This document shows, one piece after another, positions 1 through 57,087 of a DNA stretch of 57,087 nucleotides; position 1 is the stretch's first letter, and every line of letters starts with the position of its first letter. The stretch is from Proteiniborus ethanoligenes (GTDB taxonomy: Bacteria > Bacillota > Clostridia > Tissierellales > Proteiniboraceae), in assembly GCF_900107485.1 (NCBI RefSeq), contig NZ_FNQE01000026.1, positions 1 through 57,087 on the forward strand. The letters are read 5' to 3'. Under the pieces are notes generated by a model, which made no database searches, had not been told where the DNA came from, and was given only the letters and a program-made list of their open reading frames with translations. A program made the translations under genes and the position numbers.

Positions 1-223
1 TTCTTTGAATGTAGTATTCCTTTTTTCTAGTGCTTGACTCCCTAATGGTCTCATCAAGCATTTCTAGAGCTTCCTTCACTATTTTAACTCCTATTTCATC
101 TAGGGATTTTCCTGTATTTATGATGAAATGAGAAATGTCTTTACTATCTAATATTAGGTCCTCTAAATTATTTTTCATATCCAGGGTGATTTTTTCTACT
201 ATTTCGTGTATAATTGTATTCAT
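1..223 (-). CDS. ISLre2 family transposase (UPF0236-type), N-terminal part only
   Basis: The ATG at 221-223 follows GGAGG at a normal distance and opens a frame that runs without stops to the window edge (74 codons). The product starts MNTIIHEIVEKITLDMKNN and continues with a segment ending RKKEYYIQR. This matches my memory of the helical N-terminus of ISLre2 transposases, which are about 450 residues long. The protein would cut and paste the element. The catalytic part is not visible, so it cannot be said whether this copy is intact. It is truncated by the window edge, not by a visible mutation. Confidence 0.8.
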   Translation of the reverse strand, partial: MNTIIHEIVEKITLDMKNNLEDLILDSKDISHFIINTGKSLDEIGVKIVKEALEMLDETIRESSTRKKEYYIQR

Positions 224-300
224 AAGAATAGCCTCCTCTGTGTTTTGGTGTGTTGCTTTGACACTTCCATCATAACATATGGGGCTATTCTTTTTATATT

Positions 301-322
301 TTTTCCTACAATTATTTTACAC
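301..322. repeat. Terminal inverted repeat of left ISLre2 copy
   Basis: TTTTCCTACAATTATTTTACAC on the plus strand is, when reversed and complemented, 18/22 identical to 56754-56775. It lies outside the transposase start, as expected for the 5' end of the element. The flanking bases beyond 322 differ from those beside the other copy, as expected for separate insertions. Confidence 0.72.
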
Positions 323-413
323 TAAGATCAAAAATATTCTAAAGGCTGAATATTTATGATTATTTTTCACACAATAATAAATGAGTTAATATTACTTTAA
401 GGAGGAATAATTA

Positions 414-587
414 ATGAGAGTTGAAAAAACAAACAAACCTTTAAATGGTGTTAAATGTGTAGTTAACACTTGTCACTATTATGCTCAAGGGGATTACTGT
501 AGTGCAGCGCAGATAGAGATTCAGCCAAGGAATGCAAGCTCAACTGAAGAAACAGACTGTGCAACATTTTCTCCTTCACTCAAGTAA
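414..587 (+). CDS. DUF1540 small cysteine protein
   Basis: A 57-residue protein with a strong AAGGAGG site eight bases before the ATG. Four cysteines sit at residues 15, 20, 29 and 49 in the DUF1540 pattern: VKC-x4-CHYY-x6-YC, then TDCATF near the C-terminus. The spacing suggests a small metal-binding or disulfide fold. Proteins of this family are common and often duplicated in Clostridia. Their function is not established. The gene stands alone on the plus strand, 91 bases from the insertion sequence end and just before the shared terminator at 591-617. Confidence 0.85.
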   Translation: MRVEKTNKPLNGVKCVVNTCHYYAQGDYCSAAQIEIQPRNASSTEETDCATFSPSLK

Positions 588-590
588 ACT

Positions 591-617
591 TATAGGCAGA
601 ATTCTTTTCTGCCTATA
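591..617. terminator. Bidirectional terminator between DUF1540 gene and trmB
   Basis: An 11-base-pair stem (591-601 with 607-617) with a five-base loop lies between the convergent DUF1540 gene and trmB, six bases from the trmB stop. It can serve both transcripts. Confidence 0.72.
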
Positions 618-623
618 AACAAT

Positions 624-1262
624 TTATTTATAATTCCTTGCTACTAATCTATATATAGGTTTCCCTTGACTCATGAATTTTTCTTCATATTCTGTTTTAA
701 CAGTATTTGTTTCTTTATCCCTATATAGGTTCAAACTTACATCTTTTAATTTATAGTCCATGTCTAGCATCTCATTTAATGAGAACTCAAATAATTCTTC
801 TCCATCAGTTTTAAAATGTATCTCTCCATTTGACTTTAATATTCTTTTATACTTCTCTAAGAATTTTCTGTGAGTGAGCCTTCTTTTGCTATGCCTTGTT
901 TTAGGCCAGGGATCACAGAAATTAATATATAGTCTTTCTATTTCGTTTTCATGAAAAATAGAAAGAATTTCATTTATATCGAACCATAAATATTTTACAT
1001 TGCTTAGTTCTCTATCTATAGATTTCTTTACTGCATCTAACAGTATTTCTTCTTTAATTTCTACTCCAATAAAAAATATATCCCTATGCTTTTCTGCAAG
1101 TGTATTAATAAACTGTCCTCTTCCTGTGCCAAGCTCTAAATGTATCCTCTCATTGCCTAGGGTCTCCTTCCAATTTCCTTTATTTTCTTCGGGATTCAAT
1201 ATTAGCATATGCTCTAACTCTAATAATTCTTCTTTTGCTCCTATTTTCTTTCTTCTTCTCAT
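624..1262 (-). CDS. trmB: tRNA (guanine-N7-)-methyltransferase TrmB
   Basis: Transfers methyl from S-adenosylmethionine to N7 of G46 in the tRNA variable loop, in the cytosol. The SAM-binding glycine motif ELGTGRGQF lies near residue 44. The family signature FCDPWPKTRHSKRR lies near 110-124 and TEYEEKF near the C-terminus. At 212 residues it is normal length. I place the start at the ATG at 1260-1262 (MRRRKK). The GGAGG lies just upstream, inside the extra codons of a longer frame that opens at 1274, so the longer form would lack its own site. A shared terminator follows the stop. Confidence 0.93.
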   Translation of the reverse strand: MRRRKKIGAKEELLELEHMLILNPEENKGNWKETLGNERIHLELGTGRGQFINTLAEKHRDIFFIGVEIKEEILLDAVKKSIDRELSNVKYLWFDINEILSIFHENEIERLYINFCDPWPKTRHSKRRLTHRKFLEKYKRILKSNGEIHFKTDGEELFEFSLNEMLDMDYKLKDVSLNLYRDKETNTVKTEYEEKFMSQGKPIYRLVARNYK

Positions 1263-1338
1263 GGCTTCCTCCATTGCAATAATATAATATATAATTATAT
1301 ATTATATTGTACTTAAAAACTATAATTACAAAAGTAAA

Positions 1339-1358
1339 AGCTGAACAAAAGTTCAGCC
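1339..1358 (-). terminator. Terminator of the P-loop protein gene
   Basis: Seven base pairs GCTGAAC/GTTCAGC (1340-1346 with 1351-1357) enclose a four-base loop. On the minus strand the stem is followed by a T-rich tail, eight bases after the stop of the gene at 1366. Confidence 0.7.
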
Positions 1359-1365
1359 TTAATAT

Positions 1366-1785
1366 TTATGAAAAAATCACATATTGATGTAGCTCTTCAG
1401 GAATTTCTAATTTATCTCTGCTAATACTTAATACAAAATCAACATTATATTTATTCCCAATTTTCTCTAGCTCCCCTATAATATCTAAAATCTCATTTTC
1501 GGATAATTCTATAATACTTAATAGTCTATCTATGTATATTTTTTCAATGTCATAATTGTTACTTATTATTCCACGTAAAAAGCCATGGAACATATCAATA
1601 TTTTTAATATTGAAATCCATGGCATTAACAAATCTTACTTTATAATTAATTTGTAATGTTTGTCTATTATCTGCATCGATAAACACAACATCACCATTAC
1701 ATAGCTTAATATCTTCATTAGCTAGGTCAACCATTTTTCTAGTTTTTCCAACGCCTTGTCTACCACAAACTAAAGATACCATCAT
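1366..1785 (-). CDS. Small P-loop ATP-binding protein of unknown function
   Basis: A 139-residue protein with a clear Walker A motif GRQGVGKT at residues 8-15, right after a hydrophobic first strand. A hydrophobic strand ending VVFIDAD near residue 40 could supply a Walker B-like aspartate. Another hydrophobic strand ends VLSISRD near the C-terminus. It resembles short clostridial proteins often labelled ATP-binding or PilT-like, but nothing links it to pili here. AGGAGGAG lies before a double ATG. It has its own terminator and so is probably monocistronic. The nucleotide and partner are unknown. Confidence 0.7.
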   Translation of the reverse strand: MMVSLVCGRQGVGKTRKMVDLANEDIKLCNGDVVFIDADNRQTLQINYKVRFVNAMDFNIKNIDMFHGFLRGIISNNYDIEKIYIDRLLSIIELSENEILDIIGELEKIGNKYNVDFVLSISRDKLEIPEELHQYVIFS

Positions 1786-1864
1786 AATCTCCTCCTAAAT
1801 ATTATTAATAGTTCTTACTAAGAGAATTCTACAATTAAATCTAAAATCCTTCAAAATTTTCAAA

Positions 1865-2821
1865 CTATTCCATAATATTTTTGAGTGCCCTGCCATTAAG
1901 ATAATTGCACTTTACTCCTTGCTGTGTTCCTCGTCTGCACATCTCTTGGATTATTTCATCTCTTATTTTCCACCAGCTCGTATTCCAATTTACAAAAAGA
2001 GTATTTTCTTCTGGTGCTCTGCCTATTATTCTTTGCATTATTATATCAGGATGAAGATATTCTAAAAAAGTTATTGCTCTATTTATATATTCTTCTTTAG
2101 ACAATAAACCTACTTTGCCTTCCTTGTACATTTCTCCTAATACAGTATTCTCAACTACATATAAGGAATGAAGTTTTATTTCCTCAACAAAAAGAGCTGA
2201 CAATATTTTAGCACATTCGATTACATCCTCCATACTATCCCAGGGTAAGTTCAGTATAATATGGGCACAGGTACGAAATCCGTATTTTTTAATTCTTAAT
2301 ACACTGTCTATAAATTCTGCTAGAGAATGTCCCCTGTTTATTGTTTTTAATGTATGATAATTAACAGTTTGCAATCCAAGCTCGATAGTTATATTGATAT
2401 TATGCTCTTCACTTATTTGGGCAAGAAACTCTAGATACACATCTGATATACAATCCGGCCTTGTAGAAATACTTATCTCTACTATATGGTCTATTATAGC
2501 ATCCTTAATATATTTTTTAAAATGAGATAAACTCATATATGTGTTAGAGAAATTTTGAAAATAGGCTATGAATTTTTCAGCCTTGTATTTAGCTTTAATA
2601 TATTCCATGTTCTTTTCTAGCTGCTCTTTTACTGGAATAGTGTTAGATAGATTTTCAAATCCTGCTCCTTCTTCCCCACAAAAAATACATCCTCCATATC
2701 CAAGGCAGCCGTCTCTATTTGGGCATGTAATAGGTAAGTTTACAGGTAATTTATATACCTTAGTACCGTATTTTTCTCTAAGATAATCTGAATATACTCT
2801 ATAGAAATTTCTTTCTTCCAT
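1865..2821 (-). CDS. TIGR01212-type radical SAM protein (YhcC/YtqA-like)
   Basis: A 318-residue radical SAM enzyme. The likely iron-sulfur ligands are C33, C45 and C48 in the segment CPNRDG followed by GGCIFC, which is the variant long-spaced cysteine motif of this family. ISTRPDCIS and ELGLQT follow in the barrel, as in the oxygen-independent coproporphyrinogen oxidase-related superfamily. Length matches the family. Its substrate is not known. It ends 44 bases upstream of nothing on its own strand and starts 45 bases downstream of the parvulin gene, so the two may share a transcript. Confidence 0.85.
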   Translation of the reverse strand: MEERNFYRVYSDYLREKYGTKVYKLPVNLPITCPNRDGCLGYGGCIFCGEEGAGFENLSNTIPVKEQLEKNMEYIKAKYKAEKFIAYFQNFSNTYMSLSHFKKYIKDAIIDHIVEISISTRPDCISDVYLEFLAQISEEHNINITIELGLQTVNYHTLKTINRGHSLAEFIDSVLRIKKYGFRTCAHIILNLPWDSMEDVIECAKILSALFVEEIKLHSLYVVENTVLGEMYKEGKVGLLSKEEYINRAITFLEYLHPDIIMQRIIGRAPEENTLFVNWNTSWWKIRDEIIQEMCRRGTQQGVKCNYLNGRALKNIME

Positions 2822-2866
2822 AGTTAATCCTTCCTTTAAAAGGAGGAGCTTCCTCCTAAGTGTTTA

Positions 2867-3613
2867 CTATTGAATTATAACTTTATATTTATTGTTTAAT
2901 TCCTGTACTTTATTTTTATAAGCATCATTTTGCTTAGTGATTATAATCTGTCTTTCTAATTCGCCTCTTATTTCATCTAAATTACTTTCAGAAGCTTCCT
3001 TTTTATCTGTTACTAGTATAATATGATAGCCAAATTGAGTTTTAACTGGTTGGCTTATTTCATCCTTATCCATTGAAAATGCTGCAGACTCAAACTCTGG
3101 AACCATTTTACCTTTAGTGAAATATCCAAGATCTCCACCATTAGCTTTTGAAGGACAAGTAGAGTATTCTTTTGCAGCTTCTGCAAATGTCAATCCTTTA
3201 TTAATCTCTGATATTATATTTAAAGCTTGCTCCTCATCATTAACTAATATATGGCTTGCTTTGACACTTTCAGGCTTTTTAAACATATCTTTATATTTCT
3301 CATAATAATCTTTAATTTCTTCTTCTGTAGCAGTTATACCATTTAATATTTTAGCAACTGCATATTGCTTCAATAGGTTTTCCTTAACATGATTAAACTC
3401 CTTTACGAAGTCCTCCTCATTTTCCAGCTTATTATCTACAGCATCTAAATAAAATAATTCTTGATTTATAAGCTCTTCTAAAAGCTTTGTTTTCCCTTCT
3501 TTATCGCTAAATTGTGCAGCGACTTGCGGTGCTAAGCTTTGTAAAAATAATTCTACTTGCTGTTCTGTAATTTCTTTACCATTTACTACAGCTAATACTT
3601 TAGTCTCTTTCAT
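2867..3613 (-). CDS. Parvulin-type peptidyl-prolyl isomerase, no signal peptide
   Basis: A 248-residue protein with a SurA/PrsA-like N-terminal helical segment (VNGKEIT start) and a parvulin domain at about 115-205. The domain shows KASHILV, a GGDLGYF core and FGYHIILV at its end, all typical of the PPIC fold. Unlike PrsA there is no signal peptide or lipobox: the chain starts MKETKVLAVVNG. It should therefore act in the cytosol on proline peptide bonds. AAGGAGAG precedes the ATG. Such soluble parvulins are found in Clostridia, but their clients are unknown. Confidence 0.88.
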   Translation of the reverse strand: MKETKVLAVVNGKEITEQQVELFLQSLAPQVAAQFSDKEGKTKLLEELINQELFYLDAVDNKLENEEDFVKEFNHVKENLLKQYAVAKILNGITATEEEIKDYYEKYKDMFKKPESVKASHILVNDEEQALNIISEINKGLTFAEAAKEYSTCPSKANGGDLGYFTKGKMVPEFESAAFSMDKDEISQPVKTQFGYHIILVTDKKEASESNLDEIRGELERQIIITKQNDAYKNKVQELNNKYKVIIQ

Positions 3614-3684
3614 CTAAATGTACTCTCCTTTTTTCATCTTATTTATATATGTATGATGCCAAGCCATATACATTTTCATACTAT

Positions 3685-3727
3685 CAAAAATATAACCTCA
3701 TGTCTATTAAACGAGGTTATATTTTTG
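3685..3727. terminator. Long perfect hairpin between parvulin and DUF378 genes
   Basis: A 15-base-pair perfect stem (3685-3699 with 3713-3727) with a 13-base loop. On each strand the stem ends in a run of A or T, so it could terminate transcription in either direction. It lies upstream of the parvulin start, where it would stop transcripts coming from the DUF378 gene. Confidence 0.6.
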
Positions 3728-3846
3728 GTAAGACTTTTTAAAATATTAACAAAGCCTCAAAGTATTCTTTAAAATTTGATTTTATAGCTTTAGATGTACG
3801 CTTTGAAGCTTTGTCCTTTCGGATAACTAAAGTTGCTCATTGCAAT

Positions 3847-4035
3847 TTAAAAGAGTAAATATAGGATTGTGTAAACTCCTGCCAGCCCTACAAGAGAATA
3901 TATTATTCTTGCAGCAGCTGTATCTCTTCCTCTAAATACGGCTTCTACTAAATCTAAGTTAAACAATCCAACAAGTCCCCAGTTGATTGCTCCTATTATA
4001 AGTAAAATGGAAGCAATACTTGTTAATATTTTCAT
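3847..4035 (-). CDS. DUF378 small membrane protein (YuzA-like)
   Basis: A 62-residue protein with two hydrophobic segments separated by a charged turn (FRGRDTAAR). The first contains the family signature GAINWGLVG, the second GLAGVYTILYLLF. Both are hallmarks of DUF378. The start is placed at the ATG (4033-4035) after GGGGGGAG; an upstream in-frame GTG sits inside that site. Function unknown. Confidence 0.85.
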   Translation of the reverse strand: MKILTSIASILLIIGAINWGLVGLFNLDLVEAVFRGRDTAAARIIYSLVGLAGVYTILYLLF

Positions 4036-4123
4036 AGCCACTCCCCCCGTTTTAATCTTTAGTAAAATATATTAGGTTATCCAAATAATTATTCAGGTAT
4101 TCTCAATTATTATGATTCTTTGT

Positions 4124-4960
4124 CTAGAGATTAAATATTTTAGTTAAAATATGTCCTACTCCGTGCTCATCATTTGTTTTGTCTGTTATTATATCTGCTA
4201 CCTGTTTAACTCCCGGGGATGCGTTTTTCATACCTATTCCTAACCCTGCATTCTTTATCATTTCTATATCATTGTCATCGTCACCAATGGCTATTATTTC
4301 TTCTTTTTTTATTCCTTTTTTCTTAGCATAATCAAGTAGAGTTTTCCATTTAGACCCTAGTGGCCCCATTATTTCCAATATGGGTCCAACTTTAGTTAGG
4401 CTAGTCAATATATGGGAGCAATACTTTTCATCATAATACATATTAAGAGCATCATAAAATTCCTTTAGCCTATTTAGCTCTCCAGGGAATACTACTGATA
4501 AAACCCTAGGGTTTTCGTATAGGAGTAAATCCTCAATTGTTTTATATCTATCGGGTATATCATGTAGATATGAAGAATATTTTTCATCCTGTTTATCTAG
4601 CTCTATTATTATGTCATAATCTTGGTCAAAATGGTCTGCATGAATAATTGGAAATAAGTTTCTCTTTCTTCCTTCTTTTATAAGTGTATAAAAATCATCT
4701 TTATCTAAATACTTTTGTAAAATTAAGCTATCGTCTTTCATATTTCTTAAAATTGAGCCATTGTTTGCAACCACTATTAATTCTAAGCCTATTTGCTCCA
4801 TAAAATGCCTAGCTGACCAATATCGCCTTCCAGTTGCAATTACTATTTCAATGCCCTTATCCGATAAGGCTTTTAATACCTTTGCATTTTCTGATGGTAC
4901 TGATTTTTTCTCTGTGAGCAAAGTTCCATCTAAATCAATAGCTACAAGCTTGTACTTCAC
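4124..4960 (-). CDS. Cof-type HAD-IIB family phosphatase
   Basis: A 278-residue cytosolic phosphatase. Motif I is AIDLDGTLL near the start (Asp nucleophile). Motif II/III region is VIATGRR near residue 40. Motif IV is GDDDNDIEMI near 227. This is the full set for the Cof/YidA subfamily, which hydrolyses sugar phosphates and flavin or pyridoxal phosphates. The real substrate cannot be read from sequence. The start is apparently GTG after AAGGTGATAAT. It follows recX by 21 bases and is probably cotranscribed with it. Confidence 0.88.
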   Translation of the reverse strand: MKYKLVAIDLDGTLLTEKKSVPSENAKVLKALSDKGIEIVIATGRRYWSARHFMEQIGLELIVVANNGSILRNMKDDSLILQKYLDKDDFYTLIKEGRKRNLFPIIHADHFDQDYDIIIELDKQDEKYSSYLHDIPDRYKTIEDLLLYENPRVLSVVFPGELNRLKEFYDALNMYYDEKYCSHILTSLTKVGPILEIMGPLGSKWKTLLDYAKKKGIKKEEIIAIGDDDNDIEMIKNAGLGIGMKNASPGVKQVADIITDKTNDEHGVGHILTKIFNL

Positions 4961-4981
4961 ATTATCACCTTGCCTTTAATG

Positions 4982-5626
4982 CTAATCATAATCCTGACTT
5001 TTTAGTACTTTGTTTAATACCTTAATAATAGTATCCATTGAAAATCCTTTTCTTTGAAGAAATCCGCCCAGCTTTCTATAGGCTGATTGGTTATCATCAT
5101 TTTTATAAGAGGTATTCATTTTTCTTTGAGCTGTTTCTAAAGCTCTTTCGTATTCTTCATCATCATTAACAAGCTTATTTATTTTATCTTGGATTAGGGT
5201 TTTATCAATACCTTTTTGGTACAGCTCATATTTAATTCGTTTATGCCCTAGCTTTTTACTGTTCATTCTATCTTTTATATAGATTTTTGCATATTCTTCA
5301 TCATCAATGTACTTAAATTCTTTTAAATATTTTATAGCATCCTCAATATGTTCTTGGCAATATCCCTTACTAAACATCTTATCTCTAATTTCTCTCTCGC
5401 TTCTAGCTCTGTGTCCTAATAATTTTAGCCCATAGGATTTACAGGCGTTATTATCCTCTTGCTTTAAAATATTGTCTATTTGATTTCTATCAACAATCAT
5501 GTCTTTTTTTAACCCTAGCTTTATTAATGTATCTTCACTGACAGAAAAAGAATACTCCTGGTCTAGATAAATTGAATATCTTCTAATATTCTTTTTTTGC
5601 CGTTCAATTTTTGTTATAATAGACAT
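4982..5626 (-). CDS. recX: RecX family regulatory protein
   Basis: A 214-residue protein made of the repeated three-helix modules of RecX. Seen are SYGLKLLGHRARSEREIRDKM, the family-defining segment around residue 70, and later RMNSKKLGHKRIKYEL. In other bacteria RecX binds RecA filaments and limits their extension. Length is typical for Firmicutes. AAGGGTGA lies before the ATG. recA is not in the window. Confidence 0.88.
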   Translation of the reverse strand: MSIITKIERQKKNIRRYSIYLDQEYSFSVSEDTLIKLGLKKDMIVDRNQIDNILKQEDNNACKSYGLKLLGHRARSEREIRDKMFSKGYCQEHIEDAIKYLKEFKYIDDEEYAKIYIKDRMNSKKLGHKRIKYELYQKGIDKTLIQDKINKLVNDDEEYERALETAQRKMNTSYKNDDNQSAYRKLGGFLQRKGFSMDTIIKVLNKVLKSQDYD

Positions 5627-5663
5627 TTAAATCACCCTTTGCTTTACATAAGCCAAAAAACAG

Positions 5664-6965
5664 TTATATCTTATAAAACTCATCAAAGGATTTTTTAATG
5701 TAATAATGATCTAATACTCCTCCTAATTCTCTTATGGAATGCATTGAAAGCATTGGGTTACCTATGTCCACAGAAGGAATATCAATATGTGTAGATGAAA
5801 TTGGTCCAATAGTGGAGCCACCTCTTAAATCAGAGCGATTCACAAATTTTTGAACAGGGATTTCTGCTTTTTCACATATCATTTCGTAAACAGCACTTGA
5901 ATTGCTATCAGTTGTGTATGCTTGATTTGCATTAATCTTTATTACAGGTCCTTTGTTAATAATAGGTCTGTTTGTAGGATCGTGAACGTCTGTGTGATTT
6001 GGATGAAGTGCATGGGCCATGTCTGCAGAAATAATAAATGAACTATATAATGCTCTAAAGAAATCCTCTTTATCTTTGCCAAGTGCATATACTACTCTTT
6101 CTAGTACAGTTCTAAGCATTGGGGAATCTGCTCCCTGTTTTGTGCTACTTCCAACTTCTTCATTATCAAAGCATACCATTACATTTGTAGCATTTGATGG
6201 ATTACATTCTCCTATTGCCTCTATACCAGCATGTACCATAGCTAGGTCATCTAACCTGCCACATGAAATAAAATCATTATTTAATCCAACAATGCTTCCT
6301 TTTTCAAATTCATATAGGAATATGTCAAAATCTATTATTTCATCAGCTTCTACATTTAACTCTTTTGCTATTAATTTTATTAAAAAATTGTTTTTTGAAA
6401 ATTCTTCATTGATTAAGGATACTAATGGTAGCATATCCTTTTGCTTGTTTAGCTCTACTCCTTCATTTACTTTTCTATTCATGTGTATAGCAAGATTAGG
6501 TATTATAAGGACTGGTCTATTAATATTCAAAAGTCTTGTAGCTGGATATAGTGGGTTTTGTGCTTTTAAGGAAACTCTTCCTGCTAAGCCTAAGGGTCTA
6601 TCTAGCCAGGTTGATAATATAGGACCACCGTAGGCCTCTACATTAAGCTTTAGATAATTATTTTCAACAAGGATTTCTGGGCTTGGCTTTATTCTAAAGG
6701 TTGGAGCATCTGTATGGGCACCTATTATTCTAAATCCATCTTCCTCTATTTCACCTTGACCTATTACTAAGGATATAATGGCTGTACCATTTTTAACTAT
6801 ATAATATTTACCACCCTTTTCTATATTCCATCTATCTCTAATATTAAGCTCTTTAAAGCCTTTTTTATTTAACTTATCCTTTATATTTTCTACTACATGA
6901 AAATTACTTGGGCTATCATATATAAAATCAATAAGCTCTTTTGCAAAAACTTGTTCCTTTGTCAT
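5664..6965 (-). CDS. M18 family aminopeptidase
   Basis: A 433-residue metallo-aminopeptidase that removes N-terminal residues, often acidic ones, from peptides in the cytosol. Metal and catalytic motifs are GAHTDAP near residue 88, CFDNEEVGS near 265 and ADMAHALHPNHTD near 312. The C-terminal RGGSTIG and SMHSIRE segments also fit the family. The start is placed at the ATG at 6963-6965. GGAGGG lies seven bases upstream, and an earlier in-frame ATG at 6980 overlaps that site. It forms part of the peptide-degrading set with pepD and the opp importer. Confidence 0.92.
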   Translation of the reverse strand: MTKEQVFAKELIDFIYDSPSNFHVVENIKDKLNKKGFKELNIRDRWNIEKGGKYYIVKNGTAIISLVIGQGEIEEDGFRIIGAHTDAPTFRIKPSPEILVENNYLKLNVEAYGGPILSTWLDRPLGLAGRVSLKAQNPLYPATRLLNINRPVLIIPNLAIHMNRKVNEGVELNKQKDMLPLVSLINEEFSKNNFLIKLIAKELNVEADEIIDFDIFLYEFEKGSIVGLNNDFISCGRLDDLAMVHAGIEAIGECNPSNATNVMVCFDNEEVGSSTKQGADSPMLRTVLERVVYALGKDKEDFFRALYSSFIISADMAHALHPNHTDVHDPTNRPIINKGPVIKINANQAYTTDSNSSAVYEMICEKAEIPVQKFVNRSDLRGGSTIGPISSTHIDIPSVDIGNPMLSMHSIRELGGVLDHYYIKKSFDEFYKI

Positions 6966-6990
6966 ATTATATCCCTCCATATAGTTATAA

Positions 6991-7029
6991 AATATAAGTA
7001 CTTCGTTTTTATCCCGAAGTACTTATATT
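6991..7029. terminator. Hairpin terminator after the DUF1292 gene
   Basis: A 15-base-pair perfect stem (6991-7005 with 7015-7029) with a nine-base loop sits between the DUF1292 stop and the M18 start. On the minus strand it is followed by TTTTATAA. Confidence 0.68.
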
Positions 7030-7038
7030 TCTTATATA

Positions 7039-7392
7039 TTATTCTTCTTCATCCTCATCATAATCATCTTCATATTCTTCGTCATCACTGAATAGCTCGT
7101 AGAAAGCCTCTACTACAAGATCATATTCACTATCATCTTCAATATTTAACAGTTCTACTCCTTCTTCTGTTTCATTGTAGCCGTAAAGTAGAACACTTTC
7201 TTCATCTAATGGAAGAAGAGCTATGTACTCCTTATCTTCTACACCAAATATACCTACAACCTGACATTCCATTTCTGTTCCATCATCTAAAGATAAATGC
7301 ATTATTTCCATATGATCATGGTCACACCCACAGTCATTATGATCATGATTGTGATCACAGCCACAACCATCTTTATGTTTATTATCAGTCAT
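7039..7392 (-). CDS. DUF1292 protein with His/Cys/Asp-rich N-terminus
   Basis: A 117-residue acidic protein. Residues about 30-95 carry the DUF1292 core, a beta-rich fold with DGTEMECQVVGIF and YIALLPLDEESVLLY. Before it lies a tail of histidine, cysteine and aspartate (GCGCDHNHDHNDCGCDHDH) that looks able to bind a metal. After it is a very acidic C-terminus. DUF1292 proteins are widespread in Firmicutes, often beside alaS-ruvX, and have no settled function. AAAGGAG precedes the ATG. A terminator follows, so it is likely a single-gene unit. Confidence 0.87.
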   Translation of the reverse strand: MTDNKHKDGCGCDHNHDHNDCGCDHDHMEIMHLSLDDGTEMECQVVGIFGVEDKEYIALLPLDEESVLLYGYNETEEGVELLNIEDDSEYDLVVEAFYELFSDDEEYEDDYDEDEEE

Positions 7393-7505
7393 ATTTTTAT
7401 TCTCCTTTATAAATTATTTATACATATGTAATGTATACTCTTATAATATATTATTTACTAATATTAGTATATAGTTTCTAGCAAAAAAACTAAAAATTAT
7501 TCATA

Positions 7506-8963
7506 CTACTTAATCTCTTTCAATACCTCTAGCAAATATTCCCAAACTCTTCTAGTTGATGAAATACTTAAACGTTCATTTGGAGTATGGACATCAGACA
7601 TATTTGGTCCTAAAGATATCATATCAACATTATCCAGTTTTTCATCAAATAGTCCACATTCAAGGCCTGCATGAATTGCTGTGATTTTTGGTTCTTTTCC
7701 ATGGATTTTTTTATAGCAGTTTACAAACACCTGTCTAATATATGAGTCTTCTCTATACTCCCAAGCAGGATAATCACCATCATTTACAATATTAGCGTTG
7801 ATTAGCTTAGCCAATGCCTCTAGCTTTCTGACAACATCTAGCTTCAATGTTCTAACTGAACTTCTAATGGCGTTTTCAAGTATGACTTCATTTTCTTTAG
7901 TAGTCACAACGCCTAAGTTTGTAGAACTCTGAACTAAACCTTGTATTTCCATGCTCATGGTTTGAACCCCATTAGGAATCAACACTAATGCCGTTATAAC
8001 CTTTTCCATAGTTTCCTTAGAGAATATCCTATCATAATTAGAGCTCGACATATTTAGCTCAACTGTAACATCTGGATCTACTGCCTTTAATTCATGCCTG
8101 ATTATCTTATTCCACTCTTTTATTTCATTTTCAAAGCTTTCCTTGTCCTTACTACTTACTAATACTACTGCATCACTTTCTCTTGGTATGGCATTCATTT
8201 TTGCTCCACCATTGATTTGAGCTAAGTATATTGGCTTATTTTGGGATATATTGTATATTATTCTACCTAAAATCTTGTTAGAGTTACCTCTCTCTTTATT
8301 AATATCTATTCCAGAATGTCCGCCTTTTAATCCTCTAACTCTTAGCTCGTACTGGACTAAGTCCTCTAATGGTTTATCCCATTCAATAGGTATACTAATT
8401 CTACTTTTTATTCCACCTGCACAGCTTACTAATAGGGTTCCCTCTTCCTCTGAGTCCATATTTATTAATATCTTACCTTTTAAATTATTAGGGTCTAGGT
8501 TATTTGCTCCACCCATACCAGTTTCTTCTTCAGTAGTTATAAGGACTTCTAATGGTGGATGAGAAATTGTATCTGAATCGAGAATAGCTAATGCATAAGC
8601 TACTGCAATACCATTATCTGCACCTAATGTAGTGCCTGTGGCCATGACTAAGTCATCTTCAATTCGCAGCTTCAATGGTTCAGAAGAAAAATCATGCTCC
8701 GTATCATTATTTTTTTCGCAAACCATGTCCATATGTCCTTGTAGAATCACTACTGGAGCATTTTCATATCCCTTAGTTCCAGGCTTCTTTATAATAACAT
8801 TTAATGCTTCGTCTTGTATTACTTCTAGTTTACGCTTTCTTGCAAAATCAACTAAATAATCACTTACTCTCTTTTCATTTCCAGAGCATCTCGGTATTTG
8901 AGTTAAATCCTCAAAAAAACTAAATACAGCCTTTGGTTCAAGATTATTAAGCACCGTACTCAA
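7506..8963 (-). CDS. pepD: Aminoacyl-histidine dipeptidase PepD (M20C)
   Basis: A 485-residue zinc dipeptidase that splits Xaa-His and other dipeptides in the cytosol. Metal ligand motifs are QGHMDMVCEK near residue 80, GADNGIAVAYAL near 118, TTEEETGMGGA near 147 and GPNMSDVHTPNERL near the C-terminus. The lid domain lies between. Length matches PepD. The start is TTG at 8961-8963 with GGGAG eight bases upstream. It lies 37 bases after mnmA and may be read through from that unit. Confidence 0.92.
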   Translation of the reverse strand: MSTVLNNLEPKAVFSFFEDLTQIPRCSGNEKRVSDYLVDFARKRKLEVIQDEALNVIIKKPGTKGYENAPVVILQGHMDMVCEKNNDTEHDFSSEPLKLRIEDDLVMATGTTLGADNGIAVAYALAILDSDTISHPPLEVLITTEEETGMGGANNLDPNNLKGKILINMDSEEEGTLLVSCAGGIKSRISIPIEWDKPLEDLVQYELRVRGLKGGHSGIDINKERGNSNKILGRIIYNISQNKPIYLAQINGGAKMNAIPRESDAVVLVSSKDKESFENEIKEWNKIIRHELKAVDPDVTVELNMSSSNYDRIFSKETMEKVITALVLIPNGVQTMSMEIQGLVQSSTNLGVVTTKENEVILENAIRSSVRTLKLDVVRKLEALAKLINANIVNDGDYPAWEYREDSYIRQVFVNCYKKIHGKEPKITAIHAGLECGLFDEKLDNVDMISLGPNMSDVHTPNERLSISSTRRVWEYLLEVLKEIK

Positions 8964-9000
8964 TTCATCATCTCCCTCTAATTATGATTTTAAGTCTATT

Positions 9001-10981
<1,981 letters not shown>

Positions 10982-10985
10982 ATTA

Positions 10986-11663
10986 TCACCTCTCCTTAAC
11001 TGGATTAATCACTTTTACAGAAATAACATCCTCCATACTATTCAGCTTAGATATTACTTCTTCAGTGATTTCATCATCTGTTTCAATAATCATAGAAGCC
11101 TCTACACCCTTTTTCTTTCTTTTAACCTTCATTATTCCTATATTAATATTGTTTTGTGAAAGGCATGTAGTAACACTGCTTATAATCCCTTTTTTATCAT
11201 TTTGCACAATAATTAGAGTAGGATGATCTCCTGTTATTTTAACATTATAACCATCTACATTTGTAATTATTATATTTCCTCCACCTATAGATGAGCCTGT
11301 GACCTCCGTTTTGCTTCCTTCTTTTTTATTAAATACAATTTTTACAGTGTTTTCATGTTGATTCCCTAGGTCCGCTTCCTGGAATGAAACTTTAATATTT
11401 TTTTCCTCTGCTATTTGTAATGAACTTTTCAATCTTTCATCATATGGCTCCATACCAAGAATTCCAGCTACTAATGCTTTATCTGTACCATGTCCCTTGT
11501 AGGTTTTAGCAAAAGAACCATGAAGATAGAAGGTTACAGATTCGATATCTTCACCTGCAATATATTTAGCAACTTTTCCAAGCCTAGCTGCTCCTGCTGT
11601 ATGTGAACTAGAAGGTCCTACCATAATAGGTCCTAATATGTCAAACATGCTATATTCTTTCAT
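10986..11663 (-). CDS. sdaAB: L-serine dehydratase, iron-sulfur type, beta subunit
   Basis: A 225-residue subunit. The N-terminal half has FDILGPIMVGPSSSHTAGAARLG, the diagnostic motif of this family. The C-terminal 75 residues (DHPTLIIVQNDKKGIISSV) are an ACT domain, which in related enzymes binds serine or acts as a regulatory module. It pairs with the adjacent alpha subunit. Two-chain enzymes of this kind are typical of Gram-positive bacteria. GGAG lies before the ATG and it is the first gene of the unit. Confidence 0.94.
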   Translation of the reverse strand: MKEYSMFDILGPIMVGPSSSHTAGAARLGKVAKYIAGEDIESVTFYLHGSFAKTYKGHGTDKALVAGILGMEPYDERLKSSLQIAEEKNIKVSFQEADLGNQHENTVKIVFNKKEGSKTEVTGSSIGGGNIIITNVDGYNVKITGDHPTLIIVQNDKKGIISSVTTCLSQNNINIGIMKVKRKKKGVEASMIIETDDEITEEVISKLNSMEDVISVKVINPVKER

Positions 11664-11753
11664 AAATATTCATACTCTCCTTATATGAATTTTAATGTGT
11701 TTTTTTGAATTCTACCATAATATATTTACTACTACAAGGTAAAAAGCTATGTC

Positions 11754-11786
11754 TTTAAAAAACAAACTGCTGAATTTTTCAGCAGC
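11754..11786 (-). terminator. Terminator of the clpE-like gene
   Basis: An eight-base-pair stem CTGCTGAA/TTCAGCAG (11767-11774 with 11778-11785) with a three-base loop. On the minus strand it is followed by TTTGTTTTTT. It starts right after the stop codon. Confidence 0.78.
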
Positions 11787-14066
11787 TTACTTTACAACTA
11801 TCTTATCATCTTCTACATCTATATTTATAGTATATCCATCCTTAAATTTATCCTTTAAATACAATTCTGCTATTTCATCTTCTATATATCTTTGTATAGC
11901 TCTTCTTAATGGACGAGCACCATATTTCTGATCATACCCTTTTTTAACTAGTAAATCCTTAGCCTCATCTGATACATAGAGATTAAAGCCCTTTTCTTCT
12001 ACGTCCCCAACCACTTCTTTAAGCATTAAATCTACTATTTGACGTAGTTCTTCATTAGAAAGATGCGTAAATACAATGGTTTCATCTACTCTGTTTAAGA
12101 ACTCTGGTCTAAAGGCTTGCTTTAAGGCGTCATTTACTCTGCTTTCTAAAGCTACATACCCATCTCCAGCAAATCCAAATGTGCTTGTGTTAAAGCTCGT
12201 TCCAGCATTGGATGTCATGATAATAACAGTATTTTCAAAGAAAACAGTTCTACCCTGACTATCTGTTAGTCTCCCATCCTCTAATATTTGAAGAAGCATA
12301 TTAAATACATCTGGATGTGCTTTTTCTATTTCATCTAATAAAATAACGGAATATGGTTTTCTTCTAACCTTTTCAGTTAGCTGTCCTCCTTCATCATAGC
12401 CAATATATCCTGGAGGTGCTCCTATAAGCTTTGATACTGTATGTTTTTCCATAAATTCTGACATGTCTATACGTATCATTGCTTCTTCGCTACCAAAAAG
12501 TTCACAGGCAAGTGCCTTAGCAAGCTCTGTTTTCCCTACTCCCGTAGGTCCAACAAATATGAAGGATGCTGGCTTTTTCTTTTTCCTAAAGCCTGAACGG
12601 TTTCTTCGTATTGCCTTAGACAAGCTCACTATTGCTTCATGCTGTCCAACAACTCTTTTGTGTAGGATATCTTCTAGGCTTAAAAGCTTAGCTGCTTCCT
12701 CTTTAGTGATTCTCTGTACAGGTATCTTAGTCCAAGCTTCTATTACATAAGCAATGTCATCAAAGGTTACTTGGATTTCACAGCATTCTTTTTCTATTTT
12801 CTTAATCTTATCCTCTATTCTATACTCTTCCATTTTATATTCTGCTGCTTTTTCATAATTGTCAGAATTAGCAGCAGCTTCTTTTAGCTCCTGTACCTTC
12901 TTTAAATCTTCCTTTAATACCTCTAGCTCAACAAATCCTTGATTTCTTAAGTTTACTCTTGAGCCCGCTTCATCAATTACATCAATAGCTTTGTCAGGCA
13001 AAAATCTATCGGAAATATATCTTTCAGAAAGTCTAACAGCTGTATCTATGACATCATCAGGTATCTGAACCTTATGATAATCTTCATAGTATCCCTTTAT
13101 TCCCTTTAATATTTCGATTGCTTCGTCAATAGTAGGCTCTTCAACAAGAACTGGTTGAAATCTTCGTTCTAATGCAGAATCCTTTTCTATATGCTTTCTA
13201 TATTCTTCTAATGTTGTAGTTCCTATAACTTGTATTTCTCCATTTGCAAGTGAAGGCTTAAGAATATTAGCCGCATTCATAACTCCTCCATGAACTTCTC
13301 CAGCACCCATAATATTATGAATTTCATCAATAACTAATATTATATTCCCAAACTCTTTTGCTTCATCAATAATAGCCTTCATACGCCCTTCGAATTGGCC
13401 TCTAAACTGAGTTCCAGCTACAATAGCCGTTAAGTCTAGTAAATATATTTCTGCATCAAATAGCTTTGCTGGAACTTGTTTGTCAACTATTTTAACTGCT
13501 AAGCCTTCTGCTATTGCAGTTTTACCAACTCCAGGCTCACCAATTAGCACAGGGTTATTTTTTGTTCTTCTATTTAATATTTGAATAACTCTATCTATTT
13601 CTCTATTTCTTCCTATTATTTTATCTATCTGTTTGTCCATTGCTTTATCTGTTAAATTTGTACCATAGGTATCTAAATATTTCTTCTTTTTTCTAGAAGG
13701 TTTTTTCTCTGCTTTTGCACTGGAATCTTTTTCCTTGATTTCAGAATCTATGCTTTTAGCCTTTGGCTCATATTCTTCCTTTTTATCTGGAACAATATCT
13801 TTTAATATGCTTAAAAAAGGATTCTCTGATTCTATATTTTCAAAGTCTCCATCCTCCATATTTTGAAGAATAGAATTCATTTGATTTGTAATATTTTCAA
13901 TCTCCTCAGGTTTCATATTCATCTGCCCAATTAATTGGTCTATAACTGGAAGTCCCATTTTTTTCGCACATTCCATACATATTCCAGTAATTTCAGTTTT
14001 CCCATTTTCTATTTTTGTTGTAAGCATAACTGCAACATTTTTTTTGCATATAGAACACAACTTCAT
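11787..14066 (-). CDS. clpE: ClpE-type AAA+ unfoldase, Clp protease ATPase subunit
   Basis: A 759-residue HSP100 protein. Residues 4-33 form a zinc finger (CSIC and CMEC pairs) in place of the usual Clp N-domain repeats, which is the ClpE arrangement. A variable acidic/lysine-rich linker runs to about 140. The first AAA+ domain has GEPGVGKT and VIDEIHN. A UVR-like coiled segment is near 395-430. The second AAA+ domain has GPTGVGKT and LLDEIEKA, and a TFGF tripeptide that may be the ClpP-docking loop. It would unfold proteins for ClpP. It is slightly longer than Bacillus ClpE. No CtsR or CIRCE operator was seen upstream. Confidence 0.88.
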   Translation of the reverse strand: MKLCSICKKNVAVMLTTKIENGKTEITGICMECAKKMGLPVIDQLIGQMNMKPEEIENITNQMNSILQNMEDGDFENIESENPFLSILKDIVPDKKEEYEPKAKSIDSEIKEKDSSAKAEKKPSRKKKKYLDTYGTNLTDKAMDKQIDKIIGRNREIDRVIQILNRRTKNNPVLIGEPGVGKTAIAEGLAVKIVDKQVPAKLFDAEIYLLDLTAIVAGTQFRGQFEGRMKAIIDEAKEFGNIILVIDEIHNIMGAGEVHGGVMNAANILKPSLANGEIQVIGTTTLEEYRKHIEKDSALERRFQPVLVEEPTIDEAIEILKGIKGYYEDYHKVQIPDDVIDTAVRLSERYISDRFLPDKAIDVIDEAGSRVNLRNQGFVELEVLKEDLKKVQELKEAAANSDNYEKAAEYKMEEYRIEDKIKKIEKECCEIQVTFDDIAYVIEAWTKIPVQRITKEEAAKLLSLEDILHKRVVGQHEAIVSLSKAIRRNRSGFRKKKKPASFIFVGPTGVGKTELAKALACELFGSEEAMIRIDMSEFMEKHTVSKLIGAPPGYIGYDEGGQLTEKVRRKPYSVILLDEIEKAHPDVFNMLLQILEDGRLTDSQGRTVFFENTVIIMTSNAGTSFNTSTFGFAGDGYVALESRVNDALKQAFRPEFLNRVDETIVFTHLSNEELRQIVDLMLKEVVGDVEEKGFNLYVSDEAKDLLVKKGYDQKYGARPLRRAIQRYIEDEIAELYLKDKFKDGYTINIDVEDDKIVVK

Positions 14067-14278
14067 CTAAACCACCTCTACTTTCTATGTGAAATTGCAA
14101 TATTAATATAGTATATCATATTTTATACCCTTATTTGGGTGGGCTAAATATTATTTTCTATTCCTGAATACTACTAAAAGAATTTCTTGTTTGTTTTTTT
14201 TACTATTACATTATAACATATACTTATAACTATATATGCAAGGTTTATTTATGAAAACACAAAGTGTGATAATTTTTG

Positions 14279-14307
14279 TTGCTATTGTAAATGAAATCAA
14301 ATATAAT
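14279..14307 (+). promoter_or_regulatory. Sigma-A promoter of the DEAD-box helicase
   Basis: TTGCTA (14279-14284), a 17-base spacer and a perfect TATAAT (14302-14307). Transcription would start near 14314 and give an untranslated leader of about 150 bases. Confidence 0.6.
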
Positions 14308-14391
14308 TAGTATGGTTTAAACATGAAGTTTGAAAAAAATAGTTAATTATACTTATTTTATATATGATTTTTGTTTATACTATTAATTGAC

Positions 14392-14429
14392 GGAAGGTTC
14401 TTTTAAAATAAATCAAAGGAGAACTTTCC
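14392..14429 (+). other. Leader hairpin in the helicase 5' untranslated region
   Basis: GGAAGGTTC (14392-14400) pairs with GAACTTTCC (14421-14429), nine pairs with one G-T, around a 20-base loop. No T tract follows, so it is not a terminator. It lies 38 bases before the helicase start and might affect stability or translation. Confidence 0.4.
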
Positions 14430-14466
14430 TATTCGTTATAAAAATATAGAGAAAAGGGAATGAATT

Positions 14467-16080
14467 ATGAAGAATTTAGTTTTTGGAGAATTAAATCTAT
14501 CTAAAGAGATAGAAAAAGCAGTAAGTGAAATGGGATTTGAGGAGGCAACACCAATACAATCTCAATCTATTCCTCATATAATGGATGGAAAGGATGTTAT
14601 AGGTCAAGCTCAAACTGGTACGGGAAAAACATGTGCTTTTGGTATACCTACTATTGAAATGGTAGAACCAAGTAATGAAAATATACAAGCATTAATCTTA
14701 TCTCCTACTAGAGAATTAGCTATACAAATATCTGAGGAATTAAAGGAAGTATCAAAATACAAAAAAGGTATTAGAATATTACCTGTATATGGTGGTCAAC
14801 CTATCGAGCGTCAAATAGCTGCGTTAAAAAAACGCCCACAGATTATTATTGGAACTCCAGGAAGATTGATGGACCATATGAGAAGGCGTACTATTAAGCT
14901 TGTAGACTTAAAAATGGTAATCTTAGATGAAGCAGATGAAATGTTAAATATGGGATTTAGAGAAGATATTGACGAGATTTTAGAGAAGGTACCACAAGAA
15001 AGGCAAACAATTCTTTTCTCTGCTACTATGTCTAAGGAAATAATGGATTTAACAGCTAAATATCAAAAGGATGCAGTTTTGGTTAAGGCTGTTCATAAAG
15101 AACTTACTGTACCAAATATTGAGCAATATTATTTGGAGGTTAGGGAAGCATCAAAATTAGATCTTTTATCTAGAATAATTGATAAAGAGGGTATAAAGCT
15201 GTCTCTTGTATTTTGTAACACAAAAAAACGAGTAGATGAACTTACTTCCAGTCTTCAATCTAGAGGATATATGGCTGAAGCACTCCATGGAGATATGAAG
15301 CAATCACAACGTGACAGAGTAATGTCTAGATTTAGAAATGGGTCTATTGAAATATTAGTTGCTACTGATGTGGCTGCACGTGGTATTGATGTAGATAATG
15401 TTGAAGCAGTGTTTAACTACGATATCCCTAATGACGAAGAGTATTATGTTCACAGAATTGGTAGAACTGGTAGAGCTGGCAAAACTGGTGTAGCTTATAC
15501 TTTTGTAGCTGGAAGAGAATTTTACAGATTAAAAGATATCCAAAGATACACTAAATCAAAAATAGTTCTTATGAAGCCACCTTCACTATCTGATATTGAA
15601 GAAAGTAAAGTCAACAATGTATTAAAGGACTTAAAAAATGTTATAGCTAAAAATAATCTTGGCAAATATGTAGGATATATTGACAAAATTCTTGAAGATG
15701 TTCACCTAGAAAATCAAGAGAACTATATAACTACTATAGACATAGCAGCAGCATTATTAAAAACTTTAGTCACTCAGAATAGTAAAAATGATTTTTCTCA
15801 AGCTGATACATATAACTATGAAGATACTGGTGCGGAAAAAGGAATGGTTAGACTATTCGTAAACATGGGTAGAAAAGACAGAATACAGCCAAAGCATATA
15901 GTAGAGGCTATTGCATCTAGAACTAGTCTTTCCGGTAAATTAATAGGTGCTATAGATATATTTGATAAATTTTCTTTTGTAGATATTCCTTATGAATATG
16001 TTGATGAAGTATTATCTCCATCAAAAAACTTTAGAATAAAAGGAAAAAAGCTAACTGTAGAAAAGGCTAATAGAAAATAA
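14467..16080 (+). CDS. DEAD-box ATP-dependent RNA helicase (DeaD/CshA type)
   Basis: A 537-residue RNA helicase. Q motif (ATPIQSQSIP), AQTGTGKT, PTRELAIQ, TPGRLMDH, DEAD, SAT, ATDVAARGIDV and HRIGRTGRAG follow in order through residue about 350. The C-terminal 75 residues (VRLFVNMGRKDRIQP to the end) form a DbpA-like RNA-binding domain. It probably remodels rRNA or structured mRNA, and homologues act at low temperature. AAAGGG precedes the ATG. It has a consensus-like promoter, a leader of about 150 bases, and a strong terminator behind it. Confidence 0.93.
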   Translation: MKNLVFGELNLSKEIEKAVSEMGFEEATPIQSQSIPHIMDGKDVIGQAQTGTGKTCAFGIPTIEMVEPSNENIQALILSPTRELAIQISEELKEVSKYKKGIRILPVYGGQPIERQIAALKKRPQIIIGTPGRLMDHMRRRTIKLVDLKMVILDEADEMLNMGFREDIDEILEKVPQERQTILFSATMSKEIMDLTAKYQKDAVLVKAVHKELTVPNIEQYYLEVREASKLDLLSRIIDKEGIKLSLVFCNTKKRVDELTSSLQSRGYMAEALHGDMKQSQRDRVMSRFRNGSIEILVATDVAARGIDVDNVEAVFNYDIPNDEEYYVHRIGRTGRAGKTGVAYTFVAGREFYRLKDIQRYTKSKIVLMKPPSLSDIEESKVNNVLKDLKNVIAKNNLGKYVGYIDKILEDVHLENQENYITTIDIAAALLKTLVTQNSKNDFSQADTYNYEDTGAEKGMVRLFVNMGRKDRIQPKHIVEAIASRTSLSGKLIGAIDIFDKFSFVDIPYEYVDEVLSPSKNFRIKGKKLTVEKANRK

Positions 16081-16087
16081 TAAATTA

Positions 16088-16159
16088 AAACCCTTCTTAA
16101 TAATCATACTGTTCATAAGCTCTGTGGCTTTGAACAGCATGATTATTACGGAAGGGTTT
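16088..16159. terminator. Large bidirectional terminator hairpin
   Basis: AAACCCTTC (16088-16096) pairs with GAAGGGTTT (16151-16159). An inner stem pairs AATAATCAT-x-CTGTTCA with TGAACAG-x-ATGATTATT. It separates the helicase from the convergent methionine sulfoxide reductase gene, and each strand ends in an A/T-rich tail. Confidence 0.75.
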
Positions 16160-16187
16160 ATTAATAACTAGATAGAAACTTTCTGTA

Positions 16188-16685
16188 TTATATTTTGTTC
16201 CAATCTATGTATTGATTAAGCTTTTCAACAAATCTCTCAAAATATTCTCCTTCTAGCTCTGTAAATCTATCAAATTCAGGACTATCTAAATCAAGAACTC
16301 CATAGACCTTATTATCCTTTACTATTGGAACAACCAGCTCAGAGTTTGATGCTGAATCACAGGCAATATGTCCCGGGAAATTATGCACATTTGGCACAAT
16401 TTGAGTCTCTCTTGTTCTTGCTGCCGCACCACATACTCCTGCACTAAGCTTAATTCTATTACATGCTGGCAGCCCTTGAAAAGGACCTAGTACTAGCTCT
16501 TCTCCCCTCAACAAATAAAACCCTGCCCAATTAAGTCTATCTATAATAGCATATATAAGTGCAGAAGCATTTGAAAGGTTAGCTAGAGGATCTTTTTCAG
16601 AGCTTAATTGCCCTTCTAGAGTCAGAAGTAAATAGTCTAGCCTTTGTTTATCATTCATTTTTTCAATACCCTTTAGTTTAATCAT
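16188..16685 (-). CDS. Free methionine-(R)-sulfoxide reductase (GAF domain)
   Basis: A 165-residue single GAF-domain enzyme that reduces free methionine-R-sulfoxide with thioredoxin. The three conserved cysteines are present: QGLPAC, GVCGAA and FPGHIACD, together with SNSELVVPI. This is the fRMsr/YtsP signature that separates it from signalling GAF proteins. The start is placed at the ATG at 16683-16685, with AAGGAGAT eight bases upstream. A longer frame from 16775 would add 30 residues without a site. It protects methionine from oxidation. Confidence 0.9.
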   Translation of the reverse strand: MIKLKGIEKMNDKQRLDYLLLTLEGQLSSEKDPLANLSNASALIYAIIDRLNWAGFYLLRGEELVLGPFQGLPACNRIKLSAGVCGAAARTRETQIVPNVHNFPGHIACDSASNSELVVPIVKDNKVYGVLDLDSPEFDRFTELEGEYFERFVEKLNQYIDWNKI

Positions 16686-16839
16686 AGAAATATCTCCTTT
16701 CCCTATAATCTCAAGTAATATTAGGGTTTTATTATGTTCATTAATCATTATACCATTTAGATTATGGTAATTCACTAATATTATAATTACAAAATGCTAT
16801 AATAATTATATAAGGAATAGAATCTTGCCTTGTAAGCAA

Positions 16840-16876
16840 AGTCTCAAAACCCTGGTTCCCTTCAAATTTTGAGACT
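16840..16876 (+). other. Inverted repeat upstream of the glycosylase gene
   Basis: AGTCTCAAAA (16840-16849) pairs perfectly with TTTTGAGACT (16867-16876) around a 17-base loop, followed by CTTTAATAT. It sits 70 bases before the glycosylase start. It may be an attenuator-like hairpin in its leader or a terminator; nothing decides between them. Confidence 0.4.
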
Positions 16877-16946
16877 CTTTAATATAGATTGTCTTTAGTC
16901 TAAAATTCAAAAGAAAAAAATTAATGTACCTAAGGAAGGTGATGTT

Positions 16947-17558
16947 ATGAAAAAATTGGAGCGAAGTTTTTACAATAAAAGCGCTTTAGTTCTTGCGAAG
17001 GATTTATTAGGTAAGTATTTAGTGTTTAATACTGACTCTGAAAGGTTAGTAGGGAAAATAGTAGAAACAGAAGCTTATATGGGCTTTAATGATAAGGCGG
17101 CACATACCTATAATGGTAGAAGAACTCCTAGAACAGAGGCCATGTATGGAGAAGAAGGGCATGCATATGTATATTTGATTTATGGTATGTATAATTGCTT
17201 TAATGTAGTGGCGGCAGAAAAAGAAATAGCCCAAGCAGTTCTTATAAGGGGATTAGAGCCAATAGAAGGTCTGGAAGCAATGTCATTGAATAGATTTAAT
17301 AAGCCCTATGAGAAATTGAAAGGTTCTCAAATTATAGCTTTAACTAACGGGCCTGGTAAACTATGTCAGGCCTTAGGAATAACTAGGGATATAAATGGTG
17401 AAGATTTAACTGGAAATAGACTTTATATTTGCTCTGTAAAAGAAGTTTCTTTTGATATAGTAGAAACAAAGAGGATAGGTATAGATTATGCTGAAGAAGC
17501 AAGGGATTTTCTATGGAGATTTTATATTAAGGATAATAAATTTGTTAGTGTACCCTGA
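16947..17558 (+). CDS. DNA-3-methyladenine glycosylase (AAG/MPG family)
   Basis: A 203-residue base-excision repair enzyme that removes alkylated purines such as 3-methyladenine. The family motifs are present: LAKDLLGKYL near residue 17, IVETEAYMG with the catalytic glutamate near 42, HTYNGRRTPRTEAMY, YVYLIYGMYNCFNVV near 75-90, and GPGKLCQALGI. Length is normal. GGAAGGTGAT precedes the ATG. It is monocistronic and convergent with the CofE-like gene. Confidence 0.93.
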   Translation: MKKLERSFYNKSALVLAKDLLGKYLVFNTDSERLVGKIVETEAYMGFNDKAAHTYNGRRTPRTEAMYGEEGHAYVYLIYGMYNCFNVVAAEKEIAQAVLIRGLEPIEGLEAMSLNRFNKPYEKLKGSQIIALTNGPGKLCQALGITRDINGEDLTGNRLYICSVKEVSFDIVETKRIGIDYAEEARDFLWRFYIKDNKFVSVP

Positions 17559-17576
17559 TTATAAATAAATCAAAGT

Positions 17577-17676
17577 CTCGCAACACAAATTTATTTGTTC
17601 CCTCTCGCTATTATAAATTTGGTCCTAACGGACACTCTTGTCATAAACCTACAATAAGGTTGGTACTCGTTGCGGG
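17577..17676 (+). other. Candidate folded RNA element or small repeat
   Basis: A 100-base intergenic stretch that can fold as a multi-branched structure. The closing stem pairs CTCGCAAC (17577-17584) with GTTGCGGG (17669-17676), seven Watson-Crick pairs and one G-U. Inside are CAAATTTAT/ATAAATTTG (17586-17594, 17613-17621), GTCC/GGAC (17622-17625, 17630-17633) and AACCT/AGGTT (17646-17650, 17657-17661). It is richer in G and C than its flanks. No known RNA family was recognised. It could also be a degenerate mobile repeat. Confidence 0.3.
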
Positions 17677-17719
17677 CCTACCTACAATTTGACTCGCTCA
17701 TTGGTTAGTCATAAAGAAA

Positions 17720-17741
17720 GCAGAGTAAACTATTACTCTGC
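17720..17741 (-). terminator. Terminator overlapping the stop of the CofE-like gene
   Basis: GCAGAGTAA (17720-17728) pairs with TTACTCTGC (17733-17741) around a four-base loop. The stop codon lies within the stem, and the minus strand continues TTTCTTTAT. Confidence 0.7.
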
Positions 17742-18920
17742 TGCATAGCTATCAAAATATCCTTGTATAAGTACTATAGGAGTACCCTTGTCTCCACTTC
17801 CACTTATAAGGTCACATAAACTCCCTAAAAGATCTGTTAGCTGTCTAGGAGTAGTTCCTAAGGTTTCGGCCTTACCTGCTGAATTAGATTCTTTTTCTCT
17901 TATCTTCTGTTTTATTGCTTCTTCTCTTTCATTTTCATTAAGTTCGCTAAGCTCATTGTCTGCAATATATTTTAGCTTTATTTCATTTGGTGTTCCTTTA
18001 AGTCCATCAGTATAGCCTGGTGATACTACTGGGTCAGCCAACTCCCATATTTTACCTGCCGGGTCTTTAAAAGCTCCGTCTCCATACACCATGACTTCCA
18101 CCTGCTTGCCTGTTTTATCCTTTATAGCTTTTTGTATATTAGTTACTAATTCTTGACAATCTTTAGGAAATAGTTTTACCTTTTCTTCTGTAGCAGTATT
18201 AGAACCAAGCAAGCCATAATCCGGATTAAATCCACTACCATTAATAGATATATTTAAAATATCATCTAGACCATATATAGTTTCTGCTCCTGCATCTTTT
18301 AAAATTCTCTTTGTTCTTTTTCTTTCATGAATATTAGCCACTAATATTTCTTTAGTATAGTCTAAAGCCACTCTTGGGTCATTTGCTAAAATTATTTCTA
18401 TATTATTATTTGATGAAATGCCTTCATAATAGCTTACATAATCTATACCTGTAAAAGGATGTTCTACTTTTTCACCAAAAAGCTCTCTATACTTTTCTTC
18501 ACTTAAAATATCAGTATAAGGATTAACACCTAGTTCATCCATAACATCGACATCCATAATATGGTTACCCACCTCATCTGATGGATAATTTAAAAACAAA
18601 TAAACCTTTTTGCCACTTAAAGCGATACCCTTTAATATTAAAGAAAATCTATTTCTGCTTAATATTGGAAAAAGTACAGCTATATCGCCTTTAAATTTTC
18701 TACTTATGTCATATGCTATGTCATGTATTGTAGCATAATTACCCTGAGCTCTTGCTACTAAAGATTCAGTTATACCTATTACATCTCTATCTTTAATGCT
18801 AAAATTTTCTGTTTTCATTGCTTTTAGTAGAGAATCTACTACTATATTTACTAAATCATCCCCCTCTTTTATAATAGGAGCTCTAATTCCTCTTGCGGTT
18901 GTACCCACTGCTCTTTCCAC
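17733..18920 (-). CDS. CofE-like protein (coenzyme F420-0:L-glutamate ligase family)
   Basis: A 395-residue protein. The N-terminal half, with [14 protein letters not shown] near residue 48 and [19 protein letters not shown] near 78-96, fits the F420 ligase fold. Later [29 protein letters not shown] and a long charged helix complete it. In methanogens and actinobacteria CofE adds glutamates to F420. No other F420 gene is in the window and Clostridia are not known to make F420, so the substrate is probably something else. The start is GTG after AGGAGG. It has its own terminator and no obvious partner gene. Confidence 0.75.
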
Positions 18921-19112
18921 GAATATTCCTCCTTATATACATTTTAGAATATTTGAATTGTTTTTCATCATATTGCAATCACATTATTCTACTAATATAT
19001 TATCACATTATAGACATATATTTATGATTTTTTTATAACGAATAGGAAAGTTATACTTTAATTTTTAAATATAATAGAGCTTGACCTAAATGAAATTTGT
19101 CAAAGTCTTCTT

Positions 19113-20036
19113 TTATTCCTTGTTTATTAAAATTATTCCAGCAGAAACTAATATAACTGATATTATTACATTAAACCCCAAAAGTCTTTCCCCTAGGAAA
19201 ATGTATGATAAGAATACTCCAAACAAGGGTACAGAGAACTTATAAATAGAAACCTTCCCAACTCCATTATACCTTAACAAAATTGTCCATAAGGTAAAGG
19301 CACATGCAGAAATAAATCCTAAGTATAATAGCAGCATCCAGTTGTTAGAAGTGAGCACTAGTCCTCTTCCTCCCCCTAAAAAACCTGCTAGTATTAATAA
19401 CAATGAACCTAAAAATAGTTGATAGCCAGATACGGCAAAGGGTGATATGTTTTTAGCTATTTTTTTAGTGTATATGCCTGCTAATGCGCCTACTAGGCTA
19501 GAGATAATAATAAACCCTTCTCCTGTAAATCTAAAACCACCTTGAAAGGCTCCACCCTTTAAATTTACAATAACTACTCCTGCAAAGCCTAATAATACTC
19601 CCATTATTCTTTTAGCATTTAGTCTGTCCTCCTCATAGAAAAAGTGGGCTAATATTACACTAAAGAATGTAGTCGTAGCAGCAAGTATAGAACCTTTTGT
19701 ACCACTAGTATTTGAAAGACCAATATAGAAAAATACATACTGTATAGATGTTTGTAAAAGACCTAGGAAGCCTACCTTAGATATGTCTTCTTTTTTAATT
19801 TTTATTGTCCTTCCTGTGACTAATGAAAATACAAATATCATAATTGAAGATATAAAAAATCTGTATCCTGCAAAAACTATTTTTTGAAAGGTGTCCTCAG
19901 CACCAATATCAAATAGTTTATAGCCTATCTTTACTGAAGGAAAGGCACTTCCCCATAAAAAACAGCTTATAAGTCCTAATATCATAATCATATATGGTTT
20001 TGTAAATATAGTTTCTTTTTTGTCTTTCAATTGCAT
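19113..20036 (-). CDS. DMT superfamily (EamA) transporter
   Basis: A 307-residue membrane protein with about ten hydrophobic segments arranged as two EamA repeats. The first begins GLISCFLWGSAFPSVKIGY and the second IISSLVGALAGIYTKKI. This family exports amino acids, nucleosides or other metabolites. The substrate cannot be read. AAAGGAGAG lies very close to the ATG, so a TTG two codons later could be the real start. It is a single gene. Confidence 0.88.
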   Translation of the reverse strand: MQLKDKKETIFTKPYMIMILGLISCFLWGSAFPSVKIGYKLFDIGAEDTFQKIVFAGYRFFISSIMIFVFSLVTGRTIKIKKEDISKVGFLGLLQTSIQYVFFYIGLSNTSGTKGSILAATTTFFSVILAHFFYEEDRLNAKRIMGVLLGFAGVVIVNLKGGAFQGGFRFTGEGFIIISSLVGALAGIYTKKIAKNISPFAVSGYQLFLGSLLLILAGFLGGGRGLVLTSNNWMLLLYLGFISACAFTLWTILLRYNGVGKVSIYKFSVPLFGVFLSYIFLGERLLGFNVIISVILVSAGIILINKE

Positions 20037-20130
20037 CTCTCCTTTTGTTATTAAATACCTGATTTTATTTCAATAGTTGATATAATAAGCAGATAAGACT
20101 TATAGTCTATTATTATACTATATTTCACAA

Positions 20131-20169
20131 AATTAATCAGCCTATTCATGCTGAATAGGCTGATTAATT
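20131..20169. terminator. Eighteen-pair terminator overlapping the acetyltransferase stop
   Basis: Perfect stem 20131-20148 with 20152-20169 and a three-base loop. It touches the stop codon of the minus-strand acetyltransferase gene. The stem's terminal AATTAA-rich end serves as the tail. Confidence 0.75.
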
Positions 20170-20762
20170 TAACTTACCTTTTCCTTATAATAAAAATCAG
20201 TTTCTCCAATCCTCTTAAATCCCACTGATTCATAAAATCTTATAAGCTTATGCTTTAATAGTATCATTTGTTCATCTTTTGGATTCATTATATATTCAAC
20301 TTCCCCGTTTATCCTTTCTAAGGGGCCAGGCATTAAATATATACAAGATACAGGTTCACTTATATTTTTACTTAAAAATCGAGGTAACTGCTTGAAAATT
20401 TTTCTACCTATTCCTTGACCTCTATATTCCTTATCAATAAAAAGCTCTGTAATATAAAACGCATTATCCTTACGATTTTCTTTTGATAATACTTGGATAT
20501 AAAAGGTCTTGATTTCCTCCTCCTCTTCTTTATCAGTAAATTCTAGAACCTTTAAAACTTCATCTGATTTTAATTCTCTAAGAATATTGTCTACATTCAG
20601 TAAAACACCTCTAATGTATCCAATTACTCCTTTCTCATCTGTAATATTAATCATTATCTCTTTCTTGTAATGTGATAGCTTTAATATTGAATTATTATGT
20701 GCTTCGCTATCACAATTATTATCACTGTCACTATCTTCACTGTCAGAACTTTTTGAGTTCAT
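20169..20762 (-). CDS. GNAT family N-acetyltransferase with acidic Ser/Asp-rich N-tail
   Basis: A 197-residue protein. Acetyl-CoA motif A, with ELFIDKEYRGQGIGRKIFK near residues 108-125, is clear. A late strand FYESVGFKRIGETDFYYKE closes the fold. The first 20 residues (NSKSSDSEDSDSDNN) are a low-complexity acidic tail not typical of the family. Substrate unknown. GAGGTG lies before the ATG. No cotranscribed partner. Confidence 0.82.
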   Translation of the reverse strand: MNSKSSDSEDSDSDNNCDSEAHNNSILKLSHYKKEIMINITDEKGVIGYIRGVLLNVDNILRELKSDEVLKVLEFTDKEEEEEIKTFYIQVLSKENRKDNAFYITELFIDKEYRGQGIGRKIFKQLPRFLSKNISEPVSCIYLMPGPLERINGEVEYIMNPKDEQMILLKHKLIRFYESVGFKRIGETDFYYKEKVS

Positions 20763-21088
20763 TAAAAAACACCTCTAATTTTATTATTTTATTATACTTA
20801 TATAGTATATTCTAATATTATACATTTTATTGAAAATACTCAAACTTAGATTTCCTTAATAATCCGTCAAATTAAATAGCTTCTTCATGACTTTTTTACT
20901 CTATTACTAGCTTTACTTTAATAATCTTGTTTTTACTTCTTTTTAATAGTATTCTTATGTGAATTATCTAAAATGCTCACAAAAGCTTCTGTGATTCCAC
21001 TGCAAGTTAGCTTTTGTTGAAGCTTATTGTGTCAAGTTCTTTTGCATAAAAAGATAGGTAGAAATAAATTCTACCTACACCAATTTGA
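20763..21088. other. Intergenic region, no gene seen
   Basis: 326 A/T-rich bases between two minus-strand genes. It holds an inverted repeat ACAAAAGCT/AGCTTTTGT (20979-20987, 21009-21017) and the AEC gene terminator at 21055-21077. No ORF with a ribosome site was found. Confidence 0.5.
21055..21077 (-). terminator. Terminator of the AEC transporter gene
   Basis: TAGGTAGAA (21055-21063) pairs with TTCTACCTA (21069-21077) around a five-base loop, followed on the minus strand by TCTTTTTATG. Confidence 0.8.
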
Positions 21089-22030
21089 TTAAATATTTAT
21101 TGTTAATACAAATATGATAAAAATAACAATACTTACTACTGTATTAAGTACAACAGTATTATTAGCCAATTCCTCATATTCTTGTGTGCTAGAAGCCCCA
21201 ACAAATATTGGCAGTGTAAGAGGAGATGGTAATATTAAAAAAGTAAAATATGCATAATCAAACATTAAGTCTGGTGCAACAATTTTATTTATAACAAATA
21301 TTTTCATAAAATATCCAATTGACAGAATGACTATAAATCTAATCATTATAAATAGTACGCTTTGCTTCATATATTTCTTATTAAACCTTAAGCCATAGCC
21401 TATAATAATTAATATTAATGGAGTAGATAAATTTGATAAATACTCTATCGTTGTATACAGGCCTTTTGCTATCGGATTGTAATGAATGCTTGTCCCAAGT
21501 CCTGTTAAATTTAAGATAATTCCTAAGGTTATACTAATTATAACAGGAGATTTAAAAATTTGTATTCCCGTTTCCACTGAAAATTTTTGATTTCCTAATT
21601 TTATTTTTAAAAGGGTATAAAACAAAAGCCATATGAAGAACTCATGCCCAATACCAAGTATTGATAGCTTCCCTAGGTTTTCAACACCAAAAATAGTTGA
21701 AAATAGGGGTATACCTAGGAAACCAAAAGCAAATCCAGATGAAAAAAAAGGTATTAAGGAATGTTTAATAAGCTTTATCATATTAAGCATTATTCCTGCA
21801 AAATAGAATAGGGTCAACATGAGAAATATGATAATTGAAACTAAAAAATACTCCTTCCTCAGTTCCATATTCAAAAAGGTTATAAATAAAACTGCCGAAA
21901 ATGCAATGTCAATTACTAGTTTCTTTACTTCATCAATAGTAGTTTGTTTAAATGTATTTTTATACCTAAAAAAACATCCCAATGAAATTAATAAAAGTAT
22001 AGGTATTATTTTAGCAGCAATATCAGTCAT
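21089..22030 (-). CDS. AEC family transporter (auxin efflux carrier type)
   Basis: A 313-residue membrane protein with about ten hydrophobic segments. It starts IIPILLLISLGCFFRYKN and has the family's glycine/proline-rich breaks, such as GIPLFSTIFG and LILPSPLTLPIFVG. Bacterial AEC proteins move organic acids such as malate. The substrate here is not known. GGAAGG precedes the ATG, and a clear terminator follows. Single gene. Confidence 0.87.
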   Translation of the reverse strand: MTDIAAKIIPILLLISLGCFFRYKNTFKQTTIDEVKKLVIDIAFSAVLFITFLNMELRKEYFLVSIIIFLMLTLFYFAGIMLNMIKLIKHSLIPFFSSGFAFGFLGIPLFSTIFGVENLGKLSILGIGHEFFIWLLFYTLLKIKLGNQKFSVETGIQIFKSPVIISITLGIILNLTGLGTSIHYNPIAKGLYTTIEYLSNLSTPLILIIIGYGLRFNKKYMKQSVLFIMIRFIVILSIGYFMKIFVINKIVAPDLMFDYAYFTFLILPSPLTLPIFVGASSTQEYEELANNTVVLNTVVSIVIFIIFVLTINI

Positions 22031-22170
22031 ATAAACTTTACCTTCCTAACCATATATTTAAGTTGAATCACTAAAGATATTGTATAATTCTTTTTTCGAC
22101 TACATATAAATATATACTTATATAATAATACCACAATAAACAAGGTTTGGGAAACTAGTTAAAAACATTG

Positions 22171-23769
22171 TTAAAGCTTGGCGAAAATTTTTATTCCCTC
22201 AGCTTTAATAATAGACCATAGTAATAAATTCACCATTAGTAAAGCTATGGTTAAATAGAATGAAAAAACGTTAAAATTTGTAGGTTCAGTGAGATAAAAT
22301 ATAAATATAGGAATAAGCACCGATAATATCCCTATCAGCATTGTAACAACAACACTAGCACTTTGCTTTACAACTACCATATGAGATTTCCATTCTAGCT
22401 TTGGAAGGTGCAGATTAACTATTATCCCTGTCATTGAGATTAAAAAAGCATACAGCGTCGGTATAGCCAAAAACAATATATAGGATATTAGTGTTAACCT
22501 AAATGATACTGCTAGAATCAGAGAATTAACAAACAAAAGGGGCAAAATAACTGTTAAATTGACAAGTATTTTGCTTTTTATAATTTCTATTATTTTTATA
22601 GGTAAGGATTTTACTATCCATATGTTTTTCCCCTCGAGAGATATTGAAGACGCAGTTGTACAGGTAAGGCATATACATAAAGACATAATAGCAATAGCAG
22701 CAGGAACCACAAATTGACTTATCATAGGCATTTCTAAATCTTGAGCTAATTTTTCTTCACCAAGTATTGCCATGCTTATAGTAAATATAGTCATCATTAT
22801 GACACCTATACCTGTGTTAACAACATATATATAGGATGAAAAGTAAAAATTAATTTCTTTTTTGTATAAGGCTATTAATGAAGAAGATACCTTTAATGAG
22901 CTCATCTTATAGTTAGCCTCTTTAAAGCTCTCATTCATTTTAGAGTTAATATTTTTAAAGCTATTTACAAATATTAGAAGAAAAATAACAAATGGGATTA
23001 AAGCACTTAGTATAAATAAAAGTAAGGAAAGTGCTTCTAATTTTTCTAAAGCGTTAACAAAAAATACAATGGGAAAATAAGCCTTTGATATGCTGCCCAT
23101 AAGCTCTGCAGAGCTTTGAATAAATTCTGTTGATATATTATTGATTGAAAAGGAGCCTAGCATTAATATTAAAATTAAAGCAAAGGAGCCTATTATCATA
23201 ATAAGATTTGTAAACTTAAATCTTGTAGATATCTTTCCCAATATAAAAGATAGCCCTGAACCTATAATAAGCGGAATAAAAGGTATAAGAAACATGGCTA
23301 TAAGTGCAAATACATAGTATAGAAAAGTGCTTGAGGATTTTATTCCATAAACAATCAATGGTGGTAACCCTATTATTATAGATACTATTAAATTAGAGCT
23401 ATAAAGTAGCAATAGCTTACTAATAAGAACCTGTGATGTGCTTACTGGTAAAGACATGAGTAAATCATAGTCTTTAAATGAAAATAAATATCCTGAAGCC
23501 TTATATATACTCATAAATAATGAAATTATACTTACATTTATAAAGGCTATAACAAGCAGTATGTTTAATGCATCAAGCTGAAATAAAACATCTGATACCA
23601 TATAAGAGTAAGCAAAGGATGAAGCAAATACGGCAACGAATGCCCATAAAATAGCTATCCCTATAAAAATCATTTTTGTTTTTTCAGATTTAGAGGTCTC
23701 CTTTAAAAATTTATTTAAGCCAAAGGAATTAATAATACTAGCTTTTATAAGTAATTTAGTATTGTTCAT
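22171..23769 (-). CDS. ABC-2 type exporter permease
   Basis: A 532-residue membrane protein with about twelve to sixteen hydrophobic segments and a soluble start (NNTKLLIKASIINSFG). It includes the YLFSFKDYDLLMSLPVS stretch near residue 105, typical of large clostridial ABC-2 permeases. It pairs with the ATPase just upstream. The start is placed at the ATG at 23767-23769, with GGAGG nine bases before, overlapping the ATPase stop by 14 bases. A longer reading from 23811 would lie inside the ATPase gene. The exported substrate is unknown. Confidence 0.85.
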   Translation of the reverse strand: MNNTKLLIKASIINSFGLNKFLKETSKSEKTKMIFIGIAILWAFVAVFASSFAYSYMVSDVLFQLDALNILLVIAFINVSIISLFMSIYKASGYLFSFKDYDLLMSLPVSTSQVLISKLLLLYSSNLIVSIIIGLPPLIVYGIKSSSTFLYYVFALIAMFLIPFIPLIIGSGLSFILGKISTRFKFTNLIMIIGSFALILILMLGSFSINNISTEFIQSSAELMGSISKAYFPIVFFVNALEKLEALSLLLFILSALIPFVIFLLIFVNSFKNINSKMNESFKEANYKMSSLKVSSSLIALYKKEINFYFSSYIYVVNTGIGVIMMTIFTISMAILGEEKLAQDLEMPMISQFVVPAAIAIMSLCICLTCTTASSISLEGKNIWIVKSLPIKIIEIIKSKILVNLTVILPLLFVNSLILAVSFRLTLISYILFLAIPTLYAFLISMTGIIVNLHLPKLEWKSHMVVVKQSASVVVTMLIGILSVLIPIFIFYLTEPTNFNVFSFYLTIALLMVNLLLWSIIKAEGIKIFAKL

Positions 23770-24475
23770 TATCAGTAACCTCCAAAAAAACTCTCTCAAG
23801 GGAGCTATCACCTTTTACTTTCTGTGTTTCTCCACTAGCAATTAGCTTTCCATCTTTAATGATCGCAATTTTATTGCAGAGCTTTTCTGCAACCTCTAGC
23901 ACATGAGTAGAGAAAAATATAGCACTACCTTTTTGACACATTTCCTTCATGTATTCCTTTAAAATGTGAGCTGCCTTAGGATCTAATCCAACAAAGGGCT
24001 CATCTAAAATCAAAAGCTTAGGCTCATGAATTAACGCAGAGATAATAGCAAGCTTTTGCTTCATACCATGAGAATATGATGATATTAAATCTCCTAAGTT
24101 TTTTGTTAACTCAAATGAATTAGAAAACTTTTCGATATTTCTTTCTCTATCTGCTTTAGAGATACGAAAAATGTCTGAAATAAAATTCAAATATTGTATT
24201 CCCGTCATACTCTCATATAAATCAGGATTGTCTGGAATATACGCTAGTAGTTTTTTGCATTCTATTGGATTTTCTCTTATGGAAATGCCATCTATAAAGA
24301 TATCTCCTTCATCAAAATCTAATATTCCAGTAACACATTTTATAGTTGTGGTCTTACCTGCCCCATTATGGCCTATAAATCCATATATATCTCCCCTTTC
24401 AATATTTAAGCTAAGATTGTCTACTGCTTTTTTCCCACCTTTATATGTTTTAGAAAGATTATTTATTTTTAGCAT
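23756..24475 (-). CDS. ABC exporter ATP-binding protein
   Basis: A 239-residue ATPase. Walker A GHNGAGKTT near residue 35, signature SYSHGMKQKLAI near 132, Walker B LLILDEPFVGLDP near 155 and switch histidine in FSTHVLE. The signature SxGMKQK is common in ABC-2 (drug/antibiotic-type) exporters. AAAGGAAG lies before the ATG. It is translationally coupled with the permease by overlap. Confidence 0.93.
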   Translation of the reverse strand: MLKINNLSKTYKGGKKAVDNLSLNIERGDIYGFIGHNGAGKTTTIKCVTGILDFDEGDIFIDGISIRENPIECKKLLAYIPDNPDLYESMTGIQYLNFISDIFRISKADRERNIEKFSNSFELTKNLGDLISSYSHGMKQKLAIISALIHEPKLLILDEPFVGLDPKAAHILKEYMKEMCQKGSAIFFSTHVLEVAEKLCNKIAIIKDGKLIASGETQKVKGDSSLERVFLEVTDNEQY

Positions 24476-24663
24476 TTTATTTCTTCCTTTCTTTATGTAT
24501 TAGTCTATCAATATGTTTTCACATAAATTATATCATTTCTTAAAATAATATTTATATATATTATTTAGATTTAGTTTAAAATAAATAATTATTTTATTCT
24601 TTATTATATATCTTTCTAATCAAGGAAATAATACTATAAAACTGATAGAAGGGAATGTAGTTT

Positions 24664-24975
24664 ATGGATGTAAATAGTCCTTTGATATGCCCTAAATGCC
24701 AAGGAAAATATTTAGAAATGAAGAGAGAAGCTACTTATTTATATACATATAAAATAGATACCCCTCTCACAGAGGATTGGAGTAAGGAAAATGGAGTATG
24801 GCCTTTTCTATTTGACAACCGAGAGCAGCTAAGTAATGAGGAGTATATTCAATGTGAGGGCTGTAGCTCAAAATTTCCCTTTAGCCTGGGGACTGATAAT
24901 ACTAAGATTCATCTCACAATTATACAGAAAGCAATACGTTCTGATTTTATTAAAGAACCTGAGTTTTGGGGATAA
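24664..24975 (+). CDS. Small zinc-ribbon protein, unknown function
   Basis: A 103-residue protein not recognised as a named family. Cysteine pairs CPKC (residues 9-12) and CEGC (near 64-67) would form one zinc ribbon with a long insert containing aromatic residues (YLYTYKID and NGVWPFLFDN). The C-terminus is plain. AAGGGAATG precedes the ATG. It is divergent from the ABC exporter genes and followed by a strong hairpin, so it is a single-gene unit. The cysteine spacing and site make it likely to be real. Confidence 0.68.
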   Translation: MDVNSPLICPKCQGKYLEMKREATYLYTYKIDTPLTEDWSKENGVWPFLFDNREQLSNEEYIQCEGCSSKFPFSLGTDNTKIHLTIIQKAIRSDFIKEPEFWG

Positions 24976-25009
24976 ATGTAAAAGAGCCATAGCTTTCTTT
25001 GTACTGATG

Positions 25010-25055
25010 TGACCTCCCATAAGTCAGATTTTTTAGGTCTAACTTATGGGGGTCA
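25010..25055. terminator. Bidirectional terminator between zinc-ribbon gene and oppF
   Basis: TGACCTCCCATAAGT (25010-25024) pairs with ACTTATGGGGGTCA (25042-25055) with one bulged base; the loop is T-rich. It sits between convergent genes and closes the opp operon on the minus strand. Confidence 0.65.
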
Positions 25056-25103
25056 GTTCATACATGAGAAAACCATGACCCTTTATAATACTTTTATATG
25101 AAA

Positions 25104-26027
25104 TTAGGAGGTCCATTTTTTGATTTCTTCCTTAGTTCCTAATACAAAATGTCCCTTTTCTATCTCAGTAAATTCTCCTTTTTCATAATCTATATCTTTT
25201 TTATCATAATGAGTTCTTTTCCTAGTTCTTTCTAATATAGGATTGGGATAAGGTATGGCTGATAGTAAGGATTTAGTATAGGGATGAGTAGCATTGCTGT
25301 ATATGGATTCTGCTGTCCCTAACTCAACCATCTTCCCCAAATGCATAACTCCAATTTTATCGCTTATATATTTCACCATTGATAAATCATGTGCAATAAA
25401 TATATAGGTTAAATTTCTTTCTTTTTGCAGGTTTTTTAATAGGTTTACTACCTGAGCTTGTATAGAAACATCTAGGGCGCTTATGGCTTCATCTGCAATT
25501 ATAAAATCTGGCTCAAGGACTAAAGCTCTAGCTATACCTATTCTTTGTCTCTGTCCCCCACTAAATTCATGGGGATATCTGTGAGCATGTTCTCTAGATA
25601 AGCCAACAGTTTCTAAAATATTATATACCTTTTCCTTTCTTTCCTCCTTTGTTTTATAAAGCTTATGAATGTCTAAACCCTGTGCAATTATGTCTAAAAC
25701 TGTTTTTCTAGGATTTAACGAAGCCATCGGGTCTTGAAATATCATCTGCATCTTTGTTCTTAGCATTTTCTCAGTCTCACTATCTATTTGTCCTGATATT
25801 TTTTTGCCTGAAAAGGTAACTTCCCCTGCTGTTGGATTATACAGCCTTATTATACTTCTACCAGTTGTAGATTTGCCTGAACCGCTTTCTCCCACAAGAC
25901 CAAAGGTTTCACCTCTGTATACATTAAATGATATATTATCTACTGCTTTTAATAGGTTTTTTCTGTCTAGTTTAAAATACTGCTTTAAGTTTTTTACACT
26001 TAAAATTACTTCTTTATTAGCAGGCAT
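25104..26027 (-). CDS. oppF: Oligopeptide ABC importer ATPase OppF-like
   Basis: A 307-residue ATPase. Walker A GESGSGKSTTGR near residue 46, signature SGGQRQRIGIARAL near 155, Walker B FIIADEAISALD near 175, and the C-terminal Opp extension HPYTKSLLSAIPYP. It energises peptide uptake with OppD. GGAGG lies in the end of oppD and the ATG overlaps that gene by 11 bases. Dpp or App assignment cannot be excluded. Confidence 0.92.
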   Translation of the reverse strand: MPANKEVILSVKNLKQYFKLDRKNLLKAVDNISFNVYRGETFGLVGESGSGKSTTGRSIIRLYNPTAGEVTFSGKKISGQIDSETEKMLRTKMQMIFQDPMASLNPRKTVLDIIAQGLDIHKLYKTKEERKEKVYNILETVGLSREHAHRYPHEFSGGQRQRIGIARALVLEPDFIIADEAISALDVSIQAQVVNLLKNLQKERNLTYIFIAHDLSMVKYISDKIGVMHLGKMVELGTAESIYSNATHPYTKSLLSAIPYPNPILERTRKRTHYDKKDIDYEKGEFTEIEKGHFVLGTKEEIKKWTS

Positions 26028-27063
26028 TTAGTGCTACCTCCTTTTTCATCATTTCAATCCTATCCTTCAATACCTTTGGCATCTGAATTTTAGGTGCTTT
26101 TTCATGGAGTAACCAGGTAGCTGCATAATGAGTATCTGATACTTTAAAGAAAGGAGGTTCCTCTTCAAAGTCAATCTTTAGAGCATAATCACTTCTAAGT
26201 GCAAAGGCATCTCCCTTAGGTGGATATAGCATATTAGGCGGTGTTCCTGGGATTGCATATAACTCATTTTGCTGATTTGCCATATCTGGAACAGAAGCTA
26301 GTAATCCCCATGTATATGGGTGCTGTGGATGGTAAAATATTTCCTCAGAGGTTCCATACTCAATAATTTTTCCTGCATACATTATAGCTACTCTATCTGC
26401 TATATTTGCAACTACTCCTAAATCATGTGTAATAAAGATAATAGATAGTCCTATTTTATTTTGAATCTCCTTTATTAAATCTAATATTTGTGCTTGTATA
26501 GTAACATCTAGCGCAGTAGTTGGTTCATCTGCAATGAGAATCTTTGGATTACATGCAAGTGCTATAGCGATTACAATTCTTTGCCTCATACCTCCACTTA
26601 ATTGATGTGGATATTGCTTATATCTTTTTTCAGGCTCATTTATGCCAACAAGCTGGATTAGCTCTATAGCTTTTTCCTTAGCTTGGGATTTACTAAGCTT
26701 TTGATGCTCCATTATGCTTTCAGCTATTTGATAGCCTACTGTCATAGTTGGATTTAATGATGTCATAGGATCTTGAAAAATCATAGCTATTTCTTTTCCT
26801 CTAATATTTGTTATTTCCTTGTTACTTATTTTTGTCAAATCCTTGCCTTCAAATAGTATTTCTCCTTTTTCTATAACCTCATTCTTGGCAAGTATGCCCA
26901 TTAACACCTTAGTTGTCACTGATTTCCCAGAGCCACTTTCTCCTACGATAGCTAGTGTCTCTCCCTTGTACAAATCAAAGCTAACACCTCGGATAGCTTT
27001 AACTATTCCATTATGAGTATTAAAAGATACATGCAAATCTTTTACTTCAAGTATTTTTTTCAT
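26017..27063 (-). CDS. oppD: Oligopeptide ABC importer ATPase OppD-like
   Basis: A 348-residue ATPase. Walker A GESGSGKSVTTK near residue 37, SGGMRQRIVIAIAL near 155, ILIADEPTTALD and the Opp C-terminal cysteine-containing or proline-rich region (HPYTWGLLASVPDM, IPGTPPNMLYPPKGD). The cysteines usual in the iron-sulfur-like C-terminal motif of OppD are absent here: the segment reads GDAFALRSDYAL where many relatives have GCxFxxRC. The start is placed at the ATG at 27061-27063 after GGTGG; an in-frame GTG four codons earlier overlaps that site. Confidence 0.9.
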   Translation of the reverse strand: MKKILEVKDLHVSFNTHNGIVKAIRGVSFDLYKGETLAIVGESGSGKSVTTKVLMGILAKNEVIEKGEILFEGKDLTKISNKEITNIRGKEIAMIFQDPMTSLNPTMTVGYQIAESIMEHQKLSKSQAKEKAIELIQLVGINEPEKRYKQYPHQLSGGMRQRIVIAIALACNPKILIADEPTTALDVTIQAQILDLIKEIQNKIGLSIIFITHDLGVVANIADRVAIMYAGKIIEYGTSEEIFYHPQHPYTWGLLASVPDMANQQNELYAIPGTPPNMLYPPKGDAFALRSDYALKIDFEEEPPFFKVSDTHYAATWLLHEKAPKIQMPKVLKDRIEMMKKEVALNAC

Positions 27064-27081
27064 GATTCCACCCACTTCTTA

Positions 27082-28095
27082 TTAATGTTCTTTCATTTTT
27101 GGATCTAAAGCATCTCTTAGGCCATCAGCTAATAGGTTGAAGCTTAGCATTAATATAGCTAATACAATGACTGGAAACATAATGATATGCGGATAAATCA
27201 AAATAGATTTGTAACCATCGTTAATTAGCACTCCAAGAGAAGCCATTGGTGGCTGTAACCCTAGTCCTATAAAGGCTAAAAATGATTCATAAAAAATAGA
27301 ACTTGGAATTGAAAACATGCTCATAATAATTACTTGTCCAAATATATTCGGAAACAAATCCTTTCTAATTATGTCTAGAGTGCTTGAGCCTAAAGTTCTT
27401 GATGCTAAAATAAAATCCAACTCTTTTAGCTTCAATACCTGTGAGCGTACTACTCTACTCATACCTATCCAGCCTGTAATAACTAATGCCAAAGAAATCG
27501 AAAGTATTCCTGGATTTAATACCATGACAAATAAGGTAACTACTACTAAATTCGGAATACCACTTAAAATTTCTATAAATCTTTGCATAAATATATCTAC
27601 TTTCCCACCAATATAGCCTGATAAAAGACCATAGCTCATGCCAATAAGCATATCAATTATTACAGCCAAAAGAGCGATATATAGGGAAACTTGAGTTCCA
27701 ACCCAAACTCTTGTCCATATATCTCTTCCTAAGTTATCTGTTCCAAACCAGTAATATACATCGTGAAGTCCTTTTTCTTTGTATACGTTTACTCCTCCAA
27801 TTTCTCCATCTAATATACCAAGCTTTTCTATTACTGGAATTCTAGGAGGAAGATTCATATGCTCTGTTTTTATACTTTTATAAGTATGAGAGTTCATATA
27901 AGGTCCTATAAAAGCTAATGCGATAATTATTGTTATTAAAACAAATCCTATTAAGGCACCTTTATTTTGATAAAATCTTAAGCTTACATCCTTCCAAAAG
28001 CTTACACCCTCATACACTATATCCTTTTGCGTTTTCTCATCCCTAAATACTCTTTCAAAAGAGTTTCCACGAAAGCTAAGTCTTAAGTTTTCCAA
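27082..28095 (-). CDS. oppC: Oligopeptide ABC importer permease OppC-like
   Basis: A 337-residue permease. A soluble N-terminus of about 45 residues precedes the first of six hydrophobic segments. The EAA-type loop is ASRTLGSSTLDIIRKDLFPNI near residue 230. The stretch FGTDNLGRDIWTRVWVGT near 118 is the OppC signature. It directly follows oppB without a gap and pairs with it to form the channel. Confidence 0.92.
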   Translation of the reverse strand: MENLRLSFRGNSFERVFRDEKTQKDIVYEGVSFWKDVSLRFYQNKGALIGFVLITIIIALAFIGPYMNSHTYKSIKTEHMNLPPRIPVIEKLGILDGEIGGVNVYKEKGLHDVYYWFGTDNLGRDIWTRVWVGTQVSLYIALLAVIIDMLIGMSYGLLSGYIGGKVDIFMQRFIEILSGIPNLVVVTLFVMVLNPGILSISLALVITGWIGMSRVVRSQVLKLKELDFILASRTLGSSTLDIIRKDLFPNIFGQVIIMSMFSIPSSIFYESFLAFIGLGLQPPMASLGVLINDGYKSILIYPHIIMFPVIVLAILMLSFNLLADGLRDALDPKMKEH

Positions 28096-29034
28096 TTAAT
28101 TAGCCCCCTTTGCTATACGAATTCTAGGATCGATTACTCCGTATAAAATATCAATTATAAGCATCATCAAAATATAAAACATACTATAGAAAAAGGCTAT
28201 TGAAATAACTACATTAAAATCATTTACACTAATTGCAGTAACTAATAGGTCTCCAATTCCTGGTATTCCGAAAATTCTTTCTACAACTAAAGAACCTGTC
28301 ATCAAGCTTACAGTAATAGGCCCTAAAACTGTAATTACTGGTATAAGTGCATTTCTTACAGAATGCCTAAAAATTACTTTCCTAATCTTCAAGCCCTTGG
28401 CCTCAGCCAATGTAATGTACTCAGACCCTAAAACCTCTACAAGCTCTGTTCTCATAAATCTTGCTACCGTTGCAATTACAAACATAGATAATGCAATGGT
28501 GGGAAGAAGGCTCGACTTAAAGGATTGATAAATATCATAAGTAAAGGGAAATAATTTTAACTTGTATCCTAAGAAATAACTTAAGCCTAATGCGAATACA
28601 TAAGAGGGGACTGATATGCCAATTACTGCAAAAATCGTAGTAATAGTATCCCACTTTGTGTTCTTATTTACTGCAGCAACAATTCCAAGTATAAGTCCAA
28701 TAAAGGAGCCTAGCATTAAAGATTGTATACCTATTTTTATGGAAATAGATAGTCTGCTCTTTAACAAATCAGAGACAGCCGCATCTTTTTGTATGCTGTA
28801 TGAGTTCCCAAAATCACCCTTCAGTATGACGTTTTTTAAATATGAAATATATCTTATATACAAGGGCTTACCTAGCTCATATTTTTCATATAGCATTATA
28901 CGCTGTTCATCGCTTAGCTTTTCATCGTTAAATGGCGAACCTGGCATTAGCTCTAGTAATAGAAAGAGAACCGTTAGAATAATAAATAATGTAAGTATTG
29001 AAATAATTAATCTTTTTCGAATGTATTTAAGCAT
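28096..29034 (-). CDS. oppB: Oligopeptide ABC importer permease OppB-like
   Basis: A 312-residue permease with six hydrophobic segments. It starts LKYIRKRLIISILTLF. The periplasmic-type loop with MPGSPFNDEK and the EAA loop AEAKGLKIRKVIFRHSVRN near 215 are standard. The start is placed at the ATG at 29032-29034 after AAAGGAG. A longer reading from 29094 would begin inside the 36-base palindrome behind oppA and lacks a site. Confidence 0.92.
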   Translation of the reverse strand: MLKYIRKRLIISILTLFIILTVLFLLLELMPGSPFNDEKLSDEQRIMLYEKYELGKPLYIRYISYLKNVILKGDFGNSYSIQKDAAVSDLLKSRLSISIKIGIQSLMLGSFIGLILGIVAAVNKNTKWDTITTIFAVIGISVPSYVFALGLSYFLGYKLKLFPFTYDIYQSFKSSLLPTIALSMFVIATVARFMRTELVEVLGSEYITLAEAKGLKIRKVIFRHSVRNALIPVITVLGPITVSLMTGSLVVERIFGIPGIGDLLVTAISVNDFNVVISIAFFYSMFYILMMLIIDILYGVIDPRIRIAKGAN

Positions 29035-29073
29035 ATCAATCAACTCCTTTCTACCTGTCATAAATTCTTTATA

Positions 29074-29109
29074 ATTTAGGCCATAGATTTGCAAATCTAT
29101 GGCCTAAAT
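29074..29109 (-). other. Eighteen-pair perfect palindrome between oppA and oppB
   Basis: 29074-29091 is the exact reverse complement of 29092-29109. The RNA hairpin starts at the base next to the oppA stop and ends 39 bases before the oppB start. It is followed by TATAAAGAA, not a T tract. It therefore looks like a processing or 3' stabilising structure for the oppA part of the message, or a partial terminator, not a full stop. Confidence 0.7.
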
Positions 29110-30750
29110 CTATTCACTTATTTCTACATTCTTATAAATAAAGGTTGTACCAACAGTATGGCTTTCTATACCCTTTACCTTTGGATTGATTAAGAAAGTA
29201 TAACCACTCTGAAATAATGGTGCAACTATTGCATCTTTTTCTAATATAATTCTTTCTGCTTCTTTCATTGCTTCCCATCTTTTTTCTGGGTCACCTGCTA
29301 ATTCACCACGACTAACATCAAATATAATATTGTCGTACTCTTCGCTAGAATAATTTGGAGTATTAGAAGAACTGCCAGTCAAGAACAATTCTAGATAAGT
29401 TAGTGGGTCAGCATAATCAGGACCCCAACGAGTAACTCCAGCTTCAAAGTTTCCTCCACGCATTAACTCTAGACGATTTTTCTTTGGTTGTGCTTTTAGC
29501 TTCACAGTTAAACCTGGTAAATTAGTTTCAAGCTCAGCTTGGATGAACTCCGACATTTTCTTAATTGTTTCTGCATCATCAAATAATATTTCAACTTCAA
29601 TATTCTCTTTTCCTAATTCTGCTTTTGCTTTGTTCCAATATTCTAATGCTAGGTCTTTGTCATATTTAGCATAGGTAGTACCATCTTCACGGAAGTCCTT
29701 CCCATCAGGGCCTGTTGCCAACCCTATTGGAATAAAGAAATCAGCTGGCCTAGAGCCATCATTGAGTATTTTTATAGCAATATGCTCCTTGTTTATGGCA
29801 TGTGTAAAGGCTCTACGAATATTAATATTGCTAAATACTTCATTTTCGTGATTAAATGACATGTACCATAGGAAGCCACCGTCTACTTGGTTATAGCTTG
29901 GGCTTGATTTGTATTTATCAACAAGCTCCGATGAAATCTTTGCAACATCTAATTCATTAGATTCAAATTTCAATGCCGCAGTTTGGTTATCTTTTATAAT
30001 ACGAAAATCTATACCATCAATTTTAACTTTTTCAGCATCGTAGTAGTATGAATTTTTATCTAGCTTATATCCGTACCCTTTGTTCCATTCCACCATTTTA
30101 AAAGGTCCATTAGCAAGTAAATTTTCTGGCTCAAGAGCGTATTTATCTCCTTTTTCTGTTACAAACTTCTCATTTAGCGGAAAAAATGATGCGAAGGTAG
30201 TAAGAGATTTAAAATATGGAACTGGTCTATCTAAGGTAATCTTTAAAGTATAATCATCTATAGCTTCTATTCCTAATTCTTCCTTTGGAAGTTCTCCCTC
30301 TACAATCTTGCTTGCATTTTTCACACCAGCTACATCCATAATGAAGTTATATTCACTTGCAGTTTTAGGATCTACTAGTCTCCTCCAGCTAAATACAAAG
30401 TCATTAGCAGTTACAGGCTCTCCATTTGACCATTTTGCATTTTCTCTAAGCTTAAAAGTATATGTTAATCCATCATCGCTCACTTCTTCTGATAAGGCTA
30501 TTGCTGGAATTATATTTCCATCCTTATCTAAGGTATATAAACCTTCAATTGTTGCAGAAATAGTTTCAAAAGATAATTCATCTGTAGCAATATGCTGATC
30601 CATAGTTGCCAATTCAACATCCTTTGCTAGTCTTAAGTACTTTTTAGCAGAATCCTTAGTTGAATTGCTTTGTCCACATCCAGACAAGAATAAGGATAAA
30701 ACTAATGTTAAAATTAATAAAACAATTGATGATTTTGTTAATTTCTTCAT
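29110..30750 (-). CDS. oppA: Oligopeptide-binding lipoprotein OppA-like
   Basis: A 546-residue solute-binding protein of family 5. The signal peptide has a lysine-rich start, a long hydrophobic core and the lipobox LSGC (Cys near residue 25), so it is a lipoprotein outside the membrane. NEEDFVFSWRRL-like SBP5 features are seen as GEPVTANDFVFSWRRLVDP near 105, and DNQTAALKFESNELDVA and FNHENEVFSNINIRRAFTHAI follow. It captures peptides for the opp channel. It is the first gene after a consensus promoter. Confidence 0.93.
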   Translation of the reverse strand: MKKLTKSSIVLLILTLVLSLFLSGCGQSNSTKDSAKKYLRLAKDVELATMDQHIATDELSFETISATIEGLYTLDKDGNIIPAIALSEEVSDDGLTYTFKLRENAKWSNGEPVTANDFVFSWRRLVDPKTASEYNFIMDVAGVKNASKIVEGELPKEELGIEAIDDYTLKITLDRPVPYFKSLTTFASFFPLNEKFVTEKGDKYALEPENLLANGPFKMVEWNKGYGYKLDKNSYYYDAEKVKIDGIDFRIIKDNQTAALKFESNELDVAKISSELVDKYKSSPSYNQVDGGFLWYMSFNHENEVFSNINIRRAFTHAINKEHIAIKILNDGSRPADFFIPIGLATGPDGKDFREDGTTYAKYDKDLALEYWNKAKAELGKENIEVEILFDDAETIKKMSEFIQAELETNLPGLTVKLKAQPKKNRLELMRGGNFEAGVTRWGPDYADPLTYLELFLTGSSSNTPNYSSEEYDNIIFDVSRGELAGDPEKRWEAMKEAERIILEKDAIVAPLFQSGYTFLINPKVKGIESHTVGTTFIYKNVEISE

Positions 30751-30809
30751 AATGTAGACCCTCCTTTATTTATTCAAAATCTTCTCTAGAGAAATTTAAT
30801 ATAATAGCT

Positions 30810-30838
30810 ATTATATAGCTCGACTTTTTTACTGTCAA
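30810..30838 (-). promoter_or_regulatory. Consensus sigma-A promoter of the opp operon
   Basis: On the minus strand TTGACA (30833-30838), a 17-base spacer and TATAAT (30810-30815), a 12/12 match. Transcription would start near 30803, about 50 bases before oppA, whose ATG follows AAAGGAGGG. Confidence 0.88.
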
Positions 30839-30843
30839 TAAAA

Positions 30844-30858
30844 AATTTTCTGAATTTT
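30844..30858 (-). promoter_or_regulatory. Candidate CodY operator at the opp promoter
   Basis: AATTTTCTGAATTTT matches the known CodY consensus AATTTTCWGAAAATT at 13 of 15 positions and abuts the -35 box. CodY represses peptide transport genes in many Firmicutes when branched-chain amino acids are plentiful. In such A/T-rich DNA a chance match is possible; the position is what supports it. Confidence 0.45.
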
Positions 30859-30977
30859 GCATGTTATCGTTTTCCTGTTTCAATTATCACTCTAGTCTTA
30901 GTAATGCACTTGCTTGTTAATTTGTTCCATTAGTTACTTTGTAAGGGTCATCTCCGTTTTGTTTAAACACTTTATGA

Positions 30978-31012
30978 TTTTGCATATTTTGTTTTTTGCA
31001 ATATTTTGTTTT
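30978..31012. repeat. Two tandem copies of an 18-19 base motif upstream of oppA
   Basis: TTTTGCATATTTTGTTTT (30978-30995) is followed by TTTTGCAATATTTTGTTTT (30994-31012), differing by one inserted A. They lie about 140-170 bases upstream of the opp -35 box. They may be an operator for an unknown regulator or simple low-complexity DNA. Confidence 0.5.
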
Positions 31013-31048
31013 GTGTCCTGCATAATCGGGTGAAAACTAAAATAAAAG

Positions 31049-31090
31049 GCACTCAGCCTATAAAGAATTATTTCTTATAAAGCTGAGTGC
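31049..31090 (-). terminator. Terminator of rluF
   Basis: GCACTCAGC (31049-31057) pairs with GCTGAGTGC (31082-31090), with further A/T pairing inside. On the minus strand it is followed by CTTTTATTTTAG. Confidence 0.72.
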
Positions 31091-31133
31091 ATAAAATTAT
31101 TATTCCATTTCTGATTTAGCTTATTGAATATCC

Positions 31134-31832
31134 TTAAGATTTTGTAAAGTTTTTCATTACTCCTTTAAGTTCATCATCAGTTAGATTCCGCCAGGTTCCT
31201 ATCTTCAGTTTCCCAAGCTTAATATTCATTATCCTTATTCTTTGTAATTTAACTACTCTATAGCCAAACGCTTGACACATTCGTCTTATTTGACGATTTA
31301 ATCCCTGTGTGAGAATTATATTAAACACCCTATCATCTAATGGGGTTACTTTACATTGCTTAGTTACTGTGCCTAGTATCTTTACGCCACTAGACATTCC
31401 TTTTACAAATTCAGGAGTAATAGGCTTATCAACAGTAACTATATATTCTTTTTCATTGTTGTTTTCTGCTCTTAAAATTTTATTAACTATATCTCCATCA
31501 TTTGTTAGCAGTATTAATCCTTGTGAATCTTTATCTAGCCTTCCTATTGGGAATATTCTTTCTGGATAGTTAATAAAATCTATTATATTTCCTTTAATAT
31601 GCCTCTCAGTAGTACATGTAATGCCTACTGGTTTATTAAAAGCTATATAAACCCCTTGTTTTTTTTCACCTATTGGCTTGCCATCTACAAGAACTATATC
31701 TCCTGGTTCTACTATACTGCCTAACTCAGCATAATTATTGTTTATAGTGACTCGCTTCTCCACAATCATTTTATCTGCTTCTCGTCTGGAGCATATGCCT
31801 GTATCGCTTATATATTTATTAATTCGCATCAT
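31134..31832 (-). CDS. rluF: 23S rRNA pseudouridine synthase, RluF-like
   Basis: A 232-residue enzyme. An S4 RNA-binding domain occupies residues 1-60 ([19 protein letters not shown]). The catalytic domain has [20 protein letters not shown] near 95 with the catalytic aspartate, then [15 protein letters not shown]. In Escherichia coli RluF modifies U2604 (and tRNA-Tyr) and RluB U2605; SxGL wording and length suit RluF, but the exact site is inference. ATGATG start; the terminator follows 44 bases after the stop. Confidence 0.87.
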
Positions 31833-31963
31833 GAGTTTCCTTTCCTACCTTCACTTATTATTTTCACTATAAATTAGATTTACCCTATTTTATAATAAAA
31901 TTCAATTTAATATTATATGAAAAATAAAAATAAAGCTCTCCTGTTCCTTCTGAAAATAAAAAA

Positions 31964-31983
31964 AGCTACAATTAGGTAGCTTT
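31964..31983 (-). terminator. Terminator overlapping the mocA-like stop
   Basis: AAGCTAC (31964-31970) pairs with GTAGCTT (31977-31983), followed on the minus strand by seven T. The stop codon at 31972-31974 is in the loop. Confidence 0.82.
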
Positions 31984-32634
31984 CATTTGCAATTTTTGTT
32001 GTTTTTCTGATATGGCCTTTAATTTTTTGCAAATCATTAAATAATCCTCATATGTATCCATATCTAATAGTATTCCTTCATCATCAACTTCAATATGAAG
32101 AGCACTATCATTATGTTTTTTTAATAATGCCTTTAAACCACCTTGCCCATCAAACCTTAGAATCTCTGGAAATAATTTCGAAGATATTAACGGAGGATGA
32201 CCTCGCCTATTTTTATAAACAGGGTATATAATATCATGTTTGTCATAGTTTTGAGAAAGTATATCTATTGTTTGGTGCCTTACAATGGGAATATCTGCTG
32301 GCAATAAGAAAAAACCCTTTACATGTGAAGGAAGGGATTTAACTCCAGCAACAATAGATGAAAACATTCCCTCATTATAGTTTTTATTATACACCCATTT
32401 AATATCCATTTGTTCTAATATAGGCTTTAGCATATTAGCCTTGAAGCCAACGACTACAATAGTATTTTCAATTCCAGCTTCCAAAAAACTACTTATAGAA
32501 CTTTCTATAACAGTGGATTCACCTAAGGGAAGCAAGGGCTTAAAAGCCTCCATTCTTGATGAATAGCCTGCAGCCACTATAATAGCAGCTAAATCTCTTT
32601 TTATAGATTCTCTACTCCCTTCTACCCTATCCAT
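31972..32634 (-). CDS. MocA/MobA-like nucleotidyltransferase
   Basis: A 220-residue NTP transferase. The N-terminal motif AAIIVAAGYSSRM with FKPLLPLG binds the nucleotide. LLPADIPIVR near 100 holds the metal-binding aspartate and NRRGHPPLIS near 145 is typical of MocA. MocA adds CMP to molybdopterin to make the dinucleotide cofactor used by xanthine dehydrogenase-type enzymes. Its place behind a molybdenum hydroxylase operon supports that role. The start is placed at the ATG at 32632-32634 after GGCGGTGG. A GTG four codons earlier overlaps that site. Confidence 0.8.
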   Translation of the reverse strand: MDRVEGSRESIKRDLAAIIVAAGYSSRMEAFKPLLPLGESTVIESSISSFLEAGIENTIVVVGFKANMLKPILEQMDIKWVYNKNYNEGMFSSIVAGVKSLPSHVKGFFLLPADIPIVRHQTIDILSQNYDKHDIIYPVYKNRRGHPPLISSKLFPEILRFDGQGGLKALLKKHNDSALHIEVDDEGILLDMDTYEDYLMICKKLKAISEKQQKLQMKAT

Positions 32635-32720
32635 TATTATAACCACCGCCCCATTTCCTATTTACTAAATAGTAATAGCAATTAAATTAATTCTTGAAAA
32701 ATAAAAGCTTTAATTATAAA

Positions 32721-32774
32721 GGTGCTGCAAATCTTTATAGTCCAACAATCTAAGATTTTAAAGAAAGCAGCACC
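32721..32774 (-). terminator. Hairpin between the hydroxylase operon and mocA-like gene
   Basis: GGTGCTGC (32721-32728) pairs with GCAGCACC (32767-32774), extended by AAATCTT/AAGATTT inside. On the minus strand it is followed by TTTATAATT. It may partly end transcription before the mocA-like gene. Confidence 0.62.
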
Positions 32775-32801
32775 CTTAATTTATTTTAAATAACTAACCT
32801 C

Positions 32802-35159
32802 TTATTTCTTGCTGTTTGCTATTTTAAGCGCAACATTTTCCGGAGATAATGGTAATCTATCAAAGTTGATTCCTAATGCATCATATAGAGCATTTCCTAT
32901 TGCAGATGGTATAGAAATCATTGGATGCTCTCCGATACCACGAGCACCATAAGGTCCGTCTGTTTGTGGATTTTCTATATATATCGGAACAATTTCATCA
33001 GGAATATCCTTAGCTGTAGGAATCTTATTATCTGTAAATGAAGGATTTAATAGTCTTCCTTCAGGGCTGAACTTATATCCTTCAACTAAAGCAGAGCCTA
33101 TTCCTTGTAGAATTCCACCCATTACTTGCCCATCAACTAATTTTTTGTTAATTACTTGACCAATATCAAATGCTGATACAACTCTTAAAACATGAACTTC
33201 TCCAGTTTCAACATCTACTTCTACCTCTACTGCATGTGCACCGAAAGTCCATACTAGACCTGGTCTACCTTGACCTGTTTCTGGATGTGGGTTTGTTAAA
33301 CCACTTGCCATATAAACTCCATGGGAAATAAGTGGTCCACCAATACCATTACCATTCTCATACATATAACCCATTGATAGCTTTGTATATGGAATACGTC
33401 TTGCAGTATGGTGCACATGATAAATATATCCATCACCGTGTGTTAACTCATCCGGATGACATCTTAGTACCTGTGCTGCAACTTCCTTCATTTGTTGTAC
33501 CATGTTTCTTGCAGCCTTTTTAACTGCATTACCACCCATGAAAGTATATTTTGAAGCAACTGTGTTCCAATCATACGGATGTTTGTTTGTATCTACATCC
33601 CATACAACTTCAACATTCTCAACTGGTATACCTAGTTCTTCAGCAGCAACCTGAGCCATTATAGTATTAGCACCTTGCCCCATGTCTACAGCACCGATCA
33701 TAACCTTTACATGTCCGTCTTCATTCATTTGCATAATAGCTGCAGTAGATGTATAGCTAGGCATAGCTGGAGCTTTTTGTAGCATAGCAAAGCCTTTGCC
33801 ACGAATTTTCCCAGTTTTTATTTCTTTTTGACGTTCTTCTTCTGTTTTTCGTCCTGTCCAGCCAATTTCTTTCACAACTGCATTTAAGCAATCCTCTGGA
33901 CTACCAGTAGATTCATAAATTAATTCTCCACTTATAGTATGTGTCCCTGGACGAAGTAAGTTTTTCATCCTGAACTCATATGGATCCATTTCTAGCTTTT
34001 GTGCTATCATGTCCATATGTCTTTCTATTGCCCAATGTGTCTCTAAGTGACCAAATCCACGATATGCAGTACTAAAAACCTTGTTAGTATATAGTGTACG
34101 AGAATGTAGCTCTATGTTAGGCACTACATATGGACCTGCTCCAGAATAAACTGCTGTTTTACCAACGTTTACACCATAATCTGCATATGCACCGCTATCC
34201 CAGTCATGGTAAACTTCCATGGCTGTAATAGTACCATCCTTTTTAACACCAGTTTTTACCCTAGTTCTCATGCCTGCACGAGTAGGTAATAGATTAAATT
34301 CTTCTTCCCTAGTAGCCTTTAGCTTAACTGGACGTCCTTTAGCTGCTCTTGATAGAATAGTAACGAATGGTTCAAGGTGAATACCCGCTTTTCCTCCAAA
34401 GCCACCACCGATATATGGTACAATAACATGAACATCACTCTTAGCTATCCCTAATGATTTAGCTAGTAATTGACGTACAGCAAAAGGTGATTGAGCTGAA
34501 GACCAAATTTTAACCTTATTTGAATAAGGATCTGCTTGTGCTATAGTAACATGAGTTTCCATTGGAACGTGCGCCACTGCAGGCACAGATAGTTCATTCT
34601 CTATTATATAGTCTGCTTCTTCAAATCCTTTTTTAACATCGCCCTTTAAGGTTCTGTTCCAGCTTGCAATATTAGTATTTGGTTGTGGGAAGAAAACTCC
34701 TTCCATATGTTCATATGTGTGAAGATCCTCATGAACTAAAATCTTTCCTTCTAAGGATTCGTCTATAGTGTGTACAGCTGGTAACTCTTTATATTCAACC
34801 TTAATTAAAGAAACAGCACGTTCAGCAGTAGCCTCATCAACAGCTGCAACAGCTGCAACAATTTCGCCTTGATATCTTACTCTGTCTCTTGCAATTAAGT
34901 TTTTATCTACCATATATAAGCCCACTTTATAAGGGGCATCTTTTCCTGTAACAACAGCCTTAACCCCAGGGAGAGCCTCTGCAGCAGACGTATCAATAGA
35001 AACGATTTCTGCATGAGCATAAGGAGAATGTAAGCATTTTGCATGAAGCATCCCTGGAATCTCCATATCATGAACATAAATTGCTTGTCCCGTTACTTTT
35101 TCTTGTGCTTCTTTTCTTGAGTAGGACTTACCAATATGTTTATATTGTTTTTCACTCAT
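32802..35159 (-). CDS. Molybdenum hydroxylase large subunit (xanthine dehydrogenase family)
   Basis: A 785-residue molybdopterin-binding subunit. Seen in order are GQAIYVHDMEIPGMLHAK, IGGGFGGKAG near residue 252 (cofactor contact), TAYRGFGHLETHW near 362 and GARGIGEHPM near 745 with the catalytic glutamate. The AYRGFG loop has no cysteine, unlike carbon monoxide dehydrogenase (AYRCSF), so it is a hydroxylase. The substrate could be a purine, nicotinate or another heterocycle. Its ATG overlaps the stop of the small subunit (TAATG). Confidence 0.9.
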   Translation of the reverse strand: MSEKQYKHIGKSYSRKEAQEKVTGQAIYVHDMEIPGMLHAKCLHSPYAHAEIVSIDTSAAEALPGVKAVVTGKDAPYKVGLYMVDKNLIARDRVRYQGEIVAAVAAVDEATAERAVSLIKVEYKELPAVHTIDESLEGKILVHEDLHTYEHMEGVFFPQPNTNIASWNRTLKGDVKKGFEEADYIIENELSVPAVAHVPMETHVTIAQADPYSNKVKIWSSAQSPFAVRQLLAKSLGIAKSDVHVIVPYIGGGFGGKAGIHLEPFVTILSRAAKGRPVKLKATREEEFNLLPTRAGMRTRVKTGVKKDGTITAMEVYHDWDSGAYADYGVNVGKTAVYSGAGPYVVPNIELHSRTLYTNKVFSTAYRGFGHLETHWAIERHMDMIAQKLEMDPYEFRMKNLLRPGTHTISGELIYESTGSPEDCLNAVVKEIGWTGRKTEEERQKEIKTGKIRGKGFAMLQKAPAMPSYTSTAAIMQMNEDGHVKVMIGAVDMGQGANTIMAQVAAEELGIPVENVEVVWDVDTNKHPYDWNTVASKYTFMGGNAVKKAARNMVQQMKEVAAQVLRCHPDELTHGDGYIYHVHHTARRIPYTKLSMGYMYENGNGIGGPLISHGVYMASGLTNPHPETGQGRPGLVWTFGAHAVEVEVDVETGEVHVLRVVSAFDIGQVINKKLVDGQVMGGILQGIGSALVEGYKFSPEGRLLNPSFTDNKIPTAKDIPDEIVPIYIENPQTDGPYGARGIGEHPMISIPSAIGNALYDALGINFDRLPLSPENVALKIANSKK

Positions 35160-35689
35160 TATTTCAACTCCTCCCTTTCCCTTTTAGCTGCTGATTTAAC
35201 AGCATTAATGATTGGAATGTATCCTGTACAACGGCAGAAGTTGCCTGCAAGGGCTTCTCTGATTTCTTCTTCACTTGGCTCAGACTGTCTATCAAGCAAA
35301 GCACGTGCTGACATCAGCATACCAGGTGTACAAAATCCACATTGTAATGCGTCATGCTCAATGAATTCTTGTTGAAGAATAGATATTTCATTATCTCCAG
35401 CTAAACCTTCTACAGTAATTATGTTAGCTCCTTCAGCTTCAACCGCTAATACTAGGCAAGAGTTAACTGGCTTACCATTCATTATTATAGTACATGCTCC
35501 ACATTCACCTTCGCCACAGCCTTCTTTTGTACCAAAAAGCTTTAGCTTAGTATTCAGAAAATTCAATAAAGTCATGGTAGGATCAACCATTTCATGAACT
35601 TCTTCTCCATTTACAATACAGTTTACAGCTACAGGCGGCATTCCTGAATCTACATACTCAAAGCAATTACCTTTATGTTTTTCACACAT
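35159..35689 (-). CDS. Molybdenum hydroxylase [2Fe-2S] small subunit
   Basis: A 176-residue electron-transfer subunit. The first cluster uses GCGEGECGACTIIMNG near residues 58-70 and a later NSC; the second uses QCGFCTPGM near 115 and CRCTGY near 150. It has an extra N-terminal stretch MCEKHKGNCFEYVDSG with two more cysteines before the usual start of the ferredoxin-like fold. The gene follows the FAD subunit by one base and overlaps the large subunit. Confidence 0.93.
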   Translation of the reverse strand: MCEKHKGNCFEYVDSGMPPVAVNCIVNGEEVHEMVDPTMTLLNFLNTKLKLFGTKEGCGEGECGACTIIMNGKPVNSCLVLAVEAEGANIITVEGLAGDNEISILQQEFIEHDALQCGFCTPGMLMSARALLDRQSEPSEEEIREALAGNFCRCTGYIPIINAVKSAAKREREELK

Positions 35690-35690
35690 A

Positions 35691-36545
35691 TTAATTAACC
35701 CCCTTTTCTAAAAGCTGAGTCAAGCCTTTCTTAGCAAGTACGCCAGATACATGTAGACGATACTCTGCAGAAGAACGAACGTCTGAAATTGGACGAATAT
35801 GATTACGCAGCTCTTCTTCTACCCAATTAGCAAGCTCTGGTGTTAATTCCTTAGAAGCTATCATTTCTTCAAGCTTAGTAAGTCTTATAGGTGTTGGAGC
35901 TACTGCAGACATTCCAATAAATACTTCTTTACTTGCTGTTATTCGTATAGCCACCCCTGCAATACCTAAATCATGCCCCTTGATACGAGCTTGTTTAAGA
36001 TATATACTCTTATCTCCTTCTTCAACATCTGGGATAGATACACCAACAACAATTTCATCTGGCTGTAGAACTGTCCTTTTTACCCCAGTGAAAAATTTAT
36101 CAATTTCTACTGTACGATTTCCATTAGGGCCTGCGATATGAACCTTTGAATTGAATATTAGAAGCGGTCCTGATAAGTCTGCACCTGGAGAAGCATTACA
36201 AATATTTCCTACTAATGTAGCACGGTTTCTTAACTGATAAGACGCTAGAGAATCAGCGGCTTGTGCTAATGCCTCGTATTTTTCACGGATTATTTCTGAT
36301 TCAGCTACTTGATTTACAGTGATTGAAGCACCAATAAACAGGCCTTCACCTGGTGTATATTCCATACGTTTTGTTTCAGAGATGGATTTAATGTCTAAAA
36401 TATGATCAACTATCTCTATGTTTCTACGTAATAATATCATTAGGTCGGTGCCTCCAGCGAGAATTCTAGTACCTGGGTTTTCCTTTAAGTACGCTATTGC
36501 TTCTTCAAGGTTTTGCGGTTTAAAATAATCAAATTTACTTAACAT
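35691..36545 (-). CDS. Molybdenum hydroxylase FAD-binding subunit
   Basis: A 284-residue subunit. FDYFKPQNLEEAIAYL at the start and RILAGGTDLMILLRR near residue 30 bind FAD. LRNRATLVGNICNASPGADLSGPLL near 108-130 is the second flavin motif. This is the CoxM/XdhB class that passes electrons from the iron-sulfur centres. It is the first gene of the operon, after AGGAGG and a sigma-A promoter about 170 bases upstream. Confidence 0.93.
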   Translation of the reverse strand: MLSKFDYFKPQNLEEAIAYLKENPGTRILAGGTDLMILLRRNIEIVDHILDIKSISETKRMEYTPGEGLFIGASITVNQVAESEIIREKYEALAQAADSLASYQLRNRATLVGNICNASPGADLSGPLLIFNSKVHIAGPNGNRTVEIDKFFTGVKRTVLQPDEIVVGVSIPDVEEGDKSIYLKQARIKGHDLGIAGVAIRITASKEVFIGMSAVAPTPIRLTKLEEMIASKELTPELANWVEEELRNHIRPISDVRSSAEYRLHVSGVLAKKGLTQLLEKGVN

Positions 36546-36720
36546 AACTAACCTCCTTCTACAATTTAAATATAATATTTAATGCCATTTACAAGGATGA
36601 GTTTGAAAAAAAATTGTGTTTCTGTTAAAGCTTTATAAAAAAATATTCTAGATTTCCTGCTATAGCTCTTGCTAATTTTAGTATTTTTCAGTTTCTATGT
36701 CTTCCTTATGTTAATTAAAT

Positions 36721-36748
36721 TTTATAGCAATTTAGATGAAAATGTCAA
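36721..36748 (-). promoter_or_regulatory. Sigma-A promoter of the molybdenum hydroxylase operon
   Basis: On the minus strand TTGACA (36743-36748), a 16-base spacer and TATAAA (36721-36726). Transcription would start near 36714. Confidence 0.68.
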
Positions 36749-36862
36749 CCTTGGAACCCATGTTTATCCTCTTATTTCTAGTAAAATAATTATTTTTGTT
36801 AATAGTTACCTTATAGCAAGCTTATCTTATGTGAACTTGTTACAAAGGCCTATTATAAGAGT

Positions 36863-36906
36863 AAAACAAGTGAGGTCCAGGGAAAACCCTGCACCTCACT
36901 TGTTTT
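36863..36906. terminator. Strong terminator after the zinc-ribbon membrane gene
   Basis: AAAACAAGTGAGGT (36863-36876) pairs with ACCTCACTTGTTTT (36893-36906). CAGGG/CCCTG continues the stem around AAAA. Tails of T follow on either strand. Confidence 0.8.
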
Positions 36907-36980
36907 TATTTATTAATAACAATATCCCCTTAGAGATACTACAAACTAATTAAATATATTTTTCAGTTATGCTTTTATGG

Positions 36981-38762
36981 CTATAAAAATCTAGCTAGCG
37001 GAAATATGCTATATATCAATACTTCAATTATATCTTCAAAAAGCTTTGTTTGTAATAAGTAAAATGATACTAATATTAGTGCTGTATACCCAAGCATTAA
37101 TTTTGTAATATGTACTTCTATGAAAGACTTTACTTTATAATATATATGATTTTCTCTAAAGAAATATATAATTGCCCCTATTGCAAATACCCATATAAAT
37201 GTGACGATTATTATACTAAATATTGTGTAAGATTGCTTGAACGCTCCTGAGTTTGAAATATATCTTAAAAAATCAAGGTCTAATTCATATAGCATATCTC
37301 CTATACCATATCTTCCGTCTCCCTTTCCGCTGATTCTTACTCCAAAACTAGCTAAATAGGATAAAATAATATTAATTATGGATATTGCTCCAGCAATAAA
37401 GCCAAGCTTTTTAAAATAATCTTCCTTTTCAATATCTTTTACCACTCTATATATAACATATATTAAACCGATAAATACTATTATTAAAAACACATAGCCC
37501 CATATAGCACTATCACTGTAATACTTTAATTCCTTTACACCCTTAAACGTCTTCCAGAAATTCATAGTTACAGGCTCTATGCCTTTTACACCCTTAAATG
37601 TAACCGACATGTTATTGCCAAATGAAAACAGCCATGTATGAATAAATGCATATGGTAATACTAGCAGCATAATTATTAGTACATCCTTGACTTCTGCCCC
37701 TTCTTTAAATGCGAAAATAATGGTCAGCAATATCATTGCAGCTGAGACAATAGCTGTAAATATTCCCATAGATGTAATGTAAGTTTTTATTCTATTGCCT
37801 AAGTCTGGATATTGTTTTATATTTAATGCTTCAAATGGATTGTCTTTTTTTATTATCATACTTATAATTACATGCAATGCAAATATAATTAGAAATACAC
37901 TAATAATACTCCATAAATCATGAAATCCTAATCTTAATTTTAAATTCATATAATCGTAAGGGTCATTAATTTTTATAGATTTTTGACTAACTACAGCAAT
38001 TATCTTAACAAATATGCTAAATATCAATGAAGTCAGCCCATATTCCAGCAAACTCTCTTTAGAAGTTTTTTTATCTTTAAATAATTTTAACTGACCTACA
38101 ACAACTGCTATTATAGGAATCAACAGTAATATTAGCAGTTTAAAAGAAAGTATCATGTTTGCCCCTATTGATATTTTTTCGCCATAATCATTCCCCTTAA
38201 TATTTGCTGATATATTTATAGGAGATTGTAAAGAAAGATTAAACATATCAATAAAATTAGGCTTAAGCTTCGAGACTTCTGGGTAACCATAATTAGCAGC
38301 ATCTTCAATTTCATATATTATTTCTTGTACTGGTTCTATTCTTGTGAATGCAAAAAATAGTACTAGCGAAATTAATAGTCCTATGCCTAAGATTTTCAAC
38401 GAGGATATTAATGACGATTTAAATATTGGCACAGATGTGACAAGGTTTTTTACATCATCTACGCTTTTTATATCAGCAATAGGAGAGTCTTGTAGTTTTG
38501 ATTTTAGTCCATCTATTGCATCAGACATATCTACTGCTTTTGATTTAGTTTCATGAGTTAACATTAAGTTATAACCTAGGGTGCCACACTCTATACAATA
38601 TCTATCTAATACTGCCGTACCACATTTCCTACAGAAAGCAGCTTTAGTTTCATTAATGCTGGTTTTCTCTAAAGATGCTGTATTTAATTTAATTATTCTG
38701 CCACAGTTTTGACAATAAGTCTGATCATTGGCATTATGTTGTCCACAATATTTGCAGTACAT
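36981..38762 (-). CDS. Zinc-ribbon polytopic membrane protein, unknown function
   Basis: A 593-residue protein. Two zinc ribbons open it: CKYCG with CQNCG in the first 20 residues and CRKCG with CIECG at about 44-60. A linker follows, then eleven or more hydrophobic segments from about 120 to the C-terminus, with a loop of about 50 residues after the first that would face outside. No transport or enzyme motif was recognised. The start is placed at the ATG at 38760-38762 after AGGTGG; in-frame GTG codons upstream overlap that site. It follows a smaller zinc-ribbon gene by 15 bases. Confidence 0.78.
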   Translation of the reverse strand: MYCKYCGQHNANDQTYCQNCGRIIKLNTASLEKTSINETKAAFCRKCGTAVLDRYCIECGTLGYNLMLTHETKSKAVDMSDAIDGLKSKLQDSPIADIKSVDDVKNLVTSVPIFKSSLISSLKILGIGLLISLVLFFAFTRIEPVQEIIYEIEDAANYGYPEVSKLKPNFIDMFNLSLQSPINISANIKGNDYGEKISIGANMILSFKLLILLLIPIIAVVVGQLKLFKDKKTSKESLLEYGLTSLIFSIFVKIIAVVSQKSIKINDPYDYMNLKLRLGFHDLWSIISVFLIIFALHVIISMIIKKDNPFEALNIKQYPDLGNRIKTYITSMGIFTAIVSAAMILLTIIFAFKEGAEVKDVLIIMLLVLPYAFIHTWLFSFGNNMSVTFKGVKGIEPVTMNFWKTFKGVKELKYYSDSAIWGYVFLIIVFIGLIYVIYRVVKDIEKEDYFKKLGFIAGAISIINIILSYLASFGVRISGKGDGRYGIGDMLYELDLDFLRYISNSGAFKQSYTIFSIIIVTFIWVFAIGAIIYFFRENHIYYKVKSFIEVHITKLMLGYTALILVSFYLLQTKLFEDIIEVLIYSIFPLARFL

Positions 38763-38777
38763 TAATTTCACCACCTA

Positions 38778-39140
38778 TTAAATATTTAGTCTGCTACCAC
38801 ATACACCACAATAATTTGAGTCTTTCTTAACTATAGAGTTGCATGTTTTACAATTTTCAATAGTGGATTCATAAAATTCTTTAATGTTTTGTCCACAATT
38901 GCCACAAAATACTGCTCCATCTTCATATGATGTCATGCAACTTGGGCATCTCATCTCTTCTTTAGAAGGTACATATTTGCCGCTGGCTTCATGTATTCTC
39001 TTGTCAATAAGGCATATTTCATCTGAAATTTTTATTACTTGTTGATCCTGAATACTATTATTTCTGGCTAATTGATGAGCTAACTGTCCTAGCTCAATAA
39101 ACTTGGTGGTTAATTCTTCCCTTAGTTTTTTGTCTTCCAT
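38778..39140 (-). CDS. Small double zinc-ribbon protein
   Basis: A 120-residue soluble protein. Residues 1-55 look like a coiled helix (LREELTTKFIELGQLAHQLAR). Two zinc ribbons follow: CPSC with CGNCG at about 64-83 and CKTC with CGVCG at about 96-115. It lacks membrane segments and precedes the membrane protein that also starts with zinc ribbons, so the two probably work together. Function unknown. Confidence 0.78.
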   Translation of the reverse strand: MEDKKLREELTTKFIELGQLAHQLARNNSIQDQQVIKISDEICLIDKRIHEASGKYVPSKEEMRCPSCMTSYEDGAVFCGNCGQNIKEFYESTIENCKTCNSIVKKDSNYCGVCGSRLNI

Positions 39141-39259
39141 AAATTACTCCCCCTTAATAAATACTTATTTTTGCCAATAATACTAGATTTTCGACATACT
39201 TGCATGAAATCCTTCTTTTAAATATTTATTACTTATATCTATTAGCAATCCAGACTTGA

Positions 39260-39303
39260 AGGATAAAATAAACCTATGGCTAACCATAGGTTTATTTTAT
39301 CCT
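39260..39303 (-). terminator. Twenty-pair terminator overlapping the livF stop
   Basis: Stem 39260-39279 with 39284-39303 and a four-base loop. The livF stop (39297-39299) is inside the stem. It closes the liv operon. Confidence 0.82.
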
Positions 39304-40001
39304 TCAAGATAAGCTTTCTTCACTTTTTCATCCTGTAGCATTGTTTTTGCATCGCCCTGCATTTCGATTTCGCCATTTCTAATAATATACGCTCTATCTG
39401 CAGCATTAAGTGCCATATATGCATTTTGCTCTACAAGCAACACTGTTGTTCCAGCTTTATTTATTTCCTTAATTATGGAAAATATCTCCTTTACAATAAT
39501 TGGCGCAAGACCCATAGAGGGTTCATCCAATAATAGAAGCTTAGGCCTAGACATAAGTCCTCTGCCTATGGCAAGCATTTGTTGTTCTCCTCCAGATAAA
39601 GTTCCTGCCATTTGTTCTTTTCTTTCCAAGAGTCTAGGAAATAAGGAGAAAATCTTCTCAAAGTCTTTTTTGACTTCAGATTTATCGGTTCTTGTAAATG
39701 CTCCCATTTCAAGATTCTCCATTACACTCATTCTAGAGAATATTCTTCTTCCTTCTGGTACATGTGATATGCCAAGCTTTACGATATCAGGTGCACCTAC
39801 ATTGTTAATACTCTCTCCATTTAGTGTTATTTCACCACTTTTAAGCTTTTGAATACCGGAGATAGCTTTTAGAGTAGTGCTTTTACCAGCCCCATTAGCA
39901 CCTATAAGAGTTACTACTTCTCCTTCTTCTATTTTAATGTTCAAGTTCTTTAACGCATGTATTACCCCATAAAATACATTTACTTCTTTAAGCTCTAGCA
40001 T
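39297..40001 (-). CDS. livF: Branched-chain amino acid ABC importer ATPase LivF
   Basis: A 234-residue ATPase. Walker A GANGAGKSTT near residue 34, GRRIFSRMSVMENL, signature LSGGEQQMLAIGRGL near 138, Walker B LLLLDEPSMGLAP and VLLVEQNA with the LivF-type switch region. Overlaps livG by seven bases. Confidence 0.95.
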   Translation of the reverse strand: MLELKEVNVFYGVIHALKNLNIKIEEGEVVTLIGANGAGKSTTLKAISGIQKLKSGEITLNGESINNVGAPDIVKLGISHVPEGRRIFSRMSVMENLEMGAFTRTDKSEVKKDFEKIFSLFPRLLERKEQMAGTLSGGEQQMLAIGRGLMSRPKLLLLDEPSMGLAPIIVKEIFSIIKEINKAGTTVLLVEQNAYMALNAADRAYIIRNGEIEMQGDAKTMLQDEKVKKAYLEG

Positions 40002-40774
40002 TGTTCCTCACCACCTAGATAAGCCTTAATTACCCTTTCATCTCTTTGAATTTCCTCTGGTGTACCATTAGCAATTAATATTCCATAATCAAACACAAAT
40101 ATCCTTTCACATATTTCCATAACCAAAGACATATCATGCTCAATAACAATAACAGTTAATTCGAAGGCTTCTCTTATCCATGTTATAAGTTCTTTGAGCT
40201 CCTTTGTTTCTTTAGGGTTCATACCTGCAGCAGGTTCATCTAAAAGAAGAAGCTTTGGTTTAGCAGCTAAAGCTCTTGCAATTTCAAGTCTTCTTTGATC
40301 TCCATAGGAGAGATTTTTTGAAATCTCATCTTTTTTATCTAATAAATTAAACTTATCAAGAAGTACACAAGCCTCCTCAAAAGTGTTTTTTTCAGTTTTA
40401 TAATAGGAAGGTAGCTTAAACAGCGCTGATGCTATGCCATATTTTAAGCCATTGTGAAATCCCATAAGCACATTGTCTAACACTGACATGTTTTGAAATA
40501 ATCTTATATTTTGAAATGTTCTTGCAATCCCATAATGGGTGATTTTATATGGTTTTAAATCTCTCGTTGAAATTATTCTATTTAAGTCATAAACCACTTC
40601 TCCAGAAGTAGGATTATAAATTCCAGTTAACAAGTTAAAAAAAGTAGTTTTCCCCGCTCCATTAGGGCCAATCAAGCCAATGATTTCTCCTTTTTCTATA
40701 CTCAAGTTCACATCTGTAACTGCTCTAATTCCCCCAAAGGTTTTTGATAAATTACTTACCTTAAGCACTGACAT
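39995..40774 (-). CDS. livG: Branched-chain amino acid ABC importer ATPase LivG
   Basis: A 259-residue ATPase. Walker A GPNGAGKTTFFN near residue 36, ARTFQNIRLFQNMSVLDNV near 88, signature LSYGDQRRLEIARAL, and the LivG motif LLLDEPAAGMNP with VIVIEHDMSLVM. Length and motifs separate it from LivF. It overlaps livM by 14 bases. Confidence 0.95.
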   Translation of the reverse strand: MSVLKVSNLSKTFGGIRAVTDVNLSIEKGEIIGLIGPNGAGKTTFFNLLTGIYNPTSGEVVYDLNRIISTRDLKPYKITHYGIARTFQNIRLFQNMSVLDNVLMGFHNGLKYGIASALFKLPSYYKTEKNTFEEACVLLDKFNLLDKKDEISKNLSYGDQRRLEIARALAAKPKLLLLDEPAAGMNPKETKELKELITWIREAFELTVIVIEHDMSLVMEICERIFVFDYGILIANGTPEEIQRDERVIKAYLGGEEQC

Positions 40775-41702
40775 TGTTTTTGCCCCCCTTTCTAAATATT
40801 TTTAGCTTTTGATTGCCCATGAGTCCAGTCGGTCTATAAACCATTATTCCAAACAGAATAAGTGCATAAATTACCATTCTAAGCTCAGGTATGCTTTGAA
40901 GAAATAATGAAATTATAGATAGAGCTATAGCGCCTATTATGGAGCCTACAATGCTACCCATTCCTCCAAAGACTACTATAACAAGTATATCTATGGACTT
41001 CATAAATCCAAAAGAATCAGGTTTTATAAAATAAAAGTAATTTGCATAAAGCGCTCCCGCAGTTCCAGCAAAAAATGCTCCTATAGCAAATGCTAATATC
41101 TTATAGTATGTTGTATTTATTCCCATGGCCTCAGCAGCTATTTCATCTTCTCTAATGGCAATACAAGCTCTTCCATGGTAGGAATTAATGAAACGTCTAA
41201 TCAGTACTACCGTTACTACTGTCATAGCAAATACCCAGCTCCAGTTAGTATATTGAGGAATATCGTTAAAGCCTATGGCTCCACCAATATAATCTATATT
41301 TAATGCCACAATTCTTATTATCTCACCAAATCCTAAGGTAGCTATGGCAAGATAATCACCTTTCAGTCTAAGTGTTGGAATACCAATGAACACACCAGCT
41401 AATGCTGCCGTTATTCCTGAAGCAAATATTGCTACTATAAAGGGCTGGCCTAGTTTAGCAGTCAAAATCGCTGAAGTATATGCTCCTATAGACATAAACG
41501 CTGCATGTCCTAGAGAGAACTGTCCTGTAAATCCAGTAATAAGATTTAATCCTACAGCTAATATAATATTAATCCCTATAAGCACAATATTTAATTGTAT
41601 ATATGAGTCAATAATTCCTACATTAATAAGTAGCTGAATAACAATATAAAACATAATGATACCAAAAAAAGTTAAAATCTTACCCTTACTAATCCTCTTC
41701 AT
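40761..41702 (-). CDS. livM: Branched-chain amino acid ABC importer permease LivM
   Basis: A 313-residue permease with about ten hydrophobic segments. LNLITGFTGQFSLGHAAFMSIGAYTSA near residue 50 and GAIGFNDIP plus VVFGGMGSIVGSIIGA are LivM signatures. It forms the channel with LivH. Confidence 0.94.
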   Translation of the reverse strand: MKRISKGKILTFFGIIMFYIVIQLLINVGIIDSYIQLNIVLIGINIILAVGLNLITGFTGQFSLGHAAFMSIGAYTSAILTAKLGQPFIVAIFASGITAALAGVFIGIPTLRLKGDYLAIATLGFGEIIRIVALNIDYIGGAIGFNDIPQYTNWSWVFAMTVVTVVLIRRFINSYHGRACIAIREDEIAAEAMGINTTYYKILAFAIGAFFAGTAGALYANYFYFIKPDSFGFMKSIDILVIVVFGGMGSIVGSIIGAIALSIISLFLQSIPELRMVIYALILFGIMVYRPTGLMGNQKLKIFRKGGKNNVSA

Positions 41703-41713
41703 CTTCTACCCTC

Positions 41714-42598
41714 CTATACCTTTTCTTTTGTAGCCTTGCCTAAAAGTCCATTTGGTCTAACTAAAAGAACTATTATCAATACTGCAAATGCAACAGCATC
41801 TTTGAAAACAGATCCGCCATAAGCGCTAACCATAGTTTCTGTCATACCAAGGAAGAAACCACCAAATACCGCGCCAGGAATCATGCCTATTCCTCCTAAT
41901 ACTGCTGCAACAAAGGCCTTTAGCCCAGGAGTTACACCCATAAGCGGGTTAATAGTATTATAATATACCCCTACAAGAACTCCTGCCGCTCCTGCAAGTG
42001 CTGACCCTATCGCAAAGGTATAGGATATGATTTTATTTACATTTATCCCCATAAGCTCTGCGGCTTCTTTATCTAAGGAAACTGCTCTCATAGCTTTACC
42101 TATTTTAGTATGACGGACAATATATTGTAAGCCCACCATCAACACAACAGTTATTACAATAATATATATATTCTTAACATCTAAAATAACATTTCCATTA
42201 AAGAAGGTTAGCCTTTTGCTTGCTAAAACTTCAGGAAATGTTCTAGTTTGTGGACTTACAAAATACATCATAGTATATTGTAAAAATAAAGATACACTTA
42301 TTGCTGTTATAAGTGCTGCTATTCTGGTTGAATTTCGTATAGGCTTGTATGCAACCTTCTCTATAATCATTCCAAGTATACTGCATACTATCATAGATAT
42401 AAGTAAGGAAGGGAAAAATCCTAGATGCAAAAAGGTCGTTAACGCAAACCCAACATATGCTCCAACCATATAAATATCACCATGTGCAAAATTTATTAAG
42501 TTTATTATTCCATATACCATAGTATAGCCTAAAGCTATTAGTGCATATATCCCTCCAAGTGATATTCCATTTATCAACTGTTGAAATAATTGTTCCAT
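41714..42598 (-). CDS. livH: Branched-chain amino acid ABC importer permease LivH
   Basis: A 294-residue permease with about eight hydrophobic segments. It begins EQLFQQLINGISLGGIYALIALG and shows YGIINLINFAHGDIYMVGAY near residue 30 and VLGGIGMIPGAVFGG near 230. The start is placed at the ATG at 42596-42598 with AGGGAG eight bases before; an in-frame GTG three codons earlier is less likely. Confidence 0.94.
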   Translation of the reverse strand: MEQLFQQLINGISLGGIYALIALGYTMVYGIINLINFAHGDIYMVGAYVGFALTTFLHLGFFPSLLISMIVCSILGMIIEKVAYKPIRNSTRIAALITAISVSLFLQYTMMYFVSPQTRTFPEVLASKRLTFFNGNVILDVKNIYIIVITVVLMVGLQYIVRHTKIGKAMRAVSLDKEAAELMGINVNKIISYTFAIGSALAGAAGVLVGVYYNTINPLMGVTPGLKAFVAAVLGGIGMIPGAVFGGFFLGMTETMVSAYGGSVFKDAVAFAVLIIVLLVRPNGLLGKATKEKV

Positions 42599-42624
42599 AA
42601 TCGTCACTCCCTTTCCATCTAATG

Positions 42625-42664
42625 TAGGTGCAGAGGCTGATCTGAAAATCAGCCCTACTACCTA
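42625..42664 (-). other. Intercistronic hairpin between livK and livH
   Basis: GGCTGAT (42635-42641) pairs with ATCAGCC (42648-42654) with a six-base loop; TAGGT/ACCTA (42625-42629, 42660-42664) can extend it. No T tract follows on the minus strand. Its place matches the hairpin after oppA. Confidence 0.55.
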
Positions 42665-42675
42665 TGATTTTTTAT

Positions 42676-43839
42676 TTATTTTGGATCTAATTTCTTTAAG
42701 AAAGTAGGTTCCCCATTTTTCATTTCGATTATTGTAACTGATTTTACAGGGTTATGATTTTCATCTATTGAGAATGCTCCTGTAACCCCTTTAAAATCTT
42801 TTGTAGCTTCAAGAGCTTCTTTAAGCTTTTCAGAATTAGCTTCTCCAGCTCTTTCTAGAGAGTCTGCCAAAAAGTATGCTAAATCGTATCCCAATGCATT
42901 GAAAGCATCTGGCTCTTTACCATATTTAGCTTTAAAGCCTTCTCTAAAATTCACTACTTCTGGAGAATCATCCATTGAGGAATAATGGCTTGAATAATAA
43001 ACATTATCAAGGGCTTCCTTACCTGCTATTTCAGCAAATTTTGGTGATTCATATCCATCAGCACCTAGTATAGGTACATTTAATCCTAATTCTCTTGCTT
43101 GTCTTACAATAAGCCCTACTTCTTCATAATATCCAGGTACAAATAACACTTCTGGGTTTGAACCTTTAATATTTGTTAGAACAGCTTTAAAGTCAGTATC
43201 TTTAGCTTGGTATGCTTCTTCATTTAAAACCTTCCCGCCTAATGCAGTATAGGTTTCTTTAAAGCTCTTAGAAAGCCCCTTAGCATAATCACTTGTCGAG
43301 TCTCCTAATATTACAGCATTTTTAAAGCCTAAATCATTGTATGCAAACTCTGCCATCATTACACCTTGAAAGGAATCGCTAAAGCAAGTTTTAAAAATAT
43401 AATCTCTTACATTGCCATTGCTATCAATGGTTATATCATCAGCAGTAGCAGAAGCAGATATTAGAGGAATTTTATTTTGCATAGCTGCTGGCGATGCAGC
43501 CTTTGTGTTCCCAGAAGTAGCAGGTCCTAGTAGTGCAACGACCTTATCTCTGGTTGCTAATCTTGTTGACACGTTAGCAGCTTCTGTATCCTCTGACTTA
43601 TTATCTACCTTAACTGGCTCTATTTGCTTTCCAAGCACCCCACCGTTTTTGTTTATCTCTTCAAATCCTAGCTCAATACCTTCTACAAGACCTTGCCCAT
43701 AAGTTGCAACTCCACCTGATAACTCATAATTTAAACCAACCTTTATCTTATCTGAATTACTTCCTGTCCCCGAAGAACATCCTACAAAAAGACTTAACAC
43801 AAGAACTGATGATAATAATACCAATAATTTTTTATTCAT
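42676..43839 (-). CDS. livK: Branched-chain amino acid-binding lipoprotein LivK-like
   Basis: A 387-residue family 6 binding protein. The signal peptide ends in the lipobox LFVGC (Cys near residue 21). IKVGLNYELSGGVATYGQG near 33-52, VVALLGPATSGNTKAASP near 103 and ILGADGYESPKF near 258 match the Leu/Ile/Val-binding fold. AGAGGTG precedes the ATG. It is the first gene after the T-box leader. Confidence 0.93.
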   Translation of the reverse strand: MNKKLLVLLSSVLVLSLFVGCSSGTGSNSDKIKVGLNYELSGGVATYGQGLVEGIELGFEEINKNGGVLGKQIEPVKVDNKSEDTEAANVSTRLATRDKVVALLGPATSGNTKAASPAAMQNKIPLISASATADDITIDSNGNVRDYIFKTCFSDSFQGVMMAEFAYNDLGFKNAVILGDSTSDYAKGLSKSFKETYTALGGKVLNEEAYQAKDTDFKAVLTNIKGSNPEVLFVPGYYEEVGLIVRQARELGLNVPILGADGYESPKFAEIAGKEALDNVYYSSHYSSMDDSPEVVNFREGFKAKYGKEPDAFNALGYDLAYFLADSLERAGEANSEKLKEALEATKDFKGVTGAFSIDENHNPVKSVTIIEMKNGEPTFLKKLDPK

Positions 43840-43961
43840 TCTTAAACACCTCTACTATAGTTATTTTTAAATTTAAGTACTACAATATCATTTCTCCTAA
43901 TAATACCATCTTCATTTTGATCCATAAAAAACTCCCCCTTTTGTGAAAAGATATAAAATAA

Positions 43962-44262
43962 AGCCTCTACATGTATAGCAAATACATATAGAGGCTCTTA
44001 TTGCGGTACCACTCTACTTTATAATTATCTCACGATAATTAACTCCCTAGGTTCTATAGATTTAAGTTGAATTTTTAAACTTAAGCTCCTACAAAAACCC
44101 TAGCCTTTTAACGGGGCTTACCGGTATAGCCTACTAAAGATTCAGCCATATAACTCCGAAGTGATGGCTCCCTACCTAATCAATACTGGTTCTCAGCTCG
44201 CCCAGCTCTCTGTAATTGATTTTCTTGATAGTTTGCTCTTCATCATAGTTTTTAAATATTAA
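43962..44262 (-). promoter_or_regulatory. T-box leader (isoleucine type) of the liv operon
   Basis: A classic T-box read on the minus strand. Stem I has AATCAAT/ATTGATT and an apical part AGAGAGCTGG with CCAG. The likely specifier is ATC (Ile, 44163-44165) in the context ATC-ACTTCGGAG. AGTAGGCTATACCGG follows. The T-box motif GAGTGGTACCGC (44002-44013 region) has TGGT, which pairs with an ACCA tRNA end, as for tRNA-Ile with A73. The terminator pairs 43962-43976 with 43982-43996, followed by TTTATTTTAT. Uncharged tRNA-Ile would switch the importer on. Confidence 0.92.
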
Positions 44263-44273
44263 TTTATAAATGT

Positions 44274-44292
44274 TCTAAGATGCTCTTAGAAG
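44274..44292 (-). other. Small hairpin at the 5' end of the liv leader
   Basis: TTCTAAGA and TCTTAGAA pair around a three-base loop, just inside the predicted transcript start and outside the T-box core. It may protect the 5' end of the message. Confidence 0.45.
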
Positions 44293-44312
44293 TTTTTTAA
44301 TAATTAATCAAT

Positions 44313-44341
44313 AATATAACACGATAAAATAATGTTGTCAA
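44313..44341 (-). promoter_or_regulatory. Sigma-A promoter of the liv operon
   Basis: On the minus strand TTGACA (44336-44341), a 17-base spacer and TATATT (44313-44318). Predicted start near 44306, upstream of the T-box. Confidence 0.8.
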
Positions 44342-44646
44342 CATAATTTTTGCAATATTCTTAATAATTTATTTCAAATAATATACTTTTGAAAATATTA
44401 GGAATAACAAATATTTAATGTAAATAAATAGGATGTGGCATGGCCTCAGTGTTTCTCAATCAATTGTATATGCTTTTTTTGATTTTGCAAACCTTTTCCC
44501 TATAGTGTTATGCAATTCAATTTTAGGTTTATTGCAATTTTCAGTATTCTTTCCGTTGAATTTTTGAATCTACCCTATGCTTTGAATATTTTATGTATCA
44601 TTTGTAGAGAATAAATTATAGAAAAGTATAAATTTGGAGGAACAAT
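44342..44646. other. Intergenic region upstream of the Rieske oxidoreductase gene
   Basis: 305 A/T-rich bases. A possible plus-strand promoter is TTGATT (44479-44484), 16 bases, TATAGT (44501-44506). Three TGCAA motifs follow it without clear meaning. No ORF was seen. Confidence 0.35.
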
Positions 44647-46212
44647 ATGAATACAGATAATTTGCTAAATTTTAAAAAATCTCCTAGTTCTTTTTGGATT
44701 GAATCTTCACCTAGTACAAATTATCCTACCCTAGACAAGGATTTAAAAGTAGATATAGCTATAATTGGAGGTGGTCTAACTGGTATTCAGTGTGCATATC
44801 AATTGCAAAAGGAAGGCCTTAGCATTGCTGTTCTTGAAGCTCATCGTATAGGTCATGGCACTTCCGGTCATACAACAGCAAAAATAACCTCACAGCATAG
44901 CCTTATTTATTATAAAATTCTAAGTCAAATGGGAACAGAACTAGCGAAGCAATATGCTTCTGCTAACGAATCAGCTATTCATGAAATTAAAAAAATTTCA
45001 GAAGAAAACAATATAGATTGCGATTATACTTTCCAAGATGCATTTATATATACAGAAAGTAATGAATATATACAAAAAATTCAAAATGAAGTGAAGGCAG
45101 CATCATCCTTGGGAATCGAAGCCTCTTATATAGAAGATATTCCTTTTCCTATACCTATTAAGGGAGGAATTAAGTTCCAAAATCAAGCCCAGTTTCACCC
45201 TCTTAAATATCTGATTTCTCTTGCAAAGGTTGTTCATGACAAAGGTGTTAAAATATACGAAGAGACTAGAGCTGTAGATATTGAAGAAAATGATAATTAC
45301 ATTATTACAGATTCTCAAGGAAAAAAAGTAACTGCAGAAAAAGTAATTATTGCATCCCACTATCCTTTTTATAACAAGCATGGATTATATTTTGCAAGGA
45401 TTTATACCCAAAGATCCTACATTATAGGAATTAGAGCAAAGGAAAAGTATCCGGGAGGAATGTATATAAATGCCGAAGAGCCAGCACGCTCATTGAGACA
45501 CCAAAGTACACCAGAGGGTGAGCTAATTCTTGTAGTTGGAGAGAACCACAAAACTGGTCAAGGTGAAGATATGAATAAGCACTATAAAGCTTTAATAGAT
45601 TTTGCAGAGGATATATTTACTGTGGAAAATATTCCTTATAGATGGTCTACCCAGGATTGTATGACTTTAGACGGCATACCCTATGTAGGAAACTATACCC
45701 CAAATACGCCTAATCTATATGTGGCTACTGGCTTTCAAAAATGGGGTATGACAAATAGCACTGCATCCTCCTTACTCTTAAGAGATCTCATAGTAAAGAG
45801 AGAAAGTCCATGGAGTGATGTATATAACCCATCACGAAATACTATTGCTGCTTCTGCAAAGAGCTTTTTAGTAGAAAATGCAGATGTGGCAAAGCATCTA
45901 TTAAAGGGAAAACTATCCCCCTTATCACAGGATGTAAAGGTTGAAGTTGGAGAAGGAAAGGTATTTGAAGTAAAAGGAGATAGGGCTGGCGTTTATAAGG
46001 ATGAACAAAATAGGCTTCACATAGTAAATACTACTTGTACTCACATGGGATGTGAATTGAACTGGAACTCTGCCGAAAGGTCCTGGGACTGTCCTTGTCA
46101 TGGCTCACGGTTTTCTTGTGAAGGAAAAATTCTCGAAGGTCCTGCTGTAAGTCCTTTAGAGATGACTAATGATGTGAATACAGTTGAAAAATTGTTTAAA
46201 GATGATTTTTAA
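44647..46212 (+). CDS. FAD-dependent oxidoreductase with C-terminal Rieske domain (YhfW-like)
   Basis: A 521-residue protein. The FAD-binding GxGxxG motif is IAIIGGGLTGIQCAYQLQ near residues 38-55, in a DadA-type (glycine/D-amino-acid oxidase) fold that ends near 400. The last 90 residues are a Rieske [2Fe-2S] domain with CTHMGC near 462 and CPCHGSRF near 482, the two Cys-His ligand pairs. It should oxidise an amine or similar and pass electrons through the cluster; the substrate is unknown. TTGGAGG precedes the ATG. It is monocistronic on the plus strand. Confidence 0.9.
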   Translation: MNTDNLLNFKKSPSSFWIESSPSTNYPTLDKDLKVDIAIIGGGLTGIQCAYQLQKEGLSIAVLEAHRIGHGTSGHTTAKITSQHSLIYYKILSQMGTELAKQYASANESAIHEIKKISEENNIDCDYTFQDAFIYTESNEYIQKIQNEVKAASSLGIEASYIEDIPFPIPIKGGIKFQNQAQFHPLKYLISLAKVVHDKGVKIYEETRAVDIEENDNYIITDSQGKKVTAEKVIIASHYPFYNKHGLYFARIYTQRSYIIGIRAKEKYPGGMYINAEEPARSLRHQSTPEGELILVVGENHKTGQGEDMNKHYKALIDFAEDIFTVENIPYRWSTQDCMTLDGIPYVGNYTPNTPNLYVATGFQKWGMTNSTASSLLLRDLIVKRESPWSDVYNPSRNTIAASAKSFLVENADVAKHLLKGKLSPLSQDVKVEVGEGKVFEVKGDRAGVYKDEQNRLHIVNTTCTHMGCELNWNSAERSWDCPCHGSRFSCEGKILEGPAVSPLEMTNDVNTVEKLFKDDF

Positions 46213-46245
46213 GATATTAAAAGCATTAGTTTTACTCACATTTAA

Positions 46246-46278
46246 AAATCCTATGCAATTAAATCTTGCATAGGATTT
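46246..46278. terminator. Bidirectional terminator after the Rieske gene
   Basis: AAATCCTATGCAA (46246-46258) pairs with TTGCATAGGATTT (46266-46278), a 13-pair stem with a seven-base loop, between convergent genes. Confidence 0.78.
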
Positions 46279-46282
46279 GAAA

Positions 46283-46459
46283 TTAGCTTTGATCATCATC
46301 TGGGCCATCATTGGTTTTATCATTAGACTTTTTGTTTGGACTTTTCCTTCTAATTCCTTCTGCAATTATTCCAAATAGAACTCCAAAGGATATGCCTAAT
46401 GCTAAATTATCGAAAAGAATTCCATAAGTTACTCCTAAAGCTATTCCAATGCCAAGCAC
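46283..46459 (-). CDS. Small glycine-rich membrane protein
   Basis: A 58-residue protein starting at the GTG at 46457-46459, eight bases after AAAGGAGG. It has one long or two short hydrophobic segments with small-residue spacing (GIGIALGVTYGILFDN, LALGISFGVLFGIIAEG), like a glycine zipper, and a hydrophilic acidic tail (KKSNDKTNDGPDDDQ). A longer reading from 46552 would overlap the TPM gene and lacks a site. It is 25 bases behind the TPM gene and probably belongs to that operon. Function unknown. Confidence 0.68.
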   Translation of the reverse strand: MLGIGIALGVTYGILFDNLALGISFGVLFGIIAEGIRRKSPNKKSNDKTNDGPDDDQS

Positions 46460-46484
46460 TATATCATCCTCCTTTAAATAATCA

Positions 46485-47315
46485 TTAGAATTTTCTACCA
46501 CCACCACCATGTGTTCTTCCACTAGATGATCTATGAGTAGTGCTTCTCCCACCAGAAGAACCAGATGTGTTGGTAGGCTTTGGTATTGTCCTAAAGGTTA
46601 CGAAGGTGTCTACTAGCTTATCTTCCTTTTGTGCTAAATTAACTATACTATTATTTCTAAATCTAAAGGAATTGCCGGATTTTGGTGTTTTGTACCTTGA
46701 GCTAGTTATAAAGTAGAAAATACTACTAAAGACTAAGCCTCCTAATAAGCTAAGTATCACGTCCGTAGAAGTAAGTCTGTTTTTAGGTCGTGGAGCAGGC
46801 TCAGGATAGTTATATTGTCCTGATGGTATTCCATTTTCAAGAAACGACTGTGTCTCTTCTAAAAATCCAATAGTAGCACCATAATAATTGCCATCACCTA
46901 AACCACTATTGAAAACCTTATCTAATACTCTTTCTCTTCTTTCATCTGTTAGATAACTTATGCCTGTTCCAGATGTGGATATATAGACTTCTCTATTATC
47001 CATATCTATTAAAAACAATATCCCATCATAGTTTTCTCCTACTCCAAATCCTCCATAGTCAAAGAAGTCATCTGCATATTCTCTTGATGATTTTCCTTTA
47101 GCATCATTTGTAGTTAGGATAACTATATCCATATTGTATTTATTAGATAAACTATTAGCTTTATCTTCTAGGTCCTTAATTTCTTCTTCTGTAAATAGCA
47201 TTCCCTCATCATATACTGATGGCTTTAATCCTAAGGCTATAATTGGGTTAAGTGCAGTTACGAACAACACAATACATAATAGACTGATTAACGTCCTCTT
47301 AGCTGTACCTACCAT
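46485..47315 (-). CDS. TPM-domain membrane protein (YdjH-like)
   Basis: A 276-residue protein. A signal-like hydrophobic segment lies at about 8-28. The TPM domain (about 33-165) has VYDEGMLFTEEEIKDLEDKA and GILFLIDMDNREVYISTSG. A second hydrophobic segment is near 185-205. The tail is Gly/Ser/His/Arg-rich and ends GGGGRKF, as in many TPM proteins. It would be anchored in the membrane with the TPM domain outside. It overlaps the zinc-ribbon gene by seven bases. Confidence 0.85.
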   Translation of the reverse strand: MVGTAKRTLISLLCIVLFVTALNPIIALGLKPSVYDEGMLFTEEEIKDLEDKANSLSNKYNMDIVILTTNDAKGKSSREYADDFFDYGGFGVGENYDGILFLIDMDNREVYISTSGTGISYLTDERRERVLDKVFNSGLGDGNYYGATIGFLEETQSFLENGIPSGQYNYPEPAPRPKNRLTSTDVILSLLGGLVFSSIFYFITSSRYKTPKSGNSFRFRNNSIVNLAQKEDKLVDTFVTFRTIPKPTNTSGSSGGRSTTHRSSSGRTHGGGGRKF

Positions 47316-48352
47316 ATAATTATCCCTCCTATTAAAAGAGTGATAAAGGTTGCTGCAAAAATTCCTAGGGATACATTGAACAGTTTCCTTTTATTTAGTG
47401 GTAGTTCTCCAAAAGATTTTCCAGTTTGACCATTTACAGCATATACATAGGTTTTCCCTTTATAGAGATAAGTTAATATCCAAGTAGGCAGAAGCGTATA
47501 GCTCCACTTCTTATCAATTGTTTTTATATGACTTTTTATATCGTATGTTGAATTAAATCCACTTATTGTTTCATTCAACAAGCTCCTTGAATATCCGTTG
47601 ACCTGTGCTTCAATCTTAGGCTCTACTTCTTCCTTGCTTATATCATATTGCTCTGCAAAAAAGCCTGAAAGATAAGGCATAGAAAATTCCTTAGCTTCAT
47701 TTTCATTATATGGAGAAATACCATTTAATAAGCTTTTTTCTATTTTAGCAAAAGCTACTTCTCCCACATTATTAATATCTATCTGGCCTTTCCTAACTAT
47801 TTGATATTTTTTTGTTTCTGTATATTCTTTATCTTTGATGCGCCATATCCTAATATTTCGCCCTTCTCCAATATAGTCTATATCTACCTTGCAGTCAGCC
47901 CACCAATAGGGTAAATAAATTCCTGTGATTTTTTCTAGTTGAGATTCACTGCGGAAGTCTCTAGGAACAAAGCTTTTTTTCATAGCCCATTCTAAAAACT
48001 TTTCCTTAGCCTTCTTTTTATCAATAGTAAATGGTATCAGCTTATTAGGTTTAAATTCTCCCTTTAGTCTATCTGATATAATAACAGGATTATGGCAATA
48101 GTAACAAAAAGTAGCTGAGGTAGTATCATCAGTAACTACCTTTGCTCCACAGCTGTTACATTCATAAGAAGACAAGTGCTGGGAGTCCATGTGCTCTTGT
48201 TCTTGATTACTTATTACTTCTTCTTTATATAAGTCCTTTATTTCTTCTTCAGTATATTCACTTAGGCAAAAGTCGCATTTGAATTTTTGTATTGCAGGTT
48301 TAAAATGTATTCCTGCACCACAGCCTGGACATTTATAGCTTTTTGTAGCCAT
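47309..48352 (-). CDS. Zinc-ribbon membrane protein (YdjG-like)
   Basis: A 347-residue protein. Two zinc ribbons lie in the first 95 residues: CPGCG with CDFC, and CNSCG with CYYC. A long soluble region follows with LIPFTIDKKKAKEKFLEW and IYLPYWWADC, and one or two hydrophobic segments at the C-terminus. This layout matches Bacillus YdjG and related TFIIB-ribbon proteins. GGGGTGG precedes the ATG. It sits between the SPFH and TPM genes. Confidence 0.83.
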   Translation of the reverse strand: MATKSYKCPGCGAGIHFKPAIQKFKCDFCLSEYTEEEIKDLYKEEVISNQEQEHMDSQHLSSYECNSCGAKVVTDDTTSATFCYYCHNPVIISDRLKGEFKPNKLIPFTIDKKKAKEKFLEWAMKKSFVPRDFRSESQLEKITGIYLPYWWADCKVDIDYIGEGRNIRIWRIKDKEYTETKKYQIVRKGQIDINNVGEVAFAKIEKSLLNGISPYNENEAKEFSMPYLSGFFAEQYDISKEEVEPKIEAQVNGYSRSLLNETISGFNSTYDIKSHIKTIDKKWSYTLLPTWILTYLYKGKTYVYAVNGQTGKSFGELPLNKRKLFNVSLGIFAATFITLLIGGIIIW

Positions 48353-48391
48353 GACCCACCCCTTTTCTAGTTACCTAATTGTTAAAGCCGA

Positions 48392-49606
48392 CTAAAACTT
48401 AGTACCACATTCTGGACAAAACTTTGGAGCATCTCCTGTTGGCTTGTATCCGCAGTTAGAGCATTGTAAAGGGGTAGCTCTTTTTGTACCGCATTCTCCG
48501 CAGAACTTTCCTGAATTTTTTGCACCACAATTAGTACAAAACCAATGTTCTCCTTTTAAGTTGTCTTGTGTTGTACTGCTAGCTCCTGTTTGTGAGCTTT
48601 GCTGCTGGGCCATTTGATTTTGATTAGATTGAGATGCTGCACCCATAAAGCCTCCTGCATTTTGCATTCCAATTCCCATACCCATAAATGCAGTGGCGCT
48701 TCCTCCTGGATTTGAGCCTGCAGATTCTAATCCTCTGGCAATAGAGCCCTGTACATATCCTTCACGCACAGATGGGTCGCCTAGCATAGCTCCCTTATTT
48801 CTCATATTGATTAGCTCCTTAGATTCATCATCATAGGAAATACTTGCTATACCAACGGCTTGAATTTCCATCCCTCTTGTGCTCTTCCAATCATTATCTA
48901 AAATATTTGCCATGTATTGGCTTAATTCTCTACCCTTAGATGGAACATGAGATATACGTATTCCATCAACAGACATTTGATTCATAGCAGCTTGTAGTGC
49001 TTCTAGGAATTCTGATAAATATTGTTCGTTTATATCTTGAATATCTACCTTTTCTTCGTTTTTAGGTATGGCTTCCTTAAAGAATAGTATTGGATCAGTT
49101 ACCTTTATAGAATATGTTCCATAGGTCCTTAAAAACAGCTCTGAATTATAGAAGTTGTCAAAATAATTTAAGGGATTAGGTGTGCCAAATTTTATCCCCT
49201 TTATTTCTTGTAAATTAATATAATACACTTTCTGTGCAGTGGGAGTGACACCGCCATATTTAAAGCGTTGAAAGGATTCCTTCAAGGCATCTTTAAAGCT
49301 TCCATTAAATAATGATGGTAAAGATGAATTATCTACTTTGTAATATCCTTCTTCTGCTGTATAGTCTACTATTTTCCCACCATCTACTAGCATCATAAAT
49401 TGATTAGGATAAACATGTATTATAGACCCGTTTGAAACTGTGTTTTCCGTACCTTTTTTGTTAGACCCTCTTTTATCGTCTTTTCTAACGGTTACGCCCG
49501 ATGTAAATACAGTGTTGTCTCCCATATCATTTGGTTCAATAATCTCTAGCCATTGATCTGCAAGAGAACCTCCTATAGCTGAGCTAAGTGCTTTTATTAA
49601 TCCCAT
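48392..49606 (-). CDS. SPFH-domain protein with C-terminal zinc ribbons (YdjI-like)
   Basis: A 404-residue cytosolic protein. The SPFH (stomatin/flotillin-like, virion core-like) domain spans about 20-275 and includes IIHVYPNQFMMLVDGGKIVDYT and YYINLQEIKGIKFGTPNPL. A Gly/Met/Gln-rich linker leads to two zinc ribbons: CTNCGAKNSGKFCGECG and CSNCGYKPTGDAPKFCPECG. The same architecture occurs in Bacillus YdjI, which with YdjG and YdjH helps place PspA at the membrane. GGGGG precedes the ATG. It is the first gene of the cluster. No pspA is next to it. Confidence 0.86.
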   Translation of the reverse strand: MGLIKALSSAIGGSLADQWLEIIEPNDMGDNTVFTSGVTVRKDDKRGSNKKGTENTVSNGSIIHVYPNQFMMLVDGGKIVDYTAEEGYYKVDNSSLPSLFNGSFKDALKESFQRFKYGGVTPTAQKVYYINLQEIKGIKFGTPNPLNYFDNFYNSELFLRTYGTYSIKVTDPILFFKEAIPKNEEKVDIQDINEQYLSEFLEALQAAMNQMSVDGIRISHVPSKGRELSQYMANILDNDWKSTRGMEIQAVGIASISYDDESKELINMRNKGAMLGDPSVREGYVQGSIARGLESAGSNPGGSATAFMGMGIGMQNAGGFMGAASQSNQNQMAQQQSSQTGASSTTQDNLKGEHWFCTNCGAKNSGKFCGECGTKRATPLQCSNCGYKPTGDAPKFCPECGTKF

Positions 49607-49779
49607 ACTAAAACCCCCTATTTTATGTTTTGAAATTCTACTTTATATTTATGTTTATAACCATTGTACTAAATATAAAACTATATTTAAATAATATATA
49701 TGTAAAATCTAAAAACGTTTTAAAAACTTCTATAAAAGCCAGTTTTTACTCTATGTATTATATTCTCTATTAAAGCTGA

Positions 49780-49833
49780 TATGCTCCCCATAAGAGGCAG
49801 TAAAAAAATTCCATCCTCTATACAGGGAGCATA
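49780..49833 (-). terminator. Long hairpin after the OYE-like gene
   Basis: TATGCTCCC (49780-49788) pairs with GGGAGCATA (49825-49833), with an inner ATAAGAGG/CCTCTATA. The T run is in the loop and not after the stem, so it may end transcription inefficiently. It lies 24 bases beyond the OYE stop. Confidence 0.5.
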
Positions 49834-49856
49834 CAAAATACATATTTAGATTTGTT

Positions 49857-50909
49857 TTAACTTCTATGTCTAGGACAATTATCTCCATTTGTAAACCATT
49901 TACATGGTCTGCATCCTAAGCATTCAATAATAGGAGCTCCTTCTTCTACATGATTTGTAAAGTCATAGTCTGCAAGATGAGCCCTACCTATTGCTACTAA
50001 ATCTAATAAATTATTATGAATTAAATATTGAGCTTGCTCTGGTGTTTTTATTGAATTTACTCCAATTACTGGGATAGATACATGCTCCTTTATTATTGTT
50101 CCACCATATACTATCCAGTTACAAGGGAAACTATCTGGTATTTCTACGTTAATTTTTGTGTTATCAAAGCCTGTAGACACATGCAAATAATCCATTCCCA
50201 TAGCTTCAAATCTCTTTGCCATTTCAATACTGGTTTCTAAGTCATTTTCATTAGACCCCATCCTAATACCAACAACAAAATCTTCATTAACCTTTTGCTT
50301 GACTCCTTCTAAAACTTCCTTTACAAATCTTAATCTGTTTTCAAGACTACCACCGTATCCATCTGTTCTTTTGTTTACCTTCTCAGAGAAAAATTGTGTA
50401 AACAGATATGAATGAGCCCCATGAAATTCAATACCATCAAAGCCAGCTTTTTCTGCTCTAACAGCCCCATTAATAAAATCTTCTTTTATTGTTTGTATCT
50501 CTTCCTTTGTCATCTCTCTAGCTGATATTTTACCATCGTCATAATCTGATGATGTTATAGTATCTTCATTGATTGCCTTAGAAACTCTAAGCCCCGCATG
50601 ATGAAGCTGTATAAAAACCTTTGCACCATGCTTATGACAGGCTTGGACTATTTTACTTAAGCCTTCTATGTAATCATCAGACCAAATCCCTAACTGTTCA
50701 GGGGATAGTCTTCCATTTTTATTAATACATGTTGCTTCTACTATAATTAAACCAGCACCACCTTTAGCTATTGCTTCGTAGTGATTTATATTCTTTTCTG
50801 ATACAAAGCCATTCGCATCAGCAAATGTAAAGCATACCATCGGTGGTAATACTACCCTGTTTTTTAATTCTACTTTTTTTATTTTATGTGGTGTAAAAAG
50901 TAAATTCAT
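49857..50909 (-). CDS. NADH:flavin oxidoreductase, old yellow enzyme family
   Basis: A 350-residue FMN barrel. LKNRVVLPPMVCFTFAD at the start, FIQLHHAGLRVS near 100, GFDGIEFHGAHSYLFTQFFS near 160-178 and TDGYGGSLENRLRFVKEV near 190 are family motifs. The C-terminal CLGCRPCKWF with two cysteines is unusual but not enough for an iron-sulfur cluster with the standard spacing. It should reduce an activated double bond. It is 25 bases behind ridA and probably shares its transcript. Confidence 0.9.
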   Translation of the reverse strand: MNLLFTPHKIKKVELKNRVVLPPMVCFTFADANGFVSEKNINHYEAIAKGGAGLIIVEATCINKNGRLSPEQLGIWSDDYIEGLSKIVQACHKHGAKVFIQLHHAGLRVSKAINEDTITSSDYDDGKISAREMTKEEIQTIKEDFINGAVRAEKAGFDGIEFHGAHSYLFTQFFSEKVNKRTDGYGGSLENRLRFVKEVLEGVKQKVNEDFVVGIRMGSNENDLETSIEMAKRFEAMGMDYLHVSTGFDNTKINVEIPDSFPCNWIVYGGTIIKEHVSIPVIGVNSIKTPEQAQYLIHNNLLDLVAIGRAHLADYDFTNHVEEGAPIIECLGCRPCKWFTNGDNCPRHRS

Positions 50910-50934
50910 TATTAATCAACCTTTCATTTGTTTT

Positions 50935-51315
50935 TTATGGCCTTTTCGCAATCATTTCAATTTCTACCTCTGCCCCAAGAGGTAAAGCTAAAACTCCAAT
51001 AGTTGTTCTTGCAGGATAAGGTTTATTGAATTGAGTTTGGTAGACTTCATTCATTGCAGCAAAATTGTTCATATCTGTTAGATATACATTTACTTTTATA
51101 ACATCATCTGGTGTAAGATTAGCTGCTTTTAGCACCTCAAATAAGTTAACAAAGCATTGCTTAGTTTGAGCACCAATATCCCCTATCATTATTTCTTCTG
51201 AACTTGAACCTTTGGGCGTTTGTCCTGATAAATATACTAATTCTCCTGCTTCTACTGCATGTGAGTATGGCCCTACTGCAGGTATACCATTTGCATTGTA
51301 AACTTTTCTACCCAT
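50935..51315 (-). CDS. ridA: RidA family enamine/imine deaminase
   Basis: A 126-residue protein. AVGPYSHAVEAGELVYLSGQTP near residues 14-35, VKVNVYLTDMNNFAAMNEVY and the C-terminal PARTTIGVLALPLGAEVEIEMIA are diagnostic, with the substrate-binding arginine in PARTT. RidA removes 2-aminoacrylate made by serine/threonine dehydratases. The start is placed at the ATG at 51313-51315 after GGAGG; the ATG two codons before is too close to the site. Confidence 0.92.
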   Translation of the reverse strand: MGRKVYNANGIPAVGPYSHAVEAGELVYLSGQTPKGSSSEEIMIGDIGAQTKQCFVNLFEVLKAANLTPDDVIKVNVYLTDMNNFAAMNEVYQTQFNKPYPARTTIGVLALPLGAEVEIEMIAKRP

Positions 51316-51426
51316 TTTCATACCTCCAATATTATTTTACTATAATATTTTGAGTAAATTATTTTAAGTCAGGCTATTCCTTTTCTAAAGTATATCATGA
51401 AAATACTAGTAAAATAAACATGTCAG

Positions 51427-52308
51427 TTAATATTCTATAGCTCCATTAAAATCTAAGTATAGCTCCTTTACATCCCAATTATAGTTATTGGAATTAAGAT
51501 ATTCTTTTATTTTTACTTTGAAATCCCCATCAACCTTATATACAATAGCCATTAAAGTAGGTCCTGCGCCACTTATATATGCACCTAAACAGCCTAAATT
51601 ATAGCATTTGTCAATAATATCATCAAAGCCAAAAATTAATTTTCCTCTGTAGGGTTGATGAAGCCTATCTTCTAATGAGGTCTTTAGCAAATCAAATCTT
51701 CCATTAGAAAACGCCGAAAGGAGTAAGGCTACTCTTCCCACATTATATACTCCATCTTCATAAGAAATATTTTTAGGAAGCACTTCTCTAGCACTACTCG
51801 TAGAAAGGGTGAAATCAGGAATTAGAGCTACAAATTTAATTCCATTGGCTATATTAATTTTATTGTAGTATATTTTATTATTATCCACAACAGATGCAAC
51901 CAGTCCTCCAAATAACGCAGGGGCAATATTATCTGGATGACCTTCTATCCCTGTAGCTATTTCTAGTATTTCATCTTTTGATAAAGGAGAATTGGCTAGT
52001 TTATTGGCTCCAATAACTCCTCCTAAAATACATGTAGCACTACTTCCCAAGCCTCTTGAAATAGGAATATCTGTATCTGCTTCTATTCTTATACCTCTAG
52101 GTCTATATCCTATTATATCAAAGGTTTTCAGCATTGAGGTATATACTAGATTGTTTTCATTGGCATGGTAGTTCTTGCATCCATTTATTTCTAACCCTTC
52201 TGAAGTTTCTATAAATGAAAATCTATTATATAGACTAAGAGCAAGTCCTAATGTATCAAAGCCTGGTCCTAAATTTGCACTTGTGGCAGGTACTTTTACA
52301 TTTATCAT
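51427..52308 (-). CDS. thrB: Homoserine kinase
   Basis: A 293-residue GHMP kinase that phosphorylates homoserine for threonine synthesis. VPATSANLGPGFDTLGLAL near the start, DIPISRGLGSSATCILGG near 84-101 (ATP loop) and YISGAGPTLMAIV near 240 are the three GHMP motifs. Last gene of the threonine operon, three bases after thrC. Confidence 0.95.
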   Translation of the reverse strand: MINVKVPATSANLGPGFDTLGLALSLYNRFSFIETSEGLEINGCKNYHANENNLVYTSMLKTFDIIGYRPRGIRIEADTDIPISRGLGSSATCILGGVIGANKLANSPLSKDEILEIATGIEGHPDNIAPALFGGLVASVVDNNKIYYNKINIANGIKFVALIPDFTLSTSSAREVLPKNISYEDGVYNVGRVALLLSAFSNGRFDLLKTSLEDRLHQPYRGKLIFGFDDIIDKCYNLGCLGAYISGAGPTLMAIVYKVDGDFKVKIKEYLNSNNYNWDVKELYLDFNGAIEY

Positions 52309-52311
52309 TTA

Positions 52312-53787
52312 CTATATCCCTACCTTTAAAAATTTTCTAAGTATGTCTTCCATACCTTCTCTATCGCAATTGTTCTTATGAGCTATTTCCTTGTCTTTAA
52401 GATCTTCTATGGCTTTTGGTATCTTAACATTTGTCTTGCTCCCTAATTTCTCTATTATTTCAAACTCGTCCTTATTATTTATATCTATGCCAATAGATGA
52501 TACAACTTTTCCGCCAAATTTAAAGGGACTAGCAGTAGAAGCTATTATAGTCTTTGTATTATCATTAGTTTCTGATTTATATTTTTGGTATACATTATAT
52601 GCTACTGCAGTATGTGGATCTATTAGATGGTTATTATCCATAAACATTTTATTTATTTCAAAGCCTACTTCTTCTTCTGTTGAATAGGAGCCATAAAAAT
52701 CTCTTAAATCTAAATTATCCATCTTGTAATACCCTAGTTCAGCAAGCTCAACCATTTTATCCTTTACTAAGACACTATCTCCTCCACTTAAATGAAATAA
52801 AAGCCTTTCTAAATTACTTGACAGTAATATATCCATAGACGGAGATGAGGTTAAAATAAGCCTTCTTCTCCTATCATATATACCTGTATCAATGAATTGT
52901 GATAATACATTGTTTTCGTTTGACGCACATATTAGCTTATTTACTGGTAAGCCCATTTCTTTTGCATAATAAGCAGCTAATATATTTCCAAAATTACCTG
53001 TAGGCACTGCAATATTTATCTTTTCATTTTCCTTTATACTTTTTTCCCTTAAAAGAGTTAGATAGCCGTGGAAATAATATACTATTTGTGGTATTAATCT
53101 GCCAATATTAATTGAGTTTGCAGAGGATAGTAGATAGTTGTTTTTACCAAGAAGATTTATAAAATGGTTGTTGTTAAATATGTCCTTTACCCCACCTTGA
53201 GCATCATCAAAGTTCCCATTAATGCCTACAACAAAGGTATTATTTCCTTCCTGAGTAAGCATTTGCATTTTTTGCACTTGACTTACACCATATTCAGGGA
53301 AAAATACAATTATCTTAATTCCTTTTACATTAGCAAAGCCCTCTAATGCTGCTTTACCTGTATCTCCAGAGGTAGCAGTCAGTATTGCTATTTCTTTTTG
53401 TATATTATTTATCCTCATGGACTCCTTTAGCAAATAAGGAAGTATAGATAATGCCATATCCTTAAAGGCTAAGGTTGGTCCATGAAAGAGTTCAAGAAAG
53501 AATGCATCTCCAGCCTTTATTACTGGTACAATATGATCCGTACTAAATTTATTGTCATATGCTTTTTCTATACAATTTTTAAGTCTATCGTTTTCAAAGT
53601 CAGTAAAGAATTCCTTCATTATTACATATGCTAGACCTTTATATTCCATTTCTTTTAAAGCCATAAGATTATCTAGCTTAGGTATGCTCCTTGGAACAAA
53701 AAGTCCCCCTTCCTTTGATAGCCCTTGTATAATTCCTTCACTTGATGAAATAGAAATTGTTTTATCTCTAGTGCTAATATATTTCAT
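52312..53787 (-). CDS. thrC: Threonine synthase
   Basis: A 491-residue pyridoxal phosphate enzyme of the long class. It starts YISTRDKTISISSSEGIIQGLS. The PLP lysine is in GPTLAFKDMALS near residue 110, the phosphate loop in TATSGDTGKAALEG near 142, and IAVPTGNFGNILAAYYAKEMG near 250. It turns O-phosphohomoserine into threonine. It lies 11 bases behind hom. Confidence 0.95.
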   Translation of the reverse strand: MKYISTRDKTISISSSEGIIQGLSKEGGLFVPRSIPKLDNLMALKEMEYKGLAYVIMKEFFTDFENDRLKNCIEKAYDNKFSTDHIVPVIKAGDAFFLELFHGPTLAFKDMALSILPYLLKESMRINNIQKEIAILTATSGDTGKAALEGFANVKGIKIIVFFPEYGVSQVQKMQMLTQEGNNTFVVGINGNFDDAQGGVKDIFNNNHFINLLGKNNYLLSSANSINIGRLIPQIVYYFHGYLTLLREKSIKENEKINIAVPTGNFGNILAAYYAKEMGLPVNKLICASNENNVLSQFIDTGIYDRRRRLILTSSPSMDILLSSNLERLLFHLSGGDSVLVKDKMVELAELGYYKMDNLDLRDFYGSYSTEEEVGFEINKMFMDNNHLIDPHTAVAYNVYQKYKSETNDNTKTIIASTASPFKFGGKVVSSIGIDINNKDEFEIIEKLGSKTNVKIPKAIEDLKDKEIAHKNNCDREGMEDILRKFLKVGI

Positions 53788-53798
53788 ATTATTCTCCT

Positions 53799-55013
53799 TT
53801 ACTCAAGAATTCTAGCAAGAAAATATTTATCCCTATGCACACCTAAAGATGATAATAATTTAATTATCTCTATATATTCTATTTCCTTAGTCCTAAGTGC
53901 AATATTATCATTTGTAGACAATAGCTCCTTAGAAATACTTTCAATATTTTTAAGGATTTCTTCTATAGGTGAAGATATCCTTAAATAATATTCACCCTTT
54001 ATTCTTGTATTTAAGTTTTTAAGTTTTCTTTCTCCTAGAGGGTTTCTTTTTATATATGAGCCCATAATAATATCTACTACATCACTTAAAACTGCATTAG
54101 CTGTTGGAAGCTTACCAGCTCCTGAACCATAAAACTTTAACTCTCCTACATTATCTCCAGAAAAAACTACAGAGTTAAATGCCATATTTACATTGGCAAA
54201 GTAAGAATCTTCTTTTATAATTGTAGGCTGAACTACAGCCGTAAAACCCTCATCTAGCTCCTTAGCTTCACCAATTAGCTTTACTGTGGACTTCATCTTT
54301 TTTATCTGTTCTATATCAAAGGCTGTAATTTTACTTATACCTTCTAACAAAATATCTTCCTCACGAATTTCACCTTGAAGGGCTAAGGTTCCGAGAATTC
54401 TAAGCTTTCGCAAGGTATCGTACCCTTCTACATCTGCTGTTGGATCTGCCTCTGCATATCCTAATTCTTGTGCTGTTTTAAGTACTTCACCATAGTCTAA
54501 TCCTTCATAAAACATTTTAGTTAAAATATAATTACAGGTTCCATTTAAAATTCCCTGAACCACAGTAATATTATTAAGTGTTAAGGCTTCCTGAAGGGGC
54601 TTTAATATAGGAATTCCTCCCCCAACACTAGCTTCATATAAAAAACCTAGGTTTTTTTCAGCAGCTGAGCTAGATAGCTCTTCAAAGTGTTTAGAAACCA
54701 CCGCTTTATTCGCTGTTACCACATCCCTACCTGAATTTAAAGCTCTTTTAATATATCTATAGCTTTGTTCTAAATCACCAGTTAATTCTACAATTATACT
54801 TATGTCCTCATGATTTATTATTTCTTCAAAATCAGATGTAATTATGTTTTCCCCTAAATCTATTTCTCTTTTTTTATTTATATCCTTTACTAAAACTTTT
54901 TTTATTTCAATATCTTTTCCGGTTAAGGCCTTTAATTCTTCCTGTCTTTTATTTAAAATTTCAACTACACCGGCTCCAACTGTCCCTAGACCTAATAAGC
55001 CAATCCCTATCAT
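53799..55013 (-). CDS. hom: Homoserine dehydrogenase
   Basis: A 404-residue enzyme. NAD(P) motif GLLGLGTVGAGVVEIL at the start, TANKAVVSKH near 102, VGGGIPILKPLQEAL near 132 and GYAEADPTADVEGYDTLRKL near 185 are standard. The last 80 residues include a short ACT domain (RISSPIEEILKNIESISKEL) that could bind threonine. GGAGG precedes the ATG; AK ends 17 bases upstream. Confidence 0.95.
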   Translation of the reverse strand: MIGIGLLGLGTVGAGVVEILNKRQEELKALTGKDIEIKKVLVKDINKKREIDLGENIITSDFEEIINHEDISIIVELTGDLEQSYRYIKRALNSGRDVVTANKAVVSKHFEELSSSAAEKNLGFLYEASVGGGIPILKPLQEALTLNNITVVQGILNGTCNYILTKMFYEGLDYGEVLKTAQELGYAEADPTADVEGYDTLRKLRILGTLALQGEIREEDILLEGISKITAFDIEQIKKMKSTVKLIGEAKELDEGFTAVVQPTIIKEDSYFANVNMAFNSVVFSGDNVGELKFYGSGAGKLPTANAVLSDVVDIIMGSYIKRNPLGERKLKNLNTRIKGEYYLRISSPIEEILKNIESISKELLSTNDNIALRTKEIEYIEIIKLLSSLGVHRDKYFLARILE

Positions 55014-55030
55014 GCTTAGTCCTCCTTGTT

Positions 55031-56347
55031 TTAATCTTCAAAAGCTTCATATATAGCAGCTATTGCCATGTCAAAATCAGCATTTTCAATACCAATTATT
55101 ATATTTAATTCGCTTGACCCTTGAGTAATCATTCTAATATTTATTCCCTTGTTAGCTAATGCTGTGAATATCTTTGCAGATATTCCCTTAGTCCTTATCA
55201 TCCCTCTTCCTACTACTGCTATCAAAGCCATATTAGGATAGCATATTATAGAATCCGGCCTACAGTATATGCGTATCTCTTCTATTACCTTTTGTAGTTT
55301 AGAATTTAACTCTGTATTAGAAATTATAAGCGAAATGGAATCTATGCTTGAAGGCATATGCTCAATTAAAATATTATTTGTTTCTAATACAGTTATTAGC
55401 TTCCTATAAAAATCTTTTTCTAAACTCATTAATGTCTTTTCAATAGAGATAACAGTAAAATCCTTTTTGCCTGCAATACCAGTTATGGTCCCAGTAGAGC
55501 TAACAGGAGTTAAATCATCTACAATCATGGTTCCTGGCTCCTTTGGGGAATTTGTGTTTTTTATATTAATAGGTATGCCTGCTTTTTTTACTGGAAATAT
55601 AGCTTCTTCATGAAGCACTGGTGCTCCCATATAGGAAAGCTCTCTTAGCTCCTTATATGTGATAATTTCAATAGGCTTAGGAGCATTAACAATTCGAGGA
55701 TCTGCCATTAGAAAACCAGATACATCTGTCCAATTTTCATAGAGCTTGGAATTTATTCCTCTAGCTATTATAGCTCCTGTTATATCGGAGCCTCCTCTAG
55801 TAAAGGTTATAATTTCGCCATTTTCCTTAGCACCATAAAAGCCGGGAATAACAGCCTTGGGAATTCCTTCTAATTTAGATTGAACTCTTATTTGAGTAGC
55901 TTCTGGATCAAACTGATCACTTTCATTAAAAACAATTAATTCCTTAGCATCTATGAATTCAAAGTCTAAATATTTTGAGAGTATAATAGCATTTAAATAT
56001 TCTCCTCTACTCCCTGCATAATCCCTAGAAGCACCATTCTGGATTTTTTCTTTTATATCCCTTAATATTTTATTGATATTAATATCTAGCCTAAGATCCC
56101 TGCAGATATCTTCAAACCTAATTTCAATGATTTTATATACTTCATCAAAATTTAATCCATGAGAAGCTAACTGATAACACATGTACAATAAATCCGTAAT
56201 TTTATGATCTTTGTCATTTCTCTTTCCAGGTGCTGAAGGTATTATATACCTTCTTTTATTGTTTGATTCAATAATATCTTTTACTTTAGCAAATTGTTTA
56301 CTATCTGCTAAGGAGCTACCTCCAAATTTCGCTACAATTACTTCCAA
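55031..56347 (-). CDS. Aspartate kinase
   Basis: A 438-residue kinase. VAKFGGSSLAD at residues 5-15, IIPSAPGKRNDKD near 34, FTRGGSDITGAIIA near 192-205 and WTDVSGFLMADPRIV near 220 are the active-site motifs. Two ACT domains follow (about 290-438) for feedback control, presumably by threonine given the operon. The start is TTG at 56345-56347 after GGGGGAG. It opens the threonine operon under the T-box. Other aspartate kinases may exist elsewhere, so I give no lysC/thrA symbol. Confidence 0.94.
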   Translation of the reverse strand: MEVIVAKFGGSSLADSKQFAKVKDIIESNNKRRYIIPSAPGKRNDKDHKITDLLYMCYQLASHGLNFDEVYKIIEIRFEDICRDLRLDININKILRDIKEKIQNGASRDYAGSRGEYLNAIILSKYLDFEFIDAKELIVFNESDQFDPEATQIRVQSKLEGIPKAVIPGFYGAKENGEIITFTRGGSDITGAIIARGINSKLYENWTDVSGFLMADPRIVNAPKPIEIITYKELRELSYMGAPVLHEEAIFPVKKAGIPINIKNTNSPKEPGTMIVDDLTPVSSTGTITGIAGKKDFTVISIEKTLMSLEKDFYRKLITVLETNNILIEHMPSSIDSISLIISNTELNSKLQKVIEEIRIYCRPDSIICYPNMALIAVVGRGMIRTKGISAKIFTALANKGINIRMITQGSSELNIIIGIENADFDMAIAAIYEAFED

Positions 56348-56487
56348 TTTGTACTCCCCCTATAATTTTTTAAATAATAGTAGTTATATAAATGATTTTT
56401 TCTTAATAAATTAAAATTGTTCATGCTCCACAAATGCTATCTCAGTTTTTATTATTTTCCTCTATTTTAGATAATTGAATATAAAAA

Positions 56488-56700
56488 ATACTCGTCCAAA
56501 AAGGACGAGTATAAGTATTCTCGCATCCACCTAATTTTCATGGTTTTGCTTTAACGCAGCATACGCATATCCCTAATAATTTCTGTTCAGGATTGAGCTC
56601 ATAGGTGGTTTTCAATCTATTGTATCAAAGAAGTCTTTCAGCCGGTGAACTTCTATCTCTTTTGACCTTAAAAGATTTACTCGTCCTATTCATTGCTTTT
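56488..56700 (-). promoter_or_regulatory. T-box leader (threonine type) of the threonine operon
   Basis: On the minus strand the RNA starts AAAGCAATGAATAGGACGAG. Stem I has AATC/GATT and an apical AGAAGT/ACTTCT hairpin. The specifier is ACC (Thr, 56607-56609) in the context ACC-ACCTATGAG. The T-box motif reads AGGTGGATGCGAG (56522-56534 region): TGGA pairs with a UCCA tRNA end, which fits tRNA-Thr with U73. The terminator pairs 56488-56497 with 56503-56512 followed by TTTTTT. The bulge is shorter than usual. Uncharged tRNA-Thr should turn the operon on. Confidence 0.88.
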
Positions 56701-56704
56701 TAAC

Positions 56705-56733
56705 ATTTTATAGCTTATGCCGAATTATGTCAA
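56705..56733 (-). promoter_or_regulatory. Sigma-A promoter of the threonine operon
   Basis: On the minus strand TTGACA (56728-56733), a 17-base spacer and TAAAAT (56705-56710). The start would be near 56698, exactly where the T-box begins. The insertion sequence ends 20 bases upstream of the -35 box. Confidence 0.82.
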
Positions 56734-56753
56734 GATTAAATATATTTTGGATC

Positions 56754-56775
56754 GTGTCAATAATTTGTAGGAAAA
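56754..56775. repeat. Terminal inverted repeat of right ISLre2 copy
   Basis: GTGTCAATAATTTGTAGGAAAA matches the reverse complement of 301-322 at 18 of 22 positions. The outward strand carries TTGACA, which could act as a -35 box, but no fitting -10 lies at the right distance. Confidence 0.72.
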
Positions 56776-56951
56776 TAATAATTATACTTTCCCCTTGTTT
56801 GATGTAGCCTGTAATTATCTCATTTCAAAGCTCTTAACTTTATTTGATAATATTTAGGCTCTATAAATAAACTATATGATTTTATAGTTGATTCTGGTTA
56901 TTATAGATTTAACTTCCACATTATTGATTTTAAGAGATGTTTAAATCTATC

Positions 56952-57087
56952 TTAGGCACCCCTCATTGTTCTTAATATTTGTCTTTGCCAGCTCCTTCTT
57001 CCATCACTTATGTATGGGATGTTATCTAGACTTTCTGGTATTGAGCTTCTTAATTTTTTCTTAACTAGTCTTTTTTCTAACTCTATT
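56952..57087 (-). CDS. ISLre2 family transposase (UPF0236-type), C-terminal part only
   Basis: The frame is open from the window edge to the TAA at 56952-56954 (44 codons). The product reads IELEKRLVKKKLRSSIPESL and ends RRSWQRQILRTMRGA, which fits the basic C-terminus of ISLre2 transposases. It is cut by the window edge and cannot be joined to the N-terminal part at 1-223: together they make only 118 of about 450 residues. Confidence 0.78.
   Translation of the reverse strand, partial: IELEKRLVKKKLRSSIPESLDNIPYISDGRRSWQRQILRTMRGA

Follow-up and report, generated by a model that had tools for sequence, protein, structure and literature searches.

The window, a 57,087-nucleotide stretch of Proteiniborus ethanoligenes DNA, carries at its right end, on the minus strand, a whole threonine T-box leader that lies upstream of genes for aspartokinase, homoserine dehydrogenase, threonine synthase and homoserine kinase. 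We examined the DNA upstream of 90 Tissierellales aspartokinase genes (the window, 29 further loci and 60 stretches, these 60 searched by regular expression alone), of which 27 have a T-box leader upstream; two more leaders, in genomes G219 and G220, were added by a covariance-model search. The features of the locus are as follows.

56705..56733, minus strand: sigma-70-like promoter, TTGACA-17-TAAAAT, agreeing with 11 of 12 consensus positions
56601..56689, minus strand: stem I, from the RF00230 alignment
56689-56685 with 56605-56601, minus strand: stem I base helix AUAGG/CCUAU, with compensatory changes in the 27 leaders
56678..56686, minus strand: GGACGAGTA, formerly proposed as a third pairing partner; its letters are GG from the base of stem I followed by the specifier loop's 5' strand, which ends in the AGUA motif
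56607..56609, minus strand: specifier ACC (Thr), within GAA-A-ACC-A-CC, invariant in 27/27 leaders and fitting the genome's own tRNA-Thr(GGU)
56569..56593, minus strand: stem II, helix AUCC/GGAU, with S-turn, from RNA covariation
56547..56567, minus strand: stem IIA/B pseudoknot, F-box CGUUA, from RNA covariation
56533..56551, minus strand: linker without stem III and without an RRRxG purine string; MFE 0.0, purine motif absent by regular expression
56520..56532, minus strand: T-box strand, with A1 AGG, 5-nt bulge UGGAU (56529-56525) and A2 GCGAG
56502..56509, minus strand: 3' strand of the antiterminator, CUCGU-CCU (the switch strand), from A1/A2 pairing
56488..56512, minus strand: intrinsic terminator ATACTCGTCC-TTTTT-GGACGAGTAT, with a 10-bp stem, 5-nt loop and T run; -15.4 kcal/mol
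55031..56347, minus strand: aspartate kinase (NF006540, 544 bits)
53799..55013, minus strand: homoserine dehydrogenase, hom (NF004976)
52312..53787, minus strand: threonine synthase, thrC (TIGR00260)
51427..52308, minus strand: homoserine kinase, thrB (TIGR00191)

Transcription would start at about 56698, downstream of the promoter-like sequence; the region holds 7 promoter-like sites against 3.6 in shuffles. The leader has the defining parts of a T-box: a specifier triplet in the stem I bulge that fits the regulated amino acid (27/27 leaders), a UGGA complementary to the UCCA of tRNA-Thr, and an antiterminator and terminator that have one strand in common. The genome encodes tRNA-Thr(GGU) and tRNA-Thr(UGU), both with a discriminator U that pairs with the A of UGGA (drawn from 20 matches with 150 of 220 candidates scored, so that the tRNA list may be incomplete). 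The threonine specificity assigned to the leader from the letters alone is thus borne out by the ACC specifier and the thr operon behind it, and it holds in 27/27 leaders.

RF00230 matches the leader over its full length with 86.9 bits (E 1.1e-19), short of the gathering score of 93 bits, and a default Rfam scan therefore lists only the window's other T-box. This second T-box (44255-43987, minus strand, 96.4 bits) has stem III and a UGGUACC bulge, confirming the standard bulge earlier ascribed to the liv T-box, and serves as an in-window control. Among the 27 thr leaders, only two (L039 and L040) reach the gathering score; leaders of this kind are easily overlooked because the threshold misses the other 25.

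Covariation supports most of the predicted fold. The inner three pairs of the stem I base helix form in 24-27 of the 27 leaders, and the helix covaries among AUAGG/CCUAU, UAAGG/CCUUA, AUGGG/CCCAU and GGAGA/UCUCC. Both-side changes occur in 4/4 pairs of stem II and 3/3 pairs of stem IIB, each with 82% of cells paired, while 2/3 of the IIA pairs never vary. In the antiterminator, 100% of A1 cells and 84% of A2 cells are paired, the longer-bulge leaders being misaligned there.

The T-box strand departs from the standard at its bulge. In the window, AGG-UGGAU-GCGAG pairs with CUCGU-CCU, forming 3 bp of A1 and 5 bp of A2 around a 5-nt bulge, where UGGNACC would give a bulge of 7. The sequence-only reading had paired AGG with CCT and GCGAG with CTCGT around a bulge of five or six bases; its coordinates and sequences were verified, and the bulge is five. 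It had also noted the missing ACC and the shortened bulge, which hold for the window (UGGAU) and are common to its relatives. The RF00230 search and the alignment with related thr leaders that it had called for gave a full-length match and relatives whose bulge is not normal either: across 29 thr-operon leaders of Tissierellales, the bulge is 5 nt in 24, 6 nt in two (L038 and L043), 7 nt with ACA in two (L046 and L049) and ambiguous in one (L164). An automatic count over 27 leaders gave 21 of five, 2 of six and 4 of seven, from which L033 was moved by hand to five (a U-U mismatch) and L164 to ambiguous. UGGNACC and its ACC are absent from all 27 leaders and from the two later ones, while the ACC specifier and UGGA are invariant in 27/27. 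By sequence register, 133/133 other T-boxes of the same genome and eight more have a 7-nt bulge. This control set comprises 110 of the 137 T-boxes listed in the eight genomes plus 23 of the own genome, with 7 that the regular expression did not locate read by eye; the census is biased to canonical T-boxes because the RF00230 model favours ACC, and the thr leader of G232 is missing from the list. On the sequence evidence, a short bulge is typical of the thr-operon leader in Tissierellales.

The shortening might be just apparent if the leader paired in a different register, with a 7-nt tRNA-bound bulge (UGGA-NRC) and an A2 of only GAG/CUC. Twelve of the 27 leaders do spell UGGA-AAC, as an ordinary AAC bulge would, but continue with GA instead of RCG. 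The C that precedes GAG hardly varies, and neither of the first two A2 pairs has changed on both sides. Covariation is lacking at two of three A1 pairs and at the A2 pair C-G; A2 does change on both sides in L053 and L055, in favour of the antiterminator. Against this register, the 7x2 internal loop it requires is costlier than the contiguous short-bulge antiterminator in 26/27 leaders (+0.8 versus -4.4 kcal/mol in the window; the exception is L033, and L033 and L164 have zero A2 pairs in this contiguous-versus-loop test), which supports the 5-nt bulge. So do the four leaders with longer bulges (L038, L043, L046 and L049), in which the added nucleotides precede an intact RCGAG. We consider the alternative register unlikely, and it disputes the length of the bulge, not the absence of the purine string described below. 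Two further candidate marks were dropped. The pair at the A2 base is G-U in the window, as in a canonical discriminator, and, over 27 alignment rows, A-U in 16, G-U in 6 and other in 5; loss of G-U is not special, an A being found there in 36/126 ordinary T-boxes. A sequence pattern for 5-nt bulges was non-specific, as it also matched ordinary UGGNAAC-GCG T-boxes.

A standard T-box has stem III, with its flanking purines RRRxG...AA, in the stretch that precedes the T-box sequence. The sequence-only reading overlooked that both appear to have been lost in the thr leaders. Their linkers are 17-30 nt long (median 21), and 24/27 fold no better than -2 kcal/mol; weak hairpins occur in L038 (-2.6), L040 (-2.9) and L043 (-2.1 kcal/mol), so a proper stem III is absent across the 27 leaders, none of which folds better than -2.9 kcal/mol. 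Hairpins were scored on the linker only, since a 75-nt window captures upstream helices. The other T-boxes of the genome (21/23 measurable) have linkers of 29-95 nt that fold at -2.6 or better.

The purine motif (RAG, RGAG or RRRxG) is found in 119/120 ACC/AAC T-boxes from nine genomes, the own one included, where 18 controls without an F-box match were given a 45-nt stretch; the sole miss, L324, has a mislocated F-box, with GAG present in the longer upstream segment. The regular expression is loose, matching a fraction 0.667 of shuffled 25-nt stretches from ordinary linkers. In the thr leaders, the motif occurs in 6/27 (0.222, versus 0.216 in shuffled thr linkers, which is chance level) and in neither of the two later leaders. 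The window leader thus has neither the 7-nt UGGNACC bulge nor the stem III with an RRRxG...AA string of a canonical discriminator and, as far as the letters tell, the thr operon is one in which ACC is gone and the purine string stands at chance level. Two simpler rules were rejected. The link between ACC and the purine string is not strict, since L310, L311 and L380 combine AUA or ACA bulges with a hairpin, which defeats a strict rule that loss of ACC entails loss of stem III. Nor is a short linker alone a distinguishing mark: 22/105 ACC/AAC T-boxes with an F-box have linkers of at most 31 nt that fold weaker than -3, and 8/9 linkers of thrS leaders are equally short.

The thrS leaders offer a comparison for the same amino acid. 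In nine genomes that have both, the purine motif and UGGNACC are present in 9/9 thrS leaders, versus a thr-operon leader with a 5-nt bulge in 9/9, without ACC in 9/9 and without the purine motif in 7/9 (the other two, L032 and L033, contain AAG). The thrS linker measures 20-21 nt with an MFE of 0.0 in 8/9, and the own thrS leader keeps stem III (-10.7). A further 18 T-boxes of the order (L407-L424), chosen for short model matches, all have UGGAACC and linkers no better than -0.6; the purine motif was found by regular expression in 17/18, the 18th (L410) reading AUGAG by eye, and a specifier of ACC or ACU was located in 17/18, known from the leaders alone. Together, the thrS leaders and these 18 T-boxes indicate that in Tissierellales the hairpin can go while the string and ACC stay. 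Such a loss fits the available text of a glyQS study, in which shortening stem III by 4 bp had a minor effect only (PMC6197855).

The thr-operon and thrS T-boxes of the order (L019/L234 and L399-L406) therefore share a Thr specifier and, in 8/9 thrS linkers, a short, hairpin-free spacer, but differ in the purine string (UGAG/AAG) and 7-nt UGGNACC that thrS retains in 9/9, with stem III besides in the own thrS leader. The Tissierellales T-boxes that have lost the hairpin and retained string and ACC (L399-L406 and L407-L424) mostly have Thr specifiers. The own thrS leader (L019/L234; G000:C7:79298-79527, minus strand) has specifier ACU and bulge UGGU, neither of which is a Watson-Crick match to tRNA-Thr(GGU) with discriminator U, on a tRNA list that may be incomplete; the sister thrS leaders have UGGA in 8/8, versus this UGGU. 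The Ile T-boxes of family f179 (L246, L249, L262 and L282) are also without stem III and have ACA, AUA or UUA in place of ACC, but they keep a 7-nt bulge, have an Ile specifier and show the purine motif by regular expression in 1/4. An ileS gene lies behind L249.

A covariance model of the 3' half (R1), built from the 27 leaders and run with strict search filters, gave 28 matches of at least 62 bits in 249 Tissierellales genomes, the next scoring 51.9 bits; 26 of the 28 score by construction, as R1 was built from them, and those in G219 and G220 are new, whereas L164, itself a building sequence, scores 50.5 bits. In an even sample of 398 genomes across the phylum, again searched with strict filters, R1 reached 62 bits in two alone, the own genome and G232. 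Relatives with the leader, their names judged partly from equal leaders, include Anaerosalibacter massiliensis, Tissierella praeacuta, T. creatinophila, [Clostridium] ultunense and Soehngenia longivitae. Leaders of six families retain the specifier, UGGA, stem II, IIA/B and the terminator; the 29 leaders have common ancestry. In G219 (L047/L426, G219:C1:236520-241440), a group II intron match lies between the T-box and aspartokinase, which are about 1.86 kb apart.

The sequence-only reading had further suggested that the switch strand has a third partner. The second copy of GGACGAGTA at the start of stem I was verified in coordinates and sequence (56686-56678), and its 9-mer match in the window is beyond chance, as a 9-mer in common with the terminator arm turns up in only 0.0009 of mononucleotide-shuffled stem I strands. 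From this copy one could build a switch with a third, kinetic state, in which GGACGAGTA of stem I binds the switch strand. The full set of 9 stem I:switch pairs is possible in 5/27 leaders and at least 8 in 12; an unbroken complement of 8-10 bp is found in 11/27 thr leaders versus 0/115 other T-boxes; and, when the RNA is cut before the terminator, 21 of the 22 leaders able to form stem I:switch have it favoured over the antiterminator in energy-only folds, though such folds take no account of the K-turn, S-turn, pseudoknot or tRNA and place the L033 antiterminator in the wrong register.

The relatives, however, argue that this third state is very improbable. The stem I copy equals the terminator arm exactly in 1/27 leaders and does not covary with it: identity of stem I to its own terminator arm is 6.07 versus 6.09 permuted (3353/5000 at least as high), whereas the switch strand does track its own terminator arm (8.93 versus 8.40 permuted, 0/5000). 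The sought conservation of the terminator-matching sequence in stem I thus failed to appear. Pairs between stem I and switch number 7.30 versus 7.22 permuted (299/5000), a lean towards the third state that does not amount to covariation, and the long complement is missing in 16/27 leaders. Stem I forms first, the GG of the copy is part of the base helix of stem I, which covaries, and the own thrS leader has GGACGAGTA too, with a non-matching terminator. The GG of the stem I base and the specifier-loop motif account for the letters of GGACGAGTA in stem I, which naturally has the GGAAGAGTA state in 8/27 leaders. In naive folds we also saw the specifier region ACCACC (56604-56609) pair with the complementary GGUGG of the T-box (56525-56532). 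We dropped this pairing as a signal, as it follows from having an NCC specifier followed by ACC; four leaders (L032, L033, L039 and L040) have a C at the centre of this specifier-pairing segment.

Taken together, these observations are best explained by a transcription-attenuating T-box of the threonine operon that reads tRNA-Thr with a naturally reduced discriminator, a reading to which we assign a probability of about 0.7. The Thr specifier, the UGGA:UCCA complementarity and the strand common to a small antiterminator and a strong terminator are seen directly. With a canonical transcriptional T-box, as defined by RF00230 and in the available text of PMC7583486, the leader shares the long stem I, specifier, stem II, IIA/B pseudoknot, UGGN and an A1/A2 antiterminator overlapping the terminator; it differs in its 5-nt rather than 7-nt bulge and in having no ACC, stem III or RRRxG string. 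Under threonine starvation, stems I and II would capture uncharged tRNA-Thr, whose UCCA end would pair with UGGA and stack on A1, and the antiterminator would hold and allow read-through into the operon; with charged tRNA-Thr, the terminator would form.

How such a leader might sense charging is a separate matter. The available portions of PMC7583486 describe the purines of stem III as a sieve against 2'-aminoacyl-tRNA, ACC as stabilising the discriminator and the purine string as a partner of the bulge. With the stem III purine string and ACC gone, charging must be sensed by the remainder; loss of the purine string, the structural partner of ACC, is the probable reason for the erosion of ACC. 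Our best guess, a conjecture, is steric crowding at the A1/A2 junction, where 1-3 nt join the tRNA:UGGA duplex to A2. EF-Tu holding the charged tRNA may conceivably assist, although charging discrimination is reported to need no EF-Tu in the text available from PMC6197855, which counts against the idea.

A leader that has decayed or become blind to charge, attenuating constitutively or responding to total tRNA-Thr with its sensor end a relic, would also lack ACC, stem III and the purine string. The same portions of PMC7583486 state that an antiterminator without stem III shows no appreciable tRNA binding, which would make the thr leader weak or non-functional. Decay, however, would not be expected to spare the specifier, UGGA, stem II, IIA/B and terminator, several of them covarying, across six families, and we regard it as a distinctly poor explanation, less probable even than the alternative register. 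The preferred reading of a working, reduced T-box can be taken a step further, though only tentatively and at somewhat less than even odds: the thr leaders may form a conserved T-box subclass in which A1, a short UGGAN bulge and A2 alone make up the discriminator, sensing charging without the purine-string/ACC sieve, by crowding through a 1-nt link or by reliance on EF-Tu, alongside a second, thrS T-box for threonine that has the purine string.

Published accounts, so far as their available text goes, describe a different T-box. The discriminator is said to vary in no essential way among known T-boxes and to depend on stem III (PMC7583486), and the bulge is given as one of seven nucleotides (PMC3375634). 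The T-box database TBDB records 48 sequences without UGGN, bulge length not being discussed in the text available (PMC7778990), and Clostridioides difficile has T-boxes before hom and thrC, reported there without structural detail (PMC11477304). In the open-licence PMC literature, covering the available parts of PMC7583486, PMC7778990, PMC2494555, PMC6197855, PMC3375634 and PMC11477304, with the main comparative papers outside this scope, we found no T-box described as short-bulged or as lacking the purine string. The thr leaders of Tissierellales, without ACC, without stem III and mostly without the purine string, beside thrS leaders that keep ACC and string, constitute a natural deletion series. 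Such a series can separate the parts of a T-box that sense the amino acid from those that stabilise the fold, and makes it possible to test on natural variants which parts a T-box really needs.
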